From contig NZ_CP060632.1 in assembly GCF_014337155.1 (NCBI RefSeq), forward strand, positions 2,301,001-2,365,000: a DNA stretch of 64,000 bases, written 5' to 3'. The first letter of the stretch is position 1, and each line of letters starts with the position of its first letter. The notes under the pieces are model-generated. The model did not search any database. It saw only the letters and a list, made by a program, of their open reading frames with translations, and was not told where the DNA came from. This document shows, piece by piece, positions 1-64,000 of this stretch. The translations under genes were made by a program, and so were the position numbers. Source of the stretch: Wujia chipingensis. GTDB taxonomy: Bacteria > Bacillota > Clostridia > Lachnospirales > Lachnospiraceae.

Positions 1-1460
1 ATGCGGTCATTCGTTTTATCCGCAATGTATATCAGAAATGCCCCCGGCAGATTTCTTGACACATCCTGAAGTGCAAATCCCAACTGGCTTCTATTCTGCA
101 CTTTGTAGTTACCCTCATACGCACAGCAGCTATGCTTTCCGTGTAATTTCACCGCATAAAGTGCCATATCCGCACAGCGGATTAATTCCGATACATCATC
201 ACAATCCTTCGGATATTCTGCATACCCAAGCGAAATATAAAATGGACGTTTCTCTCCATTCTGTGTGATATATCTAGGCTGCATAGTGAATTTCTCGATT
301 TTTTCCTTCGCTTCTGCCTCCGTCATTCCTATCAGAACCGCCGAGAATTCATCGCCACCATTTCTGCATAGAATCGCATCCTTTTCAAAAGCATTCCGCA
401 TACTCTGCGCAAGTATCCGAAGCGCGGTATCACCTGCTTCGTGTCCATACATATCATTGATAAATTTGAAGTCATCAATGTCTGTCTGAATTCCCACGCA
501 ATGCGCATCCGGGGTATCCTGTATTGCACTTTTGATTTGTTCATCAAACCCATCCCTGTTCAAAAGTCCGGTTAGTGGATCCGTGATTGCTATCTTCTTT
601 AATGCTTCCCGATGAAATTCGATTACAAGAATGCCTGCCACTAATCCTGTCAAAAATAATACAATGAAGAATCCAAGAACCAGATTCGGAAGTATCTTCC
701 ACCCTTGCTTCCATCCATCTTTTGGCGTGACTGCCAGATTAAATGTACAGCCGCCGAATTCAAACGTATATGTAACCGGATTTGTCAAATCTTCTTTCGA
801 AAAGGATAATCTCTCACGTTCTTCCGAAAGCGGAGAAACCGTCTTGGTCAAGCAGTAATCATACCCAAAATCCGTAAGAGCCTGCACCGACTCTTCAAAA
901 ATTTCCGGAACCCGGATAATCACTATGGTAAATCCCCAGAATACAGGATTCCCATCCGCCGCCTCAAGATAGACAGGATAGCGAACTACAATTCCACGGC
1001 CTCCCTGCTTTAAATCAAACGGTCCCTGCATCGTTACACAATTGTTATCTCTTCCATAGCGGCAGATTTCCCCACGTTTTTCATCATGAAGCAGGTCTAT
1101 CTTTCCTGCCTCATTTCCTTCCGCCGGGTAAATCTCTGTGACAACCCCATCCGGTGCAATTTGTATGCTTTGAACAAAATCTGACATCAGATTCTCAGAT
1201 ACCTTTTCAAAATTGTCAATTGTCCCATTCCCGCTGATTATGATCGCTTTCAGTGCATCGGCAATAGCAACTCCGCGGTTCATATCGTCGCGTAGTCGTT
1301 CCGCATAGGTGCTTGCATTCAGCTCCGTAATCATCCGCACCTGTTTTCGGTTTGTATCATAAGAATGATGTATAAATGCTGTCAAAATCAAACATCCGAC
1401 TACAAAAGTCAGCAACGGAAGCATCCATTTTTTATTATATTGTTTCTGAAGGAATCGCAT
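1..1460 (-). CDS. Membrane-anchored GGDEF diguanylate cyclase (3' end beyond window)
   Basis: Predicted to make cyclic di-GMP from two GTP at the membrane. About 486 residues are visible before the frame runs off the left edge. A short cytoplasmic start (MRFLQKQYNKKW) precedes a first membrane helix near residues 13-31. An extracytoplasmic sensor region of about 220 residues follows, then a second helix near 258-280, then the GGDEF domain with DPLTGLLNR and the signature RNGGDEF near residue 370. The active-site signature is intact. The inhibitory RxxD site, expected just before it, reads EKDA, so product inhibition may be absent. Start chosen at ATG 1460 with GAGGAG about 12 bases upstream. 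The sensor looks CHASE/dCache-like but I cannot name its ligand. No partner gene is visible. Confidence 0.9.
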   Translation of the reverse strand, partial: MRFLQKQYNKKWMLPLLTFVVGCLILTAFIHHSYDTNRKQVRMITELNASTYAERLRDDMNRGVAIADALKAIIISGNGTIDNFEKVSENLMSDFVQSIQIAPDGVVTEIYPAEGNEAGKIDLLHDEKRGEICRYGRDNNCVTMQGPFDLKQGGRGIVVRYPVYLEAADGNPVFWGFTIVIIRVPEIFEESVQALTDFGYDYCLTKTVSPLSEERERLSFSKEDLTNPVTYTFEFGGCTFNLAVTPKDGWKQGWKILPNLVLGFFIVLFLTGLVAGILVIEFHREALKKIAITDPLTGLLNRDGFDEQIKSAIQDTPDAHCVGIQTDIDDFKFINDMYGHEAGDTALRILAQSMRNAFEKDAILCRNGGDEFSAVLIGMTEAEAKEKIEKFTMQPRYITQNGEKRPFYISLGYAEYPKDCDDVSELIRCADMALYAVKLHGKHSCCAYEGNYKVQNRSQLGFALQDVSRNLPGAFLIYIADKTNDR

Positions 1461-1694
1461 TGTTTCGTCTGTCTCCTCAATCTGCACCCGATCTCGTTCG
1501 GTTCAATAAATTGTCCTATATTCTATCGCATCTTTTTCCGTTTGACAATCTTTCATTTTTTCACTTTTCAGAGAATTTCCCACTTATCTATATTCCAAAC
1601 ATTTTACCTAATATGCTTATGGAAAAAGGTAAAATCACAAGCCATGCCCCATTCACAGCCCTTCGGGCTGTTTCATGGACGGCTGGCGCCGTAT

Positions 1695-1754
1695 AAAACA
1701 GCAAAAATAAACGCCCCTGCAAGTATACTTGCGGAGCGTTATTTTTACTGTTTT
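1695..1754 (-). terminator. Large hairpin downstream of rubrerythrin
   Basis: The arms read AAAACAGTAAAAATAACGC and its near complement, with an inner palindrome GCAAGTATACTTGC. It starts 15 bases past the rubrerythrin stop and ends in a T-rich arm, so it is probably its terminator. The structure is nearly symmetrical and could work for both strands. Confidence 0.65.
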
Positions 1755-1768
1755 GCATGGCTTGTAGC

Positions 1769-2356
1769 TTAACCAAAGTACCTCTTAAGTAATCCTTCTA
1801 ATGCTTTGCCATGTCTTGCCTCGTCTCTTGCCATCTCATGAACCGTGTCATGGATTGCATCCAGATTATTCTTCTTTGCACATTTTGCAAGGTCAACCTT
1901 TCCTGCTGTTGCGCCATATTCGCAGTCAACTCTCCAAGCAAGATTCTTCTTGGTAGAGCTTGTCATGTTTGGCTCTAAGTCCTCACCTAACATCTCAGCA
2001 AACTTTGCTGCATGCTCTGCTTCTTCGTAAGCTGCCTTCTCCCAGTAGAGACCGATCTCCGGATAGCCTTCACGATGTGCGATTCTTGCCATGCAAAGGT
2101 ACATACCAACCTCTGAGCACTCACCATTGAAGTTTGCTTTAAGCTGATCGAAGATAAACTTCTTATCCTCGTCGCTGATTTCCGGGTTATTCTTAACAGT
2201 AGAAGCATATACGCCAAACTCATGCTCTGCAGCCAGTGTCATCGCTCCGTCTTCTACTTTCTTGAACTTATCTGCGCCAGCATGGCAGATTGGGCACTCT
2301 GCCGGAGCTGCGTCACCTTCATAAACATATCCACATACTGTACATACAAATTTCAT
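1769..2356 (-). CDS. rbr: Rubrerythrin with N-terminal rubredoxin domain
   Basis: Protein of 195 residues that reduces hydrogen peroxide in anaerobes through a di-iron centre. The rubredoxin iron site comes first (C5, C8, C21, C24: CTVCGY and CPICHA). The ferritin-like domain follows, with ExxH-type ligand motifs EEAEH and DEARH. This rubredoxin-first order is the so-called reverse rubrerythrin common in clostridia. The upstream frame is open to 2461, but ATG 2356 is the start: GAAAGGAG lies 7 bases before it and the CxxC motif must be near the N-terminus. It is a single-gene unit with its own promoter and a Fur/PerR-like box, which fits control by iron or peroxide. Confidence 0.96.
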   Translation of the reverse strand: MKFVCTVCGYVYEGDAAPAECPICHAGADKFKKVEDGAMTLAAEHEFGVYASTVKNNPEISDEDKKFIFDQLKANFNGECSEVGMYLCMARIAHREGYPEIGLYWEKAAYEEAEHAAKFAEMLGEDLEPNMTSSTKKNLAWRVDCEYGATAGKVDLAKCAKKNNLDAIHDTVHEMARDEARHGKALEGLLKRYFG

Positions 2357-2474
2357 AATAAATCTCCTTTCATTCTTCCACATGTTTATACACATGATAT
2401 ACTTTGCTATAATATCTGCAATTATACAAAATGATACTTGCAAGAACTGATTGATCCACATTTTTTAAATCAGT

Positions 2475-2528
2475 AATGATTATCATTTTTGTTATTGTTA
2501 ATATAGCACACCATATTCTGACTGTCAA
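2475..2528 (-). promoter_or_regulatory. rbr promoter with Fur/PerR-like operator
   Basis: On the minus strand TTGACA (2528-2523) and TATATT (2505-2500) are separated by exactly 17 bases. A perfect 6-1-6 palindrome AATGATTATCATT (2475-2487) lies just downstream of the -10, where a bound repressor would block initiation. The sequence resembles Fur and PerR boxes. Which of the two binds is inference. Confidence 0.75.
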
Positions 2529-2718
2529 CCTGTATTTTCATAATTTACAGATTTTTCACAATTACATCCTATCATGCCGCCGGATTATTTCATATGTGTT
2601 TTCACATTCCACTGGCTCGTGCAAGTGTAGCCGCACAATACGCACGCTCTTATCTATATATAGTCCCATGATTTCACACATCAACATATGTACAAGCATT
2701 TCCATTGCTTACCACATT

Positions 2719-2752
2719 AAAAATGAGGTCCTATGCATCCATAGAACCTCAT
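2719..2752 (-). terminator. murF terminator
   Basis: The minus-strand hairpin pairs ATGAGGTTCTATG with CATAGGACCTCAT (one G-U pair) and is followed by five T. It lies 54 bases past the murF stop. Confidence 0.85.
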
Positions 2753-2805
2753 CGGATACACAAATTATTTCATCGCCATGCCACTGTCACAATTCATGTA
2801 TCTTA

Positions 2806-4170
2806 TTATCCAAGCATATTATTTACAACTTCATCCAGATGCATACCATTCGAGCCTTTGATCAGCACGATATCTTCCGGCTGCATCACAGAAAGCAGAT
2901 ACAAAGCAACCTCGCCGTTGTCCTTGAAGCTGTAACAGTTGATATCAGAATTACTGTCCTGTACGCCCTGCATGATATGCTGTGCCAGATCCCCGACTAC
3001 GACCAGCTCATCGATTTTCTTCGTCGCCACGTATTTTCCGACTTCATAATGATACTGCTCTGCATTTTCACCAAGCTCGAACATATCGCCAAGCACCGCG
3101 ATTTTCTTACCGGTTGTTTCCAGGTCCTCCAGCACATCCAGACTTGCCTTCATGGAATCCGGACTTGCATTATAAGTATCATCGATAATCGTATATTTAC
3201 CCGGAACACGGATCAGCTTCTGACGAAGCCCCTTGAACTCGGAAAGTCCGGCTGCTGCCCTCTCCAGATCCAATCCCATATAATCCGCAATCGCAAGACC
3301 GACCAGTGAATTTCCGACATTGTGCTTGCCAAGTGCGTTGAGCCGCACATGCACACGCGTGTCTCCATGCACGAAATCATATACATACTGGTAATCTTCC
3401 ATATGCAGATTCTCTGCCCGGTAATCGCAGTCCGCACCAGTGCCGTATGTAAATGTACGGACGCCAGTATCACCTTTCACTTCTGCAAGCAGTGCATCAT
3501 CGCCATTTAGGAACAGCACACCATCCGGGCTCATATGATTGATAATCGACAACTTCTCTTTGCGGATATTCTCACGCGTCTTCATAAATTCGATATGCGC
3601 AACACCGATCATCGTCACGACACAGATATCCGGCTTCACCATGTCAGACAGAATCTCCATCTGTCCCGGTTCGCTGATACCCATTTCAAGCACGGCTGCC
3701 TCTGCGTTCTCGTCAATCCGTCGAAGGGTCAGCGGCACACCGATCTGGGAATTCAGATTGCCCTCGGTCTGATAGACATTTAAGCATCCCGAAAGTACGG
3801 TTGCAATCATCTGTCTCGTTGTCGTCTTTCCAACACTTCCGGTCACACCGATAACCGGCTTCTTAAACTTCCTGCGCACATAAGCGCCGATATCCTGCAA
3901 TGCCTTTTCTGTATCACTCACGTAGACAAACGGCTTCTCCGATACAACAATATCGGTATGCTGTGATGTCAGGGTTGCCGCACCTGTGTGAAGTGCGCTC
4001 TCGATAAAACGATGCGCATCGACCCGCTCCCCGATGATCGGGACAAACAAATCGCCCGGCTTGATCTCCTTGGAATTGATGCAGACATCTTTGATCTCTG
4101 TATTTTCATCGCCACACAGCAATACGCCGCCTGTTGCTTCCAATATATCCTTTATCGTTAATCTGTACAT
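2806..4170 (-). CDS. murF: UDP-N-acetylmuramoyl-tripeptide--D-alanyl-D-alanine ligase
   Basis: Cytoplasmic Mur ligase, 454 residues, the normal family length. It adds D-Ala-D-Ala to the UDP-muramyl-tripeptide, the last soluble step of peptidoglycan precursor synthesis. The N-terminal MurF-type UDP-substrate domain (residues 1-100) precedes the ATP loop GVTGSVGKTTT (about 108-118). The central Mur segment (EGNLNSQIGVPLTL, LEMGISEPGQ) and the C-terminal domain with DDTYNASPDSM follow. It lies 19 bases downstream of the DJ-1 family gene, so the two are probably co-transcribed. The alanine racemase gene is in the same window but far away. Confidence 0.97.
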   Translation of the reverse strand: MYRLTIKDILEATGGVLLCGDENTEIKDVCINSKEIKPGDLFVPIIGERVDAHRFIESALHTGAATLTSQHTDIVVSEKPFVYVSDTEKALQDIGAYVRRKFKKPVIGVTGSVGKTTTRQMIATVLSGCLNVYQTEGNLNSQIGVPLTLRRIDENAEAAVLEMGISEPGQMEILSDMVKPDICVVTMIGVAHIEFMKTRENIRKEKLSIINHMSPDGVLFLNGDDALLAEVKGDTGVRTFTYGTGADCDYRAENLHMEDYQYVYDFVHGDTRVHVRLNALGKHNVGNSLVGLAIADYMGLDLERAAAGLSEFKGLRQKLIRVPGKYTIIDDTYNASPDSMKASLDVLEDLETTGKKIAVLGDMFELGENAEQYHYEVGKYVATKKIDELVVVGDLAQHIMQGVQDSNSDINCYSFKDNGEVALYLLSVMQPEDIVLIKGSNGMHLDEVVNNMLG

Positions 4171-4189
4171 AACGTCCTCCCGATTGGAA

Positions 4190-4735
4190 TTACCATTTAT
4201 AAACTATACTATTCGCCAAAGACTTCGCTGTTTCTTCATCCTTCAGGATTGTAACCAATGTGAGTGCAAATGCAATCGCTGTCCCAACGCCCCGGCTTGT
4301 CACGAAGTTTCCGTCGACAACGACCGGCTGCTCCTGCCAGTTTGCACCAAGCAGCTTGTCCTCCATGCCCGGATAGCAGGTTGCATTCTTTCCTTCGAGA
4401 AGTCCCATCTCTCCATAGATGGTTGGTGCTGCACAGATTGCTGCAAGCAATTTTCCTTCCTTGTCTGCTTGTCGGATCAGATCTGCCAGACCTTCATGCG
4501 CCTTTAAGTGCAGGGTTCCCGGCATACCGCCCGGAAGCACGATCACATCCGGATCGTCCTGCTCTTCAAAGAGCTTATCTGCCAGCACGGGAATCTTCCG
4601 TGCACCGGTAATTTCCTTCCGTCCCATAATGGATACCATATCTGTCTCGATGCCTGCGCGCCGCAGCAGATCTACGACGGTCAGCCCTTCGACCTCTTCA
4701 AAACCATCTGCAAGATATACATTTACTTTACTCAT
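4190..4735 (-). CDS. DJ-1/PfpI family protein
   Basis: Protein of 181 residues with the DJ-1/ThiJ/PfpI glutamine-amidotransferase-like fold. The likely nucleophile is Cys101 in AAICAAPTIYG, and the partner acid is Glu16 in GFEEVEGLT. Family members act as protein or nucleotide deglycases, chaperones or peptidases. The exact activity cannot be read from the sequence. Start set at ATG 4735 with AAGGAGG 6 bases upstream; the longer open frame to 4792 lacks a ribosome site. First gene of a probable two-gene unit with murF. Confidence 0.9.
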   Translation of the reverse strand: MSKVNVYLADGFEEVEGLTVVDLLRRAGIETDMVSIMGRKEITGARKIPVLADKLFEEQDDPDVIVLPGGMPGTLHLKAHEGLADLIRQADKEGKLLAAICAAPTIYGEMGLLEGKNATCYPGMEDKLLGANWQEQPVVVDGNFVTSRGVGTAIAFALTLVTILKDEETAKSLANSIVYKW

Positions 4736-4954
4736 ATGCATCCTCCTTGCCCTGCGCATCATGAAACCGGTTGATTTCCGACCCGCAAACATGTATATTC
4801 ATATTCTAAAATTCCACTTTCCTTCTATTATAAAATACATTATAATTTACAAGGAATTATTGATTGGTTATGGTTTTACGAATTTGTATCCAGCAAATGT
4901 TACAATTCCATCCCATAATTACATGTAGTATATAATAGTTTGGGAAAATCTTCA

Positions 4955-5359
4955 AGATATTCCAGACACGGAGGAACAAAATATGGAAATCGAACGTAAA
5001 TTTTTATTTCATAAACTGCCAGATCAGCTAAACACATATCCACATTACGGCATTGAGCAGGCATATGTGACGACCAATCCGGTTATCCGGGTACGCAAGA
5101 AAACCTTATACGACGCAGCATCTGCAGTCTCCGATTACCAATACGTCCTGACTGTCAAAAGCAGTGGTATGTTAGCCCGACAGGAATTTGAGCTTCCGAT
5201 TGACGAAGCTGCTTACCGGACACTCTGCGCCAAGGCAGACGGCAATGTGATTGCGAAAACGCGCTATAAGATTCCGCTTAATCGGGGGCTTACCTTAGAG
5301 CTTGATATCTTCGAAGGATTGTTTGATGGGCTTGTTATGGGCGAAGTGGAATTCCCGGA
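4955..5359 (+). repeat. 405-bp direct repeat, copy 1
   Basis: This stretch, from just before the ribosome site to codon 125 of the CYTH gene, recurs at 7894-8298 in the same orientation with only scattered base changes. The two copies bracket a lone ABC exporter and a nuclease remnant. Confidence 0.93.
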
Positions 5360-5504
5360 TGAAGAAACAGCCAAGAACTACACCTTACCGGATTCTTTTG
5401 CAGTGAAAAAAGAAGTGACGTATGATACGCATTTCCACAACAGTACGATGAGCGCGATGCGCAAAGAAGAAATCGCACAGTTTATACAGTCACTTTCTGC
5501 ATAA
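4983..5504 (+). CDS. CYTH domain protein (triphosphate tunnel metalloenzyme family)
   Basis: Protein of 173 residues starting MEIERKF, which holds the ExExK signature of the CYTH superfamily (adenylyl cyclase class IV, thiamine triphosphatase, inorganic triphosphatase). Alternating charged strands (VIRVRKK, YVLTVKS, LTLELDIFEG, GEVEFPDEE) fit the eight-strand tunnel that binds triphosphate and metal. Bacterial stand-alone members are usually inorganic triphosphatases; the substrate here is inference. GGAGG lies 9 bases before the ATG. The first 125 codons are duplicated 2.9 kb downstream as a broken copy, so this is the intact parent. Confidence 0.85.
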   Translation: MEIERKFLFHKLPDQLNTYPHYGIEQAYVTTNPVIRVRKKTLYDAASAVSDYQYVLTVKSSGMLARQEFELPIDEAAYRTLCAKADGNVIAKTRYKIPLNRGLTLELDIFEGLFDGLVMGEVEFPDEETAKNYTLPDSFAVKKEVTYDTHFHNSTMSAMRKEEIAQFIQSLSA

Positions 5505-5525
5505 TTAGCGTTGTTTTCAAACGAA

Positions 5526-5570
5526 ACATCCCCGGAGATTTTTGGTGGTTAACCATGTCTCCGGGGATGT
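5526..5570. terminator. Bidirectional terminator between CYTH and ABC genes
   Basis: The arms ACATCCCCGGAGA and TCTCCGGGGATGT pair perfectly over 13 bases. The hairpin sits between the convergent ends of the CYTH gene and the ABC exporter. Confidence 0.85.
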
Positions 5571-5593
5571 TATTTGTTCTGTAAAAAGTTCAA

Positions 5594-7279
5594 TTATTGC
5601 ACATTCGCATTATACAATTCCTTAAAATAAGAATCCGTATGTAATAGTTCTTCAAAAGTCCCTTGTCCAACAATCTTCCCTTCTCTAAAGAGAATAATTC
5701 TGTCAAAACCGGCAATGGAATTCAATCTATGCGCAATCGCAATGACCGTTTTATCTTTCATTTTTAGCATAACCGATTTCATTACATTTTCTTCAGTTAA
5801 ATTATCCATTGCAGATGTTGCTTCATCCAAAACGACAAGTTCAGGGTTTTCAAACCACAAGCGTGCGAATGCAAGTCTTTGTTTTTCTCCTCCTGATAAG
5901 CAAGTACCTTTCTCTCCAATTTCAGTATCTAAACCTTCCGCAAGATTCTCAACCAAATGAGATAATTGCACTTCCTTCAATGCGTCCAGCATTTGTTCTT
6001 CTGACACATTCTTCTCAAATACCAGATTTTCCTTTATTGTTCCATCAAAAACAGGAACATCCTGCGATATGTAGCTGACTCTGTCATACAAATTATTAAG
6101 GCAAATTCCACTTAACTCCATATCACCTAAGTAGATTTCTCCCTGATTGTATTTTAATAATCCCAGTAATATCTTAATCACCGTGGATTTCCCAGAGCCA
6201 CTTTCACCTACAAAAGCTATTTTTTGTCCCCGTTTTATGAACAGGCTCAAATCATCAATAATTTTCCGTTCTTCATATTGAAACGATAAGTTTTTTATCG
6301 ATATTTCCCCAATGTCCGTATGAATTGCGTCACCATTTCTTAATTGATTATCCTCTTTTAAATCTAAAAATTCTTCAAATCTCTTATAGGATGCCTTGTC
6401 CAATTTATATTGAACATAAAGTACATTAAAAATAGCTATCGGCGTGTAAGCATTTTCAATCAGCGCAATGAGTGCAACTATAGAACCCACTGTAAGATTT
6501 TTTGTTTTCCATGCATAAAATAAAATACCAATATCTAACATTGCCACAAGTAGCGCAAATATTGTAAAAAAAGCTTCATGAATCATATTCATTTTTACTT
6601 TTGATGATACAATATCCTCTTTTGCACTATGGGTTTTCTTTATTTCACTCGGAAACTGTTTGCTCATACGGAACACCAGCATTTCCATAAAGCCCCTGAC
6701 CAGAAAATGATTGAATAGCTCCTCACTGTTCAAAATCTTTTCTTTTATTTTGTATAGAAACTTTAGCAGAATATTGGTTATTATAAAAATAAGTATATAG
6801 CCTACAAACAATATGTAAGTAATTTTTTTATCAATCTTCCAAATAAAATATACACTAAAAACAATAGTAGGAAGTAAATCACGAATCAAACGCAACCAGA
6901 AATTGAATACTACATTTCTGCCTGCGGATGAACCATTCTCAATCCTTTGAACAAGTTTTCCAGTACCTATTTTCTGATATTCCGTATAATCGATTGTACT
7001 TATTTTTCTAAGCGATAAAAGCTTAAAATCCAGATAAATACCATACTCCAATTTCTTTTCCGGATAATTATCCAGATAATTCATCCAATAATTTACCAGC
7101 AAAATAAGACCGTAGGTTATAACTCCTGCAAATGTAAGTGTTCCGGCCGCCAATCCGTCAATAACCTTCTGAAAATAGTCCGTTTTGTAATTAGCCATAA
7201 ATGCATTAAATATACCTAGTCCAATGTAAGCCAATACCCATAATTTGTTATTTTTTAGAATTTCTTTTATATAGCGCAT
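5594..7279 (-). CDS. ABC exporter half-transporter (fused membrane and ATPase domains)
   Basis: Protein of 561 residues. Six predicted membrane helices lie in residues 1-290 and an ABC ATPase follows. Walker A is GESGSGKST (358-366), the signature LSGGE (461-465), Walker B LVVLDE (481-486) and the switch histidine is H517 in AIAHRL. All catalytic motifs are intact. It would act as a homodimer, or pair with a half-transporter not present here. The substrate is unknown; lone exporters of this type often move peptides or drugs. Codon use is clearly more AT-rich than murF or the CYTH gene, which suggests acquisition. It sits inside a direct duplication. Its own AAAGGAG site lies just before ATG 7279. 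Confidence 0.9.
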   Translation of the reverse strand: MRYIKEILKNNKLWVLAYIGLGIFNAFMANYKTDYFQKVIDGLAAGTLTFAGVITYGLILLVNYWMNYLDNYPEKKLEYGIYLDFKLLSLRKISTIDYTEYQKIGTGKLVQRIENGSSAGRNVVFNFWLRLIRDLLPTIVFSVYFIWKIDKKITYILFVGYILIFIITNILLKFLYKIKEKILNSEELFNHFLVRGFMEMLVFRMSKQFPSEIKKTHSAKEDIVSSKVKMNMIHEAFFTIFALLVAMLDIGILFYAWKTKNLTVGSIVALIALIENAYTPIAIFNVLYVQYKLDKASYKRFEEFLDLKEDNQLRNGDAIHTDIGEISIKNLSFQYEERKIIDDLSLFIKRGQKIAFVGESGSGKSTVIKILLGLLKYNQGEIYLGDMELSGICLNNLYDRVSYISQDVPVFDGTIKENLVFEKNVSEEQMLDALKEVQLSHLVENLAEGLDTEIGEKGTCLSGGEKQRLAFARLWFENPELVVLDEATSAMDNLTEENVMKSVMLKMKDKTVIAIAHRLNSIAGFDRIILFREGKIVGQGTFEELLHTDSYFKELYNANVQ

Positions 7280-7376
7280 AACTGTACTCCTTTAATATTA
7301 TATTTCAATCATTTGGACAGTACAGTTAACGACTGCTAGCAAGTTTATTTTCACCTCAGCACAATCTGCCAACAGT

Positions 7377-7418
7377 TTACATCAACTGTACTGAGTAGAT
7401 ACCTCGAATAAATTTCAT
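7377..7418 (-). CDS. Possible 13-residue leader peptide upstream of the ABC exporter
   Basis: ATG 7418 is preceded by AGAGGTG at 8-base spacing and encodes MKFIRGIYSVQLM before TAA. A second GAGGTG site follows about 50 bases later, ahead of a TTG codon and another very short frame. Either could be a translated leader, a remnant peptide exported by the neighbouring ABC protein, or chance. Only the ribosome sites support it. Confidence 0.25.
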   Translation of the reverse strand: MKFIRGIYSVQLM

Positions 7419-7443
7419 ATCCGCTTCACCTCTTTTTAAAGTT

Positions 7444-7849
7444 TTATTCTTTTTTATTTTCCCGTGTTTCCAGTACTTCTGTGGTAATTACATCCACATC
7501 ATATTCTGGAGCATGTTTCTTCACGATATCGTAAATTGGCCGGATATCTTTGACAGATTCTTCGAGTTCATCCGCAATCTGTTCAAGTGTTTTATTCTTC
7601 TGCAATACAGCGGTTCACCGCATCTCTGATTGCAACCTCATAATCCTTCTCGCCCTTTTTTGCCTTTGCGAGATTCTCATTTACATATCCAACAAATATC
7701 ATATACTCCCGCAATGTCTGGCTCCGCTTCTTCAAATCCTCATTATTCCCCGGATTGATATTATACACGGTGCACATCACTTTTGTACTCTCTGTTTGCC
7801 ATATTTCGTCCTCCTTTGGCTTTCGCAGGAGAAATCCATCTGCAAACAT
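7444..7849 (-). pseudogene. Rpn/PD-(D/E)XK transposase-like nuclease fragment
   Basis: Two frames carry the C-terminal part of what looks like the Rpn family of recombination-promoting nucleases. The first (7592-7849) reads VYNINPGNNEDLKKRS then LREYMIFVGYVN and AIRDAVNRCIAEE. The sense then continues in another frame as KNKTLEQIADELEES, DIRPIYDIVKKHAPEYD and so on to a stop at 7444. A one-base shift near 7595 separates them. The nuclease domain itself is missing at the 5' side, where the second CYTH copy begins. Family assignment is from remembered similarity of the tail and is moderate. Confidence 0.6.
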
Positions 7850-7893
7850 AGACTTAAACTATGCCGTCAAGGACTTTTTCAAAAACGCTTGAC

Positions 7894-8298
7894 AGATATT
7901 CCAGACACGGAGGAACAAAATATGGAAATCGAACGTAAATTTTTATTTCATAAACTGCCAGATCAGCTTGACACATACCCACATTACGGCATTGAGCAGG
8001 CATATGTGACGACCAATCCGGTGATCCGGGTACGCAAGAAAACCTTATACGACGCAGCATCTGCAGTCTCCGATTGCCAATATGTCCTGACTGTCAAAAG
8101 CAGTGGTATGTTAGCCAGACAGGAATTTGAACTTCCGATTGATGAAGATGCTTACCGGACACTCTGTGCCAAGGCAGACGGCAATGTGATTGCGAAAACG
8201 CGCTATAAGATTCCGCTTAATCAGGGGCTTACCTTAGAGCTTGATCTCTTTGAAGGATTGTTTGATGGGCTTGTTATGGGCGAAGTGGAATTCCCGGA
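7894..8298 (+). repeat. 405-bp direct repeat, copy 2
   Basis: Second copy of the segment at 4955-5359, at a constant offset of 2939 bases. It ends abruptly at 8298, inside codon 126 of the CYTH frame. Confidence 0.93.
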
Positions 8299-8356
8299 AT
8301 TCATTTTAATATCCATGATCAACATGTTGCCATTGTCCGCCATTTGTTCTAACTAA
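7922..8356 (+). pseudogene. Truncated duplicate of the CYTH gene
   Basis: The ribosome site and the first 125 codons are retained with a few substitutions (for example Asn16 to Asp and Tyr55 to Cys). After GEVEFPE the frame enters unrelated DNA and adds about 18 foreign residues before a stop at 8356. The lost tail would complete the tunnel, so this is very probably non-functional. The open frame extends upstream to 7550, but that part is antisense to the nuclease remnant. Confidence 0.88.
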
Positions 8357-8710
8357 AATCCACTTCCAATCATTGTATGTACTATTTGGATTCAGAGAAC
8401 CATCTCCTCCAGATGAATCAACATCGAACGAAGATAGCAAAACAATGACTTCATCTGCATTGTTCCTATCTGCCCAATCTTGATGGTCTTTAGAACTGTC
8501 ATCCCCTGCATAATAAATTTCTGTAAGAGTACATCCATTCCAGTTGCTCTTAAACTCTTTTTTTATGGTGTCAATAGCAGTTGCAATGTCCTCTTCAGAA
8601 TATATTTCAGATTCTACATTATGCGTATTTACTTCATTAACATTTCCGCCACAAGCACTCAAACTAAATACAAGCAGAATACATAGCATTGCACATACAA
8701 TCTTTTTCAT
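8306..8710 (-). CDS. Small lipoprotein of unknown function
   Basis: Protein of 134 residues with a lipoprotein signal: a charged start (MKK), a hydrophobic stretch and the lipobox LSAC, with Cys20 as the lipidated residue. The mature part has an acidic linker and a compact C-terminal domain rich in W, D and G (DHQDWADRN, YNDWKWILVRTNGGQW). Its stop lies only 8 bases from the end of the CYTH duplication, so the junction formed next to it without cutting it. GGAGG lies upstream of the start. I recognise no function. Confidence 0.75.
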   Translation of the reverse strand: MKKIVCAMLCILLVFSLSACGGNVNEVNTHNVESEIYSEEDIATAIDTIKKEFKSNWNGCTLTEIYYAGDDSSKDHQDWADRNNADEVIVLLSSFDVDSSGGDGSLNPNSTYNDWKWILVRTNGGQWQHVDHGY

Positions 8711-8941
8711 AATTCACACTACCTCCATCAATTGCGATTTATCACTTATCAATTTCTATTCTCTCAATCTTAAAAATAACAGGTCTTGTACCGTCATTAC
8801 AGCAAGTAATCATAGCCCTACTTTTATTATATACAAATACCATCTTAACGTTTTAATTTTCGAATATTCGGATTGACATTTCTTCTACTATATTGTATCA
8901 TCTATTCATAAAAAGGAATGGGTTTTTTGTCGTGTACAGCC

Positions 8942-9406
8942 TTACGGCTCAATCGGGTTGCTCGTTTCTTTTTTTATGTCTATTACGTCATACAAATACA
9001 GTTTCCCATCCTCTGAATATCTTACAATCAGCGAAGCATGAAAAATGTTATACCTCTCCACCTCTTCATCATCTCTATATACCGGAATTGCAAATCTTGA
9101 ATCATAACGATACCAGCCATACATTGCATTTCTCCAATGCTTGCTCTCCTTATTTTCCCGAAAATGTTTTCCTACTGTTATTTCTATCATTTCAGGAATT
9201 CCTTGTACAGCATTTGCTTTCGCTTTCGCATTTGTTCCTTTGATACTATGTGTATATTTTGATCCGCTATACTCACTTGGCAGATCATCCCCAATATTGT
9301 TCCCATCAATATCCTGAATAACAGAAACATTCCGCTGCTGTTTCTTCGACCGGGCACTATCGTTGATTTGCTTGCAGACATCAAGAAGTGCAAGGTAACT
9401 GATCAT
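8942..9406 (-). CDS. LPD3-like domain protein (possible toxin or mobile-element remnant)
   Basis: Protein of 154 residues. Its C-terminal half (FAIPVYRDDEEVERYN, LIVRYSEDGKLYLYD, IDIKKETSNPIEP) resembles the tail found at the end of large polyvalent proteins of phages and conjugative elements, often called LPD3 and linked to Barnase/EndoU/colicin-like nucleases. The assignment is from memory of that tail. Its ATG overlaps the TGA of the XRE gene by four bases (ATGA), so translation is coupled. The pairing suggests a toxin-antitoxin-like module, but no toxic activity is shown. Confidence 0.6.
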   Translation of the reverse strand: MISYLALLDVCKQINDSARSKKQQRNVSVIQDIDGNNIGDDLPSEYSGSKYTHSIKGTNAKAKANAVQGIPEMIEITVGKHFRENKESKHWRNAMYGWYRYDSRFAIPVYRDDEEVERYNIFHASLIVRYSEDGKLYLYDVIDIKKETSNPIEP

Positions 9407-9603
9407 TCTTCGTCACAAAGTAATTCCACAAGCGTCATATCTAGCGCCTTACATATAGACACCAGTTTATCCGCCTGTGGATTAATCTGTTTCTTTCGCC
9501 AGTCACTGATCGTACTGGTCGCAATACCGGTTCTTCTGGACAGTTCCGTCTGGCTCATATGTAATTCTTCAAGTCTTGCAAATATTTTCTCATATATCTT
9601 CAT
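9403..9603 (-). CDS. XRE-family HTH regulator
   Basis: Protein of 66 residues that is almost entirely one Cro/CI-type helix-turn-helix: MSQTELSRRTGIATSTISDW is helix 2, turn and helix 3. The start is set at ATG 9603, preceded by GGAAAGGG at 9 bases; the open frame continues to 9678 but would overlap the promoter. A perfect dyad sits between the -10 and the gene, which fits autoregulation. The overlap with the next gene suggests it is the antitoxin or repressor of that pair. Confidence 0.88.
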   Translation of the reverse strand: MKIYEKIFARLEELHMSQTELSRRTGIATSTISDWRKKQINPQADKLVSICKALDMTLVELLCDEE

Positions 9604-9634
9604 GGTGCAATACCCTTTCCTCTGCTTTTCTATT

Positions 9635-9678
9635 TCCGATTTTTCGGATATTGTATCATGAATAATCTCTTTTATCAA
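9635..9678 (-). promoter_or_regulatory. Promoter and dyad operator of the XRE pair
   Basis: The minus strand has TTGATA (9678-9673), 17 bases, then TACAAT (9655-9650). The inverted repeat TCCGATTTTTCGGA (9635-9648) starts one base after the -10, covering the start point. Confidence 0.72.
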
Positions 9679-9709
9679 TACTCTAACAGACCTATAACCC
9701 GGAATTCAT

Positions 9710-10906
9710 CTATCTGCATCGCAGCCATCTGCAAATATCGACCACCTGCACACCCTGATAATCATAAGTTTCATGATGTGTCCTTGCAATTACCATCTTA
9801 GGATATGCATCTCGTATTGCAAGCAATGGCGAATATTCCCTCTCAAATGTTGTTTCATCTGAAATATTGTCACTTACCTGAATGTATATCAGTGTGTCTC
9901 GTTTCTTTGCTACAAAGTCCACTTCTTTTTTATAAAGTTTACCAACATATACCTCATAACCTCTCCTTCGTAACTCCAGATAAACAATATTCTCATAAAC
10001 CCTTCCAAAGTCCATATTTCGTGTACCATTGACTGCATATCGAAATGCTGGATCGCAAAGATAAAACTTACTATTGTTTTCGAGATATTTTTTTCCCTTT
10101 AGGTCATACCGTTTTGCCTCATAAAATAGAAATGCGTTCTCTAAATAACCAATGTATTTTGATACTGTCTTTCTGGTAATCTCTCTTTGGTCATTATTTA
10201 ATGTCTTGCAGATATTATTGGGAGAAAGCAGGTTGCCAATATTATCCATCATAAATTCAGATATACTGGCAAACTCTGATGTATTTCTTATTCTATATTT
10301 CTCAACCAAATCTCTTATAAGAATAGTCCCATACACATCTCTGATATAATCATACTGTCTATCCTCTGTCTTATATACATAAGCTCCCGGCATACCACCG
10401 GTTCGGACATACTGATCAAATGCATCATCATACCCATCCGTAATTCCATAATAAGTCAGATATTCCACAAAAGAAAAAGGATATACCTTTATTTCCATCG
10501 TTCTTCCAGTAAAAAGTGTTGCCAAATCTGAACTTAACAAAAATGCATTTGAACCGGTAACATAAATATCATAGATTCCTTTTGTATAAATACTATTGAT
10601 TGCAAGTTCGAACTGAGGGCACATCTGAACCTCATCAATCAATAATACGTTATTCATTCCCTCTTTATATTGTCCCAAGATATACTTATGCAATGCATGA
10701 TATTCCAGCAAATGATCAAACTCTAATTCCTGAAGGTTTATCATTACAATATTGCTCTTTTCCTCTAACGACTGCAGATAAGTGATAAATTCCTGCAGCA
10801 AAACAGACTTGCCGCTTCGTCTGATGCCCGTGATTACTTTTATATCTGGCGTCCCATATAATTCAATCAATTCATCTAGATACTTTTGCCTTACAATAAA
10901 CTGCAT
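9710..10906 (-). CDS. AAA ATPase with DUF4143 domain
   Basis: Protein of about 398 residues of the AAA_14/DUF4143 type. The Walker A is ITGIRRSGKS, Walker B is NVLLIDEVQ, and a GSN motif follows in YVTGSNAFLL. The C-terminal DUF4143 part holds a restriction-endonuclease-like pattern (EVDFVAKKRD then IYIQVSDN). Members are widespread in anaerobes, often near mobile or defence genes, and their role is not settled. Start chosen at ATG 10906, preceded by GGGAG at 8 bases; the frame is open to 10969. A second, divergent member lies at 18128-19381, so the two bracket the toxin island. Confidence 0.85.
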   Translation of the reverse strand: MQFIVRQKYLDELIELYGTPDIKVITGIRRSGKSVLLQEFITYLQSLEEKSNIVMINLQELEFDHLLEYHALHKYILGQYKEGMNNVLLIDEVQMCPQFELAINSIYTKGIYDIYVTGSNAFLLSSDLATLFTGRTMEIKVYPFSFVEYLTYYGITDGYDDAFDQYVRTGGMPGAYVYKTEDRQYDYIRDVYGTILIRDLVEKYRIRNTSEFASISEFMMDNIGNLLSPNNICKTLNNDQREITRKTVSKYIGYLENAFLFYEAKRYDLKGKKYLENNSKFYLCDPAFRYAVNGTRNMDFGRVYENIVYLELRRRGYEVYVGKLYKKEVDFVAKKRDTLIYIQVSDNISDETTFEREYSPLLAIRDAYPKMVIARTHHETYDYQGVQVVDICRWLRCR

Positions 10907-11189
10907 ATCACTATCTCCCATTCCCATTTTTTGAAATTTCTTTATATTTTGGTAATACATTTCATGCATATTTTAGCACAGTCAGCTGCTTCTGTCCTTA
11001 TTCTATTCCCATTTTTTTTAAATAATTCATTTTCTGGTAATGGCATTTTCTTATAGAGCAAAAAAGCAGCAGACATTTCGTAAGCGCATGGTTTGACGTT
11101 TACATTCCATCTGACTATATTTTCATTGTATCACAATTCAAAATAATTATGGCATATTCTTCCGCACCACAAAACCGGATATATGTTTG

Positions 11190-11233
11190 ACCAAAAGACC
11201 GCCAAAGTTTACCAAACATGGCGGTCTTTTGGT
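11190..11233. terminator. Strong hairpin terminator
   Basis: The arms ACCAAAAGACCGCCA and TGGCGGTCTTTTGGT pair perfectly over 15 bases around a 14-base loop, with T-rich flanks on the plus side. No adjacent plus-strand gene explains it, so it may close a lost gene or act on the minus strand. Confidence 0.7.
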
Positions 11234-11310
11234 GTTTATTTTTGCTCTTAGAACCAACGGTATAACCAAGAGCAAAGCTCATACTGGATATAACCCCTTA
11301 TAGTTCAGTT

Positions 11311-11353
11311 TATCAATGCACTTTTTATCAAAAATGCAGTTTGTGCATTGATA
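11311..11353 (-). terminator. Hairpin downstream of the small-protein gene
   Basis: TATCAATGCAC pairs with GTGCATTGATA across a 21-base loop. It lies downstream of the small minus-strand frame at 11481-11594. There is no clear T-run, so its role as terminator is uncertain. Confidence 0.4.
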
Positions 11354-11434
11354 TTAGTGCTGAAATTAACTCAGTTTTCTTTCATTTTTTTCCACTCTTC
11401 TCTTGTAATAGCATAGACATAAGAAATCGTATTT

Positions 11435-11470
11435 TTTCCTAACAAATACCGATTTCTTAGTTTTAAAAAC
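11435..11470 (-). repeat. 36-bp repeated block, copy 1
   Basis: This block matches 15251-15286 at 35 of 36 positions. Here it overlaps an open frame without a start; in the other copy it lies directly in front of a gene start. Confidence 0.85.
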
Positions 11471-11480
11471 TGGAAGTTGT

Positions 11481-11594
11481 CTATTTCTTTGAACCATTGT
11501 TTTTATTGTCTTGTTTTTGCTTCTTTTTTTCTTTTATTCGCTCTTTAATCCTAAAAAATAATTCTAATGCCATTTGATTTGCTATCTGTCCCAT
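11481..11594 (-). CDS. Small basic protein, 37 residues
   Basis: ATG 11594 has GAAAGGAG about 9 bases upstream and encodes a short protein starting MGQIANQMALELFFRIKER and ending in a lysine-rich tail. One amphipathic helix followed by a basic tail is all that can be seen. The ribosome site is good and the gene lies 62 bases downstream of 11657-12433. Directly past its stop another frame stays open for 43 codons (from about 11506 to the left) without a start, possibly a fused or frameshifted remnant. Confidence 0.5.
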   Translation of the reverse strand: MGQIANQMALELFFRIKERIKEKKKQKQDNKNNGSKK

Positions 11595-11656
11595 AAGCAA
11601 GCTCTCCTTTCATAATTCTAATTTTTCAATTTGACAAACTAGAATTTGTCTCTTTC

Positions 11657-12433
11657 TTACCCATTAGCAATCTGAACCAATTTATCAATTATAACTTGTG
11701 GTATCTCGCTATTTTCATAACCTTGTTTAATAGATTCGATTGCATTATCTATATCGTTATTCTTTGCATATAAAAACGCTCTGATATGACACATATACGG
11801 AACATATATATGGGGTAAAGTTACTATCCTCTGATTAAGAACAGTAATGGCATCATCAACTGTTTGTACATTATTTATCCACTCTCTTATCAGTGGGATA
11901 TTTTTATCTATCACATTTTTTATATATTCCAATGCAAATTCTATATCGGACGTGTAGGTAGGTATTTGATATTGAAAACTTGTGCATTTCCTTGGATTAT
12001 AAAATTCTTCCTTTGTATATCCACAGTCTTGTTCTCTTTCATCCTCTATGTGATTATACCAAGCATCAGCAATGTGTATTTTTACAGAACTTTCTGTCCG
12101 ATGCCATGTCAACTTATTTTTACTATTGATATCAGGGATAAAATCATAATTATATCCCCAGCGCAAGTATATGTGATTTCCTCTTGGATAACATAATTCG
12201 ACCACAAAACGCCGATTAGCACTCCATTCAGAGTGCCATTTTTTTATCTTTTCATTATATTTCAACCCGAATTCTTCTGACAACCTTCGAGATATGTATT
12301 CGTCATAAAGTTCTCTTTTAATATATTCATCACCATGTAAAAACTTATCTTTATACTCTTCTTGTGATAATATTTCATTTGATTCCCTTTTTTTTGAACA
12401 AAAACCCTTACTCAATACATCAAATAGACTCAT
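11657..12433 (-). CDS. Uncharacterised protein, possible immunity protein
   Basis: Protein of 258 residues with no signal peptide or membrane segment. The middle resembles the layout of DUF4304-type proteins (VVELCYPRGNHIYLRWGYNY, KLTWHRTESSVKIHIADAWY), and the C-terminal third is helical, TPR-like (AFLYAKNNDIDNAIESIKQG). Genes of this sort often act as immunity proteins in polymorphic-toxin loci, and the EndoU-type toxin upstream fits that. I cannot name its partner. TGGAGG lies before ATG 12433. Confidence 0.55.
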   Translation of the reverse strand: MSLFDVLSKGFCSKKRESNEILSQEEYKDKFLHGDEYIKRELYDEYISRRLSEEFGLKYNEKIKKWHSEWSANRRFVVELCYPRGNHIYLRWGYNYDFIPDINSKNKLTWHRTESSVKIHIADAWYNHIEDEREQDCGYTKEEFYNPRKCTSFQYQIPTYTSDIEFALEYIKNVIDKNIPLIREWINNVQTVDDAITVLNQRIVTLPHIYVPYMCHIRAFLYAKNNDIDNAIESIKQGYENSEIPQVIIDKLVQIANG

Positions 12434-12514
12434 AAGTAACCTCCATTATTGCAAATCATCTCTTGCTTAAATCCCGATTTAGTAAATCGTGATTTGGTAT
12501 CGTTACATCCTATA

Positions 12515-12637
12515 CTACCGAACACCAAAAGAATCCGTCCACAACAGCATATATCCACTACTAAAGGCAACCGCCTGAGAAGCTAAATCCGTGACAGAGG
12601 CACTGTAAAACGGAATCTGATCGCTTTTAAGAATTTC
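12515..12637 (-). pseudogene. Open fragment without start codon
   Basis: A reading frame of about 41 codons (KSDQIPFYSASVTDLASQ, then GYMLLWTDSFGVR, stop at 12515) follows AAGGAG but begins with ATC instead of ATG. It overlaps the end of the DUF2809-like gene. It may be a gene whose start has mutated, or a relic. Confidence 0.3.
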
Positions 12638-12642
12638 GATTT

Positions 12643-13020
12643 TTATCTCCTTCTTGCAGTATTTCGTACCAACACCTCATACACTCCAAGCAATATACAC
12701 CCGGCGACATAGCACAGGATATCTTTCCAATCAAATACAGAACCGACCAAAACACTTAAGAATCGGTTATCCTGCCAGCCTAATACTTCCACAATATGGA
12801 ACATCTGTGAAAATTCTACCAGTGCTGCAAAAATAAATACATACAGCGGCAACAATTTGCATCGCTCCGGTACAAATATTCTTATAAACGTATATATCAC
12901 AATCACAACCAGCACATCACCAATATATGGTCTTACAAATGCATCATGTACATATAACGCAATCAACACCTCGGTCAGCAACAAAATCACAGTTGCTATT
13001 GCATATCCGATTCGCTTCAT
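12643..13020 (-). CDS. DUF2809-like small membrane protein
   Basis: Protein of 125 residues with four predicted membrane helices and the pattern VRPYIGDVLVVIVIYTFIR, LVEFSQMFHI and DWKDILCYVAGCILG-like ends typical of DUF2809 (VanZ-related). Function unknown. Start placed at ATG 13020, with GGAG 7 bases upstream, rather than the upstream ATG at 13032, which overlaps that site. It sits among immunity-like genes but small membrane proteins of this family also occur alone. Confidence 0.75.
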   Translation of the reverse strand: MKRIGYAIATVILLLTEVLIALYVHDAFVRPYIGDVLVVIVIYTFIRIFVPERCKLLPLYVFIFAALVEFSQMFHIVEVLGWQDNRFLSVLVGSVFDWKDILCYVAGCILLGVYEVLVRNTARRR

Positions 13021-13076
13021 GTTCTTCTCCATTCAACAAATTATTTGAAGAGATTGTCATTTTTGCAGCTCTGGCA

Positions 13077-13673
13077 CTACTTTACTTTTTTCAGATTCAA
13101 CATATACTCTTCAATCAAACAATCAACCGTTTCTTTTTCCTTTACAAGATTCGGGAATAAACCGGTAGCTCCGTACCCTACCAAATTCATCAATCCAATC
13201 AGTCTCCATTCATTCGCAGATGTCACCGAATCTTCTCCTTCAATATTTTCCTTATAAGAACAAAACTCTACTGTGAATCGATTTCTTCGCTCCGCTTCCA
13301 ATTCAGAATCTGCCGGCGGTAAAGTCGGAGGAAATCGCCACAGATTATCCATCTGCCTGATGAGTTCGTCTGCCTTCTCTGTCATATTTCTATTCTTGTA
13401 AATTTGAACTTCCAGTCCCCACATGAGTAGTATTCTATCCCAGACATTCCATACTCCCTTCCCCGGGAACTCCACTTCATGAGTAATTTCACATAACTTA
13501 AGAGCCTCGTCCTCACACCCATAAACATATAACCAATAGGCTAAGTGGCAAAGATTTTCAACATCCGATCCTCTATTAAACGAACATTTTTTTACCAGTT
13601 TCTTTGATAAGGACAAAACCTTCTTTTCTTTATGTCCCATCTGAATACTCTCAAACAATTCCTGATTCGTCAT
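13077..13673 (-). CDS. Uncharacterised helical protein, immunity-like
   Basis: Protein of 198 residues, no signal peptide, mostly helical and TPR-like in its first half (LCHLAYWLYVYGCEDEALKL). The second half holds conserved-looking motifs (RNRFTVEFCSYKENIEG, NEWRLIGLMNLVGYGATG). It resembles proteins I remember as DUF6707, found beside polymorphic toxins, but this is a weak assignment. AAGGAAAG precedes the ATG. Confidence 0.55.
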   Translation of the reverse strand: MTNQELFESIQMGHKEKKVLSLSKKLVKKCSFNRGSDVENLCHLAYWLYVYGCEDEALKLCEITHEVEFPGKGVWNVWDRILLMWGLEVQIYKNRNMTEKADELIRQMDNLWRFPPTLPPADSELEAERRNRFTVEFCSYKENIEGEDSVTSANEWRLIGLMNLVGYGATGLFPNLVKEKETVDCLIEEYMLNLKKVK

Positions 13674-13705
13674 CTTTCCTTCTCCTCTCTCATAAAGTCG
13701 TGGTT

Positions 13706-13798
13706 TCAGTACCTTTTTGCCTCATTTTCCTCAAGCAATATTTCCGCATTTTCTGTTGAAAGTATTTGCTTTTTTACTATCTCAGTTTCAGGTGTCAT
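13706..13798 (-). pseudogene. Truncated duplicate of the 14654-15238 gene start
   Basis: A frame of 30 codons with AAAGGGG before its ATG starts MTPETEIVKKQILST and continues NAEILLEEN before ending in EAKRY. The intact gene downstream starts MTAETEAIKVQILST, then NAEILLEEND, and goes on for 170 more residues. The DNA matches over about 75 bases. This copy was cut off just after the shared start. Confidence 0.75.
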
Positions 13799-14113
13799 AA
13801 TAAAGCCCCTTTTCATGCTAATATAATAATGCATATCAGCACCATAAATGACGTCAATAAAATAAGTTACATTCCATGCATGATATCCGGTAATATATTC
13901 ATGATCCGAATATTCTTCTATCTCATATAATTTCATACCGCTATCAGATGTGCATACCATAAACTTCCGCTTTATCCGTGTATACAATTAATCCGGATTA
14001 TTTTCGACTTCATCCCAAAGTTCTTTGTTAAACCTTATTACCCGGGCTAACGATTTCATATCCAATTGCTCTGTCTTGAGTCCATAACCACTGACTTCAT
14101 ACTCATATGTCAT
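13799..14113 (-). pseudogene. Interrupted remnant gene
   Basis: One frame reads from MTYEYEVSGYGLKTEQ to DEVENNPD, meets TAA at 13988-13990, and continues in the same frame as KFMVCTSDSGMKLYEIEEYS and onward into the truncated duplicate. Either two tiny genes abut, or a stop codon has split an older gene. I recognise no family. Confidence 0.4.
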
Positions 14114-14153
14114 TTCAACCTTGGCACCATTTTTTATTAAGTTTTGGATAAAA

Positions 14154-14564
14154 TTATAAATCTTTTTGCTCGTATACCTTATTCCAAGAACCAATCTCAA
14201 TCAAATTACCTTCTGGATCGGCGATATAACAAGTTCTTTGTCCCCACGGTTCAAGCTCTGGTTCTAATACAGACGTTGCACCATTTTTTATAGCATTGTT
14301 GTATGCCATATCAACTTCCTCAAAAGTATCAACATAGAGTGCAATTTCGCTATGACCATTTAGACCTTTTATATACTCATACCTTCTGTGTGTCATGTTT
14401 TCAAAATCTTTTCTTCCATATAGCAAAAACAATGTTCCATCCTTAACAAGATAAACATTTGATGTGTCTTCGCTTTCTTTAATCTCAAAGCCAAGAACAT
14501 CTCTATAAAAGCGAATCATTTTCGCCATATCTTCAACAAATAATCCAAATCCATCTAATCTCAT
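14154..14564 (-). CDS. VOC family (glyoxalase/bleomycin-resistance) protein
   Basis: Protein of 136 residues with two paired beta-alpha-beta-beta-beta modules. The first runs GFGLFVEDMAKMIRFYRDVL to LFLLYG, the second HSEIALYVDTFEEVDMAY to YIADPEGNLIEIG. Metal-ligand type residues (H at HSEIALYV and E in NLIEIG) are present. VOC proteins cover lyases, dioxygenases and antibiotic-binding proteins; the substrate cannot be inferred. Start at ATG 14564 with GGAGGTG upstream. It interrupts the run of immunity-like genes. Confidence 0.85.
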   Translation of the reverse strand: MRLDGFGLFVEDMAKMIRFYRDVLGFEIKESEDTSNVYLVKDGTLFLLYGRKDFENMTHRRYEYIKGLNGHSEIALYVDTFEEVDMAYNNAIKNGATSVLEPELEPWGQRTCYIADPEGNLIEIGSWNKVYEQKDL

Positions 14565-14653
14565 AGTCCACCTCCGTATATTCCAATTTTTCTTTCTAAT
14601 CAACTATCCAGCAAACTCGGAAATTATCAGTTAGATAAATGATAAAATTGTTC

Positions 14654-15238
14654 TTAACTTAAATCAAGAGTTGTATAGCCAAACTCGTTGATATGTCTTT
14701 GCAAATTATGAAAATCTATCATGTTTTTATTTTTCCGAAATAGTCCTTTTTTATTAAACAATATTTTAGTATGTGCGTATGTGCTATACAATTCGATATA
14801 TGGCGGTTCGGCAGTGATATTTCTTTCTCCGATACAGTTTCCTCTACTGTTGGGATATTTCCGATTGAAATTTATAGTACATTCTTTGTATGTCAACCAA
14901 TGCAAATCACTAAATTTTATTCCATGCTCATCAATAGAAACAATATTCTCGTAGGAGACTTCTTTAACCTCAAGATGGAAATAATGATGTTTTGATTTAA
15001 AATACTCGACAGCTGCATTGATATGTTCCAGAAAAAATGCGATTTGTTCCTCCGTCAAACTACATTCCCATGGATAGTTGTTAGCCATTCCTGTTTTCCC
15101 GTATTGATATGCTGCCATACTATATTTTATTTCCGGTTTTATCCATTTTACAATCAGAAAATCGTTTTCCTCAAGCAATATTTCAGCGTTTCCTGTTGAA
15201 AGAATTTGTACTTTTATTGCCTCTGTTTCAGCTGTCAT
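14654..15238 (-). CDS. Uncharacterised protein in the toxin-immunity array
   Basis: Protein of 194 residues starting MTAETEAIKVQILSTGNA, with no signal peptide or membrane helix. Start chosen at ATG 15238 because GGAAAGGA precedes it; the frame is open to 15298. A duplicated start lies at 13706-13798 and a 36-bp block just upstream is repeated at 11435. These signs of cassette shuffling fit an immunity gene, but no family is recognised. Confidence 0.55.
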   Translation of the reverse strand: MTAETEAIKVQILSTGNAEILLEENDFLIVKWIKPEIKYSMAAYQYGKTGMANNYPWECSLTEEQIAFFLEHINAAVEYFKSKHHYFHLEVKEVSYENIVSIDEHGIKFSDLHWLTYKECTINFNRKYPNSRGNCIGERNITAEPPYIELYSTYAHTKILFNKKGLFRKNKNMIDFHNLQRHINEFGYTTLDLS

Positions 15239-15250
15239 AAATAAAGTTCC

Positions 15251-15286
15251 TTTCCTAACAAATACCAATTTCTTAGTTTTAAAAAC
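15251..15286 (-). repeat. 36-bp repeated block, copy 2
   Basis: Matches 11435-11470 with one mismatch. It lies directly in front of the ribosome site of the 14654-15238 gene. Confidence 0.85.
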
Positions 15287-15305
15287 GCTTGATAGCATTT
15301 TATAT

Positions 15306-15764
15306 TCATTGTGAATCTTCTAAATACACTATACATCTGTTAACATCTTTTGGAGAATAAAAAACCGGGACTTTCTTCTTCATAAACAACTTTTTGTCAC
15401 TTTGAAGCATATTCTCTAACGCTGGTTCTATTCCTTCTTCGTAATCTCCATAATGCCCGATTATGAAGCGGCACTCATGTTCCATATTATCTTTTGTCTT
15501 AAATATAATATGAGCTTCGGTATAGGGCTGGTTAAAATCATTAACTAACGTTACATCTTCGATGATCCCCTCGACCAGATTCCATTTTATAATCACGAAA
15601 AATCGATTGACCAAATAGATGATAGGAATAATTGCAAAGAGCGAAGCTAAAAAAATCCATCTGTTAAAAAGTCCGGCAATGATTCCGGGGATAGCCGTTA
15701 TAATCACCGCAATCATACACCTCTTACATGTTCTCTTTAATACTTTACTTTTGTATTTCCCCAT
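15306..15764 (-). CDS. Membrane protein with two N-terminal helices
   Basis: Protein of 152 residues. A basic start (MGKYKSKVLKRTCKR) precedes two membrane helices within residues 17-58. A soluble beta-rich domain follows (EGIIEDVTLVNDFNQPYTEA, FIIGHYGDYEEG, VPVFYSPKDVNRCIVYLED), similar in layout to DUF3592-type proteins. This fold is common among proteins that protect against membrane-acting or secreted toxins. The function is not known. Confidence 0.6.
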   Translation of the reverse strand: MGKYKSKVLKRTCKRCMIAVIITAIPGIIAGLFNRWIFLASLFAIIPIIYLVNRFFVIIKWNLVEGIIEDVTLVNDFNQPYTEAHIIFKTKDNMEHECRFIIGHYGDYEEGIEPALENMLQSDKKLFMKKKVPVFYSPKDVNRCIVYLEDSQ

Positions 15765-15828
15765 TATCTTTCAGCTTTCCTTACAATTTCATCATCATGT
15801 CGGATTCATATTTTATAATCGTTGAAAA

Positions 15829-16373
15829 TCAAAGTATTACAAACACTACTACCAAACACCCAACGAATCCCACGAACCACGGTATTATAAAAGATAGAAA
15901 ATTTGCCTTATTTTTTCGAAGCAGAATCATTGCGGTTATCATTATGGCTAACCATGCGAACATAATAATATATCCAAACAAAAGATAAACTACAGGACCG
16001 GTCAAAATTTAAAGAACCAGAAAAGCTTCCCGCCATATGGATTTTTCTTACTGAGCAACCGTGCTGAAACTGCATGGAATAATAAAAATGCACCGCTTAT
16101 GAGCGTAATCACCAGTTCAAACTGTGATAAGACCGACATGGAATTATCACTATATCCTATATAAACATTCTTATTGCCCAGAATGCTGCAATTTCCCTCA
16201 TACCAGAACACATTGGCACCATTGACCGGTGAATCCGGCTTAATTTGCAGCACCGTATAAGTTGACCGACTGCCTTTCCCATAACGTGATTTGTAATTTC
16301 TGACAGCATTTCCGCTATATACCTTGACATGATTGGAGCTCTGCCGGGAGCTTTGATATGTTACAGTTCTCAT
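15829..16373 (-). pseudogene. Frameshifted membrane-protein gene
   Basis: The first frame (16373 to 16002) gives a soluble part (YTVLQIKPDSPVNGANVFWY) and one membrane helix, ending GGKLFWFFKF. The next frame continues at once with more hydrophobic sequence (TGPVVYLLFGYIIMFAWLA, then FLSFIIPWFVGFVGCLVVV) to a stop at 15829. Read together they form a three- to four-helix protein split by a shift near 16005. It may be a relic or need a translational frameshift. Confidence 0.5.
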
Positions 16374-16488
16374 CGAGTTTTATAGCTGATAAAGAAAGAC
16401 TGAACGCCTCTTGTAATTGCCCATTATAAAAGGAAGTTTCCGCATTTGAAATTAATTCTACAAGTTGATCTTTTTTGTCCATTGGCAT
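16315..16488 (-). CDS. 57-residue helical protein or fragment
   Basis: The start is ATG 16488 with AAGGGG 9 bases upstream. The protein is one helical pair (DQLVELISNAETSFYNGQLQ, EAFSLSLSAIKLDEN) resembling half of a TPR. It overlaps the next broken gene by 59 bases in another frame, so it is probably the N-terminal remnant of a longer protein. Confidence 0.4.
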   Translation of the reverse strand: MPMDKKDQLVELISNAETSFYNGQLQEAFSLSLSAIKLDENCNISKLPAELQSCQGI

Positions 16489-16501
16489 CCAAATCATCCC
16501 C

Positions 16502-16774
16502 TTACGTAACATCGGTTTTTTTCAGTTCGTTTATTAGCTCTATATCATAATCATTTGGAGCATCACTGAATGCTTTTTCTGCTAAAGTGACAGCTTCTTT
16601 TGAAATCGTAACCTCATTAGCTAAAACGTTCTCCAAAAAATTTTCAAGAGCCACCCGTTTTTCTCCATATTTCGCCAGTTCTTCAGCATCTTCCACAAGA
16701 GCATTCACAAGAGAGTCGTCATGAAATTGCATAGAGATATTTTTGAAGAACATATCATATGCGTCTTTTACCAT
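16502..16774 (-). CDS. MafI-like immunity protein
   Basis: Protein of 90 residues, acidic and all-helical. The pattern VEDAEELAKYGEKRVALENF followed by LANEVTISKEAVTLAEKA resembles the MafI family, whose members neutralise toxins delivered by polymorphic-toxin systems. It starts 18 bases after the EndoU-type toxin gene, with AGGAG before the ATG, so it is the expected cognate immunity gene. Assignment is by pattern and position. Confidence 0.65.
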   Translation of the reverse strand: MVKDAYDMFFKNISMQFHDDSLVNALVEDAEELAKYGEKRVALENFLENVLANEVTISKEAVTLAEKAFSDAPNDYDIELINELKKTDVT

Positions 16775-16792
16775 TTTAATCTCCTCTCATAA

Positions 16793-17839
16793 TTAGCGAT
16801 TAATAGGAAAGCCAGTTACTATCCCTTCACCGCCTGGTTCAACAATCACTCTAATATCTAAACTATGGTTTTGTCCTTCAACAGTAAATCTAACTGGTCT
16901 ACCATTTCTTGTGGTAAGAGGAGCGTTTGGATCTGGACCACCAATAGTTTTCGGTGCATTTCGACCACTTCCTGGACCTGTAGCTTGTTGCCAAATTGAT
17001 TTTGGACTATTCGCAACATCTTCGACAGCCTTAATAGCATTATCATCGGACCAAGTATCTGGAAAAGCACTATTGCCAAATCCGCGATTTGGACCGTGCC
17101 CAGGATCATCTGGACCTTCGCCTTCACCAGGATTTATCTTTTCAATAGCGAGCAGACCAGCAGTTGTAAGTACCAATGTACCAGCAACAAAGCACGCCAT
17201 ATTCTGAGAAGCAGCACCTGAGAACGAAGATACCAAGCTTACCCCCATCTGGAACTTGTTGTATACATCGCTCTGATGCATTTTGTTGTTAAGTTCCGTG
17301 ATTGGGTTATTAGGATCAATCATCCCCAATCCTAATGATACCATGTCAAAACCATCCATACTATTAGAAATGGCCCCGCTGATTTTAGAGGTTGTCTGGA
17401 TTGCGTTTCCTAATTTAGAACCGCAGGTTATGAATTTGCCGGCGATTCCGCCTACGCCGCCCAAGGCACCACCCATTATGGCACCATCTAATGCACCTTG
17501 GGCAAATCCTTCTAGGAATGAGCCTCCTGTTAGCATACTGGTAATTCCGCCAATCAAGCCACCGGTCAAAGCACCTTTTAAAGCTCCGATAAGAATGCCA
17601 GTGCCTATACCCTGTAAGCCAGGAACACAAATGCAGACAACAGCCACTACGATTTCAATTACCAGAACGATCTCTTTCCAGTGATCTTTACACCACTGAC
17701 CGACCTTTTTCAAACCTTCGCAAAATTTTTCCCAGTCGGTCTTTTCGCAGTCAGGCTTAAGATAAGAGTATTGTTTGTAAAAGTCCTTCTTAGCACGTGA
17801 GATTTCGGATGATGCCGAATTATCACGATCTACCGTCAA
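16793..17839 (-). CDS. EndoU-type polymorphic toxin, N-terminally truncated
   Basis: About 348 residues in an open frame that runs from a TGA at 17915. No ATG is available near the front; TTG 17839 is only a formal start. A helix (EIVLVIEIVVAVVCICVPG), a glycine-rich pre-toxin region (GIGTGILIGALKGALTGG) and a stub that looks like the start of a Hint autoprocessing domain (ACFVAGTLVLTTAGLLAIE) come first. The last 90 residues (FPDTWSDDNAIKAVEDVA to IRVIVEPGGEGIVTGFPINR) fit the bacterial EndoU RNase domain. The delivery module is missing and Hint is cut short, so this looks like an orphan toxin tip. Confidence 0.75.
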   Translation of the reverse strand: MTVDRDNSASSEISRAKKDFYKQYSYLKPDCEKTDWEKFCEGLKKVGQWCKDHWKEIVLVIEIVVAVVCICVPGLQGIGTGILIGALKGALTGGLIGGITSMLTGGSFLEGFAQGALDGAIMGGALGGVGGIAGKFITCGSKLGNAIQTTSKISGAISNSMDGFDMVSLGLGMIDPNNPITELNNKMHQSDVYNKFQMGVSLVSSFSGAASQNMACFVAGTLVLTTAGLLAIEKINPGEGEGPDDPGHGPNRGFGNSAFPDTWSDDNAIKAVEDVANSPKSIWQQATGPGSGRNAPKTIGGPDPNAPLTTRNGRPVRFTVEGQNHSLDIRVIVEPGGEGIVTGFPINR

Positions 17840-17915
17840 GTTAATAAACTCATCGACTTCTCTTTGGGTTGCTTCGAGACCCGCAATCTGCTGTTCTTGT
17901 GTCTGAGAAGAGGTT

Positions 17916-17950
17916 CAAAAACAGTTAACTTCTAAATCAACTGTTTTTTG
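17916..17950. other. Inverted repeat at the toxin gene breakpoint
   Basis: CAAAAACAGTT and AACTGTTTTTTG form a stem right at the point where the toxin frame becomes closed. It may be a terminator or the scar of the rearrangement that removed the front of the toxin gene. From here to 18127 I see no gene. Confidence 0.45.
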
Positions 17951-18127
17951 AAAGGTCGTTTCATCAGATTCTTATAGCAATCCAGCAAATAATCTCATAA
18001 ATAATTGTCCCAGTCGCAAATATGCACTTCGTCCGGTTTGATATTGGTCTGTCACATCACGACATTCTCCCAGCGTGTTCACTCTTTTTTGAAATAGAAC
18101 AACAACACAGCAACAACTCAAATCGAC

Positions 18128-19381
18128 TTAAAATTCCAGACTATTCGCATTCAGCAAGAAATACTTCATTCCCATGATGACAAAACCTTCATCATTTCTC
18201 CAAGGCTTTTTGCTGCCATTTACAATGACGATCTTCTTGAAAGAGTCCGGGATATTACGCAGAGAATTGAACTCCTGCGTCTGTTTTTCTTCCGAAGTCA
18301 TGTCATATGCAACCTGGATATAGTATCTCTGGTTTCCTTGATTCACCACAAAGTCAACCTCCAACTGCTTGCGAACACGTTTGCCCTCTTTATCCTTATC
18401 GAAGATATCCACGACACCCACATCAACATTGTAGCCACGGATCAACAGCTCGTTATAAACAATGTTCTCCATGATATGAGTAGGCTCCTGCTGTCTGAAA
18501 TTCAGACGTGCATTTCTCAGTCCCAGATCCGTAAAGTAGTATTTCAGATTTGCACCGATATACTTTCTGCCCTTAATATCGTATCGGCTTGCCTTGGAAA
18601 TCAAAAAGGCATCTGTCAAATAGTCGATATGCTTGGAGATGGTTTTATTAGCATAAGTCATCTGACGCTCACTAGCAAAGGTATTGGCAATCTTTGAAGG
18701 GTTGGTCGGTGCGCCGATTGCAGATGCAAGCACATCAACCAGAATCCCAATCTCATCCACGTTCTGAATCTTATTTCTTTCAATAACATCCTTCAGATAG
18801 ACATTTGCAAAGATGTTCTTCAGATAGTCCGCTTTCTGTCGTTCGCTCTGGAAACTTACGATCTGCGGCAATCCTCCGTAGATCATGTAGTCATCCCATG
18901 CATCATCATAATCGCCGTCATAGACAGAATAAAACTCTGCAAAGGAGAGAGGGTAGATTCTAATCTCATCACCTCTGCCACGGAATTCGGTCACAATGTC
19001 GCTGGACAGGAACTTGGAATTACTTCCGGTGACATACACATCAATATTGCTCATGCGGAGCAGGCTGTTCAGCACTTCCTCAAATTGTGACATAAACTGC
19101 ACTTCATCAAGAAGCAGATAGTATTTGCCATCGTCTTTCATGGCATCTTTGATGTACTTGAAACACACCTTAGGATCTCTTAGTTCCTCATTTTCAATAC
19201 CGTCCAATGCAATCTCAATAATATGATCAACATCAACGCCGTTCTCCAGTAAGTATCTCTTAAAGATGGTAAACAGCAAAAAGGATTTGCCACATCTACG
19301 AATGCCGGTAATCACCTTTATCATTCCATTATCTTTTCGCAGGGTCAGCTGCTGTAGGTAAGCGTCTCTTTTAATCTCCAT
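18128..19381 (-). CDS. AAA ATPase with DUF4143 domain (second member)
   Basis: Protein of 417 residues, same family as 9710-10906 but clearly divergent. Walker A is ITGIRRCGKS, Walker B YLLLDEVQF, the sensor-like YVTGSNSKFL follows, and the C-terminal nuclease-like pattern is LEVDFVVNQGNQRYYIQV. Start at ATG 19381 with GGGGGAG upstream; the frame is open to 19414. Two direct repeats flank its promoter, so it is probably regulated by a dedicated factor. Biological role is unsettled for the family. Confidence 0.87.
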   Translation of the reverse strand: MEIKRDAYLQQLTLRKDNGMIKVITGIRRCGKSFLLFTIFKRYLLENGVDVDHIIEIALDGIENEELRDPKVCFKYIKDAMKDDGKYYLLLDEVQFMSQFEEVLNSLLRMSNIDVYVTGSNSKFLSSDIVTEFRGRGDEIRIYPLSFAEFYSVYDGDYDDAWDDYMIYGGLPQIVSFQSERQKADYLKNIFANVYLKDVIERNKIQNVDEIGILVDVLASAIGAPTNPSKIANTFASERQMTYANKTISKHIDYLTDAFLISKASRYDIKGRKYIGANLKYYFTDLGLRNARLNFRQQEPTHIMENIVYNELLIRGYNVDVGVVDIFDKDKEGKRVRKQLEVDFVVNQGNQRYYIQVAYDMTSEEKQTQEFNSLRNIPDSFKKIVIVNGSKKPWRNDEGFVIMGMKYFLLNANSLEF

Positions 19382-19400
19382 CGTTACGCTCCCCCTTTCC

Positions 19401-19496
19401 GTGCATCTGCACACTTTTTAGTAATGCTATCACAGAGCGACGTGAATTTCAATATGCATTCCCATTTTATGTGCATCTACACACTTTTATGTAATG
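19401..19496 (-). promoter_or_regulatory. Promoter region of the ATPase with paired 26-bp direct repeats
   Basis: Two near-identical 26-bp units (19401-19426 and 19471-19496) lie 70 bases apart. Each has a GTGCATCT(G/A)CAC core, palindromic in the first, then ACTTTT and GTAATG. Between them the minus strand has TTGAAA, 17 bases, TAGCAT. The units thus flank a plausible promoter, as operator pairs do. Confidence 0.6.
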
Positions 19497-19698
19497 TTGA
19501 TAAATATATTTTCAGATTTTTTTGATTGCAGGGGTGTCTATAATCGATTACTCCAATCGTTATTATAGGTAGACAACAAAAAGAAGATGGTTCCGATGTT
19601 TCATTAAATATGTTCGTTAGTCTTTTACGCAAAGGATTCTATCTCCTCTGCGCCCTAATGCTTTTCGGATTCAGTTCAACAAACTTGAAGTTGACTAA
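19497..19698. other. Non-coding interval
   Basis: I see no gene here. Short inverted T/A-rich stretches lie near 19540-19570 but form no convincing terminator. Confidence 0.4.
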
Positions 19699-20367
19699 TT
19701 ATTGTGTTTTAATGATTCTATAAACTACCCCCAATTGAGCAGGGTATGTTTCTTTAATCATTCCATTAAACCATATTGTAACGATATCTCCCACCTGAAC
19801 ATCTTCCGCTAAATTTTCTGCCGATACATAATACTCTCCATCATTCATCTGACAAAAGCCTTCAGCTGTACTCACATGCGTTACAAGAAGTTCTCCATCA
19901 TCGATAATTTCTTTTACTTTTGCATTAAAATTGATAACCTCTATTGGAATAGACGTATCATCTTTTTCAATATCTCTAAATATGATTCGTTCGTCATCAA
20001 TGACTACTATGAGCTGACCTTCAGAACTCCTTTGATAATGATATCCGCTTCCGAAATTTGATTGATTATTTTCAGATGGTAACTCTGTCCCTGCCACTGT
20101 TGACACAATTTCTCCATCCATTGTTCCACAACCAGGCATTGACGCTACATATCCTGTGTCTTTATATATAACACCATCAACCATAACACATGGAGGATAT
20201 GAGCCAGTATCTGCTATTTGCTCATTTTGTACTACATCATCATTTTCTTTATTTTCTGTTTCTACGGACACATTTCCAGACACAGGTTCTTTATTTTCTT
20301 GATTCGTTCCACATCCAGCCATTCCCAGCACCATACATAATACAAGCAGATAGATTACTTTTTTCAT
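19699..20367 (-). CDS. Lipoprotein of unknown function
   Basis: Protein of 222 residues. The lipobox is GMAGC with Cys19, followed by an acidic, low-complexity linker (residues 20-55) and then a beta-rich domain (CVMVDGVIYKDTGYVAS, IPIEVINFNAKVKEI, VQVGDIVTIWFNGMI). The last part resembles OB-like domains of secreted Firmicute lipoproteins. AAGGAGG stands before the ATG. It lies 47 bases downstream of the epimerase gene, but no functional link is evident. Confidence 0.75.
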   Translation of the reverse strand: MKKVIYLLVLCMVLGMAGCGTNQENKEPVSGNVSVETENKENDDVVQNEQIADTGSYPPCVMVDGVIYKDTGYVASMPGCGTMDGEIVSTVAGTELPSENNQSNFGSGYHYQRSSEGQLIVVIDDERIIFRDIEKDDTSIPIEVINFNAKVKEIIDDGELLVTHVSTAEGFCQMNDGEYYVSAENLAEDVQVGDIVTIWFNGMIKETYPAQLGVVYRIIKTQ

Positions 20368-20414
20368 AATACATGCCTCCTTAACTTATATTTTTTAACT
20401 CTATAAACTGGAAT

Positions 20415-21323
20415 TTAACTTTCCACTAAGTTTTCATCAATAAACTCAAAATATGGTTTCTTATTAACTTCAGTGTTATGTTCAAGATACCATTCAGCTG
20501 CATCCTTCAATCCATCTTCTAAAGTTGTAGTTTCCGAGAATATCTCGCCTTGACGAGACACATCCAAATAGTACTCATAGTTGTAAAAACTAAAATAATT
20601 TCTCTGTTCAATTTCCTCATAGACATTTACAAAAGTCGGCTTTTTTCCTAAACTCTCGTAACATTTTGTAACCCACTCTTTTATAGATACTGCTTCAGCA
20701 TTACCAACATTTAAAATATGCTCCTCTGGTTTTTCCTTTATAATCACTTCCATCAACCTGCACAAATCTTTCACATGGAAAAATTGTAATTTCATATCTC
20801 CATCCTTTGGTAAATAGAATTTTCTATCTGCTAACGCACAATCAAATACAAACGCCTCTCTATAAACGTTATTCATAGGCCCATATAGGTATGGCGGTCT
20901 TAATATATACGCATCTTTCACTCTTTCAAGTAATGCCTTTTCAGCTGCTATTTTATCAGTTCCATATGTACCCCAAAAGATATTTGCGGCTTTTTCTGAT
21001 TCTTCAAGAAATGGTTGAACTCCATACTCTGGATACACAGCACTTGAACTAATCATAATGTACTGTCCATAAGAACCTAATTCCTTAACAAAATCAATAA
21101 TGTCTTTTTCGTTATAAGCTGTTATATCAGCCACAACATCAAAAGAGAGGTTTTTCAATATACCATTCAAATTATGTCTATCGCCTTCAATGAGTTTTAC
21201 TCCCCGAACTTGTGACTTAGTATTTCTGTTAAGTACATATACTTCATAGCCCATATTCACAAAATATTCAGCTGCATACTTACTTACAAAAGTTGTTCCC
21301 CCTGTTACTAGTATCTTTTTCAT
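20415..21323 (-). CDS. NAD-dependent epimerase/dehydratase family protein
   Basis: Protein of 302 residues with an N-terminal Rossmann fold. The dinucleotide motif is VTGGTTFVSKYAA, a variant of TGxxGxxG. SSSAVYPE supplies the catalytic Ser region, and YGTDKIAAEK holds the Tyr-x3-Lys pair. This is an extended SDR; substrates are usually nucleotide sugars, but the TGGTxF start is more typical of reductases of uncertain substrate. AAGGAGG precedes the ATG. Confidence 0.85.
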   Translation of the reverse strand: MKKILVTGGTTFVSKYAAEYFVNMGYEVYVLNRNTKSQVRGVKLIEGDRHNLNGILKNLSFDVVADITAYNEKDIIDFVKELGSYGQYIMISSSAVYPEYGVQPFLEESEKAANIFWGTYGTDKIAAEKALLERVKDAYILRPPYLYGPMNNVYREAFVFDCALADRKFYLPKDGDMKLQFFHVKDLCRLMEVIIKEKPEEHILNVGNAEAVSIKEWVTKCYESLGKKPTFVNVYEEIEQRNYFSFYNYEYYLDVSRQGEIFSETTTLEDGLKDAAEWYLEHNTEVNKKPYFEFIDENLVES

Positions 21324-21433
21324 AAATTCCTCCTTAGTTCTAAAAATACCGATTTGTTAACCTCTTTTTATCTCTTAAACCAATTCTATTATGTATCATA
21401 TTTTATGTCAAACAAAACTCAATCTCAACCAAA

Positions 21434-21487
21434 TAATCCCCTCCACACCAGAGCATATTTCGCTTGCTTCCGGTACAGAAGGGGATT
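21434..21487 (-). terminator. Hairpin downstream of the decarboxylase beta gene
   Basis: AATCCCCT pairs with AGGGGATT, with further partial pairing inside a large loop. It begins a few bases past the stop at 21493. Confidence 0.55.
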
Positions 21488-21492
21488 TTGAT

Positions 21493-22274
21493 TTAACTAA
21501 GTAACGTAATATAGATACCGGTCAGGATTGCCGTTGTGATAACGCCGCAGATATTCGCGCCGAGAGCATAATCCAGAATAAATGCTGCCGGATTTGCCTT
21601 TGCAGCAGCCTTCTGTGCAACCTTCGCCGTAGACGGCACACACGACACACCTGCGATGCCAACCGTCGGATTGAACTTTCCTTTCTTAAAGAAATATACA
21701 ACATAGCCGCCAATGATGGAAACGGCTGCCGAAGAACCGGCGTCAAGCCCCATCGCACGCGCGATCGGATAGGTTGCAACCGTACCAAGCTCCGCAAAAA
21801 GCGCGATCGTCATACTGATAAATGGGTGTTCAAGCACATAACCGATATCACACAGGATACCGATTCCCATAAATACGAGACACGCGATCAATCCGTTACT
21901 GAACGTCAGGTTATAAATCGGCTGCAGGAAATTGATCTGCATGTATGTCATCAGCTCATCGGTCGTCGAAAGTAGCGGATCAATGATCAGGTTTCCGATC
22001 TGATTTTCACCGAGGAACAAAACGCCCGCATTGACCGCAGACATACCAAGTCCCATCGGCACCATGATGAGCGGCTCCAACGTTCCCTTCACGCCTAAAT
22101 ACACCAATAAGAATCCTAAAAAGATCAACACGACTCTCGCAATCGCAATCTGTGGTGACTGCGCAAACATTGTACCGATACCCTGGAAAAGATCTAAGAT
22201 ACTGCGCACAGAATACTTAAGGCTGCAATTAAAATTGCCACAATAATTCGCTTGTGATCTGCACATCGTCTCAT
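21493..22274 (-). pseudogene. Sodium-translocating decarboxylase subunit beta, damaged
   Basis: The frame encodes a GcdB/OadB-like membrane protein, the Na+ channel part of biotin-dependent decarboxylases. Two defects are visible. A ribosome site (AGGAG) points to ATG 22274, whose frame gives MRRCADHKRIIVAILIAALS and then a stop; the main frame (ATG 22266) yields an unlikely hydrophilic start, so a one-base shift is probable. Inside, AAVSIIGG is joined directly to YVVYFFKKGKFNPTVGIAG. Full-length members have about 150 residues here, starting with GGADGP, which holds the essential Asp. Total length is 257 residues against the usual 370-430. No alpha, gamma or delta subunit is nearby. Confidence 0.75.
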
Positions 22275-22366
22275 ACTTAACTCCTCGTTGGAACTCGTTT
22301 CTTCAATGGCAAATCATAGCGAATTATGTGGCAACTGTTAATTTCTATTTTACTTTTTTTAACCGT

Positions 22367-23167
22367 TTATGGTCTCTGACCAAGCGCTCCCTCTAATGTC
22401 AGTGTCTCACCGCTCATATACTTGAAATCCGGTGACGCAAGCTGTACACAGACACGTCCGATTTCCTTTTCTACATCCCCAAAATGTCCCATCGGCGGTG
22501 TGTGGACATTTGCCTTAAATGCATCCGGATATGCTTTCTCGAAATTCTCAAGCTGTGCAGTCCATGCAAGCGGACATACCACATTCGCATTGATGCCATC
22601 GGCAGCCCACTCGGTTGCTGCGACTCTCGTCAGTCCACGGATGCCTTCCTTCGCTGCAGCGTAAGCGCACTGTCCGAAGTTTCCGAACAAGCCTGCGCCC
22701 GATGCAAAATTGATCACGGAGCCCTTCGTCTCCTTCAGATATGGATAGCATGCTTTCATATAATAAAATGCTGCATACAATCCGGAATAAATCGCAAGGT
22801 CAAACTGTGCGGTTGTATGATCGGCGATCGTCACACCGGAAGCAGAAGCCTGCGCGTTGTTGATCAGTACATCAATTCTTCCAAATGTATCGATCGTCTG
22901 CTTTACAACATTTGCCACGACTGCCTCGTTGTCAGAGCCGGCGCTTACATCTGCCTGTACCGGAAGCACCTTCACGCCATATTTGCGTTCGATTTCTTCT
23001 TTTGCATCGTCAAGTTTCTGCACGTTCCGTCCGGTCAGGACAAGGTTTGCCCCTTCCTTCGCATAGGCAGTTGCGATTCCATATCCAATCGAACCGCAGC
23101 TTCCGTCGCTCAAAACCGCGCGTCCGCCACCTGTGATAATTGCTACTTTACCTTCTAAAAATCCCAT
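22367..23167 (-). CDS. SDR family oxidoreductase with extended glycine motif
   Basis: Protein of 266 residues, a classical short-chain dehydrogenase. IITGGGRAVLSDGSC then GSIGYGIATAYAKEG is the cofactor loop, with about eight extra residues inside the usual TGxxxGxG. Other marks are LINNAQAS, the Ser in NFASGAG and YAAAK with Tyr-x3-Lys. LVLTGRN after strand 2 suggests NADP use. The substrate is unknown. Start at ATG 23167 after AAAGGGG; the upstream open frame to 23215 has no ribosome site. Confidence 0.88.
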   Translation of the reverse strand: MGFLEGKVAIITGGGRAVLSDGSCGSIGYGIATAYAKEGANLVLTGRNVQKLDDAKEEIERKYGVKVLPVQADVSAGSDNEAVVANVVKQTIDTFGRIDVLINNAQASASGVTIADHTTAQFDLAIYSGLYAAFYYMKACYPYLKETKGSVINFASGAGLFGNFGQCAYAAAKEGIRGLTRVAATEWAADGINANVVCPLAWTAQLENFEKAYPDAFKANVHTPPMGHFGDVEKEIGRVCVQLASPDFKYMSGETLTLEGALGQRP

Positions 23168-23213
23168 GTCATAATCCCCTTTCGTATCATAATTCAGATA
23201 TGTATATTGTACC

Positions 23214-23255
23214 AAAAAAACGCATGCTTCTCAATGAGGATACATGCGTTTTTTT
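23214..23255 (-). terminator. Terminator of the FtsX-type permease gene
   Basis: AAAAAACGCATG pairs with CATGCGTTTTTT, giving a stem with T-runs on both sides. It lies just past the stop at 23262. Confidence 0.85.
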
Positions 23256-23261
23256 CTCATT

Positions 23262-25763
23262 TTACTCGCGATTCTTCAGCACTTCGGCCGGTAGCATCTG
23301 CTTGATTTTCCGCACAAGTAAATGATTGATAATGAAATACAATACAAGTACACCTGCGAACATCGCCAGATACAGCCATGCCGGAAAGGACTTGTCGACA
23401 CCACACGCAATGTTCGGCACGAACTGCGGCTCGTACGTCGCATCAAGCAGTACCTTCGCAAGCGGAATCGAAACAAGCGCACCGATCAAAACGATATAGA
23501 AGTTTCCATCCAGATACATCTTTTTCACTTCCTTGTTCCGGTAACCGAAGATCTTGATCAGCGCAATGCTGAACGAAGAACGATCGATCATAACCTTCAT
23601 CATCAGGTACAGGACAATGGCAAAGATCAAGGCAGATACAGCACCGATCGTAATGATCATCGACCGCATCTGGTCGGAGAAGATTCCGGCTGCTTTCTTC
23701 ACGTCGTCACGTGTCAGCGTCGAATACAGACGTCCACCCTCGACACCCAGATCATGATCTGCAAATACGACATTGTAATAATCCTCCTGCTCGCCGAACA
23801 GATCAAGTGCCTTATCATATGGAAGGAACACCATGAAGCTTGGGGCATACTGTGTCACTGCCTCAATCTCAAATGCGTAGATCTTTCCGTTTTCCTCATC
23901 CTTCAGGGTGATCACATCCCCCTTTTTCAATCCATATTTGTAAGAAATGGATGAGCTGATTGTTACCTTATCTGCAGAATCAGATAGTATCACATCAAAG
24001 AACGGATTGTTCTCCTTGATGCCAAGCACTGTTACATCGAAGTTATATCCATAGATTTCCTTCTTCAACGTCTTGGCATAAGCTTCATAGCCGCCATCCG
24101 GCACTTGTTCGGCTGGATATTTATAGGTATACATATATTCAAATTTCGTATCTGCGACATAATCGTCCTGTACAGCATGACAATATGTATAAATCTCCAT
24201 GGACATTACCAAAAGCAGGATACTTACAAACATACCAAATACAACGGTAAGTGCCGTCCGTCTCTCACGCAGGATCTGACGGATACGGAACAACTTCATG
24301 AACTTCATGTTGCCGAGCTTCACATCCTTGCCCTTTGCGGCCTTCTGCTCATTTTTCAGAAGGATAAGCACCGGACGGGACAGGCGCTTACGGATAACCA
24401 GGCTCGTCACGATCAGACATATGATTGGCGGAATCACAACACCATATATGATTGTATATGGCAGTACCTGCACCGCTATATCCGGCAGAGAATAATAATT
24501 ATATGCATCCTGCATCTGATACCACACGCCAATCCTTGTGTAAGCAAGTGCTGTTCCAATCGCACCTCCGATCAGGGAAATCAAAGTCGGAAGCAGGATA
24601 TAATGCTTCATCAGATCCTTTCGCTTTACACCGAGTGCATAGAGGGCTCCGATCACGGCACTCTCCTGATCGATAGAATGTACCACGAATACAGAAAGTA
24701 CATAAGCGATCAACACAAGGAGCAGAACGCCCGCGATCATTCCAATTGTCTTGTTCATCTCCACATCATCGCCCGCTGCATGGATACGCACATTGTCCTC
24801 TGCAGTTACAAAGGAAAGCAGGTTATCGGCATCGGCAGTGAAGATCTCATCAAGCATATCCTCTGTCTCATCCTTCAATTCCTGCACGCCATCCTGTACA
24901 TCAGATGCACCGTCGGCTGCGTTCTGAAGAGCGGGGTTATTGTCTGTCAGCTCAGAAAGTCCTTCAGCAAGCTCCTTTGCACCGTCAGCAAGCTCATTAA
25001 TTCCATCGCGAAATTCCTCTTCCCTGCCGAGCGTCCGGTCCCAATACTCCTGAAAATACACATCATCCACATCGTCGGATGAGAAGGAAAGCTTCTTTAA
25101 CTCTGCCTTTAATTCATCATCGGTCATCGCATCATTTAACTTATATGCATAATAATATTCCTCAGACTTCGCGCTCTTGCCTTCCTTTTGTAGTGTCGTG
25201 TACGCCTCATCTGTCACAAATGCCAAGCCGAAATTCAGGCTGTCACAGCTTGTGTCACTGAGTGATTTCAATGGGCTGTCGTAATCCGGCACCGTGCCGA
25301 TACCGCTTACTTTATATGTGCGGTCACCAAGAACAATTGTATCTCCCACGTGTATATCATTTTTCTCCGCATATTGCCGCTCAAGAACAAGCTCATCGTC
25401 TGCCTGTGCGAGCTTACCCGCGCAAATCGCAATCGTATTGATTTCGGTACGATTGCGGAATACTCGAATTGTCTTATCCCCATCGACAGCATAATCTAAG
25501 AAAAACATTTTCTCCAATGTAATTCCCTTATCCGTCAGTGCGTCCCACTCGCTCTCCTTCATCGGAACAAAGAGGGAAAACTGACCATCTTCGACGTTCT
25601 GCTTCTCCGCCTCGGTTGTTGTGCCACGCATAACCGTCTCTGCTGCTCCAACAACACTCACAACCATGTACATGCTGAGAATCAACAAAAATGCGAGTGC
25701 CAGATAACGCGGCAGGTTCTCTTTGAAATCTCTGAAAATTCTTTTGCGTAATACTTTCTGCAT
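23262..25763 (-). CDS. FtsX-like ABC transporter permease
   Basis: Protein of 833 residues of the MacB/FtsX type. A first helix (residues 17-40) is followed by a large extracytoplasmic domain with a helical hairpin region rich in E and D (near 230-310). Three helices follow, then a second extracytoplasmic domain and a final three helices. Two FtsX modules in one chain match permeases that power extracellular peptide or lipoprotein handling, or antibiotic sensing, rather than transport across the membrane. The start ATG 25763 directly follows the TAA of the ATPase gene, so the pair is coupled. Confidence 0.9.
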   Translation of the reverse strand: MQKVLRKRIFRDFKENLPRYLALAFLLILSMYMVVSVVGAAETVMRGTTTEAEKQNVEDGQFSLFVPMKESEWDALTDKGITLEKMFFLDYAVDGDKTIRVFRNRTEINTIAICAGKLAQADDELVLERQYAEKNDIHVGDTIVLGDRTYKVSGIGTVPDYDSPLKSLSDTSCDSLNFGLAFVTDEAYTTLQKEGKSAKSEEYYYAYKLNDAMTDDELKAELKKLSFSSDDVDDVYFQEYWDRTLGREEEFRDGINELADGAKELAEGLSELTDNNPALQNAADGASDVQDGVQELKDETEDMLDEIFTADADNLLSFVTAEDNVRIHAAGDDVEMNKTIGMIAGVLLLVLIAYVLSVFVVHSIDQESAVIGALYALGVKRKDLMKHYILLPTLISLIGGAIGTALAYTRIGVWYQMQDAYNYYSLPDIAVQVLPYTIIYGVVIPPIICLIVTSLVIRKRLSRPVLILLKNEQKAAKGKDVKLGNMKFMKLFRIRQILRERRTALTVVFGMFVSILLLVMSMEIYTYCHAVQDDYVADTKFEYMYTYKYPAEQVPDGGYEAYAKTLKKEIYGYNFDVTVLGIKENNPFFDVILSDSADKVTISSSISYKYGLKKGDVITLKDEENGKIYAFEIEAVTQYAPSFMVFLPYDKALDLFGEQEDYYNVVFADHDLGVEGGRLYSTLTRDDVKKAAGIFSDQMRSMIITIGAVSALIFAIVLYLMMKVMIDRSSFSIALIKIFGYRNKEVKKMYLDGNFYIVLIGALVSIPLAKVLLDATYEPQFVPNIACGVDKSFPAWLYLAMFAGVLVLYFIINHLLVRKIKQMLPAEVLKNRE

Positions 25764-25764
25764 C

Positions 25765-26466
25765 TTACAAATCCTCCAATTCTGCTGCCGGCACCTTCGT
25801 TTCATTGTTATAATTTTTCTTGATCTGTCCGTCCTTCAGGACGATTACCTGATCAACCATATCCTTGATTGCGTTGTTATGTGTGACGATGATCATCGTT
25901 GTGCCATACTGCGCATTGATCTTCTCTAACAAAATGAGGATATCCCGGGAAGTTCTTGAATCCAGTGCTCCAGTTGGCTCATCGCAGAGCAGAAGCTTCG
26001 GATTCTTGATGAGTGCACGGGCAATCGCGCAACGCTGCTGCTGTCCACCGGACAACTGCGATGGGAATTTGTTCTGATGCTCGGTGAGTCCAAGCACATC
26101 CAGAAGCTCATCCATATCTAACGGCTGATCAGTCAGATATTCGCATACCTGAATATTCTCGCGCACGGTAAGGTTCGGAACCAGATTGTAAAACTGAAAG
26201 ATAAATCCAAGATAATCTCTACGATAATCAGAGAGCGCATCCATTTTAAGTCCTACCATCTCCTGTCCGTCGACCTGAATCGAACCGGAATCTACCACAT
26301 CCAGTCCACCGATACAGTTTAACAATGTGGATTTACCGGAACCACTCGTTCCCTGAATCACGCACATCTTTCCCTTCTCGACACCAACCGACACGCCTTT
26401 CAATACCTGCATATAACTGCCACCCTCACCGTAGCTTTTCTTTACATCTGATACCTCTACATACAT
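25765..26466 (-). CDS. ABC transporter ATP-binding protein (MacB/LolD type)
   Basis: Protein of 233 residues. Walker A is GTSGSGKST, the Q-loop lies in FIFQFYNLVPNLT, the signature is LSGGQQQR, Walker B LLLCDEPTGALD and the switch histidine in IVTHN. It energises the adjacent FtsX-type permease. AAGGAGG precedes the ATG. Two copies of the TetR operator lie in its upstream region, which implies repression by the TetR protein next door. Confidence 0.95.
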   Translation of the reverse strand: MYVEVSDVKKSYGEGGSYMQVLKGVSVGVEKGKMCVIQGTSGSGKSTLLNCIGGLDVVDSGSIQVDGQEMVGLKMDALSDYRRDYLGFIFQFYNLVPNLTVRENIQVCEYLTDQPLDMDELLDVLGLTEHQNKFPSQLSGGQQQRCAIARALIKNPKLLLCDEPTGALDSRTSRDILILLEKINAQYGTTMIIVTHNNAIKDMVDQVIVLKDGQIKKNYNNETKVPAAELEDL

Positions 26467-26518
26467 CCTATTGATCCTCCTTGTGTTTTCTTTTTATTTT
26501 ATTTGTATCTTCTTTGTC

Positions 26519-26535
26519 GCATAACAGTGTTATGT
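26519..26535. promoter_or_regulatory. TetR operator, site 1
   Basis: The inverted repeat CATAACAGTGTTATG is one of three sites sharing the pattern ACATAACAnnGTTATGT. It lies 53 bases upstream of the ATPase start. Confidence 0.75.
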
Positions 26536-26581
26536 TTTGATTGCATTAAGCTGAAAGATTTTTTACCTAAGATTGCTAACG

Positions 26582-26598
26582 ACATAACATCGTTATGT
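26582..26598. promoter_or_regulatory. TetR operator, site 2
   Basis: ACATAACATCGTTATGT is a near-perfect palindrome, extended by one G-C pair outside. It lies between the TetR gene end and the ATPase gene. Confidence 0.75.
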
Positions 26599-26610
26599 CG
26601 TCGTCTTATA

Positions 26611-26646
26611 AAAAGCTATGCAACATATTAATGCATACATAGCTGA
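26611..26646 (-). terminator. Terminator of the TetR gene
   Basis: AGCTATGTATGCA pairs with TGTTGCATAGCT, followed by TTTTAT, just past the TetR stop at 26653. Confidence 0.75.
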
Positions 26647-26652
26647 TTTTCT

Positions 26653-27267
26653 TTATTGCTTTTGAAACATGGCGTTCCATCCACCCAGCAGATAGTTCAT
26701 AACCTGTTCCATATGCTTCAACGCCTTCTGCTCATCCTTCTCATGCAGCAGTAAGTGAGAAAATGCATTGATCTGTACATGTGCCACCCAATGCAACGTA
26801 TATTCATCCGGTGATTCCACGCCCAACACTTTCGCCTGTTCTGCTGCAAAGACCTGATATCCATTCTCCATAATTGCCACGAATTCATCGATGCAATTTT
26901 CAAACCGAGACCCCTGGCTCTTCGTCAAAATCAAGGTAAACATATCATAGTTCGCATATAGAAGATGGATAATCTGCGTACTTGCAAACATATCATCCTG
27001 CATGTTATCTTCCCTTGCATCCGGAAACTGTTGCAGTTCCATGAGTTCCTGACGCATATGCTGTTGCAGCATGTGCTTTAGCTTTTCCAAAACCGGCTCC
27101 ACTATTGCCGCAAACAAATCTTCCTTATCCTGAAAGAAGAAATATAATGCACCGGTTGTCACCCCGGCATTCTTACAGATTGATCGAAGCGAGGCTCCCT
27201 GATATCCTTTTTCCAAGAATTCCTGCTTGGCACTCGCCAACAGCAACTCCCTTGTTTCCTTTTCCAC
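26653..27267 (-). CDS. TetR/AcrR family regulator
   Basis: Protein of about 204 residues. The N-terminal helix-turn-helix (GASLRSICKNAGVTTGALYF) is followed by FFQDKEDLF, the usual TetR continuation, and a helical ligand-binding domain. I place the start at GTG 27267, because AAAAGGAG stands 8 bases before it. The in-frame ATG at 27291 lacks a site and lies inside a repeated leader. Three copies of one palindrome, two before the ABC operon and one upstream of this gene, make it the likely repressor of both. The inducer is unknown. Confidence 0.88.
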   Translation of the reverse strand: MEKETRELLLASAKQEFLEKGYQGASLRSICKNAGVTTGALYFFFQDKEDLFAAIVEPVLEKLKHMLQQHMRQELMELQQFPDAREDNMQDDMFASTQIIHLLYANYDMFTLILTKSQGSRFENCIDEFVAIMENGYQVFAAEQAKVLGVESPDEYTLHWVAHVQINAFSHLLLHEKDEQKALKHMEQVMNYLLGGWNAMFQKQ

Positions 27268-27290
27268 TTTTCTTGCTCCTTTTCGCTCCA

Positions 27291-27402
27291 TCCTGATACA
27301 GGCTTCGCCTGTAGGAGGCTCCTCGGGTATCGCCCCATCACTTCGTGATGCGGCAGGTCGTCGCCTCCATCTTAATACAGGCTTCGCCTGTAGGAGGCTC
27401 CT
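27291..27402. repeat. Direct repeats in the TetR leader
   Basis: Two units of about 32 bases start near 27291 and 27370 (period 78). Each contains the self-complementary ACAGGCTTCGCCTGT and then AGGAGGCTCCT. Between them lies another small palindrome, CATCACTTCGTGATG. They fall between the TetR operator and the TetR start, so they would form hairpins in its 5' leader. Confidence 0.8.
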
Positions 27403-27403
27403 T

Positions 27404-27420
27404 ACATAACACCGTTATGT
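27404..27420. promoter_or_regulatory. TetR operator, site 3
   Basis: ACATAACACCGTTATGT matches the two sites before the ABC operon. It is placed for autoregulation of the TetR gene. Confidence 0.78.
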
Positions 27421-27460
27421 TAACGTATATTGCGCCAACTGTCAACCCTTATTTTTTAAT

Positions 27461-27752
27461 TTGGGGGATTTCCCCGATTTTCCAACTTTTCCCCCAACCC
27501 ACTTGCTTCCCAACAGCTTCCGGTTGGGGGATTTTCCCGATTTCTCAACTTTTCCCCCAACCCACTTGTTTCCCTTTAGCTTCCGGTTGGGGGATTTTCC
27601 CGATTTCTCAACTTTTCCCCCAACACGCTTGCTTCTCAGCTGCTTCCGGTTGGGGAATTTTCCCAATTTTCCAACTTTTCCCCCAACACGCTTGCTTCCC
27701 AATAGCTTCCGGTTGGGGGATTTTTCCGATTTCTCAACTTTTCCCCCAATTT
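27461..27752. repeat. 63-bp tandem array 1 (four units and a partial)
   Basis: Units start at 27461, 27524, 27587, 27650 and 27713, an exact 63-bp period. Each opens with TTGGGGGATTTTCCCGATTT and carries TTTTCCCCCAAC about 20 bases later, which pair into a hairpin, then ACTTGCTTCC and GCTTCCGG. Because 63 is divisible by three, both strands stay open and give 21-residue repeats, but no start or ribosome site suits them. A related array lies at 53755-54003. Confidence 0.92.
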
Positions 27753-27769
27753 ACCACTCAAACTAACAT

Positions 27770-27798
27770 AAAAAAGCAGCCGACTTTCATCGACTGCC
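27770..27798 (-). terminator. Terminator of the bile salt hydrolase gene
   Basis: GCAGTCGA pairs with TCGGCTGC (one G-U pair) around a short loop, followed by six T on the minus strand, 55 bases past the stop. Confidence 0.8.
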
Positions 27799-27852
27799 TA
27801 AATCCCTAGCTGCTGCAAAAAGCAAACTATTTCATTATTTTATCCACACTTC

Positions 27853-28827
27853 TTAATTCACCACACGAATCTGCTCTTCGTTGATCAGCGGATACCGTCG
27901 AAGTGTATCTCCATCCAGATTCTCCCGGTGCATATCCACCGCCTGAATCTGATGATTCTCATAAGTTGTATAATAATAGATTCCCTTGTCCGCATTGACA
28001 CAGGACGTATAAATCGTAATCTCATACTTCCCAGGTTCCACCTCACAACAGCCACGCTGCTGCTCTACCGAACCTAAGATATGGAAGAACTGGCTCACGC
28101 TCTCCGCCTCTGACTCTCCGGAGATTGCATGCATCTTCGTAAATGCGACCTTCGCAAACCGCGACGCCGACGAAAGATCGCCCGGAAGTCCAAGTCCACC
28201 CATGCCTCGACTATATGTCGCAAGCGGCAGCTCCTTCGCAAAGTGATTTTCCGGCTGGCTTGGTGATACATGCATGTAATTGTTCAGCATGAACATCTGC
28301 ACCGGAAATGGCGGATTGTTGGTCAGCACTCCAACCGGATTGTCATAGACATGCAAGCCATCTTCCACACATTCTACCACAATTGCGGCATCCTTATCTG
28401 CAATCATCCAATGCAGCGATGCACATGGCAGCTTCTCACTATACGGCGTTCCAACGAGATTCATCTTCTCCAACACTTTGCGTGCTTCGAGCACCGTTGC
28501 ACACTGACTTAAAATCCATGGGATAAACTCAAACTGTGCCACATTCTCACGCCCTGCCTGCACGTCCTGATACTTCGCATTCCCAACGAAATTCAAGCCC
28601 GCCATACCAAGTCCCTTCTCATTTACTGCATCATAGTAGAGCGGATAATCGTCTGCCACATACGCCATACCGATCATAGCATAATGTGTCTTCACTTCAC
28701 TCATGTGCCGGAACCGGAAACAGAAATTCCGCGGTGTCACCGTCACCTCATCGCCATACGAAAACTCATAATCAAGCGTCCGTCCAAAATAAAAATCCTT
28801 CGTCTTATACGTCGCTGCTGTACACAT
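27853..28827 (-). CDS. bsh: Choloylglycine hydrolase (bile salt hydrolase)
   Basis: Ntn-hydrolase of 324 residues that cleaves glycine or taurine from conjugated bile acids. Removal of Met exposes Cys2 as the nucleophile. The other active-site residues of the family are in place: Arg16 (FGRTLDYE), Asp19, Asn79 (AGLNFVGN), Asn170 (VLTNNPPF) and Arg223 (SSASRFAKV). Length and motifs fit clostridial bile salt hydrolases rather than penicillin V acylase. No signal peptide, so it is cytoplasmic. It is a single-gene unit. A 290-bp palindromic element fills the space upstream and may have replaced or separated its promoter. Confidence 0.95.
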   Translation of the reverse strand: MCTAATYKTKDFYFGRTLDYEFSYGDEVTVTPRNFCFRFRHMSEVKTHYAMIGMAYVADDYPLYYDAVNEKGLGMAGLNFVGNAKYQDVQAGRENVAQFEFIPWILSQCATVLEARKVLEKMNLVGTPYSEKLPCASLHWMIADKDAAIVVECVEDGLHVYDNPVGVLTNNPPFPVQMFMLNNYMHVSPSQPENHFAKELPLATYSRGMGGLGLPGDLSSASRFAKVAFTKMHAISGESEAESVSQFFHILGSVEQQRGCCEVEPGKYEITIYTSCVNADKGIYYYTTYENHQIQAVDMHRENLDGDTLRRYPLINEEQIRVVN

Positions 28828-28859
28828 CCTGTATCTCCTTCCAAAGTCAAAAATTTGTT

Positions 28860-29149
28860 ATTACGAAACCTATTTGTAAATATCGTACGTATATAAACAT
28901 ATCAGATTTGTGGAATATAGATATGTTTGGAACATAGAAGTACTTGATGTTCTGTAAATATCCAGCAATGTTTGAACACGATGTTCAAACAAGCCGCCGC
29001 TGAGCCATGGACGGCGAATCGGCGGCGGTTGCGTCCGTTATCAAAACTTATATCAGAACATCTTTAGTACTTCTTAGTTTCAATACATCCTATATTATAC
29101 AAATCTGATATGTAATATACGTACGATTTTTGTTATATTATTTCGTAAT
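28860..29149. mobile_element. Palindromic MITE-like element, copy 1
   Basis: The ends ATTACGAAA and TTTCGTAAT and some 90 bases inside them form an imperfect inverted repeat. Matching arm parts are CGTACGTATAT, CATATCAGATTTGT, GAAGTACT and GATGTTCTG with their complements. The centre holds a second palindrome TTTGAACACGATGTTCAAA and a third hairpin, GCCGCCG with CGGCGGC around GAGCCATGGAC. No coding capacity. A relative lies at 61602-61879 in the opposite orientation. It resembles a non-autonomous transposon, but no transposase or clear target duplication is visible. Confidence 0.8.
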
Positions 29150-29153
29150 TCTC

Positions 29154-30842
29154 CTAATTTTCAGCCTCTGCTTTCTTCGTGAACAGCTTCTTCAGACAAC
29201 TAAATGCAACCAGCACACCAAGTACCATCAGCAGGATTGCGACGATAAACTGCAGTCCATCGACGAGCATTGTTGCATTTCCGCCGGCGATGTTCTTTAC
29301 AAGTGCGATTGTCTTCTGTACCAATGCAGTAAATGTTACGGCAAGCATGATGAACATTGGTGCGTACAGTGTCCAGCCGGTTCTTCCGGTTGTCTTCAAG
29401 AATACTGCAAGCGCAATCAATACAAGCGCTGCAAGCAACTGGTTTGCAGAACCAAACAAAGGCCATACATTAGTATATCCACCAAGTGTCAGTAAATATC
29501 CAAAGAATAATGTTACCACAGTTGCGAAATATTTGTTAGTCAAAATTTTCTGCCATACAGGCATCTTGGATGTATCGGTTGTATCGCCGAGGAACAGCTC
29601 CTGGAAAGACATACGACCGATACGCGCAACGGAATCAAGCGATGTCAGTGCAAGTGCAGATACACACATTGTCATAAATACAGTTGCGAGCTGAACCGGC
29701 AGACCAAGCTTCTCCAGGAATCCTGCAACACCACTGGAGAAGATTGCAAATGGTGTTCCCTCCGGCTTCGTACCATTGACTGCAACAGCACCAACAACAA
29801 CCAACGCGATGATACCAAGCAAGGACTCTACAATCATGGCACCATAACCAACCATCGGCATATCCTTCTCGTTCCGGATCGTCTTTGATGATGTACCGGA
29901 AGATACCAGACTGTGGAATCCGGAAACGGCACCACAGGCAATCGTGACAAACAATGTTGGGAACAGATAATTTCCACCGACATTAAATCCGTTATATGCA
30001 TTGAGCTGCATCGTTGGATGTGCTACGACAACACCGACAACCGCACCGATGATCATGCCAAGCAGCATGAATGTCGTCATGTAATCACGTGGCTGCATCA
30101 GTAACCACATTGGCATAACCGATGCAAGGAACAGATATGCCATAACAATGTAGATCCATGCACTCTTTGTAGCATACCATGGAAAATGCATACCAAGCGC
30201 AAACATACCTACCAAAAGTGCGATTGCAATGACAGCTCTGACGCCCTCATTCATATTCTTTACATGTTTCTGAATTACACCAAATACAATTGCTGCTACG
30301 ATAAACAACATAGAGATAGAAGCGGCGGATGCATTTGCGTAGCTTGTCTCCTTCGCCATATCTGCAACACCCTTACCAACAAAGGTTCCGGCTACCATAT
30401 CCGTAAATGCTGCGATAACAAGCAATGTGAACAACCAGCAAAACAGCATAAAAAGCTTTCTTCCTGCCTTACCGATATACTTCTCGATGATCATACCCAT
30501 CGATTTTCCTTCGTTCTTCACAGATGCATACAAAGCACCGAAATCCTGTACGGCTCCAAAGAACAATCCACCGATCAACAGCCAGAGCAATACCGGCACC
30601 CAGCCGAATACAGATGCAAGGATTGGTCCGGTTACAGGGCCTGCACCTGCAATGGATGAAAACTGATGTGAAAATACCGTGAATTTGGATGATGGAACAT
30701 AGTCTTCTCCATCCTCGTACTTCACTGCCGGAGTTTCAGCTTTCGGATCAAGTCCCCATTTCTTTGCAAGCCATCTGCCATAGAAAAGATAGCCCGCGAA
30801 CAACACTACAATTCCGATTAAAACAATTACTAAACCATTCAT
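29154..30842 (-). CDS. cstA: Carbon starvation protein CstA family transporter
   Basis: Membrane protein of 562 residues with about 15 helices. It starts MNGLVIVLIGIVVLFAGYLF, then YGRWLAKKWGLDP and the conserved SSIAGAGPVTGPI. Family members import peptides or pyruvate by coupling to ions. The C-terminal tail is short and charged. GAGGAAGT lies before ATG 30842. A complete T-box leader precedes it, so expression should rise when one tRNA is uncharged, which favours an amino acid or peptide uptake role over a general starvation role. Confidence 0.92.
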   Translation of the reverse strand: MNGLVIVLIGIVVLFAGYLFYGRWLAKKWGLDPKAETPAVKYEDGEDYVPSSKFTVFSHQFSSIAGAGPVTGPILASVFGWVPVLLWLLIGGLFFGAVQDFGALYASVKNEGKSMGMIIEKYIGKAGRKLFMLFCWLFTLLVIAAFTDMVAGTFVGKGVADMAKETSYANASAASISMLFIVAAIVFGVIQKHVKNMNEGVRAVIAIALLVGMFALGMHFPWYATKSAWIYIVMAYLFLASVMPMWLLMQPRDYMTTFMLLGMIIGAVVGVVVAHPTMQLNAYNGFNVGGNYLFPTLFVTIACGAVSGFHSLVSSGTSSKTIRNEKDMPMVGYGAMIVESLLGIIALVVVGAVAVNGTKPEGTPFAIFSSGVAGFLEKLGLPVQLATVFMTMCVSALALTSLDSVARIGRMSFQELFLGDTTDTSKMPVWQKILTNKYFATVVTLFFGYLLTLGGYTNVWPLFGSANQLLAALVLIALAVFLKTTGRTGWTLYAPMFIMLAVTFTALVQKTIALVKNIAGGNATMLVDGLQFIVAILLMVLGVLVAFSCLKKLFTKKAEAEN

Positions 30843-30908
30843 ACTTCCTCACCCGCCACGCGGCGGCTCCCTTCTGAATATTTTTGTTACAAAGAGTAAA
30901 CACATAAA

Positions 30909-31229
30909 AAACCTCCGTCTTATATAAAGACGAAGGTTTAAACTTCCGCGTTACCACTTTATTTGCCGCATATGCGACCACTCATTCTTATCTTACAGAC
31001 CGCATATCGATATATTTGCATCTTTTGCATCATCTCAACATGTCATCTGTGAAATAAGCTTCTATGTAACGGTAGAAAACCGGTGACACCTAATGTCCTT
31101 CTAGGAATTCAGTGCACTGCTCGCAGAGGATAATTCCCGAAATCCTACACTGTCTCACACCAGCCGACAGCTCTCTGAAGTATTTCCTTTCGAAAACCTT
31201 GTTCTGTTCTCAGCATTTGCTCTTTGTTT
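30909..31229 (-). ncRNA. T-box riboswitch leader of cstA
   Basis: On the minus strand the hallmark AAAGTGGTAACGCG (30960-30947) is followed by a terminator hairpin AAACCTTCGTCTT with AAGACGGAGGTTT and a run of six T (30939-30907). Upstream, CTGTC-GGCTGGTGTGA-GACAG forms the tip of Stem I with the GGTG element. By the usual GAA-nn-codon-C spacing in Stem I the specifier reads ATC (31141-31139), isoleucine. The class is secure; the specifier is tentative. Confidence 0.9.
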
Positions 31230-31235
31230 ACCGAC

Positions 31236-31264
31236 ATACTAGTCCTATTAAAAACGAATGTCAA
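31236..31264 (-). promoter_or_regulatory. Promoter of the T-box-cstA transcript
   Basis: TTGACA (31264-31259), a 17-base spacer and TAGTAT (31241-31236) on the minus strand. It lies just ahead of the T-box and 65 bases past the feoB stop. Confidence 0.8.
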
Positions 31265-31328
31265 GTACTTTTTTGAATTTTTTTCGCAATCAAAACTTCA
31301 TTTATGCTTTGATTTATGAAGCAACCAT

Positions 31329-33713
31329 TTATACCACGCCGAATGCTAATCCAACTGCGTGCACCAGAAATGCAACAACCCATGCGATGAGACACTGCGC
31401 AATAACCGTGATCACTGCCGCTTTTGTGCCGCCCATTTCCCGCTTCACAGTAGCAATCGCAGCCACACATGGTGTATAAAGCAGCGTAAAGATCAGGAAT
31501 ACCATTGCCGTAAACGGAGTAAATAACGTTGCCACGCTCGTCACATCACCACCGAGCAGAACCGTAAGCGTTGATACCACGCTCTCTTTTGCGGTAAATC
31601 CTGTAATCAGCGCCGTTGATACTCTCCAGTCACCGAATCCAAGGGGCTTGAAGATTGGAGCAATCAGGCTTCCGATTAAGGCAAGCATACTCTGGTCTGC
31701 CGACGCAGCTACGTTGAACCGCAGATCGAAGGTCTGCAGGAACCAGATAATGATCGAGGCAAGGAAGATAATCGTAAATGCTTTCTGGATAAATCCCTTT
31801 GCCTTCTCCCAGATCAGGTGCAGCACGCTTTTGGCAGACGGCAGCCGGTAGTTCGGCAATTCCATCACGAAAGGAACCGGCTCACCCTTGAATTTCGTCA
31901 TCTTCAGAATCAGTGCGTAGATCACTGCACACACGATTCCGATCAGATAAAGTCCGACCATCGCAAACACACGATACTGCCGTTGCACAAATGCACTGAT
32001 CATAAGTGTATAGATTGGCAGCTTCGCACTACAGCTCATAAATGGCGTCAGCAGGATCGTCATCTTCCGGTCACGTTCACTCGAGAGTGTCCGTGTCGCC
32101 ATGATCGCAGGCACGGAACATCCAAATCCAATCAGCATCGGCACGAAGCTTCTGCCCGATAATCCGATCTTACGAAGCGGTTTATCCATGACAAATGCAA
32201 CCCGCGCCATATATCCGGTATCTTCCAGAATCGACAGGAAGAAAAACAGGATCACAATCGTTGGCAGAAAACTGATGACACTTCCGACACCCTGACAGAT
32301 ACCATCCACCACAAGAGAACGTACCACCGGATTAATCTGCGCAACGATAAGTCCCTTGTCGATCCATCCAATGACCGCATCAACGCCAAGCGCCATCACA
32401 TCGGACAACCACGCACCAAGCAGGCTGAAGGTCATGGCAAAAACAATCGCCATAATCCCGATGAAGCACGGAATCGCTGTGTATTTTCCTGTCAGAAGCT
32501 TATCTATCTTTACGCTTCTCCGGTGTTCTTTACTCTCATGCGGACGCACAACCGTCTTCTCGCACAATCTCCCGATAAACTGAAACCGCATATCGGCGAT
32601 TGCCGCTTCCCGGTCAAGCCCGGTTTCCTTCTCCATGACCGACACGATCTGCTCAAATGCTTCCTTCTTATCTTCTGCAAGCTGCAGTGCATCCTCGATC
32701 GGTGTATCCTTCTCAATCAGCTTTGTTGCAGCAAACCGCACAGGAAGATCGGCTTCCTTCGCATCATTTTCAATCATATGCGCAACCGCATGGATACAGC
32801 GATGCACCGCTCCAACCGGATCTTTGTCATCCTTACTGTCCGGGCAGAAATCAATTCTTCCCGGCGGTTCATGGTATCTTGCCACATGCATGGCATGGCT
32901 TACCAGTTCGTCGATACCTTCATTCTTCGCAGCCGAGATTGGCACCACCGGAATTCCAAGTATCTGCTCGAGCTCATTGACACGGATCGTACCACCGTTC
33001 GCCCGTACCTCATCCATCATATTCAGTGCAAGCACCATCGGGATTCCAAGCTCCATCAGCTGCATCGTCAGACACAGATTCCGTTCTAAGTTCGACGCAT
33101 CCACAATATTGATAATGCCGCTTGGCTTACCTTCAATCAGGAATTCCCGCGTCACAATCTCCTCGCTTGAATACGGGGAAAGCGAATATATACCAGGCAG
33201 ATCTGTCACTGTTGCCTCCGGATGATTCCGGATCGTACCATCCTTCCGGTCAACCGTCACACCGGGGAAATTCCCGACATGCTGATTGGCGCCGGTCAGC
33301 TGGTTAAACAGTGTCGTCTTGCCACAGTTCTGATTGCCGGCAAGCGCAAATGTCAGCTTACCGCCCTTCGGAACAGCCGTCTTCTCGTCATGTACATGAG
33401 TGGGATCCGCCTGTCCTAACTCACCAACTCCCGGGTGTTCAATCGACTCATAACGCACATTCTGTTTTGGCGCCTCCGCTTCCTTTTCATGCACATGATC
33501 CACATCTATTTTCTGTGCCTCACTCAAGCGCAGCGTAAGCTCATATCCGCGCACCTTCATCTGTACCGGGTCACCCATCGGTGCAATCTTCTGCAGAGTG
33601 ACTTCCGTTCCCGGCGTCAGTCCCATATCCAGAAGATGATGCCGCAAGGCACCTTCTCCGCCGACCGCCGTGATATAAGCACTCTGCCCCGGCTGTAATT
33701 CATCCATTGTCAT
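31329..33713 (-). CDS. feoB: Ferrous iron transporter FeoB with fused FeoA domain
   Basis: Protein of 794 residues. Residues 1-72 form a FeoA (SH3-like) domain (LQPGQSAYITAVGGEGALRH, LLDMGLTPGTEV). A His-rich linker follows, then the FeoB G domain: G1 GNQNCGKTT (126-134), G3 DLPGIYSLSP and G4 NMMDE. The membrane part carries the Gate regions (GFGCSVPAIMATRT, TPFMSCSAKLPIY). It imports Fe2+ driven by nucleotide hydrolysis. Start at the ATG 33713 with GGAG upstream. FeoC is not seen. Control by Fur is expected, but I find no clear box in the 160-base upstream gap. Confidence 0.96.
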   Translation of the reverse strand: MTMDELQPGQSAYITAVGGEGALRHHLLDMGLTPGTEVTLQKIAPMGDPVQMKVRGYELTLRLSEAQKIDVDHVHEKEAEAPKQNVRYESIEHPGVGELGQADPTHVHDEKTAVPKGGKLTFALAGNQNCGKTTLFNQLTGANQHVGNFPGVTVDRKDGTIRNHPEATVTDLPGIYSLSPYSSEEIVTREFLIEGKPSGIINIVDASNLERNLCLTMQLMELGIPMVLALNMMDEVRANGGTIRVNELEQILGIPVVPISAAKNEGIDELVSHAMHVARYHEPPGRIDFCPDSKDDKDPVGAVHRCIHAVAHMIENDAKEADLPVRFAATKLIEKDTPIEDALQLAEDKKEAFEQIVSVMEKETGLDREAAIADMRFQFIGRLCEKTVVRPHESKEHRRSVKIDKLLTGKYTAIPCFIGIMAIVFAMTFSLLGAWLSDVMALGVDAVIGWIDKGLIVAQINPVVRSLVVDGICQGVGSVISFLPTIVILFFFLSILEDTGYMARVAFVMDKPLRKIGLSGRSFVPMLIGFGCSVPAIMATRTLSSERDRKMTILLTPFMSCSAKLPIYTLMISAFVQRQYRVFAMVGLYLIGIVCAVIYALILKMTKFKGEPVPFVMELPNYRLPSAKSVLHLIWEKAKGFIQKAFTIIFLASIIIWFLQTFDLRFNVAASADQSMLALIGSLIAPIFKPLGFGDWRVSTALITGFTAKESVVSTLTVLLGGDVTSVATLFTPFTAMVFLIFTLLYTPCVAAIATVKREMGGTKAAVITVIAQCLIAWVVAFLVHAVGLAFGVV

Positions 33714-33923
33714 CTATCATCATCTCCATCTCAAACATCTCTTATATTTCTACATATTTTACAATCCAAATTACATAATACAACTGAATAACCATCAACG
33801 CAAACATTATTACAGGCAGAACAAAAAATAATACAGCATCCGACCGGTCAGTTCCATTGCATTCATCGTTTTTTCCATGTATAATAATGCAAAATATTAC
33901 AAAATAAGTGGGGGGTGTACATT

Positions 33924-34655
33924 ATGGATTCAAAACTATCCGATTCACAGATTATATCACAGATTTCTGGTCGTACTCGGAAAGTCTGTAAATGCATTGG
34001 AACGGAAAATCAAATCTCTGACCGGTGAATACCTTGTCAAAGGCGTGCTTGCAGAGAAGGTACAGGTTGAAAAATACGCACCAAATGAGTATATCAACCC
34101 GGACTTCGTGAAAAACTGCAACATTCTTCCAAACTACGATCGTATCTCCGGCTCGGATTATGTATCCGGTACTTATCGCGGGGTTCCGTTTACCTTCTGC
34201 GATCTGCATCTGCAGTATAAGGATACCTACCGGGATAAAAACGGACGGAAAAGAACCCGCTACCACGCAAAGAAAATGGTTTTCTCTCCGGTATCGTCAG
34301 CGGTGCGGCAGAATTTCTCGGCATGAGCCAGAACAAAGTTGAGATGGAGAGCGATCCATTCAACCAGCAGTTCAAGGTAATCACTTCCGATGACGAGCTT
34401 GCCTTCTATATTCTCACGCCACAATTCATGGAACATATTGTTGCTGCAGATGAGAAGGTCGACGGCTACACGAAGATTGAATTTGAGAACAGCAGAGTCA
34501 CGCTGGCACTAAATAACGGGAAAAATTCTTTCGAACTCACAAAGACACTTTGGAGCAAATCCCGTCTGGATGAAACCAGATTGCGGTTCCGCTATGAGCT
34601 TAATTCGATATTGAGTATTGTCGACGAAATGTTAACGAAAGAGAATTTGTTTTAG
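33924..34655 (+). pseudogene. DUF3137-like protein, broken gene
   Basis: ATG 33924 follows a G-rich ribosome site and gives MDSKLSDSQIISQIS before its frame closes. The sense continues in a second frame (NALERKIKSLTGEYLVKGVL to RYHAKKM) and then in a third (GIVSGAAEFLGMSQNKVEME to the stop at 34655). At least two frameshifts or a deletion are needed. The last part (AFYILTPQFMEHIV) matches the end of DUF3137 proteins. The N-terminal membrane helices normally present are missing. Its 3' end lies 12 bases before the epimerase gene. Confidence 0.65.
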
Positions 34656-34667
34656 GAGGTATCACAC

Positions 34668-35567
34668 ATGTTACATACGATCGAAAATGATTATTTAAAA
34701 GTCACGGTATCCGACCACGGTGCCGAGCTTACAAGCGTCTACGATAAGGCACAGGATTTCGAGCGGATCTGGTGCGCCGATCCAGCAGTCTGGAACCGTC
34801 ATGCTCCGGTGCTGTTTCCATTTGTCGGAAAGGTGAAGGGCGGTGCCTATCGTTACAACGGAAATACATACGCCATGAAGACACAGCATGGATTTGCGCG
34901 CGATGCGGAATTTACCTGCATCGAGGAAACCACTGATTCTATCACGCACAAGCTTGTGTATTCCGATGAGACACTGGAGATCTATCCATTTGAATTCGAA
35001 CTGCTAATCACACACCGCTTCGATGCAGAAAATCCTCGTCTCCTGCACGTCACATGGGCAGTGAAAAATCTTGGTTCCGATGAAATGTTATATTCCATCG
35101 GCGGACATCCGGGATTCCAGATTGCACCGGGACATGCGCGGAGCGAATATTCCATCGCCCTGCCGGATGCAAATCCACGACACTATCTCCTGCTCGATGC
35201 AGCCGGTTCCGGACTTGCCGATACGAGCAAGAGTTATCCATTCAACGACGCCGGTAACGCCTACGTTCCTGTTACAGATACGTTGTTTGACAAGGACGCG
35301 CTGGTCTTCGAGGACGGACAGCTTCCAAGTGTCGGACTCGTCGATGCGGACAAGAAGCCATTTGTCACACTTACCTGCACAGACTTCCCATACGTCGGAA
35401 TCTGGTCAAAACCGGATGGCCCGTATGTCTGCTTAGAGCCTTGGATTGGGCGTACCGATAACATGGATTTCACCGGAGATCTGAGTGAGAAGCCGGGCGA
35501 GCAGAAGCTTATCGCAAACGCCGAAACCGTGCACACTTACACGATCGAGTTTCACAGTTCCATCTGA
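34668..35567 (+). CDS. Aldose 1-epimerase family protein (LacX-like)
   Basis: Cytoplasmic protein of 299 residues of the galactose mutarotase superfamily. Typical pieces are LTSVYDKAQDFERIWCADP, PVLFPFVGKVKGGAYRYNG, the first catalytic His in MKTQHGFARD, the second in IGGHPGFQIA and a Glu in VCLEPWIGRTD. The short start and spacing match LacX/YihR-type members. With lacZ and mglBAC in the window a role in anomer conversion of galactose is plausible. AGGAGG precedes the ATG. Its 3' end overlaps the end of sbcC by 16 bases, tail to tail. Confidence 0.9.
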   Translation: MLHTIENDYLKVTVSDHGAELTSVYDKAQDFERIWCADPAVWNRHAPVLFPFVGKVKGGAYRYNGNTYAMKTQHGFARDAEFTCIEETTDSITHKLVYSDETLEIYPFEFELLITHRFDAENPRLLHVTWAVKNLGSDEMLYSIGGHPGFQIAPGHARSEYSIALPDANPRHYLLLDAAGSGLADTSKSYPFNDAGNAYVPVTDTLFDKDALVFEDGQLPSVGLVDADKKPFVTLTCTDFPYVGIWSKPDGPYVCLEPWIGRTDNMDFTGDLSEKPGEQKLIANAETVHTYTIEFHSSI

Positions 35568-38500
35568 ATCCGGCTGCCGCCTCTGCCTTTTGTGACGCGC
35601 AGCTTCTGTGGAATATCCATCAGTTCATCCCGGTGGCTGATGATGCCGACCAGCTTATTTTCTCCTGACATGCTGAGTAACGCATCCTTTGTCTCCTCCA
35701 ACGACTTCGAATCCAACGTACCAAAGCCCTCATCGACAAACAGTGCATCCATCTGGATACCGCCTCGATTTTCCGCAATTGTATCCGACAAGCCAAGCGC
35801 CAGAGATAACGATGCTTTAAAACTTTCGCCGCCTGACAGATTTCCAACCGGGCGGCGTTTTCCTGTGCTGATATCCAGCACCTCCAGATCCAGAAATGTA
35901 TTGGTCTGTTTTCCAACTGCATTCGTCTGCCGGTACAACTGAAACTGGTTGTCACTCATCGGAAGCAGATGCCGGTTTGCAGCCTGAAGAATGCTGTCAA
36001 AGCCTGCTGCCTGAATATACTGCTCAAACGTAATCTTTCCGTTTCTTGTCTGCCCGGATACAAGCGTGTACAACCGATAGCTCGTATCATTTTCCTTCTT
36101 TGCTTTCTCGTATGCCACCTGCTGTGCACGGATATTCTGTTGTTTCTCGCAGTTATTCTGGATACGGAATGTAATCGCCTGCAAAGCCGTTCGAAGTGTT
36201 TCCACCTGTACACGTTTGCTTGTATGCTCCTGCTGTAACTGTTCGAAATCAACCAGCGTCCGATGTCTGGCATCCTGCTCCTGTTCTAACTGTGACAGTC
36301 TGGCGGCAACCTCCGTTACCTTTTTGTCATAATCTGCCAGTTTCGCTTCCTCCGCATGTATCTCTGCATCTGTTGCCACCTGCGCCTGCATTTCCTCTAC
36401 CGATGCAAACTGGCATGCCGTCAGCTTCTCATTTAATCGCTGTTTTAACATCTGCGCATCGGACTTTTGCTGTTCGAGTGCCTGCTTCTGCGTTGCTATG
36501 GACGCCTGTACACGTGCTACCGCCTCATCTGCGGATTTCTTTTCTTTCGCTGCTGTATCAAGTGCTGTCTGAATCTCCGTCACACGTGCCAGTGCATGAT
36601 TCCCCGCCTGCATGGCGGCTTCCCAATCTGGATACGATAATGTCTGTAATGCTGCTAAGGTCGCCTGTGAAGCAGCCTGCTTCGCAATGAGCGATTGTCG
36701 CTCCTCTACAAGCGACTTTCGCTGCTCTGCAAGCCGCGCCATCTCTGTCCCTTGTGCACGTGCAAGCATAGCTTCCACCTCGCGCAGCTTCTCACAGTTT
36801 TGCTGTAATGTATCCATTTGCTCTCTGCTTTGCGCAACAGTATCCACCAGCTTTTCCCGCTGTCTCTCGAAGCTTACAATCAATTCCTCTAATGCCTCAA
36901 CACCACCGATAAACTCAGGTGTCATGTATCCCCGTATCTCCTCTTTTATCTGCTGCCCCTTTACCTGTACATCTGCTCGCAAAGACGAAGCGCTGGCAGT
37001 TGCCTGATTAAAAGCATCCAGTTTTTTCTCTTCCGCTGCCTTTAATTCTTTGCATTGTTCCTCCGTCACAGATGCCTCAACCAGTGTCGCGAGCTTCTCA
37101 TGATGCGTAGCTCCACACACCGGACACGGTTCGCCCTCTGCCAGATCACTTGCCAGAATTCCTACCAGATTCGCCCGATAAAGTCTGTCTGCATGGGTAA
37201 ATGCTTCCTTCGCAGACTCATACGCATCCTGCTTTTTCCGATATTCACTCTGTGCTTCCTCTAACTCCTGCTGCTTCCGTCTCCATGCAGGAATCAGATT
37301 CTTCGCAATGGATTCTGTCTTTTTCTGGCTGTCCAACAGTTTATCATGCGCCGCCTGTGCCTGCGCAAGCTGCTGTGGCTCTTCCTTCCACATTGCCTGC
37401 TGCTCCTGCAGCTCTCCAATCCGCTTCTGTAACGTCTGTTCCGCTGTTCCAAGTTCGACTTCCTGCTGTTCCTGTGCGGCAAGCTGCAACTGGATTTGTC
37501 CAAGTTCGTGTTGTAGCATTTCCCGCTCTTTGTAACGTGGTTCTTCCTCGCGCACCTTATCCACGATCTTCTGGCATTGCTCCGCTTCTGGTCGTAAAGC
37601 CTCCGTCTCTTTCACTTTTGCATCTGCCATCCCAGCACGTGTCTGACAATCCGCAAGCGTCTGCGCGCCATCTGTGATCAGCTGCTTTGTCCGCTCCCAT
37701 TCATGTTCCTTGGCACTCCATGCATCGTACTCCGGCTTTACTTTATAGGTTGCCTGCTTCGTGCGATCAAGCTGTATCCTTCGTTCTTCAAATAATCCCT
37801 TTTGTGATTCTAATACTTCCCGCTCTTCCTTCGTCCGTGCATACCGCTCTAAAATTGCATTGTTATCCTTTGCCGATACGAGTGTGCCCTGTAACTTCTG
37901 TAATTCTTCCTCCGCCTGTGCAAGCACAGTTTCTTTTTGCTTTGCTTTTTCTGTATCTTCCCCGATCACAGCTTGCAGCAACGTAAGCATTTCCTCGATA
38001 TTCCACACCGCTTTGCTGTCCTGCAGCTTCTCCTGCAAGTCACAGATACGCTGTACCACCGACCGCGGTTGTTCTTCCGAATCCTCCGCCAAGTCCTCTG
38101 CCAAAATTCCAGATATTCCTTCTGAAATCTCCGCTGGCTCTACCTTTACCTCACGGAACGACTGGGAGATACTCTGCTCCCTTTCCTTACGCGCGGCAAA
38201 ACTTACATCCATACGATTTTTCAGTTTCAGTTCCAGTTTCTTATAGGCATCGGTCTGGAAGATTGTTCGAAGAATCTCTGTACGTTCGTTTGTCTTTGCA
38301 TTTAACAGCTTCCAGAATTCTCCCTGCGCGATCATCGCAACCTGCATAAACTGTCCGGCATCCATATTCAGAAGCTGAGGTATCGCGCCTGGCTTCTCTT
38401 TCGTTCCATCAACGTTTTTCGCACCTTCGAGCGTTGTTCCATCCGGCTGATAGAAAGTCACCTTTTCTGCCTGCTCATCCGGCTTGCCATTTCGGTTGGT

Positions 38501-38800
38501 ATACTTAAAGCTCGGTTTTCTGCACACATGATAGTCCTTGCCCTGATGCGTAAAATAAAAATCGACAAAGCTTTCCACTTTCTTATCCACGTACTCGCTT
38601 TTCAGATTCTTCGTATCGCGGTAGCTTCCGCTCGCTTCCCCATAAAGCGCATAGCTGATCGCATCAAAGATCGTTGTTTTTCCTGCACCTGTATCTCCAC
38701 AAATCAGGAACAGACCTTTCTCCTCAAATTGGGTAAAATCAATCTCCGTCTGCTCTGCATACGTCCCAAACGCCTGCATTACCAATTTAGTCGGCTTCAT
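35552..38800 (-). CDS. sbcC: Exonuclease subunit SbcC
   Basis: SMC-like ATPase of 1082 residues. Walker A is CGDTGAGKTT near residues 36-45. Two long coiled coils rich in E, Q and K surround the zinc hook CPVCGA near residue 557. The C-terminal lobe has LSGGESFKASLSLALGLSD and the Walker B FVDEGFGTLD. With SbcD it opens and degrades hairpin DNA and processes double-strand breaks. The start is ATG 38800 with AAGGAGGTG before it, overlapping the sbcD end by 14 bases. Palindromic elements such as the two in this window are natural SbcCD substrates. Confidence 0.97.
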   Translation of the reverse strand: MKPTKLVMQAFGTYAEQTEIDFTQFEEKGLFLICGDTGAGKTTIFDAISYALYGEASGSYRDTKNLKSEYVDKKVESFVDFYFTHQGKDYHVCRKPSFKYTNRNGKPDEQAEKVTFYQPDGTTLEGAKNVDGTKEKPGAIPQLLNMDAGQFMQVAMIAQGEFWKLLNAKTNERTEILRTIFQTDAYKKLELKLKNRMDVSFAARKEREQSISQSFREVKVEPAEISEGISGILAEDLAEDSEEQPRSVVQRICDLQEKLQDSKAVWNIEEMLTLLQAVIGEDTEKAKQKETVLAQAEEELQKLQGTLVSAKDNNAILERYARTKEEREVLESQKGLFEERRIQLDRTKQATYKVKPEYDAWSAKEHEWERTKQLITDGAQTLADCQTRAGMADAKVKETEALRPEAEQCQKIVDKVREEEPRYKEREMLQHELGQIQLQLAAQEQQEVELGTAEQTLQKRIGELQEQQAMWKEEPQQLAQAQAAHDKLLDSQKKTESIAKNLIPAWRRKQQELEEAQSEYRKKQDAYESAKEAFTHADRLYRANLVGILASDLAEGEPCPVCGATHHEKLATLVEASVTEEQCKELKAAEEKKLDAFNQATASASSLRADVQVKGQQIKEEIRGYMTPEFIGGVEALEELIVSFERQREKLVDTVAQSREQMDTLQQNCEKLREVEAMLARAQGTEMARLAEQRKSLVEERQSLIAKQAASQATLAALQTLSYPDWEAAMQAGNHALARVTEIQTALDTAAKEKKSADEAVARVQASIATQKQALEQQKSDAQMLKQRLNEKLTACQFASVEEMQAQVATDAEIHAEEAKLADYDKKVTEVAARLSQLEQEQDARHRTLVDFEQLQQEHTSKRVQVETLRTALQAITFRIQNNCEKQQNIRAQQVAYEKAKKENDTSYRLYTLVSGQTRNGKITFEQYIQAAGFDSILQAANRHLLPMSDNQFQLYRQTNAVGKQTNTFLDLEVLDISTGKRRPVGNLSGGESFKASLSLALGLSDTIAENRGGIQMDALFVDEGFGTLDSKSLEETKDALLSMSGENKLVGIISHRDELMDIPQKLRVTKGRGGSRIQMEL

Positions 38801-39983
38801 AGATTCCCACCTCCTTCGCAACGTCCTTCATCATATCCATTTCCTCTTCGCTGATCTGGGCACCATACATCTGCTTATAAAAATCACCAATCAGTTCCTC
38901 ATATGACCGGCTCTGTGTTGCCTGTACCACATCCACATGGGAAAGTTCTCGCGTATGGGAATTATCATAATCCAGCTTTATCGTGTTCGGATAATATTGT
39001 CGCATGATCCGCATTGCATCCGGGACAATGTCCTCATCCGTCAGCGTTACATAAACAAAATCTTCTGTATGTTCGATTTGATTTTCTTCCTTTACAATCT
39101 CTGTAAATGTTCCCCGGATATGAATGAGATCCCGCAGCGGAACGAGCTTCTCCAGCTCGATCGTCACCTGTCCTTCTCCATCCACTGTCACGATTGGCAC
39201 CTGCTTTGCTCCATCCCGCTCGCGCACGCCGCCCGGAATCTGCTTCACCGGGCCAGCCTCTGACAGAGAATATTTGAGCGGGGAACCAGCATACCGCACT
39301 TCCTCTCTGCCGACACTCTGCGAGGAATGGATATGTCCAAGTGCCACATAACGAAATGCATCGAAACAGTCATACCCGATTTTCTCTACCGTTCCAACAT
39401 GCTGCGTCAATGCACCCTCAGAACCGCCCAGTGTTGGATCTTTGCCCTTTCCTGATACAAACTGATGCGCCACTAAAATATTTCTCTGCTTCTGATTGAT
39501 CTCTGCGTGTGCCAGTACCTCCCGCACCGCATCCTCATACGTCTCGATCTTTGCCTCCGGGAACGCACGCTTCACCTGCGATGCTTTCACGAACGGGAGC
39601 TGATAGATATGTACGGCTCCATAAGCATCCTCTATCACATGATGAAATAATTTCCCCTGATATTTGGCAGCGATATGCACATCATTTGCCTCAAACAAGC
39701 TGCTTCCAAAATTCAGCCGCTCGTCCGAATCATGGTTTCCGCTGATCATATAGACCTGCAAATGCCGTTCAACCAACTCACAGATAAATTCGTCCAAGAT
39801 CTGCACCGCCCCTTCACTTGGTACCGTCTTGTCAAACACATCTCCGGCAATCAGAACCGCATCGACCTGCTTTGTCTCTGCAATTTCCAAAATCTGCTGC
39901 AGGATGTACCGCTGGTCATCCTTCAGATCAAAATCCCCCAATGTTTTTCCCAGATGTAAATCTGCCAAATGTAAAAACTTCAT
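38787..39983 (-). CDS. sbcD: Exonuclease subunit SbcD
   Basis: Mre11-type metallophosphoesterase nuclease of 398 residues. Metal-binding motifs are HLADLHLGK, IAGDVFDK, SGNHDSDER, VAHQFVSG and LGHIHSSQ. It forms a heterotetramer with SbcC. Start at ATG 39983, with GGAGAGGTG upstream, rather than the longer frame to 40010. The gene lies 4 bases downstream of a small conserved-looking gene and overlaps sbcC, so the three form one operon. Confidence 0.97.
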   Translation of the reverse strand: MKFLHLADLHLGKTLGDFDLKDDQRYILQQILEIAETKQVDAVLIAGDVFDKTVPSEGAVQILDEFICELVERHLQVYMISGNHDSDERLNFGSSLFEANDVHIAAKYQGKLFHHVIEDAYGAVHIYQLPFVKASQVKRAFPEAKIETYEDAVREVLAHAEINQKQRNILVAHQFVSGKGKDPTLGGSEGALTQHVGTVEKIGYDCFDAFRYVALGHIHSSQSVGREEVRYAGSPLKYSLSEAGPVKQIPGGVRERDGAKQVPIVTVDGEGQVTIELEKLVPLRDLIHIRGTFTEIVKEENQIEHTEDFVYVTLTDEDIVPDAMRIMRQYYPNTIKLDYDNSHTRELSHVDVVQATQSRSYEELIGDFYKQMYGAQISEEEMDMMKDVAKEVGIYEAD

Positions 39984-39987
39984 ACTC

Positions 39988-40299
39988 TCACCTCTCCGGT
40001 ATCTGTTCATTCAACCATGCAAGCACAGCTTCCCTTCCCTCTGCATCAAACGGAAATGTTTTCCTTGTGATCTGCTCCTCCGGTGTCTTCTCATAGCAGG
40101 TACTTGCATGCCATATACACACTTCAAAGAAATTCTCGGAAGTCGTCTCGCCACCTTCCTCCACGGGTTCATGCTCGACCGTGAGCTTTGCGATCCGGTA
40201 CCGCGGTCCATAAATATCGCCCCCCGTCAGAATTCCTTTTGCATTATAAAATGGTAAATCAAATATCACATCGCCTGTAATCACGCGTATTCCTCCCAT
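39988..40299 (-). CDS. Uncharacterised protein upstream of sbcD
   Basis: Protein of 103 residues, no signal or membrane segment. It looks like a small beta-rich domain (VITGDVIFDLPFYNAK, RYRIAKLTVEHEPVEEGG, FFEVCIWHASTCYEKT) ending in a helix (REAVLAWLNEQIPER). It leads the sbcDC operon with a 4-base gap, so a link to DNA repair is possible but unproven. I recognise no family. Confidence 0.65.
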   Translation of the reverse strand: MGGIRVITGDVIFDLPFYNAKGILTGGDIYGPRYRIAKLTVEHEPVEEGGETTSENFFEVCIWHASTCYEKTPEEQITRKTFPFDAEGREAVLAWLNEQIPER

Positions 40300-40461
40300 A
40301 TGTTTCGTTCTTATAAATTATACTTTTATCATTATAGCATACGGAAGCATATTTTCTAAACAAAAAAGAAACTGATTCATTTTCCTGCATCCATCTATGG
40401 AATCTCTTGTCGGTTTGTGCTAGAATAGGTATAAAAATATTGCATAATCGAGGTGCGAAAG

Positions 40462-41631
40462 ATGGATTCCACATTGAAACGAACATGGGCTGAAATCGAC
40501 TTAGATGCCCTTGCTCATAACTATAAAACATTGCGTGACCGCATTGGCGCAAATGTCAAATTTTTAGGCGTTGTCAAGGCAGATGCCTACGGACATGGCT
40601 CCGTACAGGTCAGCCGCCTGCTGCAGGAGCTTGGTGCTGATTATCTGGCGGTCAGCAGCATCGACGAAGCGATTGAGCTTCGCTTAAATGACATTACCAT
40701 GCCGATTCTGATTCTTGGACATACGCCAAAGGAGCAGGTCAGCCGCCTGATTGAGTACAACATCACACAGGCTGTCACCTGTAAAGCAAAGGCACTTGAA
40801 TACAGCGAAGAAGCCGTGAAATGCGGTGGCACATTGAAGATTCATATCAAGGTTGACACTGGAATGTCCCGTCTGGGATATCTGTGCGACGGGGATTATT
40901 TTGATACTGGTGTGGAAGGTATCTGTGAGGGCTGCTCGCTTCCGGGGCTTTACGCCGAAGGTATCTTTACACATTTTGCTGTGTCGGATGAGCCAGGCGA
41001 TGCATGCAAAGCCTACACGGAGCATCAGTTCCAATTATTTACTGACGTGATCAAAAGCGTCGAGGAAAAGCTCGGCAGACGGTTCGCCATCCGCCACTGT
41101 GCCAATACCGGTGCGGTTGCACGCTACCCGGAAACATGGCTCGATATGGTAAGACCGGGACTTTTGTTATATGGCTATGGTGAATTCGCAGATGAGCTTG
41201 GACTCCAGCCAGTCATGAGCTTAAAGACGACTGTCAGCACGATCAAGACCTATCCGACTGGTACCGCAATCAGCTACGGCGGCATCTATGTAACGGACAA
41301 GACAACGCGTATGGGTGTCATCCCTTACGGCTATGCCGATGGATTCTTCCGTGCCCTGTCCAATCGCTGCACGCTAATGTCGGACGAAGGTCCAGTTCCA
41401 CAGCGCGGAAAGATCTGCATGGACATGTGTATGATTGATCTGACTGACAAGATGCAAATCGATGTCGGAAGCGAGATTGAAATCTTCGGAAAGAAGAATT
41501 CCATCAACGTTATGGCAGCTCTGGCAAACACGATTCCATACGAATTAACCTGTGCCGTCAGCAAGCGAGTTCCAAGATTCTACTACCGGAATGGAAAGAT
41601 GATCGAGAAAGAATTGCTGTTGCGTGGGTAA
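40462..41631 (+). CDS. alr: Alanine racemase
   Basis: PLP enzyme of 389 residues that supplies D-alanine for peptidoglycan. The N-terminal TIM barrel has the PLP lysine K39 in VVKADAYGHG. The C-terminal beta domain provides the second catalytic base, a Tyr in AISYGGIY, and RGKICMDMCMIDLT. Start at ATG 40462, since the upstream GTG is part of the GAGGTG ribosome site. The upstream region has TTGTCG, 17 bases and TATAAA. It is a single-gene unit closed by its own terminator. Confidence 0.96.
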   Translation: MDSTLKRTWAEIDLDALAHNYKTLRDRIGANVKFLGVVKADAYGHGSVQVSRLLQELGADYLAVSSIDEAIELRLNDITMPILILGHTPKEQVSRLIEYNITQAVTCKAKALEYSEEAVKCGGTLKIHIKVDTGMSRLGYLCDGDYFDTGVEGICEGCSLPGLYAEGIFTHFAVSDEPGDACKAYTEHQFQLFTDVIKSVEEKLGRRFAIRHCANTGAVARYPETWLDMVRPGLLLYGYGEFADELGLQPVMSLKTTVSTIKTYPTGTAISYGGIYVTDKTTRMGVIPYGYADGFFRALSNRCTLMSDEGPVPQRGKICMDMCMIDLTDKMQIDVGSEIEIFGKKNSINVMAALANTIPYELTCAVSKRVPRFYYRNGKMIEKELLLRG

Positions 41632-41660
41632 ATTGTTGCGCAAGTAATTACATAAGCATA

Positions 41661-41690
41661 AAAAGCTGGGATTTTTGTCCCAGCTTTTTG
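41661..41690. terminator. alr terminator
   Basis: AAAAGCTGGGA and TCCCAGCTTTTT form a perfect stem with a T-run, between alr and the convergent transporter gene. It can serve both. Confidence 0.92.
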
Positions 41691-41706
41691 TTTGCGTTCC
41701 AGCTTC

Positions 41707-43092
41707 CTATATCTCATGACGGATATCCGAACCAATACCCCGCTGCAATTTTATCCGCTCGTTTTCTGCTTCCACATTCATCTTGGAAAGAATAACCAGA
41801 ATCAATACATCGAAGATCAACGGCAGCCACAAGTACATAAACTGCATCATATCCAATGCAGACTGCGGCTGTGTCGTATTTTTGCCAACATAGCCGCTCA
41901 ATTCCATCAGCCATCCAACAACCGCAGTTCCGATACCGCCACCAATCTTCACGCCCAATGACGTGCAGGAATACATCGTTCCATCGACATGCTTTCCCTG
42001 TGTGAGATAGGTGTATTCCGAACAGGATGCGATCATGGCATTCATATCGCCCTGCCACGGTCCCTGACCGAGCGCAGCAACAGCTGTAAATACAAGCATC
42101 AATGGCACATTGCCGATATAACCTGCCACGACAACCAGTGCCCTGCCAATTACAGCAAGCATATAGCCTCGCATATTTAATTTATACATGCCCTTCCATT
42201 TTCCTACCAATGTCGGCGTGAAGATCAACGCAATAATCAGAGGAATATTGACCGCCCATGCAAACCATCCGAAGAGGTTTTTATTTTTGAGCACCCATGT
42301 CATATAAAACAAGCCAGCACCAATCATCGCACTGTACAACTGCTGTAAGATATATGTCCCACAGATCATCATATAATATTTGTTCTTCACAAGCAGCTTG
42401 AACGCCTGAATCAGTCCATATTTTTCTTCATTATCCTGCGTTTTGCCCTCGTTCAACTCTTCCTCTGAAAGCTCCTTCACTGAGAGACTGGAAATCGTAT
42501 TTACAACCAGTCCAATGACTGCATAAATGATTGCAACCAGTCTCCATGCCGCCGCATCACCACCACAGCGGTCAACAAATCCAACGGTAATCGACTGGAT
42601 CAAAAGACTTGTCGAAAATGCGAAGATAAACCGGTAAGACCCCATCTGTACACGTTCCTTGCTGTTCTTCGTTATCAGCGATGTAAGTGCCGAATACGCG
42701 ATATTATTTGCCGTGTAAAAAATGCCATTTAACAGTGTGTATGCCAGAAAGAACCACGTATACTGTGCTGTCTTGCCAAGGCTTGTCGGTACCGCAAAGC
42801 ATGCAACCAGCGTGACTGCGCAGCCGATATATCCATACAGCATCCACGGACGTGCTTTCCCAAGCTTGCTGTGTGTCTTGTCGATCAGTGAACCAAAGAA
42901 AACATCTGTAAATCCATCCAGCAACTTCGAAAATGCGATCAAAGTTCCAACTATTCCGGACGCAAGCCCAACCGTCTCGGTCAGATAGATCATGACAAAC
43001 GATGTCAAAAATGCATACACTACATTTCCGGCAATATCGCCGGAACCGTAGCCCACCTTGTTATACCATTTTAAATATTTTTTCTCTTCCAT
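41707..43092 (-). CDS. GPH family sugar:cation symporter
   Basis: Membrane protein of 461 residues with twelve predicted helices, of the glycoside-pentoside-hexuronide family (MelB, LacS). The family loop is seen in DGFTDVFFGSLIDKTHSKLGKARPW, read here in two parts: the Asp-rich DGFTDVF and the KLGKARPW end. There is no C-terminal IIA domain, unlike LacS of streptococci. Lactose or another beta-galactoside is the likely cargo, because the gene starts 16 bases after lacZ in the same operon. GAGGAG precedes ATG 43092. Confidence 0.92.
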   Translation of the reverse strand: MEEKKYLKWYNKVGYGSGDIAGNVVYAFLTSFVMIYLTETVGLASGIVGTLIAFSKLLDGFTDVFFGSLIDKTHSKLGKARPWMLYGYIGCAVTLVACFAVPTSLGKTAQYTWFFLAYTLLNGIFYTANNIAYSALTSLITKNSKERVQMGSYRFIFAFSTSLLIQSITVGFVDRCGGDAAAWRLVAIIYAVIGLVVNTISSLSVKELSEEELNEGKTQDNEEKYGLIQAFKLLVKNKYYMMICGTYILQQLYSAMIGAGLFYMTWVLKNKNLFGWFAWAVNIPLIIALIFTPTLVGKWKGMYKLNMRGYMLAVIGRALVVVAGYIGNVPLMLVFTAVAALGQGPWQGDMNAMIASCSEYTYLTQGKHVDGTMYSCTSLGVKIGGGIGTAVVGWLMELSGYVGKNTTQPQSALDMMQFMYLWLPLIFDVLILVILSKMNVEAENERIKLQRGIGSDIRHEI

Positions 43093-43108
43093 AGCTTTTC
43101 TCCTCATA

Positions 43109-46393
<3,285 letters not shown>

Positions 46394-47257
46394 ATGTATA
46401 TCAATACCGGTTACTTAAATCATTCTCATCAGGATTTCAAGGACAAGAGCCGTCCGCTCGTCGTCGGGAGCTGTGGCATTTATCGTCTGACCGATGATCC
46501 GAAGATGCCGACCTACCGTCCAAAGGGACGTTTGGATTATCAAATTATCTATATCTCGTCCGGGCTTGGACATTTTCATTTCGATAAACCGGAAAATGAG
46601 ACGATCGTCCCTGCCGGAAATATGGTGTTGTTCCGTCCAAAGGAATTACAGAAATACGAATATTATGGCGAAGATAAAACCGAAGTTTACTGGATTCACT
46701 TCACGGGTTCCGATGTAAAAAATATTCTGCGAAGCTATGGTCTGCAAGATAACCAGAGAGTTTTCCCCGTCGGTTCCTCGCTCGAGTACGAGCGGCTGTT
46801 CAAACAGATCATACAGGAATTGCAGCGTTGTCAGGATCACTATGAGGAAATGCTCGCCCTGCTGCTTCGCCATCTGCTTATTGTGTTTCAACGGGAACTC
46901 ACGCGCGAGCACATTCTGAAAAACGAATATCTGGATCGGGAGATGCACAGTGCTGTTACCTATTTCAATGAGAATTACAATCAGGATATCAGTATAGAAA
47001 ATTACGCCCAGACAAGGGGCATGAGTGTGAGCTGGTTTATCCGGAACTTCAAGAAATACACCGGCATGACACCGATGCAGTTTATCGTATCGTTGCGCGT
47101 CAACAATGCGCAGATTCTTCTGGAACAGACCAATTATTCCATCTACGAGATTGCGAAGATCGTCGGATACGATGACCAGCTCTACTTCAGCCGGCTGTTT
47201 CGCAAACAAAAAGGAGTCTCTCCTTCCCAATACAGAAAGAGACAACCCCTTGCCTAA
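46394..47257 (+). CDS. AraC family transcriptional regulator
   Basis: Protein of 287 residues. The N-terminal cupin-like sensor domain (IYISSGLGHFHFDKPE, VLFRPKELQKYEYY, VYWIHFTGSD) is followed by the double helix-turn-helix: ISIENYAQTRGMSVSWFIRNFKKYTG-type first motif, then YSIYEIAKIVGYDDQLYFSR. It lies head to head with lacZ, so it probably activates the lac operon in response to lactose or a related sugar. AGGAGGTG precedes the ATG. Confidence 0.92.
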   Translation: MYINTGYLNHSHQDFKDKSRPLVVGSCGIYRLTDDPKMPTYRPKGRLDYQIIYISSGLGHFHFDKPENETIVPAGNMVLFRPKELQKYEYYGEDKTEVYWIHFTGSDVKNILRSYGLQDNQRVFPVGSSLEYERLFKQIIQELQRCQDHYEEMLALLLRHLLIVFQRELTREHILKNEYLDREMHSAVTYFNENYNQDISIENYAQTRGMSVSWFIRNFKKYTGMTPMQFIVSLRVNNAQILLEQTNYSIYEIAKIVGYDDQLYFSRLFRKQKGVSPSQYRKRQPLA

Positions 47258-47264
47258 TTTCAGA

Positions 47265-47879
47265 TTACAGTTTCTTCAGGAAATGCTCCCGGTTCGGGTA
47301 TTCCTCCCGGAATGCCCGCTTTGCGGCCTCCTGCAGCAATGCAAATTCCTTCTCCATATGCAACATGTGCGGCGCGGTAAATGCAATCGCACTAATCTGT
47401 TCTGCGATTTTCTTTGCCACGCCCTCATCGGATAACTGCCCCATACCGAAAACGATCGACGTAAAGCCTCTGCCGTTTCTGCTTACATCAATAAACTTCC
47501 GGAATGCATGCGTCATCTCAGACAGCAGAATTTCCTGTTCGGCTTCCGGCCGCTTGTCTGCATCAAACAGGCACAGTCCGGAGACGGTCTCAACTGCCTG
47601 CTTGCGCTTCTGTCCACCGATATCATTTGCCCCACTCTCCGCAATGTATTTGAGCTGCATCAGATACCCGACGAATGCATCGGTCTTCGGTTTGCGCTTT
47701 CCGTAACGCGCCACCCAGAGTTTCTTTATAAACGCCGCATCCACTTCCTCCGGCTTTCCCGCAGAATGATTTGCTATTTCACTTGCGTTCACAGTTTTAT
47801 CTGCATTCGTATTCAATATGTCCAGCCGCTTCTCCGCGTCCATTTCGTTGTAAAATTGCTCTAACCATGTCTCCTGCAT
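47265..47879 (-). CDS. Uncharacterised cytoplasmic protein
   Basis: Protein of 204 residues, helical, no signal or membrane segment. Visible motifs are VDAAFIKKLWVARYGKRK, DAFVGYLMQLKYIAES and ISRNGRGF-like DVSRNGRGFTSIVFGMGQ. It resembles proteins I remember as DUF6553, but this is weak. It ends 7 bases from the end of the AraC gene, tail to tail, with no terminator between them. GGAG precedes the ATG. Confidence 0.6.
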   Translation of the reverse strand: MQETWLEQFYNEMDAEKRLDILNTNADKTVNASEIANHSAGKPEEVDAAFIKKLWVARYGKRKPKTDAFVGYLMQLKYIAESGANDIGGQKRKQAVETVSGLCLFDADKRPEAEQEILLSEMTHAFRKFIDVSRNGRGFTSIVFGMGQLSDEGVAKKIAEQISAIAFTAPHMLHMEKEFALLQEAAKRAFREEYPNREHFLKKL

Positions 47880-47924
47880 AGCTGTTCTCCGTTTCCTTTA
47901 TACTGCCAATCAACATCTGCATCT

Positions 47925-48025
47925 ATTTATCCACGCATCCATTCATCCGTGCGTCCATTCATCCACGCATTTAGTCTTCAGCGCATTCAGTCATACATCC
48001 ATTCATTCATCCGTGCATTCATTTT
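47925..48025. repeat. Degenerate 12-bp simple repeat
   Basis: About eight loose copies of ATTCATCCACGC or ATTCATCCGTGC lie in tandem or near-tandem. The stretch separates the 47265-47879 gene from the sugar-binding protein gene. Confidence 0.65.
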
Positions 48026-48051
48026 CTGCATAATTCCAGTTGCAGCCTTCC

Positions 48052-49095
48052 TTACTTTCCAAGGAATGTATCTACGTTGTCCCCATCAACCTTACGATAT
48101 TGTGACATATAATAGATGTCATCCTCCAGTCCATACCCTTCGATATCGCTTCCCTGAAACAATGCGACCGTCAAAAGTGCGATCATCCTCGCCTGATCTT
48201 CCTTATCGTTATAGACCGTTCCCTGCATCGTACCATGTTCCACTGCCTCCAATGCATCGGTCAGACCATCAATGCCGAAAATAATCGGCCGCTCCGCCTG
48301 CCTGTAGCCGGCATTTTTGTACGCCTCAACAGCCCCCAGCGCCATCTCATCATTGTTCGATAAAATCAACTCAATCTCAGAACCATACTGATCGATCAAC
48401 TGACTCACCCGGTTTTCCGCCTGTGCGCGGTTCCAGTCTGCAAACTGATAACTGAGTTTTTCCAGTTCTATTTCATTCTCAATCATCGTCTTAACCGACA
48501 GGTCTGTCCGGCTGATTGCATCCTGATGTCCGGCTTCCCCTTCTAAAAGCACATATTGGATCTTCCCATCGCCATTCTTATCGACCTCCGGGTGATTCTT
48601 AATATATTCCGCTGCGATCTCGCCCTGCATCTCACCGGACTGTGCTGCATCACAGCCAACATAGAAAAGCTTATCCCACTGAAGAAGATCCTCCTGCACC
48701 GGTTCCCGGTTAAAGAAAATAACCGGAATATCATTCTGCCGCGCCATACGGACAATATTCGACGGGGCTGTCCGGTCAACCAGATTCACGCACAAAACAT
48801 CACATCCGGCGTCAATCATTTCCTCAACGATCTCGTCCTGCTCCTGCTGGTCATTGTCGCCGCTTCTTACAGATACGATTACCTTCATCGTATTGCTCTC
48901 TTTTGCTTTCAGATTACTTTTTATTATATCTGTCATTGCATTGATAAACGGGTCGTCCGGTGTATATGTCACGACACCAACACGCAACATATGATCGGCT
49001 TTTGTGTCCTGCTTTCCGCAGCCTGTCAGTGAAATCAAAAATACCCACACGCACAACCATGCTATCATATTCTTCTTTACGTCTCTTCTACTCAT
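48052..49095 (-). CDS. Galactose/glucose-binding lipoprotein (MglB-like, canonical order)
   Basis: Lipoprotein of 347 residues, lipobox SLTGC with Cys26. It is a type I periplasmic binding protein in normal order: RVGVVTYTPDDPFINAM, then VLCVNLVDRTAP, IPVIFFNREP, LFYVGCDAAQSGEMQG, the calcium loop DKNGDGKIQ, LEGEAGHQDAISRT, ILSNNDEMALGAVEA and IFGIDGLTDAL. All match E. coli MglB. Its ATG overlaps the previous stop by 8 bases and it has no strong ribosome site, so translation is coupled. As last gene of a kinase operon with no transporter genes it is likely a sensor for the kinase rather than a transport protein. Confidence 0.92.
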   Translation of the reverse strand: MSRRDVKKNMIAWLCVWVFLISLTGCGKQDTKADHMLRVGVVTYTPDDPFINAMTDIIKSNLKAKESNTMKVIVSVRSGDNDQQEQDEIVEEMIDAGCDVLCVNLVDRTAPSNIVRMARQNDIPVIFFNREPVQEDLLQWDKLFYVGCDAAQSGEMQGEIAAEYIKNHPEVDKNGDGKIQYVLLEGEAGHQDAISRTDLSVKTMIENEIELEKLSYQFADWNRAQAENRVSQLIDQYGSEIELILSNNDEMALGAVEAYKNAGYRQAERPIIFGIDGLTDALEAVEHGTMQGTVYNDKEDQARMIALLTVALFQGSDIEGYGLEDDIYYMSQYRKVDGDNVDTFLGK

Positions 49096-50062
49096 ACGAA
49101 TACAAAAACCTTTCTATCTCATCCGAGAACAAATCTTCTTTATAAATAACTTTTACTTCCTTCTCATGGCTCTTCAACGTGTAAAATGTCCGTGTCAGTT
49201 CTTTTTCAATTTCCTCGACACTCTCATAACCAATCCCGTATCCATCCGGGATTACCAGACACTGCACCTGTCCTGCATCGAGCAGTGCAATCGATTTCAT
49301 GCTCGTACCAACGCCAAAGATCTTCGCATCCTTATACACACCATTTTCCGCGTGTTCACCCAGCGTATCCAAGGCTTGTGTATCCATTACCACCATATAA
49401 TCGACGGACTCCTGTGCATCAACAACCGCACAGATATCCGTGTCACTTTCTTCATTATACTCCCATGCAATCTCGCAATCCTGTTTCTCCAATGCGTCCT
49501 TCAGTCCCTGGATACGATTCACACTTGCCTCCGTCTTGGATCGTCCGGCAATCACGCCAATCCTTTTTCCTTTCAGCCCATCTTCGTCCTGCGTAATAAG
49601 CTGCGTGCCAAGTGTGTATCCAATCTGGTAATTATCCGGTTTGACTGTCGCATACCCGCTTGCCTCTGGCTGTTCACCGGTATAAACATCTTCTGTCAGA
49701 AGTACAAATGGCTTCTTCTGCTCGCCGAGCCAGTCTAACATATCCTTCGTATCTGTGCCTGGTGCCGGGCACAGGATAAATGCATCCACATCGTTTTCCA
49801 GCTGTTCCTCGATCAGCTCCCGCTCGTCCTGCGCGCTTACAATATCATCCGTATTACAGATAATCAGATGAAGATTATTGGTTTTCGCAGACTGCTTTAA
49901 TCCATTGATTACACCCTCCCACCGGGTGTCACCGGAATTCTGCAGGATAACCGCTACACGCTTTTGAGCGACATCCTCCTGGAAGATTTTATGTATGAAG
50001 AAGGCTGCGAGGACAATCAGAATAAGCTCTGCAATGAGAAATGTTAATTTATCTCGTTTCAT
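49088..50062 (-). CDS. Membrane-anchored sugar-binding protein, putative kinase co-sensor
   Basis: Protein of 324 residues. A single N-terminal helix (FLIAELILIVLAAFFIH) without a lipobox anchors a type I periplasmic binding domain: RVAVILQNSGDTRWEGVING, DAFILCPAPGTD, KPFVLLTEDVY, GYTLGTQLITQDE, KRIGVIAGRSKTEASVNRIQ and VIPDGYGIGYESVEEI. This layout matches XylFII, the anchored xylose-binding partner of a LytS-type kinase in clostridia. It overlaps the kinase gene by 14 bases. It most likely presents sugar to the kinase. Start at ATG 50062 after GGGAGG. Confidence 0.88.
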   Translation of the reverse strand: MKRDKLTFLIAELILIVLAAFFIHKIFQEDVAQKRVAVILQNSGDTRWEGVINGLKQSAKTNNLHLIICNTDDIVSAQDERELIEEQLENDVDAFILCPAPGTDTKDMLDWLGEQKKPFVLLTEDVYTGEQPEASGYATVKPDNYQIGYTLGTQLITQDEDGLKGKRIGVIAGRSKTEASVNRIQGLKDALEKQDCEIAWEYNEESDTDICAVVDAQESVDYMVVMDTQALDTLGEHAENGVYKDAKIFGVGTSMKSIALLDAGQVQCLVIPDGYGIGYESVEEIEKELTRTFYTLKSHEKEVKVIYKEDLFSDEIERFLYSYE

Positions 50063-51947
50063 CTGTAGCCCTCCCATTTCTATAGCTCTGCGCCTCGAGC
50101 TGCTGCCGGTTCTCCTCCGTAAACGGAATTGCCGGAATGTGTATCACAATCTTCGTTCCTTCATCAGGCTCACTGTAAACAAGAAGACCATATTCGTTAC
50201 CAAACATCAACTGAATCCGGTTGTGCACATTGATGAGTCCTACCCCGGAACCATGCTTTGGTACTTTATTGTTATCCTTGAGGACATTTTCAACCGTTTC
50301 CTCACTCATACCCATGCCATTATCCTCGACCGAGAGATAGATATCATCTCCCTTTTTCTCACCGCTTACCGTAATCATTCCGCCGTCATCCTCGTCCATA
50401 TTTCCAACCCCATAATAGATTGCATTTTCCAAGATCGGCTGTACGATGAGCTTGACCGTACAATAATCGTTGACTTCCTCGTCGATATCAAACTTCACCT
50501 GGAACCGCTCCTTATAGCGAACAAGCTGGATATTCATATAGCTTCGGCTGTGCTGCAGCTCATCCGCGATCCGGATTACGGTTCTGCCCTTTGACAGACT
50601 GATCCGAAGCAGTCTGGCAAGCTCCGAAATCATGAGAACCGCTTCCTTATTCTTCTGTGCCTCAACCATCCATGTAATCGACTCGAGTGTATTATATAAG
50701 AAATGTGGATTGATCTGACTTTGCAGTGCATCCATCTCACTCTTTCTGCGTTCAGTCTGTTCCCGGATAATCTCCTGCATCAGATTCTCTATCTGTTCAT
50801 AGGACTTCTTGACCGAATATCCGAGATGCCTGATCTCCGAGGAACCGCCAATATAGATATCCGTATCCCCGCCTGTCTCATATGCCTTGACTGACTCATT
50901 CAGCCGCAGAATCGGACGTGAAATCTTTCTTGATATGATCCGGTTTACTTCGAGCAGCATCATCATCAAAATCAGAATGGCTGTGATAATATAATACCGG
51001 AACCGGTTGATATTTGCTGTCTGTACACGCTCCGGAATCACACCGACCAGCTTCCAGCCGGTATATGCCACACTACTCACAACAACATTTCCCGGTCTAC
51101 CGTTCAGCGAAAGCTCATACGTTCCGTCTTCTAATTGCGATGTCATCTCACAGTTTTCCGAAAAATATCCACGGTCAATATCTGCACGTCTCGGATGGTA
51201 AATCATCTGTCCATCCCGGCTGCAAAGGTAATAATAAATACCGTTTGAGGACTCATTGATCCGCTTCATCGTATTTGATATCACAGAATATTTCATATCT
51301 ACCAGCAGTACACCGCTGCGCGGTTTTTCCCCATCGTTAATATCCACGGAACGGCTGAGGGAAATAACCCAGTAGTACCGGTATGTGCCATCCTCAAACA
51401 GATTCTGAATATGCGGCAGGGAGAAATGCACATTCTCAATCTCCTCCTCTGCGTTTGTATACCAGTCCTGTTCGGATGCCTTTACGCCCTTCTTGCGTTC
51501 CGAAACCGGCTCCGCCATAAGCTGTGCACCATTGCTGTCATACAGCGCCATGCTTTGAACCTTGTCTGTGTTGATTTCATAAAGCAGACTGAACTGGCGG
51601 TTAAAATCATCACTGGAGATATCATTTTCCTGAATGATATTATAATTCACTGCATTCATTATCTGACGGACATTCAACAACTCCGCATCCAGCTTATCCA
51701 CCGTGCTTTCGACCATACTCTCTGCATTCGACACAGCCGTCTGCTTCATCGCCATTTTAAAACGATTATACAAAAGCAGGCCAATTGTAATTGTCGTAAT
51801 CAACGTAAGTGCAGTAAGAACCGCCATAATGATTGACTGGATATCCAGTCCGATAAATCTCCTATGATGTGTCCAGCCCTGCTTTTTCATCCACTTTTGA
51901 AGCCAGCTTTCCTTCTTTTGCAATTTTCCCATCTCTCTTGTTTTCAA
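50049..51947 (-). CDS. Sensor histidine kinase, YesM/LytS type
   Basis: Protein of 632 residues. A first membrane helix (residues 38-60) precedes an extracytoplasmic dCache-like domain and a second helix near 315-335. HAMP follows (ISRKISRPILRLNESVKAYE), then the His_kinase domain with QINPHFLYNTLES, where His is the phosphorylated residue. The ATPase has ENAIYYGVG, DNGMGM and GSGVGLINVHNRI. Start is TTG 51947, with GGGGAAA upstream; the in-frame ATG six codons later has no site. It probably works with the response regulator 21 bases upstream and the two binding proteins downstream. Confidence 0.93.
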   Translation of the reverse strand: MKTREMGKLQKKESWLQKWMKKQGWTHHRRFIGLDIQSIIMAVLTALTLITTITIGLLLYNRFKMAMKQTAVSNAESMVESTVDKLDAELLNVRQIMNAVNYNIIQENDISSDDFNRQFSLLYEINTDKVQSMALYDSNGAQLMAEPVSERKKGVKASEQDWYTNAEEEIENVHFSLPHIQNLFEDGTYRYYWVISLSRSVDINDGEKPRSGVLLVDMKYSVISNTMKRINESSNGIYYYLCSRDGQMIYHPRRADIDRGYFSENCEMTSQLEDGTYELSLNGRPGNVVVSSVAYTGWKLVGVIPERVQTANINRFRYYIITAILILMMMLLEVNRIISRKISRPILRLNESVKAYETGGDTDIYIGGSSEIRHLGYSVKKSYEQIENLMQEIIREQTERRKSEMDALQSQINPHFLYNTLESITWMVEAQKNKEAVLMISELARLLRISLSKGRTVIRIADELQHSRSYMNIQLVRYKERFQVKFDIDEEVNDYCTVKLIVQPILENAIYYGVGNMDEDDGGMITVSGEKKGDDIYLSVEDNGMGMSEETVENVLKDNNKVPKHGSGVGLINVHNRIQLMFGNEYGLLVYSEPDEGTKIVIHIPAIPFTEENRQQLEAQSYRNGRATDETR

Positions 51948-51968
51948 TCCATTTCCCCTATTTTTTTC

Positions 51969-53573
51969 TTACTGATTCGTATGCTGTGCCCGGTACTTCG
52001 ACGGTGACACGCCAAATCGTTTCTTGAATACATAACTGAAATAATTCGCATCCAAATATCCCACTCGCTCAGCGATCTGATAGCTCTTCTCATTTGTTTC
52101 CAGTATCAGTGTTGCCGCATGATCCATCCGGTAATCCGTCAGATACGTAATAAACGCTTTTCCTGTCTCCTTCTTGAACACCGACGAAAAATACGAATTC
52201 GATACCCCGAGCACAGAGCAGATCGTGTCCAATGACAAATCCGGCTCCATATAGCGCTCACGTACAAGATTCTGCGCATCGGTCACAAGCCGTCTCGATG
52301 TACTGTTTCGAGCATTTTTCAACTGTTCCCCAAGCTCTACGGAAACTCCCTGCATCCATGCCGTAAGTGTACTCTCATCCATCTGCGGAATCGTCTCGTA
52401 AGGATTCTGGATTCCGTGCAGATAATCATTAAAATCAAGGAAATTATTTGCACAAAACCTGTAAAATGCTCCCACCATCTCCATGATTGCAAGATTATAC
52501 TGACTGACCGTCTGTGCATTGCTGTGCAGCTTTTCTATTTCGTTTACAACGACCTTCTCAATCTCTTCCTTTAACCCTAAATGAATGGCTTTGAACAAAT
52601 CATGCATTCTTGTATCTTCCGGCTGCAAGGTCGTTTCCTGTTCCTTCGGTGCAAGCTCGGCAATATTGATCGCGCGTTTCGTTCCATACAGTACCCTGTA
52701 TGATACTGCCTCTCTGGCACCATCGTAAGACGTTTTAATATTCGCCATATTGTCGCATACACGACCGATACCTGCCGTAACCACCGCCCCCATCACACGA
52801 TAAGCCCATTTGCAGAATCGATCACACGAATCCGTAAACTGCACAATCGCGTCCTCCGATGAAAGCTCTATCAGCATCAGTGTATTGCCAAGATAAGAGA
52901 ATACCCGGCTCTTCCACTCTGTCGCAAGCCGTTCCTTGATCTCATGTTCAACAGACATCGCAAGCAGCAACGGATTCATACCGTCCGGCACATGATGTTC
53001 CGAAGTGTGGAAAATTGCACATCCATAATATGGTCCTTTCATATCAATCTGATACGCGGCAAAAAATTTCCCGCAGTTTTCTTCTGTCACCCGTCCCTCA
53101 ATGAGAGATACAAAGAAGTTATTCTGCAGTACCGGAAGTGCTGCATTGAAATAATTCTCCAGACGTGTTACATTCAGTTTTTCTTCCCGTTCCCGGTCCA
53201 GTGTGTCCTTCAGACGTTTCAGGCAATCAGACAGTTCCGTTGCATTTATCGGTTTCAGCATATATTCCTCAACCTCCAGATGCACCGCTTCCTTTGCATA
53301 TTCAAACTCATCAAACCCGGTAAAAATAATGATGTGAATGTTCTGGTAATCCCGGTTTAAACGACGGGATAACTCCAATCCATCCATATATGGCATCTTG
53401 ATATCTGTAATTACGACATCCGGTTGAAGCTTCTCTACCAGTTCAAGTGCTTTCACTCCGTTGGTTGCGTTTCCAACGACGGTAAATCCAAGGTCGTCCC
53501 ATTGTATGCGTTGTTCAATTACTTCGATGACTTCTGCTTCGTCATCCACCAAAAGCACTTTATATTTTTCCAT
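51969..53573 (-). CDS. Response regulator, YesN/AraC type
   Basis: Protein of 534 residues. The receiver domain has LLVDDEAEVIE and the phosphorylated Asp in VVITDIKMPYMDG, with Lys in YMLKPINATE. A middle regulatory region of about 250 residues is followed by a C-terminal AraC double helix-turn-helix (LDTICSVLGVSNSYFSSVF, YQIAERVGYLDANYFSYVF). It is expected to activate sugar transport genes, mglBAC being the nearest. Start at ATG 53573; the upstream GTG lies inside the ribosome site. Its leader contains a perfect 21-bp hairpin. Confidence 0.94.
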   Translation of the reverse strand: MEKYKVLLVDDEAEVIEVIEQRIQWDDLGFTVVGNATNGVKALELVEKLQPDVVITDIKMPYMDGLELSRRLNRDYQNIHIIIFTGFDEFEYAKEAVHLEVEEYMLKPINATELSDCLKRLKDTLDREREEKLNVTRLENYFNAALPVLQNNFFVSLIEGRVTEENCGKFFAAYQIDMKGPYYGCAIFHTSEHHVPDGMNPLLLAMSVEHEIKERLATEWKSRVFSYLGNTLMLIELSSEDAIVQFTDSCDRFCKWAYRVMGAVVTAGIGRVCDNMANIKTSYDGAREAVSYRVLYGTKRAINIAELAPKEQETTLQPEDTRMHDLFKAIHLGLKEEIEKVVVNEIEKLHSNAQTVSQYNLAIMEMVGAFYRFCANNFLDFNDYLHGIQNPYETIPQMDESTLTAWMQGVSVELGEQLKNARNSTSRRLVTDAQNLVRERYMEPDLSLDTICSVLGVSNSYFSSVFKKETGKAFITYLTDYRMDHAATLILETNEKSYQIAERVGYLDANYFSYVFKKRFGVSPSKYRAQHTNQ

Positions 53574-53597
53574 GTTGCACCCCACTTGTTATCGCCT

Positions 53598-53653
53598 GCC
53601 GGGTAGTTCGGAAGCATCTGGTCTTTGGTTAGGATGCTTCCGAACTACCCGGC
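53598..53653. promoter_or_regulatory. Perfect 21-bp hairpin upstream of the response regulator
   Basis: Left arm 53598-53618 and right arm 53633-53653 are exactly complementary over 21 bases (beginning GCCGGGTAGTTCGGAAGC) around a 14-base loop. It ends 25 bases before the response regulator start. There is no T-run on the minus strand, so it is not a normal terminator for incoming transcripts. It could be an operator, an mRNA-stabilising stem or an element end. Confidence 0.85.
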
Positions 53654-53754
53654 AATTCTTATTGTTCTTTGTTGTTTTATTGTCCTTATTATACCAAAGT
53701 TATCACTATAAAGATACCTAAATATCTAGCTGGTTGCTTCCTTCTATTGCTCAA

Positions 53755-54003
53755 TTGGGGATTTTTCCTCTATTTGGGGAATTTGCTCCAACTGACTTGT
53801 TTCCTACTCTTGTTCCATTGGGGATTTTTCCTCTATTTCGAGAATTTGCTCCAACCAGCTTGCTTCCTGCTCTTGTTCCATTGGGGGAGTTCCCCTCATT
53901 TTCAAGTTTTTGCTCCAACTGACTTGTTTCCTACTCCTGCCTTATTGGGGGATTTTCCCTCATTTTCAAGTTTTTACTCCAACCAGCTTACTTCCTACTC
54001 CAA
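53755..54003. repeat. 63-bp tandem array 2 (four units)
   Basis: Units start at 53755, 53818, 53881 and 53945 (periods 63, 63, 64). Each carries TTGGGGATTTTTCC or a variant, a middle part ending GCTCCAAC, then ACTTGTTTCCTACTC. The same order and period as array 1 at 27461 show common origin. The hairpin pairing is weaker here. No coding start fits. Confidence 0.88.
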
Positions 54004-54013
54004 TTCATATATT

Positions 54014-54064
54014 AAAAACGCAAAATAAAACCAGTATATATGTGGCACTGTTTTATTGCGTTTT
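54014..54064. terminator. Long AT-rich hairpin between array 2 and mglC
   Basis: AAAACGCAAAATAAAACCAG pairs with the complementary arm ending TTTTATTGCGTTTT. The stem is long but has mismatches. It may back up the mglC terminator. Confidence 0.6.
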
Positions 54065-54086
54065 GACATTATATACAATATACAGG

Positions 54087-54125
54087 AAAAGCCGCCTCTC
54101 CATCCTCTTCGATAGACAAGGCGAC
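54087..54125 (-). terminator. mglBAC operon terminator
   Basis: GTCGCCT pairs with AGGCGGC (one G-U pair) and is followed by TTTTCC on the minus strand, 37 bases past the mglC stop. Confidence 0.7.
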
Positions 54126-54161
54126 CCTTCCTTCGTTTACAACTTTATTTGATTCCTTTGA

Positions 54162-55814
54162 TTACTTCTTCTGAACATACTTCAGACAGTCAAGTGTTAC
54201 AGCTGCAAGGATGATAATACCTTCGAAGATAAACTGAAGGTTTGTATCAATACCAAGGATTGTCAGAGAGTATGTAAGGGATGTGAAGATCAGTACACCA
54301 GTTACAACACCGGAGATCTTACCGATACCACCTGTGAAGGATACACCACCTACTACGCAGGCTGCAATCGCATCCATATCCCAGCCTTGTCCATATGCGG
54401 CACTACCGGATCCAACCATACGGTTACACTCAAGCCATGAACCAAATCCATAAAGGATACCTGCTAAGATGAATGCTCCCATTGTTACCTTGAATACGGA
54501 AATACCAGATACAGAAGCTGCTTCCGGATTACCACCAACAGCGTAAAGGTTCTTACCAAATGTTGTCTTGTTCCAGATGAACCATACAACGATGATTGCT
54601 ACAACTGCCCAGATAATGATGGTTGGGAATCCACCAAGATTTGGAATAAACATGTTCGGAATGCTTGACTCGATTGCACCGAAGGATACACCCTTTGTTG
54701 CATATGTTACAAGTCCGAAGATAATCAGCATGTTCGCCATTGTCGAAATAAATGGATGCATCTTATACTTCGCCATGAAGAAACCGGCAATACTTGCAAA
54801 TACGGTTGTAAGTATGATACATGCAACAAGTGCAATAATTGCTCTGCCCGCTACCGGAATACCTGTAAAATCAAAGATATGTCCGAATACGCCACCGGTA
54901 TTTACACCGCTGTGCATGATGATAGTTGCGGTTACCATACCCATACCTACCATACGTCCGATGGAAAGGTCGGTACCTGTTAACAGAATCAGGCCGGCAA
55001 CACCAAGGGCTAAGAACATACGAGGCGAAGCCTGCTGCAAAATATTCAGGATATTTGTCAGTGTCAAAAGCTGTGTATGCTTTACAATCGGTGTGATGAT
55101 ACACAATGCAATAAAGATGAGTAAAATTACAATGTACAGACCATTCTTATACATAAACTGTGTTGTATTGAATGTGTATTTGTAGTTTTCTACCTTCTGT
55201 GCCTGCTTCTGTCCAAATGTATACTTAGACATACGGAGCAGATCGATCAAATGAAACTTATGTGCAAATGCATCGTGCTTTCTATCCTTGATTTCCTGCA
55301 ATTTAGACTCATGTGTCATCTGTGCATCGAACAGGCGGTTACGATATACATACTTCTCATCCTTGATTTCCTCAGAATCAGAAAGCTTTGCCAAAGCCTG
55401 CTCGTGCTCTGTCTTAATGGTTGCCACAATCTTGTCATAAGAGGCATTCTCTGCTGCCTTCTCTGCCTCACAGCTCGCAACTACCTTCTCATAGTAGTCA
55501 CTCTTGTAATGCTTGGAGAGATAGCTCTCTGCATCGGAAATGAGCTTGGATACCTTATCCTTATTTGCAGATTCTACAGATTTTGCTTTCTCTAAGTCCG
55601 CCTTATCCTTCGCAATAATCTTTGCTCTCTCTTCCTTTGTTAAATTCTTATCTTCCTTCGCAATTGCGATATGGTTCTTTAAGCTTCGAACCTTGTCAGA
55701 TCCATCTACACGAAGTGCATCGATCTGCTTCTGTATTTTTCCTACATATTCATCAATCGGTTTCAAAAGCGCTGCTTCCGCTTCTGCCGAAAGGATCATA
55801 CTTTTATCTGCCAT
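54162..55814 (-). CDS. mglC: Galactose ABC transporter permease MglC with long N-terminal extension
   Basis: Protein of 550 residues. The last 325 are a standard MglC/RbsC permease with 8-10 helices, including TGTDLSIGRMVG, KTTFGKNLYAVGGNPEAAS and VVGGVSFTGGIGKISG. The first ~223 residues are an unusual hydrophilic extension, very rich in K, E, A and D and predicted helical or coiled coil (DKADLEKAKSVESANKDKV, CEAEKAAENASYDKIVATIK). E. coli MglC lacks it (336 residues). It would lie in the cytoplasm before the first helix. Start at ATG 55814, with GGAG 8 bases upstream. The gene begins 18 bases after mglA. Confidence 0.93.
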   Translation of the reverse strand: MADKSMILSAEAEAALLKPIDEYVGKIQKQIDALRVDGSDKVRSLKNHIAIAKEDKNLTKEERAKIIAKDKADLEKAKSVESANKDKVSKLISDAESYLSKHYKSDYYEKVVASCEAEKAAENASYDKIVATIKTEHEQALAKLSDSEEIKDEKYVYRNRLFDAQMTHESKLQEIKDRKHDAFAHKFHLIDLLRMSKYTFGQKQAQKVENYKYTFNTTQFMYKNGLYIVILLIFIALCIITPIVKHTQLLTLTNILNILQQASPRMFLALGVAGLILLTGTDLSIGRMVGMGMVTATIIMHSGVNTGGVFGHIFDFTGIPVAGRAIIALVACIILTTVFASIAGFFMAKYKMHPFISTMANMLIIFGLVTYATKGVSFGAIESSIPNMFIPNLGGFPTIIIWAVVAIIVVWFIWNKTTFGKNLYAVGGNPEAASVSGISVFKVTMGAFILAGILYGFGSWLECNRMVGSGSAAYGQGWDMDAIAACVVGGVSFTGGIGKISGVVTGVLIFTSLTYSLTILGIDTNLQFIFEGIIILAAVTLDCLKYVQKK

Positions 55815-55832
55815 CGCCAAAACTCCTCTCTA

Positions 55833-57341
55833 TTACAAATATTTCGCACTAAGCTTTAATAATTCTTCCTGATTTGTCTCCTTCGTATTGACAATACCTG
55901 CCAGATGGCCATTCGACATAACGCCAATACGGTTTGTGATTCCGAGAATCTCCGGCATCTCAGAAGAAACAACAATAATTGTCTTACCCTGCTTTGCCAT
56001 GTTAATGATCAACTCGTAAATCTCATATTTTGCTCCAACATCAATACCTCTTGTCGGATCGTCCATCATAAAGATGTTCGGAGACCGCTCCAACCATTTA
56101 CCGAAGATTACCTTCTGCTGATTACCACCAGACAGATTTGCAATCATATCATCCGGTCCCATACATTTCGTATGCATGACCTTGATTTCCTCTGCGGTTG
56201 CCCGCACCATGTCATCATGTGAGAGTGCAAGTCCACTCTTATAATGATTCATATTTGCAATGGTTGTGTTAAATGTTATATCTGCTTTTAAGAACAGACC
56301 ATTTGCCTTACGCTCCTCTGTAATGAGGGCAAATCCATGATTCATCGCATCCTTCGGAGATGCAAAATTCATCATCTTACCATCATAGATAACGTTTCCG
56401 GCTGCTCTCGTACGCATACCAAATATCGTCTCAAGAAGCTCTGTACGACCTGCACCGACCAATCCATACAAACCAAATATCTCGCCTTTTTTCACATCGA
56501 AGGAGATATTCTGGAGCTTCGGTGCATATTTTGTTGAAAGGTTCTGCACGGAGAGAATCGTCTCTCCCGGTGTATTATCAACCGGCGGGAATCTGTTATC
56601 CAGAGAACGGCCTACCATGGCTGATATGAGTTCGTTCATGTTTGTATCTTTGCTGTCCTTCGTCATTACGAGGCTGCCATCCCGCAATACGGAAATCTGG
56701 TCGCAGATCTCGAAGATCTCGTCCATCTTATGGGAGATATAAATCAGGGAGATTCCCTGATCCTTAAGCTGACGCATCATCTTGAAGAGCTTTGCTACTT
56801 CCGGTGCTGTCAGGGATGAAGTCGGCTCATCAAGTACAATTACCTTTGAATTGTATGAAATTGCCTTCGCAATCTCACACATCTGACGCTTTGATACAGA
56901 CATCTTCTTCATCGGCTGCGTAAGGTTCACTGTGATTCCAAGCTTTCTGAACAGATCAGATGCTTCTTTTTTCATTCTGCCCTCATCGACCACACCAAGC
57001 GAATTCTTTGGGTATCGACCGAGGAACAAATTATCAATTACATTTCTTTCCAGACACTGATTTAATTCCTGATGTACCATTGCAACTCCGTTTTCGAGTG
57101 CATCCTTTGGTCCAGAGAAATTAACTTCCTTGCCATCTAATACGATTGTTCCTTCGTCCTTCTGATAGGTTCCGAAGAGACATTTCATCATTGTCGATTT
57201 TCCGGCACCATTCTCACCCATAAGTCCCATGATGGATCCTGGCTTCACATTCAAATCAATGTGGTTAAGAACCTTGTTTCTTCCGAATGATTTACTCATG
57301 CCATGAATCGATAAGATGTATTTATTCTTATCATCTGCCAT
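55833..57341 (-). CDS. mglA: Galactose ABC transporter ATP-binding protein MglA
   Basis: Protein of 502 residues with two ABC domains in tandem, the sugar-importer (CUT2) layout. First domain: GENGAGKST (42-50), VSKRQMCEIAKA in place of a full LSGGQ, and VIVLDEPTSSL. Second: GLVGAGRTELLE, a degenerate Walker A typical of this family, then LSGGNQQKVIFGKWL and MMDDPTRGIDVGAK. It powers MglC. Start at ATG 57341 with GGGAAG upstream. A terminator-like hairpin separates it from mglB. Confidence 0.95.
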   Translation of the reverse strand: MADDKNKYILSIHGMSKSFGRNKVLNHIDLNVKPGSIMGLMGENGAGKSTMMKCLFGTYQKDEGTIVLDGKEVNFSGPKDALENGVAMVHQELNQCLERNVIDNLFLGRYPKNSLGVVDEGRMKKEASDLFRKLGITVNLTQPMKKMSVSKRQMCEIAKAISYNSKVIVLDEPTSSLTAPEVAKLFKMMRQLKDQGISLIYISHKMDEIFEICDQISVLRDGSLVMTKDSKDTNMNELISAMVGRSLDNRFPPVDNTPGETILSVQNLSTKYAPKLQNISFDVKKGEIFGLYGLVGAGRTELLETIFGMRTRAAGNVIYDGKMMNFASPKDAMNHGFALITEERKANGLFLKADITFNTTIANMNHYKSGLALSHDDMVRATAEEIKVMHTKCMGPDDMIANLSGGNQQKVIFGKWLERSPNIFMMDDPTRGIDVGAKYEIYELIINMAKQGKTIIVVSSEMPEILGITNRIGVMSNGHLAGIVNTKETNQEELLKLSAKYL

Positions 57342-57360
57342 ATCTCTACTTCCCTTTCTT

Positions 57361-57400
57361 AAAAAGAAGGGTATCAATTTTAGGTGACACCCTTCTTTGG
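57361..57400 (-). terminator. Attenuator between mglB and mglA
   Basis: GAAGGGTGTC pairs with GATACCCTTC, followed by TTTTT on the minus strand, between the mglB stop and the mglA start. It would let most transcripts end after mglB, giving the usual excess of binding protein. Confidence 0.82.
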
Positions 57401-57433
57401 TTAAATCATTTACCGTTCGTTCAATCAGTTCTC

Positions 57434-58696
57434 TTACTTGTTAAGAATTGATGTGTAAGATGCTGCGTTGTCTGTCTTAACCATGTTGATTGCAAATGCA
57501 TCGTACTCACCAGGGTTACCAAGACGGTTTGTGATGTTAGACTCTGTCTGACCATCACCACCGATGTAATCAACCTTCAGGTTCAGAAGATCATCGTAAT
57601 TCTGAAGAAGTGGCTGGTATGTTGAGCTTAAGAAGTTATCAGAAGCGTTGTAGATATCAAGCCATACCTTCTTCTCTGGGCTCTTGCTAGCATCGAGCTG
57701 CTTAGAAACCTTGTCATAAACCTTTGTTGAATCTGTGAAATCCTGGTAGTTATCTGCTGTTACTGCAATGTTCAAAGCGTAGTAAGATCTCTCTTCTGCT
57801 GAGTATCTGTAATCAACACCCTCATCAAGCTTGTTACCAGCTTCATCTGCTGTACCGATACCTGTGTCTACATCTACGCCGTCAAGTGCGTTACGAAGAA
57901 CACGGAGTGTAAGGTAAGCCTGAACGTCTGCATGCTGTGAAATTGTTCCGCCGTAGCCTTCTGCGATAGCTGCTACTGCATCGCTGTTTGCATCGTATCC
58001 AAATGTAGGAACCTTGTTGTCCTTTGCCCAAGCGTTGAACATTGACATTCCCATACCATCGTTGTTAGAAACAACTACATCGATCTGATCACCGAAAGAA
58101 GCTGTCCATGTACCGATTGCGTTACCTGCTGTTGCTGCATCCCATGTAGCACCTGCAGAGTTCTTCATCTCCTGGGAAGCAAGCTCACGGATTGTGTATT
58201 TCTTTCCATCTACTTCCAGTGTTGCATCCTGAACAACCTTTGCAGATCCATCTACGTTTGTACCGGCTGGTGCTGAATCAACTGCGCCATTTGCATCAAC
58301 GCCTGTTCCAAGTGCGGAACGGACACCTCTTGTACGTGCGATGGAATCGTTATGTCCGATATCGCCGATTGCGAGTACATATCCGATTACGCCATCACCG
58401 TTACGGTCGATCGTTGCTGCATTCTTCTTGATGTAGTCAAGTACCATCTCACCCTGAAGCTCAGCACCCTGATTCGCATCGAAACCTACATAGTAAGTAT
58501 CTTTGTTAAAGTTAAGGGCTGTTTTGTCAAGCTCTCCTGTTGATGAGTTAGAAGGCTGACGGTTGTACCATACAAGCGGCTTATCCTTGTTTGCAACTCC
58601 GCTTGATGAAGAACCTCCACCTGATGATCCACATCCTACCATTGACAGTGCCATTGTTGCTGCTGCGATTACAGCTAAGATTTTTTTCTTCTTCAT
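57434..58696 (-). CDS. mglB: Galactose-binding lipoprotein MglB, circularly permuted
   Basis: Lipoprotein of 420 residues, lipobox SMVGC with Cys22 and a Gly/Ser linker. The mature part begins at PLVWYNRQPS (40-49), which matches the middle of E. coli MglB (VVFFNKEPS). It continues in order: YYVGFDANQGAELQGE, calcium loop DRNGDGVIG, IGDIGHNDSIARTRG, VVVSNNDGMGMSMFNAW and TFGYDANSDAV. After a linker near 325-342 the last 78 residues (VWLDIYNASDNFLSSTYQP, DGQTESNITNRL, YDAFAINMVKTDNAAS) match what is the N-terminus of E. coli MglB. All parts of the fold are present but rotated. As first gene of mglBAC it is the transport binding protein. GGAGG precedes the ATG. Confidence 0.93.
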   Translation of the reverse strand: MKKKKILAVIAAATMALSMVGCGSSGGGSSSSGVANKDKPLVWYNRQPSNSSTGELDKTALNFNKDTYYVGFDANQGAELQGEMVLDYIKKNAATIDRNGDGVIGYVLAIGDIGHNDSIARTRGVRSALGTGVDANGAVDSAPAGTNVDGSAKVVQDATLEVDGKKYTIRELASQEMKNSAGATWDAATAGNAIGTWTASFGDQIDVVVSNNDGMGMSMFNAWAKDNKVPTFGYDANSDAVAAIAEGYGGTISQHADVQAYLTLRVLRNALDGVDVDTGIGTADEAGNKLDEGVDYRYSAEERSYYALNIAVTADNYQDFTDSTKVYDKVSKQLDASKSPEKKVWLDIYNASDNFLSSTYQPLLQNYDDLLNLKVDYIGGDGQTESNITNRLGNPGEYDAFAINMVKTDNAASYTSILNK

Positions 58697-59003
58697 ACTC
58701 TTTCCTCCTATGAATGAAATACTTGTTGAAATGTTCCTTCGTACTTTTTGTTCATTTTGTACATTTTTTTTGAATCATTCCCTGTCTCATTGACTAAATT
58801 CATTATATTTGGAATGAGGTCCGGAAAGAATAGAATATTTTTGGATATATTAGCAATTTTTTTTGATTATATGAAATTTTTATATGAATTTTGACGAATC
58901 TGTCCGTGATCACCTCGAAATTGCACAAAAAATTTCGTTTTTCTCATGATTTTGAAGCATATTTGCCAACTTTTTTCGGATCACGTCTTTCTTCTATCGT
59001 ATT
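58697..59003 (-). promoter_or_regulatory. mglBAC promoter region
   Basis: The 307-base gap is AT-rich and holds no gene. On the minus strand TATAAT (58807-58802) is preceded by a weak -35 (TTCTTT at 17 bases), which suits an activator-dependent promoter. The adjacent YesN-type regulator is the obvious candidate. I find no clear repeat pair for it. Confidence 0.5.
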
Positions 59004-59957
59004 CTACATTTTTTTCATCTTATATTTTTTCCGCTGCCCCTGTATTTCTGTAAAGCCAAATGCCAGAACGCCGACCATACCAAACGCCATCATTTTGATA
59101 AGGCTTTCATAATAGATATCCATGTTGCCAGACCATCTCATAAGCTCCTTCGCATGTACAAAACAGCTTTGGAACGAAGAAGCTCTATAGTAGTAATCTG
59201 AAAGTTTAGACGCCTGTATCGCCATTGCCATGTCTACCCGGAATGCCAGATATAGCCATGCAGCTGATACCGCAACACACAACAGAAAACTTATGGTCGA
59301 CAGCTTTTCGCCTTTCCACTTATATCCATAGATAACCGCGACTCCCATCGCAAGCCCGGCATAGCTTGACACGAATCCAATGCGTGCGATCAGGAAAATC
59401 AACAGCGCACCCAGAACGCCACCACCAATCGCTCCGAGCAGACCGAGTGCATAATTTTCACGCACAACATAATCCTCTTCCTGGTTCAGTTTCAACGCAT
59501 ATTCCGTCATCTTCGCAGATTCCTCATTTAAAAAGGAATAGCCATCCTCCACCTGATAGACATTCGTTGGCCCCTGCACGCCCCTGGCATCACAATTATA
59601 ATATTGATATCGTTCAAATTGCGTGATCATACCTTCTATCAGATTCTTGATCAATTGCACGTTCTTTTTTGTGCCACCACGAACCGGAACATATACCGCA
59701 ATGCTAAATCCTTTCGGTATGATCCTGCCGCCGCTCGGAAGTACCGCGCGCATCGTTCCCCACACATCGACAGATGCTGGTGTCTGATCGTTGGAAACCG
59801 AAAATGCAACCATCATCATTTTTTTGCCGGAACCGGTACCCGGTTTCACGACATATGTATATCCCCGGTACACGCCATGCAGCTGGCTTCCCATTCCTGT
59901 CCGTGTTGCCTGCAGTTCCCCGGCTAATTTCGTTAAGATTCTTCTATTCGATGCCAT
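59004..59957 (-). CDS. Membrane protein of unknown function
   Basis: Protein of 317 residues. A soluble N-terminal half (ASNRRILTKLAGELQATRTG, YVVKPGTGSGKKMMMVAFSV, SIAVYVPVRGGTKKNVQLIK) is followed by four or five helices from about residue 180 (GLLGAIGGGVLGALLIFLIA, VSSYAGLAMGVAVIYGY) and a basic tail (RKKYKMKKM). Conserved-looking in style but I recognise no family. Start at ATG 59957 after GAGGAGG. Confidence 0.7.
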   Translation of the reverse strand: MASNRRILTKLAGELQATRTGMGSQLHGVYRGYTYVVKPGTGSGKKMMMVAFSVSNDQTPASVDVWGTMRAVLPSGGRIIPKGFSIAVYVPVRGGTKKNVQLIKNLIEGMITQFERYQYYNCDARGVQGPTNVYQVEDGYSFLNEESAKMTEYALKLNQEEDYVVRENYALGLLGAIGGGVLGALLIFLIARIGFVSSYAGLAMGVAVIYGYKWKGEKLSTISFLLCVAVSAAWLYLAFRVDMAMAIQASKLSDYYYRASSFQSCFVHAKELMRWSGNMDIYYESLIKMMAFGMVGVLAFGFTEIQGQRKKYKMKKM

Positions 59958-60032
59958 CCGGCAAATTCCTCCTCTACTTGACACTTACGTTTCATCATAT
60001 TTCCTTTTCACAGGGATAGCAAGTTTTATTTT

Positions 60033-61589
60033 CTATACAGCCAGACGGCTGAACTCTTCCAGATTCCATACCTTCGTCACAATATCCGAATAAAATTCCG
60101 GCTCATGACACACCAGCAGCACCGAACCGTGATACTCTTTCAAAGCACGCTTTAACTCGTCCTTCGCTTCCACGTCCAGATGGTTCGTCGGCTCATCTAA
60201 GATCAGAAGATTTGTCTCCCGGTTGATAAGCTTACACAGACGTACCTTTGCCTGCTCTCCACCACTTAAGACCCGCACCTTGCTCTCGATATGCTTCGTC
60301 GTGAGTCCGCATTTTGCCAGTGCCGAACGCACCTCGTACTGGGAATATCCCGGAAATTCCTGCCAGATCTCCTCCAGACAGGTATTGTCCGTGCCTGCCA
60401 TCTCCTGTTCAAAATATCCCTTGTACAGATAGTCGCCCAACTCAACCTTGCCGGATAACGCCGGAACAATACCGAGCAGACTCTTCAACAACGTACTTTT
60501 ACCAATTCCATTTGTTCCAATAATTGCAATCTTCTCGCCGCGCTCCATCCGCAGATTGATCGGCTTGGAAAGCGGTGCATTCTTATCGTATCCAATCACA
60601 AGATCCTCTGTCTCAAACAGCATCTTGCCCGGTGTCCGGGCTTCCTTGAAATAAAACTCCGGCTTTGGTTTCTCCTTGGCAAGCTCGATCACGTCCATCT
60701 TGTCAAGCTTCTTCTGTCTCGACATCGCCATATTTCTTGTGGCAACCCGCGCTTTGTTTCTTGCCACGAAATCCTTCAGCTCATTGATTTCCTGTTGCTG
60801 TTTCCGGTAGGCTGCCTCCTGCTGTGCCTTCTTCGCCTCATAAACTTCCAAGAACTTATCGTAGTTTCCGACGTAGCGGTTCAGCTCCTGATTCTCCATA
60901 TGATAGATGATATTTACAACATCATTTAAAAATGGAATATCATGGCTGATTAAGATAAATGCATTCTCATACTCCTGCAGATACCGCTTCAGCCACTCAA
61001 TATGCTCCGCATCGAGATAGTTCGTCGGCTCGTCCAAAAGCAGGATTTCCGGTTTCTCCAAAAGCAGCTTCGCAAGCAGTACCTTCGTACGCTGTCCGCC
61101 ACTTAAATCCGTCACATCATGGTCAAGCCCCAGTTCCAGAAGTCCAAGTGCCCGCGCCACCTGTTCGACCTTCGCATCGATCATATAAAAATCGTGGTTC
61201 GTCAGCATATCCTGCAGCGTACCAACCTCTTCCATCATCTCCGCGATTTCATCGTCCGTCGCATCTGCCATGCTCTCATAAATCTCGTTAATATTCTGCT
61301 CCATATCAAATAGATACGAAAAAGCGGACTTCAGAACATCCTCGATCGTCATGCCCTTCTCCAGCACGGCATGCTGATCCAGATATCCAACCCGCACATG
61401 TTTGTTCCATTCCACCTTGCCTTCATCCGGTGCAAGTGTGCCGGTCACGATATTCATGAACGTACTTTTTCCTTCGCCATTCGCGCCGACCAGACCGATA
61501 TGCTCGCCCGCAAGCAGGCGGAATGATACATTATTAAAGATTGCACGATCGCCAAAACCGTGCGTTAAGTTCTCAACATTTAAAATCAT
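60033..61589 (-). CDS. ABC-F family ATPase
   Basis: Soluble protein of 519 residues with two ABC domains and no membrane part. Domain 1 has GANGEGKST, LSGGQRTK and ILLLDEPTNYLD; domain 2 has GTNGIGKST, LSGGEQAK and LILDEPTNHLD. A charged inter-domain linker (KKAQQEAAYRKQQQEINELK) separates them. ABC-F proteins bind the ribosome and act in translation control or antibiotic protection; this uniform type is more like the housekeeping YkpA/Uup group. The start is ATG 61589, just inside the end of a palindromic element and without a good ribosome site. Confidence 0.92.
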   Translation of the reverse strand: MILNVENLTHGFGDRAIFNNVSFRLLAGEHIGLVGANGEGKSTFMNIVTGTLAPDEGKVEWNKHVRVGYLDQHAVLEKGMTIEDVLKSAFSYLFDMEQNINEIYESMADATDDEIAEMMEEVGTLQDMLTNHDFYMIDAKVEQVARALGLLELGLDHDVTDLSGGQRTKVLLAKLLLEKPEILLLDEPTNYLDAEHIEWLKRYLQEYENAFILISHDIPFLNDVVNIIYHMENQELNRYVGNYDKFLEVYEAKKAQQEAAYRKQQQEINELKDFVARNKARVATRNMAMSRQKKLDKMDVIELAKEKPKPEFYFKEARTPGKMLFETEDLVIGYDKNAPLSKPINLRMERGEKIAIIGTNGIGKSTLLKSLLGIVPALSGKVELGDYLYKGYFEQEMAGTDNTCLEEIWQEFPGYSQYEVRSALAKCGLTTKHIESKVRVLSGGEQAKVRLCKLINRETNLLILDEPTNHLDVEAKDELKRALKEYHGSVLLVCHEPEFYSDIVTKVWNLEEFSRLAV

Positions 61590-61601
61590 CTGTTTTTGTT
61601 C

Positions 61602-61879
61602 TGCGAAACATATTGTGAATTGTGTATATGTCCGTGCCACATTCTGATAATATAAGATGTATTGAAACCAAGAAGTTCTAGATGTTCTGATTTACCTTCT
61701 GATACCGAACGCAACCACCGCCAATTCGCCATCCATGGCTCAGTGGCGGTTTGTTTGAACATCGTGTTCAAACATTGCTATTTTACTTACAGAACATCAA
61801 GTACTTCTACGTTTCAAACATATTTATATTATCAGAATGTGGCACTTCCATATATATACAATTCACAATACGTTTTGCA
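61602..61879. mobile_element. Palindromic MITE-like element, copy 2
   Basis: Inverse-oriented relative of 28860-29149. Its ends TGCGAAACATATTGTGAAT and ATTCACAATACGTTTTGCA pair, and so do CCACATTCTGATAATATAA and its complement further in. The shared core has GATGTTCTG, TTTGAACACGATGTTCAAA and the hairpin ACCGCCA with TGGCGGT around GAGCCATGGA. The outer arms differ from copy 1 but are self-complementary. The element ends 13 bases before the ABC-F start. Confidence 0.8.
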
Positions 61880-61948
61880 AGTTTCTCCTCTATTTTTTTA
61901 TTGAACCATTCTTTTTACCTTGTTGCCAGATGTAAAAGTCCAGCCAAA

Positions 61949-62332
61949 TTATTTATTTTTCTTGTTTTGCTTGTCTGCCTTGTTCACGCCAAGCAAGCCC
62001 TTGATGATGAATCCGACACCGACGCCGATTGTGCCGAGGATCAGTGCCAGCTCCAGACCGGACATATAACGCATGGATATGTTCAGTGAAATGACAAGGC
62101 ATACAAAAAATGTAATGCACAATCCGATCAGTGAAAGTCCGGTCAGCATATTCGGTTTTACGATAAATGCGATAAATGCAACTACGATCAGAACGATCAG
62201 AATCCCACCTACATTCACACGCCCCATGCGGTAAAATAAAGTGAAGCTGCTCACGACAACGTTTTGCAAGAAGATGATCACCCCGATGATTGTAAGTACG
62301 ATTCCTAATAAAAACTGCAATAATTCTTTCAT
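61949..62332 (-). CDS. Small membrane protein
   Basis: Protein of 127 residues with four predicted helices (LLQFLLGIVLTIIGVIIFLQ, VGGILIVLIVVAFIAFIV, LIGLCITFFVCLVISLNIS, LALILGTIGVGVGFIIKG) and a lysine/asparagine-rich tail. GGGAGG precedes the ATG. No family recognised; may act in envelope functions. No operon partner is evident. Confidence 0.75.
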   Translation of the reverse strand: MKELLQFLLGIVLTIIGVIIFLQNVVVSSFTLFYRMGRVNVGGILIVLIVVAFIAFIVKPNMLTGLSLIGLCITFFVCLVISLNISMRYMSGLELALILGTIGVGVGFIIKGLLGVNKADKQNKKNK

Positions 62333-62412
62333 TCGTTCCTCCCTATTTTCTCTTAGAAAATGATTACATACTTATGTCTGATTCTATCATACTTCGACAA
62401 AGCTGTACACAC

Positions 62413-62459
62413 AAAAAACTGCTGCCAATGCTTGCATAACTTAACATTGACAACAGTTT
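62413..62459 (-). terminator. Terminator of the 62490-63257 gene
   Basis: AACTGTTGTCAATG pairs with CATTGGCAGCAGTT, followed by TTTTTG on the minus strand. Confidence 0.85.
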
Positions 62460-62489
62460 CATTCTATCTTTATCAACAACTTTTATATC

Positions 62490-63257
62490 CTATCCATGCA
62501 GGCGCACCGCTGCCGCGATCCTTCCGGCAATCCACATGACCGACGCTGCGATCAGGAATATCAGAACAAAGCCATTCACCTTTTCTTTCCAACGCATCGC
62601 CACGATAATTGTATCTCCGATTACGGCAATGGCTACCGGAATTACATAGAATAGATTGACTGCATTTCCTATCAGCACTTTGTACATCAAGACTGCGAAC
62701 GCTGCAACAAGTGCAAGTGAAACAACCGCCTCTATCACATGAAAGAGGATGGCTTTCTCAATTTCCGAATGATACATGACCGGAATTGCCATGGAAAATA
62801 ATATCAGGTAGATTAAAGACATCCATAACAATACACGATCTTCCGCCTGTGCGTTTACGCATGCCGTCTTGATAACCAAAGCCGCAATCAGCATTCCGTA
62901 AGATGCAAACTGGATTCCCGGAATCGTATATTCCGTATGTACCATTCCGGACACAAGAATGACTCCTGCGGTTATGGAAAGCATCCGGTAATCAATGGAA
63001 TGATACACATTTATATCCAGCGTAAATAATGATTTTAGGAACGCTGCATTCCCCACTGCCAATAAAACAAGAAATGCAGCAAGCGATAAGAACACAGCCA
63101 GATACACATAACTATTGAAGCCGCTTCCGAACAGTTTCACGTCCTTATCCCTTATAGAACGCACGATGCTCTGTACGCGTTCCGCAAATAAAATAATGAA
63201 ATATAACATAATCAGCCAGTTCATAACAACCGCGGACACTCCAACCCGTAAATCCAT
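62490..63257 (-). CDS. Multi-helix membrane protein
   Basis: Protein of 255 residues with about eight predicted helices and few charged residues, starting MDLRVGVSAVVMNWLIMLYF. AAGGAGG precedes the ATG. It begins 14 bases after the lactate dehydrogenase gene, so the two are likely co-transcribed. I recognise no family and cannot infer a substrate. Confidence 0.75.
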   Translation of the reverse strand: MDLRVGVSAVVMNWLIMLYFIILFAERVQSIVRSIRDKDVKLFGSGFNSYVYLAVFLSLAAFLVLLAVGNAAFLKSLFTLDINVYHSIDYRMLSITAGVILVSGMVHTEYTIPGIQFASYGMLIAALVIKTACVNAQAEDRVLLWMSLIYLILFSMAIPVMYHSEIEKAILFHVIEAVVSLALVAAFAVLMYKVLIGNAVNLFYVIPVAIAVIGDTIIVAMRWKEKVNGFVLIFLIAASVMWIAGRIAAAVRLHG

Positions 63258-63271
63258 GACGATTCCTCCTT

Positions 63272-64000
63272 CTATAACTCCAGCGATGCAAGAATCTCTT
63301 TCAATGCATCTGCCGATTCCTTTAATTTCAGAGCCTCTTCGCCGCTTAACTTGATTGGAATATCTGTCTCCACGCCATCTGCACCGACAATCGCCGGCAT
63401 ACTTAAGACCACATCCTCGATACCATACGCACCATGTATCATGTGTGAGACTGGCAGGATCGATTTCTCATCCCGCATGATCACCTCGCAGATTCTCCTT
63501 ACAGACATCGCGATTCCATAATACGTCGCATGCTTCCGGTTGATAATTTCATATGCACTGTTCTTTACTGCATCTGCAATCTCCCTCGTATTTTCCTTAT
63601 GCTGGTAATGTCCACGCATCTCGCACATCTCGCTTAATTCCACACCGGAGACATTTGCAGATGACCATGCAACGACTTCGCTGTCGCCATGTTCGCCCAC
63701 GATAAATGCATGCACACTCCGGCTATCCACAGACAGATGTTCACCCAGCTTATATTTCAGTCTGGCACTGTCTAACACTGTGCCGGAACCAATCACCCGC
63801 TGCTCCGGAAGTCCGGACAATTTGATTGCCACCTGTGTCAGGACATCGACCGGATTCGCTACCACAAGCAGGATTCCACTAAAATTCCGCTTTGCAATCT
63901 CCGGGATAATAGACTTGAAAATAGCCACATTCTTGTTCACAAGATCCAGTCTTGTCTCCCCCGGTTTCTGTCCGGCTCCCGCGGAGATAATCACGATTGC
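63272..64000 (-). CDS. ldh: L-lactate dehydrogenase (5' end beyond window)
   Basis: The last 243 residues of an NAD-dependent L-lactate dehydrogenase are visible. AIVIISAGAGQKPGETRLDL includes the active-site loop, VVANPVDVLTQ the substrate region with Asn, and SGTVLDSARLKYKLGEHL has the conserved Asp-x2-Arg. GEHGDSEV holds the catalytic His. GEHGDS and the substrate-loop residues favour lactate over malate dehydrogenase. It converts pyruvate to lactate in fermentation. The N-terminal NAD-binding GxGxxG lies outside the window. Confidence 0.94.
   Translation of the reverse strand, partial: AIVIISAGAGQKPGETRLDLVNKNVAIFKSIIPEIAKRNFSGILLVVANPVDVLTQVAIKLSGLPEQRVIGSGTVLDSARLKYKLGEHLSVDSRSVHAFIVGEHGDSEVVAWSSANVSGVELSEMCEMRGHYQHKENTREIADAVKNSAYEIINRKHATYYGIAMSVRRICEVIMRDEKSILPVSHMIHGAYGIEDVVLSMPAIVGADGVETDIPIKLSGEEALKLKESADALKEILASLEL

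Follow-up and report, generated by a model that had tools for sequence, protein, structure and literature searches.

A natural circular permutation of an MglB-type sugar-binding protein and probable lipoprotein, related to Treponema Tp0684, in a gut Bacillota importer operon

The window (the whole 64,000-nucleotide stretch of DNA analyzed here) encodes a two-lobed binding protein with a circular permutation of natural origin, a rare arrangement that is now confirmed in a gut Bacillota genome: alignments, a predicted model, and a profile comparison place the first three strands of the MglB N-lobe at the C-terminus of the chain (Table 1). The initial annotation had proposed a permuted MglB that keeps its fold; this is borne out by the model, which agrees with the crystal structure of a permuted homolog. 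The permutation is real but already known, having been published in 2016 with a gut Gram-positive group included; what is added here is profile evidence that the moved segment is homologous to MglB, the grouping of the permuted proteins in one clade, and a linked extension of the permease. Judged from sequence and model, the protein has a permuted order, profile homology to MglB in both of its parts, and a conserved sugar site; most of the calcium site is conserved too, and the gene is linked to those for MglA and MglC. It is almost certainly the substrate-binding protein (SBP) of an Mgl-type (CUT2) glucose and/or galactose ABC importer, belonging to the Type Ic (Cluster Bc) group founded by Tp0684; as expected of a CUT2 SBP, it is encoded with a double ATPase and a BPD_transp_2 permease.

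Table 1. Features of the importer operon and the adjoining sensor genes (window coordinates)
Feature	Position	Strand	Remarks
Permuted MglB-type sugar-binding protein, probable lipoprotein (Type Ic / Cluster Bc)	57434..58696 (incl. stop)	minus	420 aa
Predicted lipoprotein signal peptide, residues 1-22 (through Cys22)	58631..58696	minus	MKKKKILAVIAAATMALSMVGC; putative lipidation
Residues 35-325: MglB strand 4 to normal C-terminus, Ca-loop DRNGDG, NND motif	57722..58594	minus	
Residues 326-340: new connection, at the "fourth hinge" place of Tp0684	57677..57721	minus	Approximate boundaries
Residues 341-420: moved N-terminal segment, PF18610, D353 and F355	57437..57676	minus	
MglA-type double ATPase, 514 aa	55833..57377	minus	NF008215, E 1.4e-201, 670.5 bits (below equivalog cut-off of 828)
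MglC-type permease, 552 aa	54162..55820	minus	NF007014, E 8.6e-85, 285 bits (below equivalog cut-off of 386)
N-terminal helical extension of MglC, residues 1-215	55176..55820	minus	No Pfam match
Response regulator with AraC-type HTH	51969..53585	minus	
dCache sensor histidine kinase	50049..51947	minus	
Type I SBP-like protein (PF13407), hydrophobic N-terminus, probably membrane-anchored	49088..50077	minus	29-base overlap with kinase gene
Canonical-order MglB-like protein, lipobox-like N-terminus, probable sensor partner	48052..49095	minus	

The rotated order described initially is evident from Pfam, which finds a partial PF13407 (residues 64-273, covering profile positions 93-256 only) followed by PF18610 at full length (residues 341-411, 71/71), and from alignment, in which core residues 35-336 correspond to residues 106-330 of the E. 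coli MglB precursor and the C-terminal 84 residues to precursor residues 25-96. In the predicted model, the moved segment is a β-α-β-α-β-α unit. When the whole chain is compared with a doubled canonical profile, the result is a single unbroken alignment over positions 106-429 (311 columns) with default settings and over 104-437 (321 columns) with a permissive setting; thus, no segment of the fold appears to be lost, as had been supposed. NF011924, the equivalog model of canonical MglB, matches in two stretches with 89.2 bits, under its cut-off of 420. The canonical relative singled out in the window does have the canonical order, matching PF13407 profile positions 1-256 and NF011924 positions 12-329. 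One early claim needs revision: the mature protein was thought to start at PLVWYNRQPS, which begins at residue 40, but it most likely starts at Cys22, followed by a Gly/Ser-rich spacer that precedes this motif. Cys22 is preceded by MVG and is nearly invariant (at least 90%) in a 36-row alignment; Met at position -3 of a lipobox is atypical.

How does this chain compare with the known MglB proteins? Among proteins of solved structure, it matches Tp0684 best (TpMglB-2 of Treponema pallidum; 5jx2, E 2.7e-90, residues 36-418), near full length in both sequence and fold and with matching N-termini; the predicted model aligns with the Tp0684 crystal structures (5jx2, 6bgc, 6bgd) over 355-365 residues at 43-44% identity. 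This permuted crystal homolog and the profiles are what the permutation is judged by; it would stay hidden in a sequential superposition on E. coli MglB. The sections of PMC4990184 (2016) drawn on here describe the Tp0684 topology as circularly permuted relative to E. coli MglB, report that binding of D-glucose changes the Tp0684 conformation, recognize a spirochete group and a largely Gram-positive gut group of same-order homologs, propose the names Type Ic and Cluster Bc, and raise tethering as a possible reason for the permutation. The same sections list ten glucose-contacting residues of E. coli MglB, nine of which are identical in the permuted protein (N45, H115, D117, R121, W185, N212, D235, D353, and F355, the last two being E. 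coli D14 and F16), while the tenth, N256, is replaced by Q254; these ten residues do not discriminate glucose from galactose. The calcium loop retains D97, N99, and D101, and the E. coli ligands Q142 and E205 are changed to G105 and D206, as they also are in Tp0684. The permuted order, the connection, and the N256-to-Q change are common to the window protein and the lipoprotein Tp0684; the former, a probable lipoprotein too, differs in a longer insertion at about residues 132-155 and in keeping Asp (D353) where Tp0684 has Asn in place of D14. With E. coli MglB, it shares the fold, the core of the calcium loop, and the nine sugar residues; unlike E. coli MglB, which is free in the periplasm, it is a probable lipoprotein in which the first ~80 mature residues of the E. 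coli protein are C-terminal and an extra connection is present.

In the mechanism that we propose, Cys22 would carry the lipid, and the spacer leading to strand 4 would hold the protein on the outer side of the membrane; its two lobes would close on the hexose, and the closed form would hand the sugar to MglC, with ATP being hydrolyzed by MglA. Through the rotation, the chain termini, which in the canonical order sit where strand 1 begins, came to lie in the N-lobe loop that precedes strand 4. As the initial annotation suggested, the new anchor point might alter how the protein docks on MglC. But might the protein be mainly a sugar sensor or chemoreceptor, rather than a transport SBP? Tp0684 is discussed as a putative chemoreceptor (PMC4990184), and genes for a kinase and a response regulator lie downstream in the window and in most of the fetched loci that are long enough to show it. 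However, the permuted gene is directly upstream of mglA and mglC, the kinase gene overlaps its own run of two canonical-order SBP genes (starting at 49088 and 48052), and the canonical SBP at 48052 keeps all ten sugar residues, all of which makes a mainly sensory protein unlikely; a sensory role alongside uptake may exist.

The neighborhood is best viewed across relatives. The initial annotation had suggested looking for the same order in related genomes, and tblastn finds 443 contig stretches that encode a relative; in the best 80 of the 443, which were fetched, mglA comes next in 79 and mglC follows mglA in 74. Five loci lack only mglC; four of them, like L029, stop within 71 bases, and in the fifth (L059), 3.7 kb remains after a partial mglA. 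Among the 63 loci that extend 3.5 kb or more past mglC, the regulator and kinase are downstream in 52, as in the window, upstream in four, and in neither arrangement in seven. Four loci (L043, L053, L060, and L078) carry a canonical MglB-like gene (39-43% to that of the window) upstream of the permuted one, whereas that of the window lies far downstream. Near canonical mglB, a kinase (33%) and a regulator (29-30%) are present at two of four canonical Bacillota mglBAC loci, so the kinase neighbor is not special to the permuted operon. In the window, the kinase gene and the two SBP genes overlap and thus probably form one transcript, and the 48052-53585 stretch, with the kinase, the regulator, and both canonical-order SBPs, is likely a sugar-sensing set beside the importer. 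We infer that the permuted protein feeds the importer and that the canonical relative informs the kinase. A possible functional analog of this SBP-kinase-regulator set is XylFII-LytS, which surfaced in the structure comparison (PDB entries 5xsj and 5xss) and which we take to be a sensor SBP plus kinase; it differs in having another kinase and another sugar. The window protein encoded at 48052 and its relatives share a superfamily with the permuted MglB but differ in their canonical order, in being encoded with a histidine kinase and response regulator, and in grouping with canonical MglB in the tree. The window contains both a permuted and a canonical SBP, whose sugar sites are almost identical; the former apparently serves uptake and the latter perhaps sensing, and this pair offers a natural comparison for the effect of chain order on tethering and docking. 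Searches for regulatory elements gave no Rfam match at the gathering threshold in 47000-60000, and promoter and terminator patterns in 53580-59010 are at or near chance (14 vs. 14.1 and 6 vs. 3.7, respectively).

Where did the moved segment come from? PMC4990184, in the sections drawn on, compares the C-terminal 100 residues of Tp0684 with the N-terminal 100 of E. coli MglB, finds them no more than 13% identical, and leaves possible a graft from another gene followed by convergence; in such a case, the C-terminal 80 residues would have come to resemble the missing N-terminal unit. Some of our results would fit this explanation: searched alone against NCBIfam, the segment retrieves nothing relevant (a FliN match only, E 0.14), and single-sequence comparisons are weak (best score 24.8) and partly mixed. 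All but one of the 12 MglB templates score below two templates labeled as non-MglB, L101 (22.6, 20 columns) and L048 (21.6, 35 columns), although L101 groups with canonical MglB in the tree, and the canonical relative in the window reaches only 12.5 over 33 columns. Against a graft, alignments of at least 60 columns in the MglB N-terminal register are obtained with 8 of the 12 MglB-type templates but with none of the 15 other SBPs and repressors (longest, 43 columns), and the segment and the MglB N-terminus share similar DNF / DDTF and AINMV / AVNMV stretches. The strongest argument comes from profiles. In a first comparison (36 permuted and 11 canonical sequences), the best place for the segment on the whole canonical profile is precursor 25-96, with a score of 32.5 (P 1.3e-4) as against 13.4 for the next place elsewhere; none of 500 column shuffles reaches 32.5 (best 26.3), and the reversed segment scores 12.9. 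With enlarged profiles (401 permuted rows, 23 of them kept after a redundancy filter, and 130 canonical rows; P0016, which has an internal repeat, was left out of the permuted set and P0287 out of the canonical set before counting), the score rises to 40.3 (P 5.6e-6), with columns 5-79 falling on precursor 25-100 (74 columns) and the best of 500 shuffles at 23.5. The C-terminal piece, initially described as aligning with the MglB N-terminus, is therefore most likely just that, with nothing of the fold lost, as far as sequence comparison can tell, and a convergent graft is quite improbable; this addresses the doubt left in the founding paper. The piece may have been donated by another MglB-like paralog.

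Two other explanations fare worse. An unrelated C-terminal domain in a protein that simply misses the N-terminal strand, the finding that was to speak against the initial annotation, would explain why ordinary sequential searches give no MglB match for the last 80 residues, but is so improbable as to be ruled out by the crystal structure of the homolog, by the matching model, in which the piece completes the N-lobe, and by the profile homology. An assembly or frame artifact, of which odd records (exact internal repeats in P0016 and P0287, a broken copy in L086) might be a warning, has a negligible probability and is ruled out by the same order in all 80 fetched loci (the best 80 of 443) and in the solved homolog structures; chance is likewise excluded because 443 tblastn stretches encode relatives and crystal structures with the same order exist.

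The homology of the moved piece to the MglB N-terminus is consistent with a duplication-and-trim route behind the rotation. A search for a tandem-fusion intermediate with a doubled canonical MglB query (7998 candidates scored) gave 2595 matches, and the best 120 of these include no full fusion; the lengths of these 120 are 350-412, except for P0287, a canonical MglB of 529 aa with an exact internal repeat. This long form is probably an assembly product, as is the exact internal duplication in the permuted P0016. At another locus (L086, 68-1743), an open reading frame (ORF) for an RbsB-like SBP runs, as judged by reading, out of frame into the permuted mglB, of which only the C-terminal two thirds is left as an ORF; the arrangement reads as either a chimeric assembly or the outcome of a deletion between two SBP genes.

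In a tree of 75 core sequences (74 different), all 36 permuted proteins form one clade (100/100). This clade joins (98/91) a canonical group (95/71) made up of L101 and 27 MglB-type rows; several outgroup branches are very long, and the placement of the clade rests on these two pairs of values. The clade splits into two branches: one (100/99) holds the 17 rows of the window and the Bacillota loci, and the other (89/82) holds the 19 rows that came from the Tp0684 search and that, where named, are Treponema. On this sequence-based tree, the permutation most likely arose once, in an ancestor of the Bacillota and Treponema clades; most simply, a single event was followed by descent or transfer. 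PF18610, which the part of a 2022 survey drawn on here (PMC9602780) includes in a list of SBP signatures, follows a partial PF13407 in all four scanned proteins from the Tp0684 search. It is present in 36 of 299 genomes of the family of the nearest genome, 2 of 21 relatives, 3 of 291 genomes of the class, and 11 of 200 genomes of one other family, and absent from the 14 control genomes of each survey. The best 80 of the 443 loci are mostly titled Lachnospiraceae or by genera that we presume to be members of that family, and some carry other titles, an Enterococcus sp., a Bacteroidales MAG, and an Oscillospiraceae MAG among them.

A feature separate from the permutation is the N-terminal extension of MglC. 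The model match to this permease is confined to residues 218-552 of its 552 aa, and a full-text literature search for an MglC N-terminal extension in Lachnospiraceae permeases found no paper. The predicted structure of the extension consists of long helices, mostly at pLDDT 78-91, with turns near residues 57-61 and 146-148, and suggests helical hairpins that are probably cytosolic; the membrane part is poorly modeled (pTM 0.43 for the whole). Mean identity to the window protein is lower in the extension (59%) than in the membrane part (84%; 33 rows), and the extension has in-frame deletions of residues 40-82 (L019 and L028) and 132-166 (L041), centered near the predicted turns, as expected for shortened hairpins. 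Of the 74 MglC proteins in the 80 fetched loci, 73 have a match that starts within extension residues 1-10; in the other (L028), the match starts at residue 51, yet the alignment shows the N-terminus too. The extension is absent from MglC near canonical MglB at four of four Bacillota loci and in E. coli.

If the extension is separate from the permutation, why do the two travel together? In the same draw of 299 family genomes (by handles and settings; at most 10 candidates scored per genome), 35 of the 36 PF18610 genomes carry an extension match at E < 1e-50, and in the remaining one (G696), MglC is truncated by the end of the contig, where the match stops exactly (position 22491). The other 263 genomes have one weak match, which is not to an MglC: a candidate for an extension without the permuted SBP (G702; 30%, residues 115-215, E 5.3e-5), it was rejected, with no permease-like protein seen among 18 kb on reading the ORFs of at least 200 aa. 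The permuted SBP and the extension are thus not found apart in the 299 sampled Bacillota family genomes, 98 of which encode canonical MglB-like proteins (NF011924, E ≤ 1e-40, none over the cut-off). The two genes are neighbors, however, so shared inheritance alone could explain the association. A more speculative proposal, which we consider doubtful, is that the permuted SBP and the extended permease define one importer subclass, having arisen together and being mutually dependent, e.g., through the coupling of a tethered SBP to a regulated or clustered permease.

The operon is closely matched in Eubacterium sp. MSJ-21 (L005), whose permuted protein is 100% identical to that of the window and whose DNA is 97.0-100% identical to 54001-59000 in 500-base pieces. 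Between mglC and the response-regulator gene lies a 64-bp tandem repeat (53734-54000, 4.2 copies), and there the blastn alignment to L005 falls into several overlapping pieces. Upstream of the operon, a 326-aa ORF (59004-59984, minus strand) has hydrophobic stretches and no Pfam match, and over 59501-60000 the identity to the Eubacterium sequence drops to 66%, far below that of the operon.
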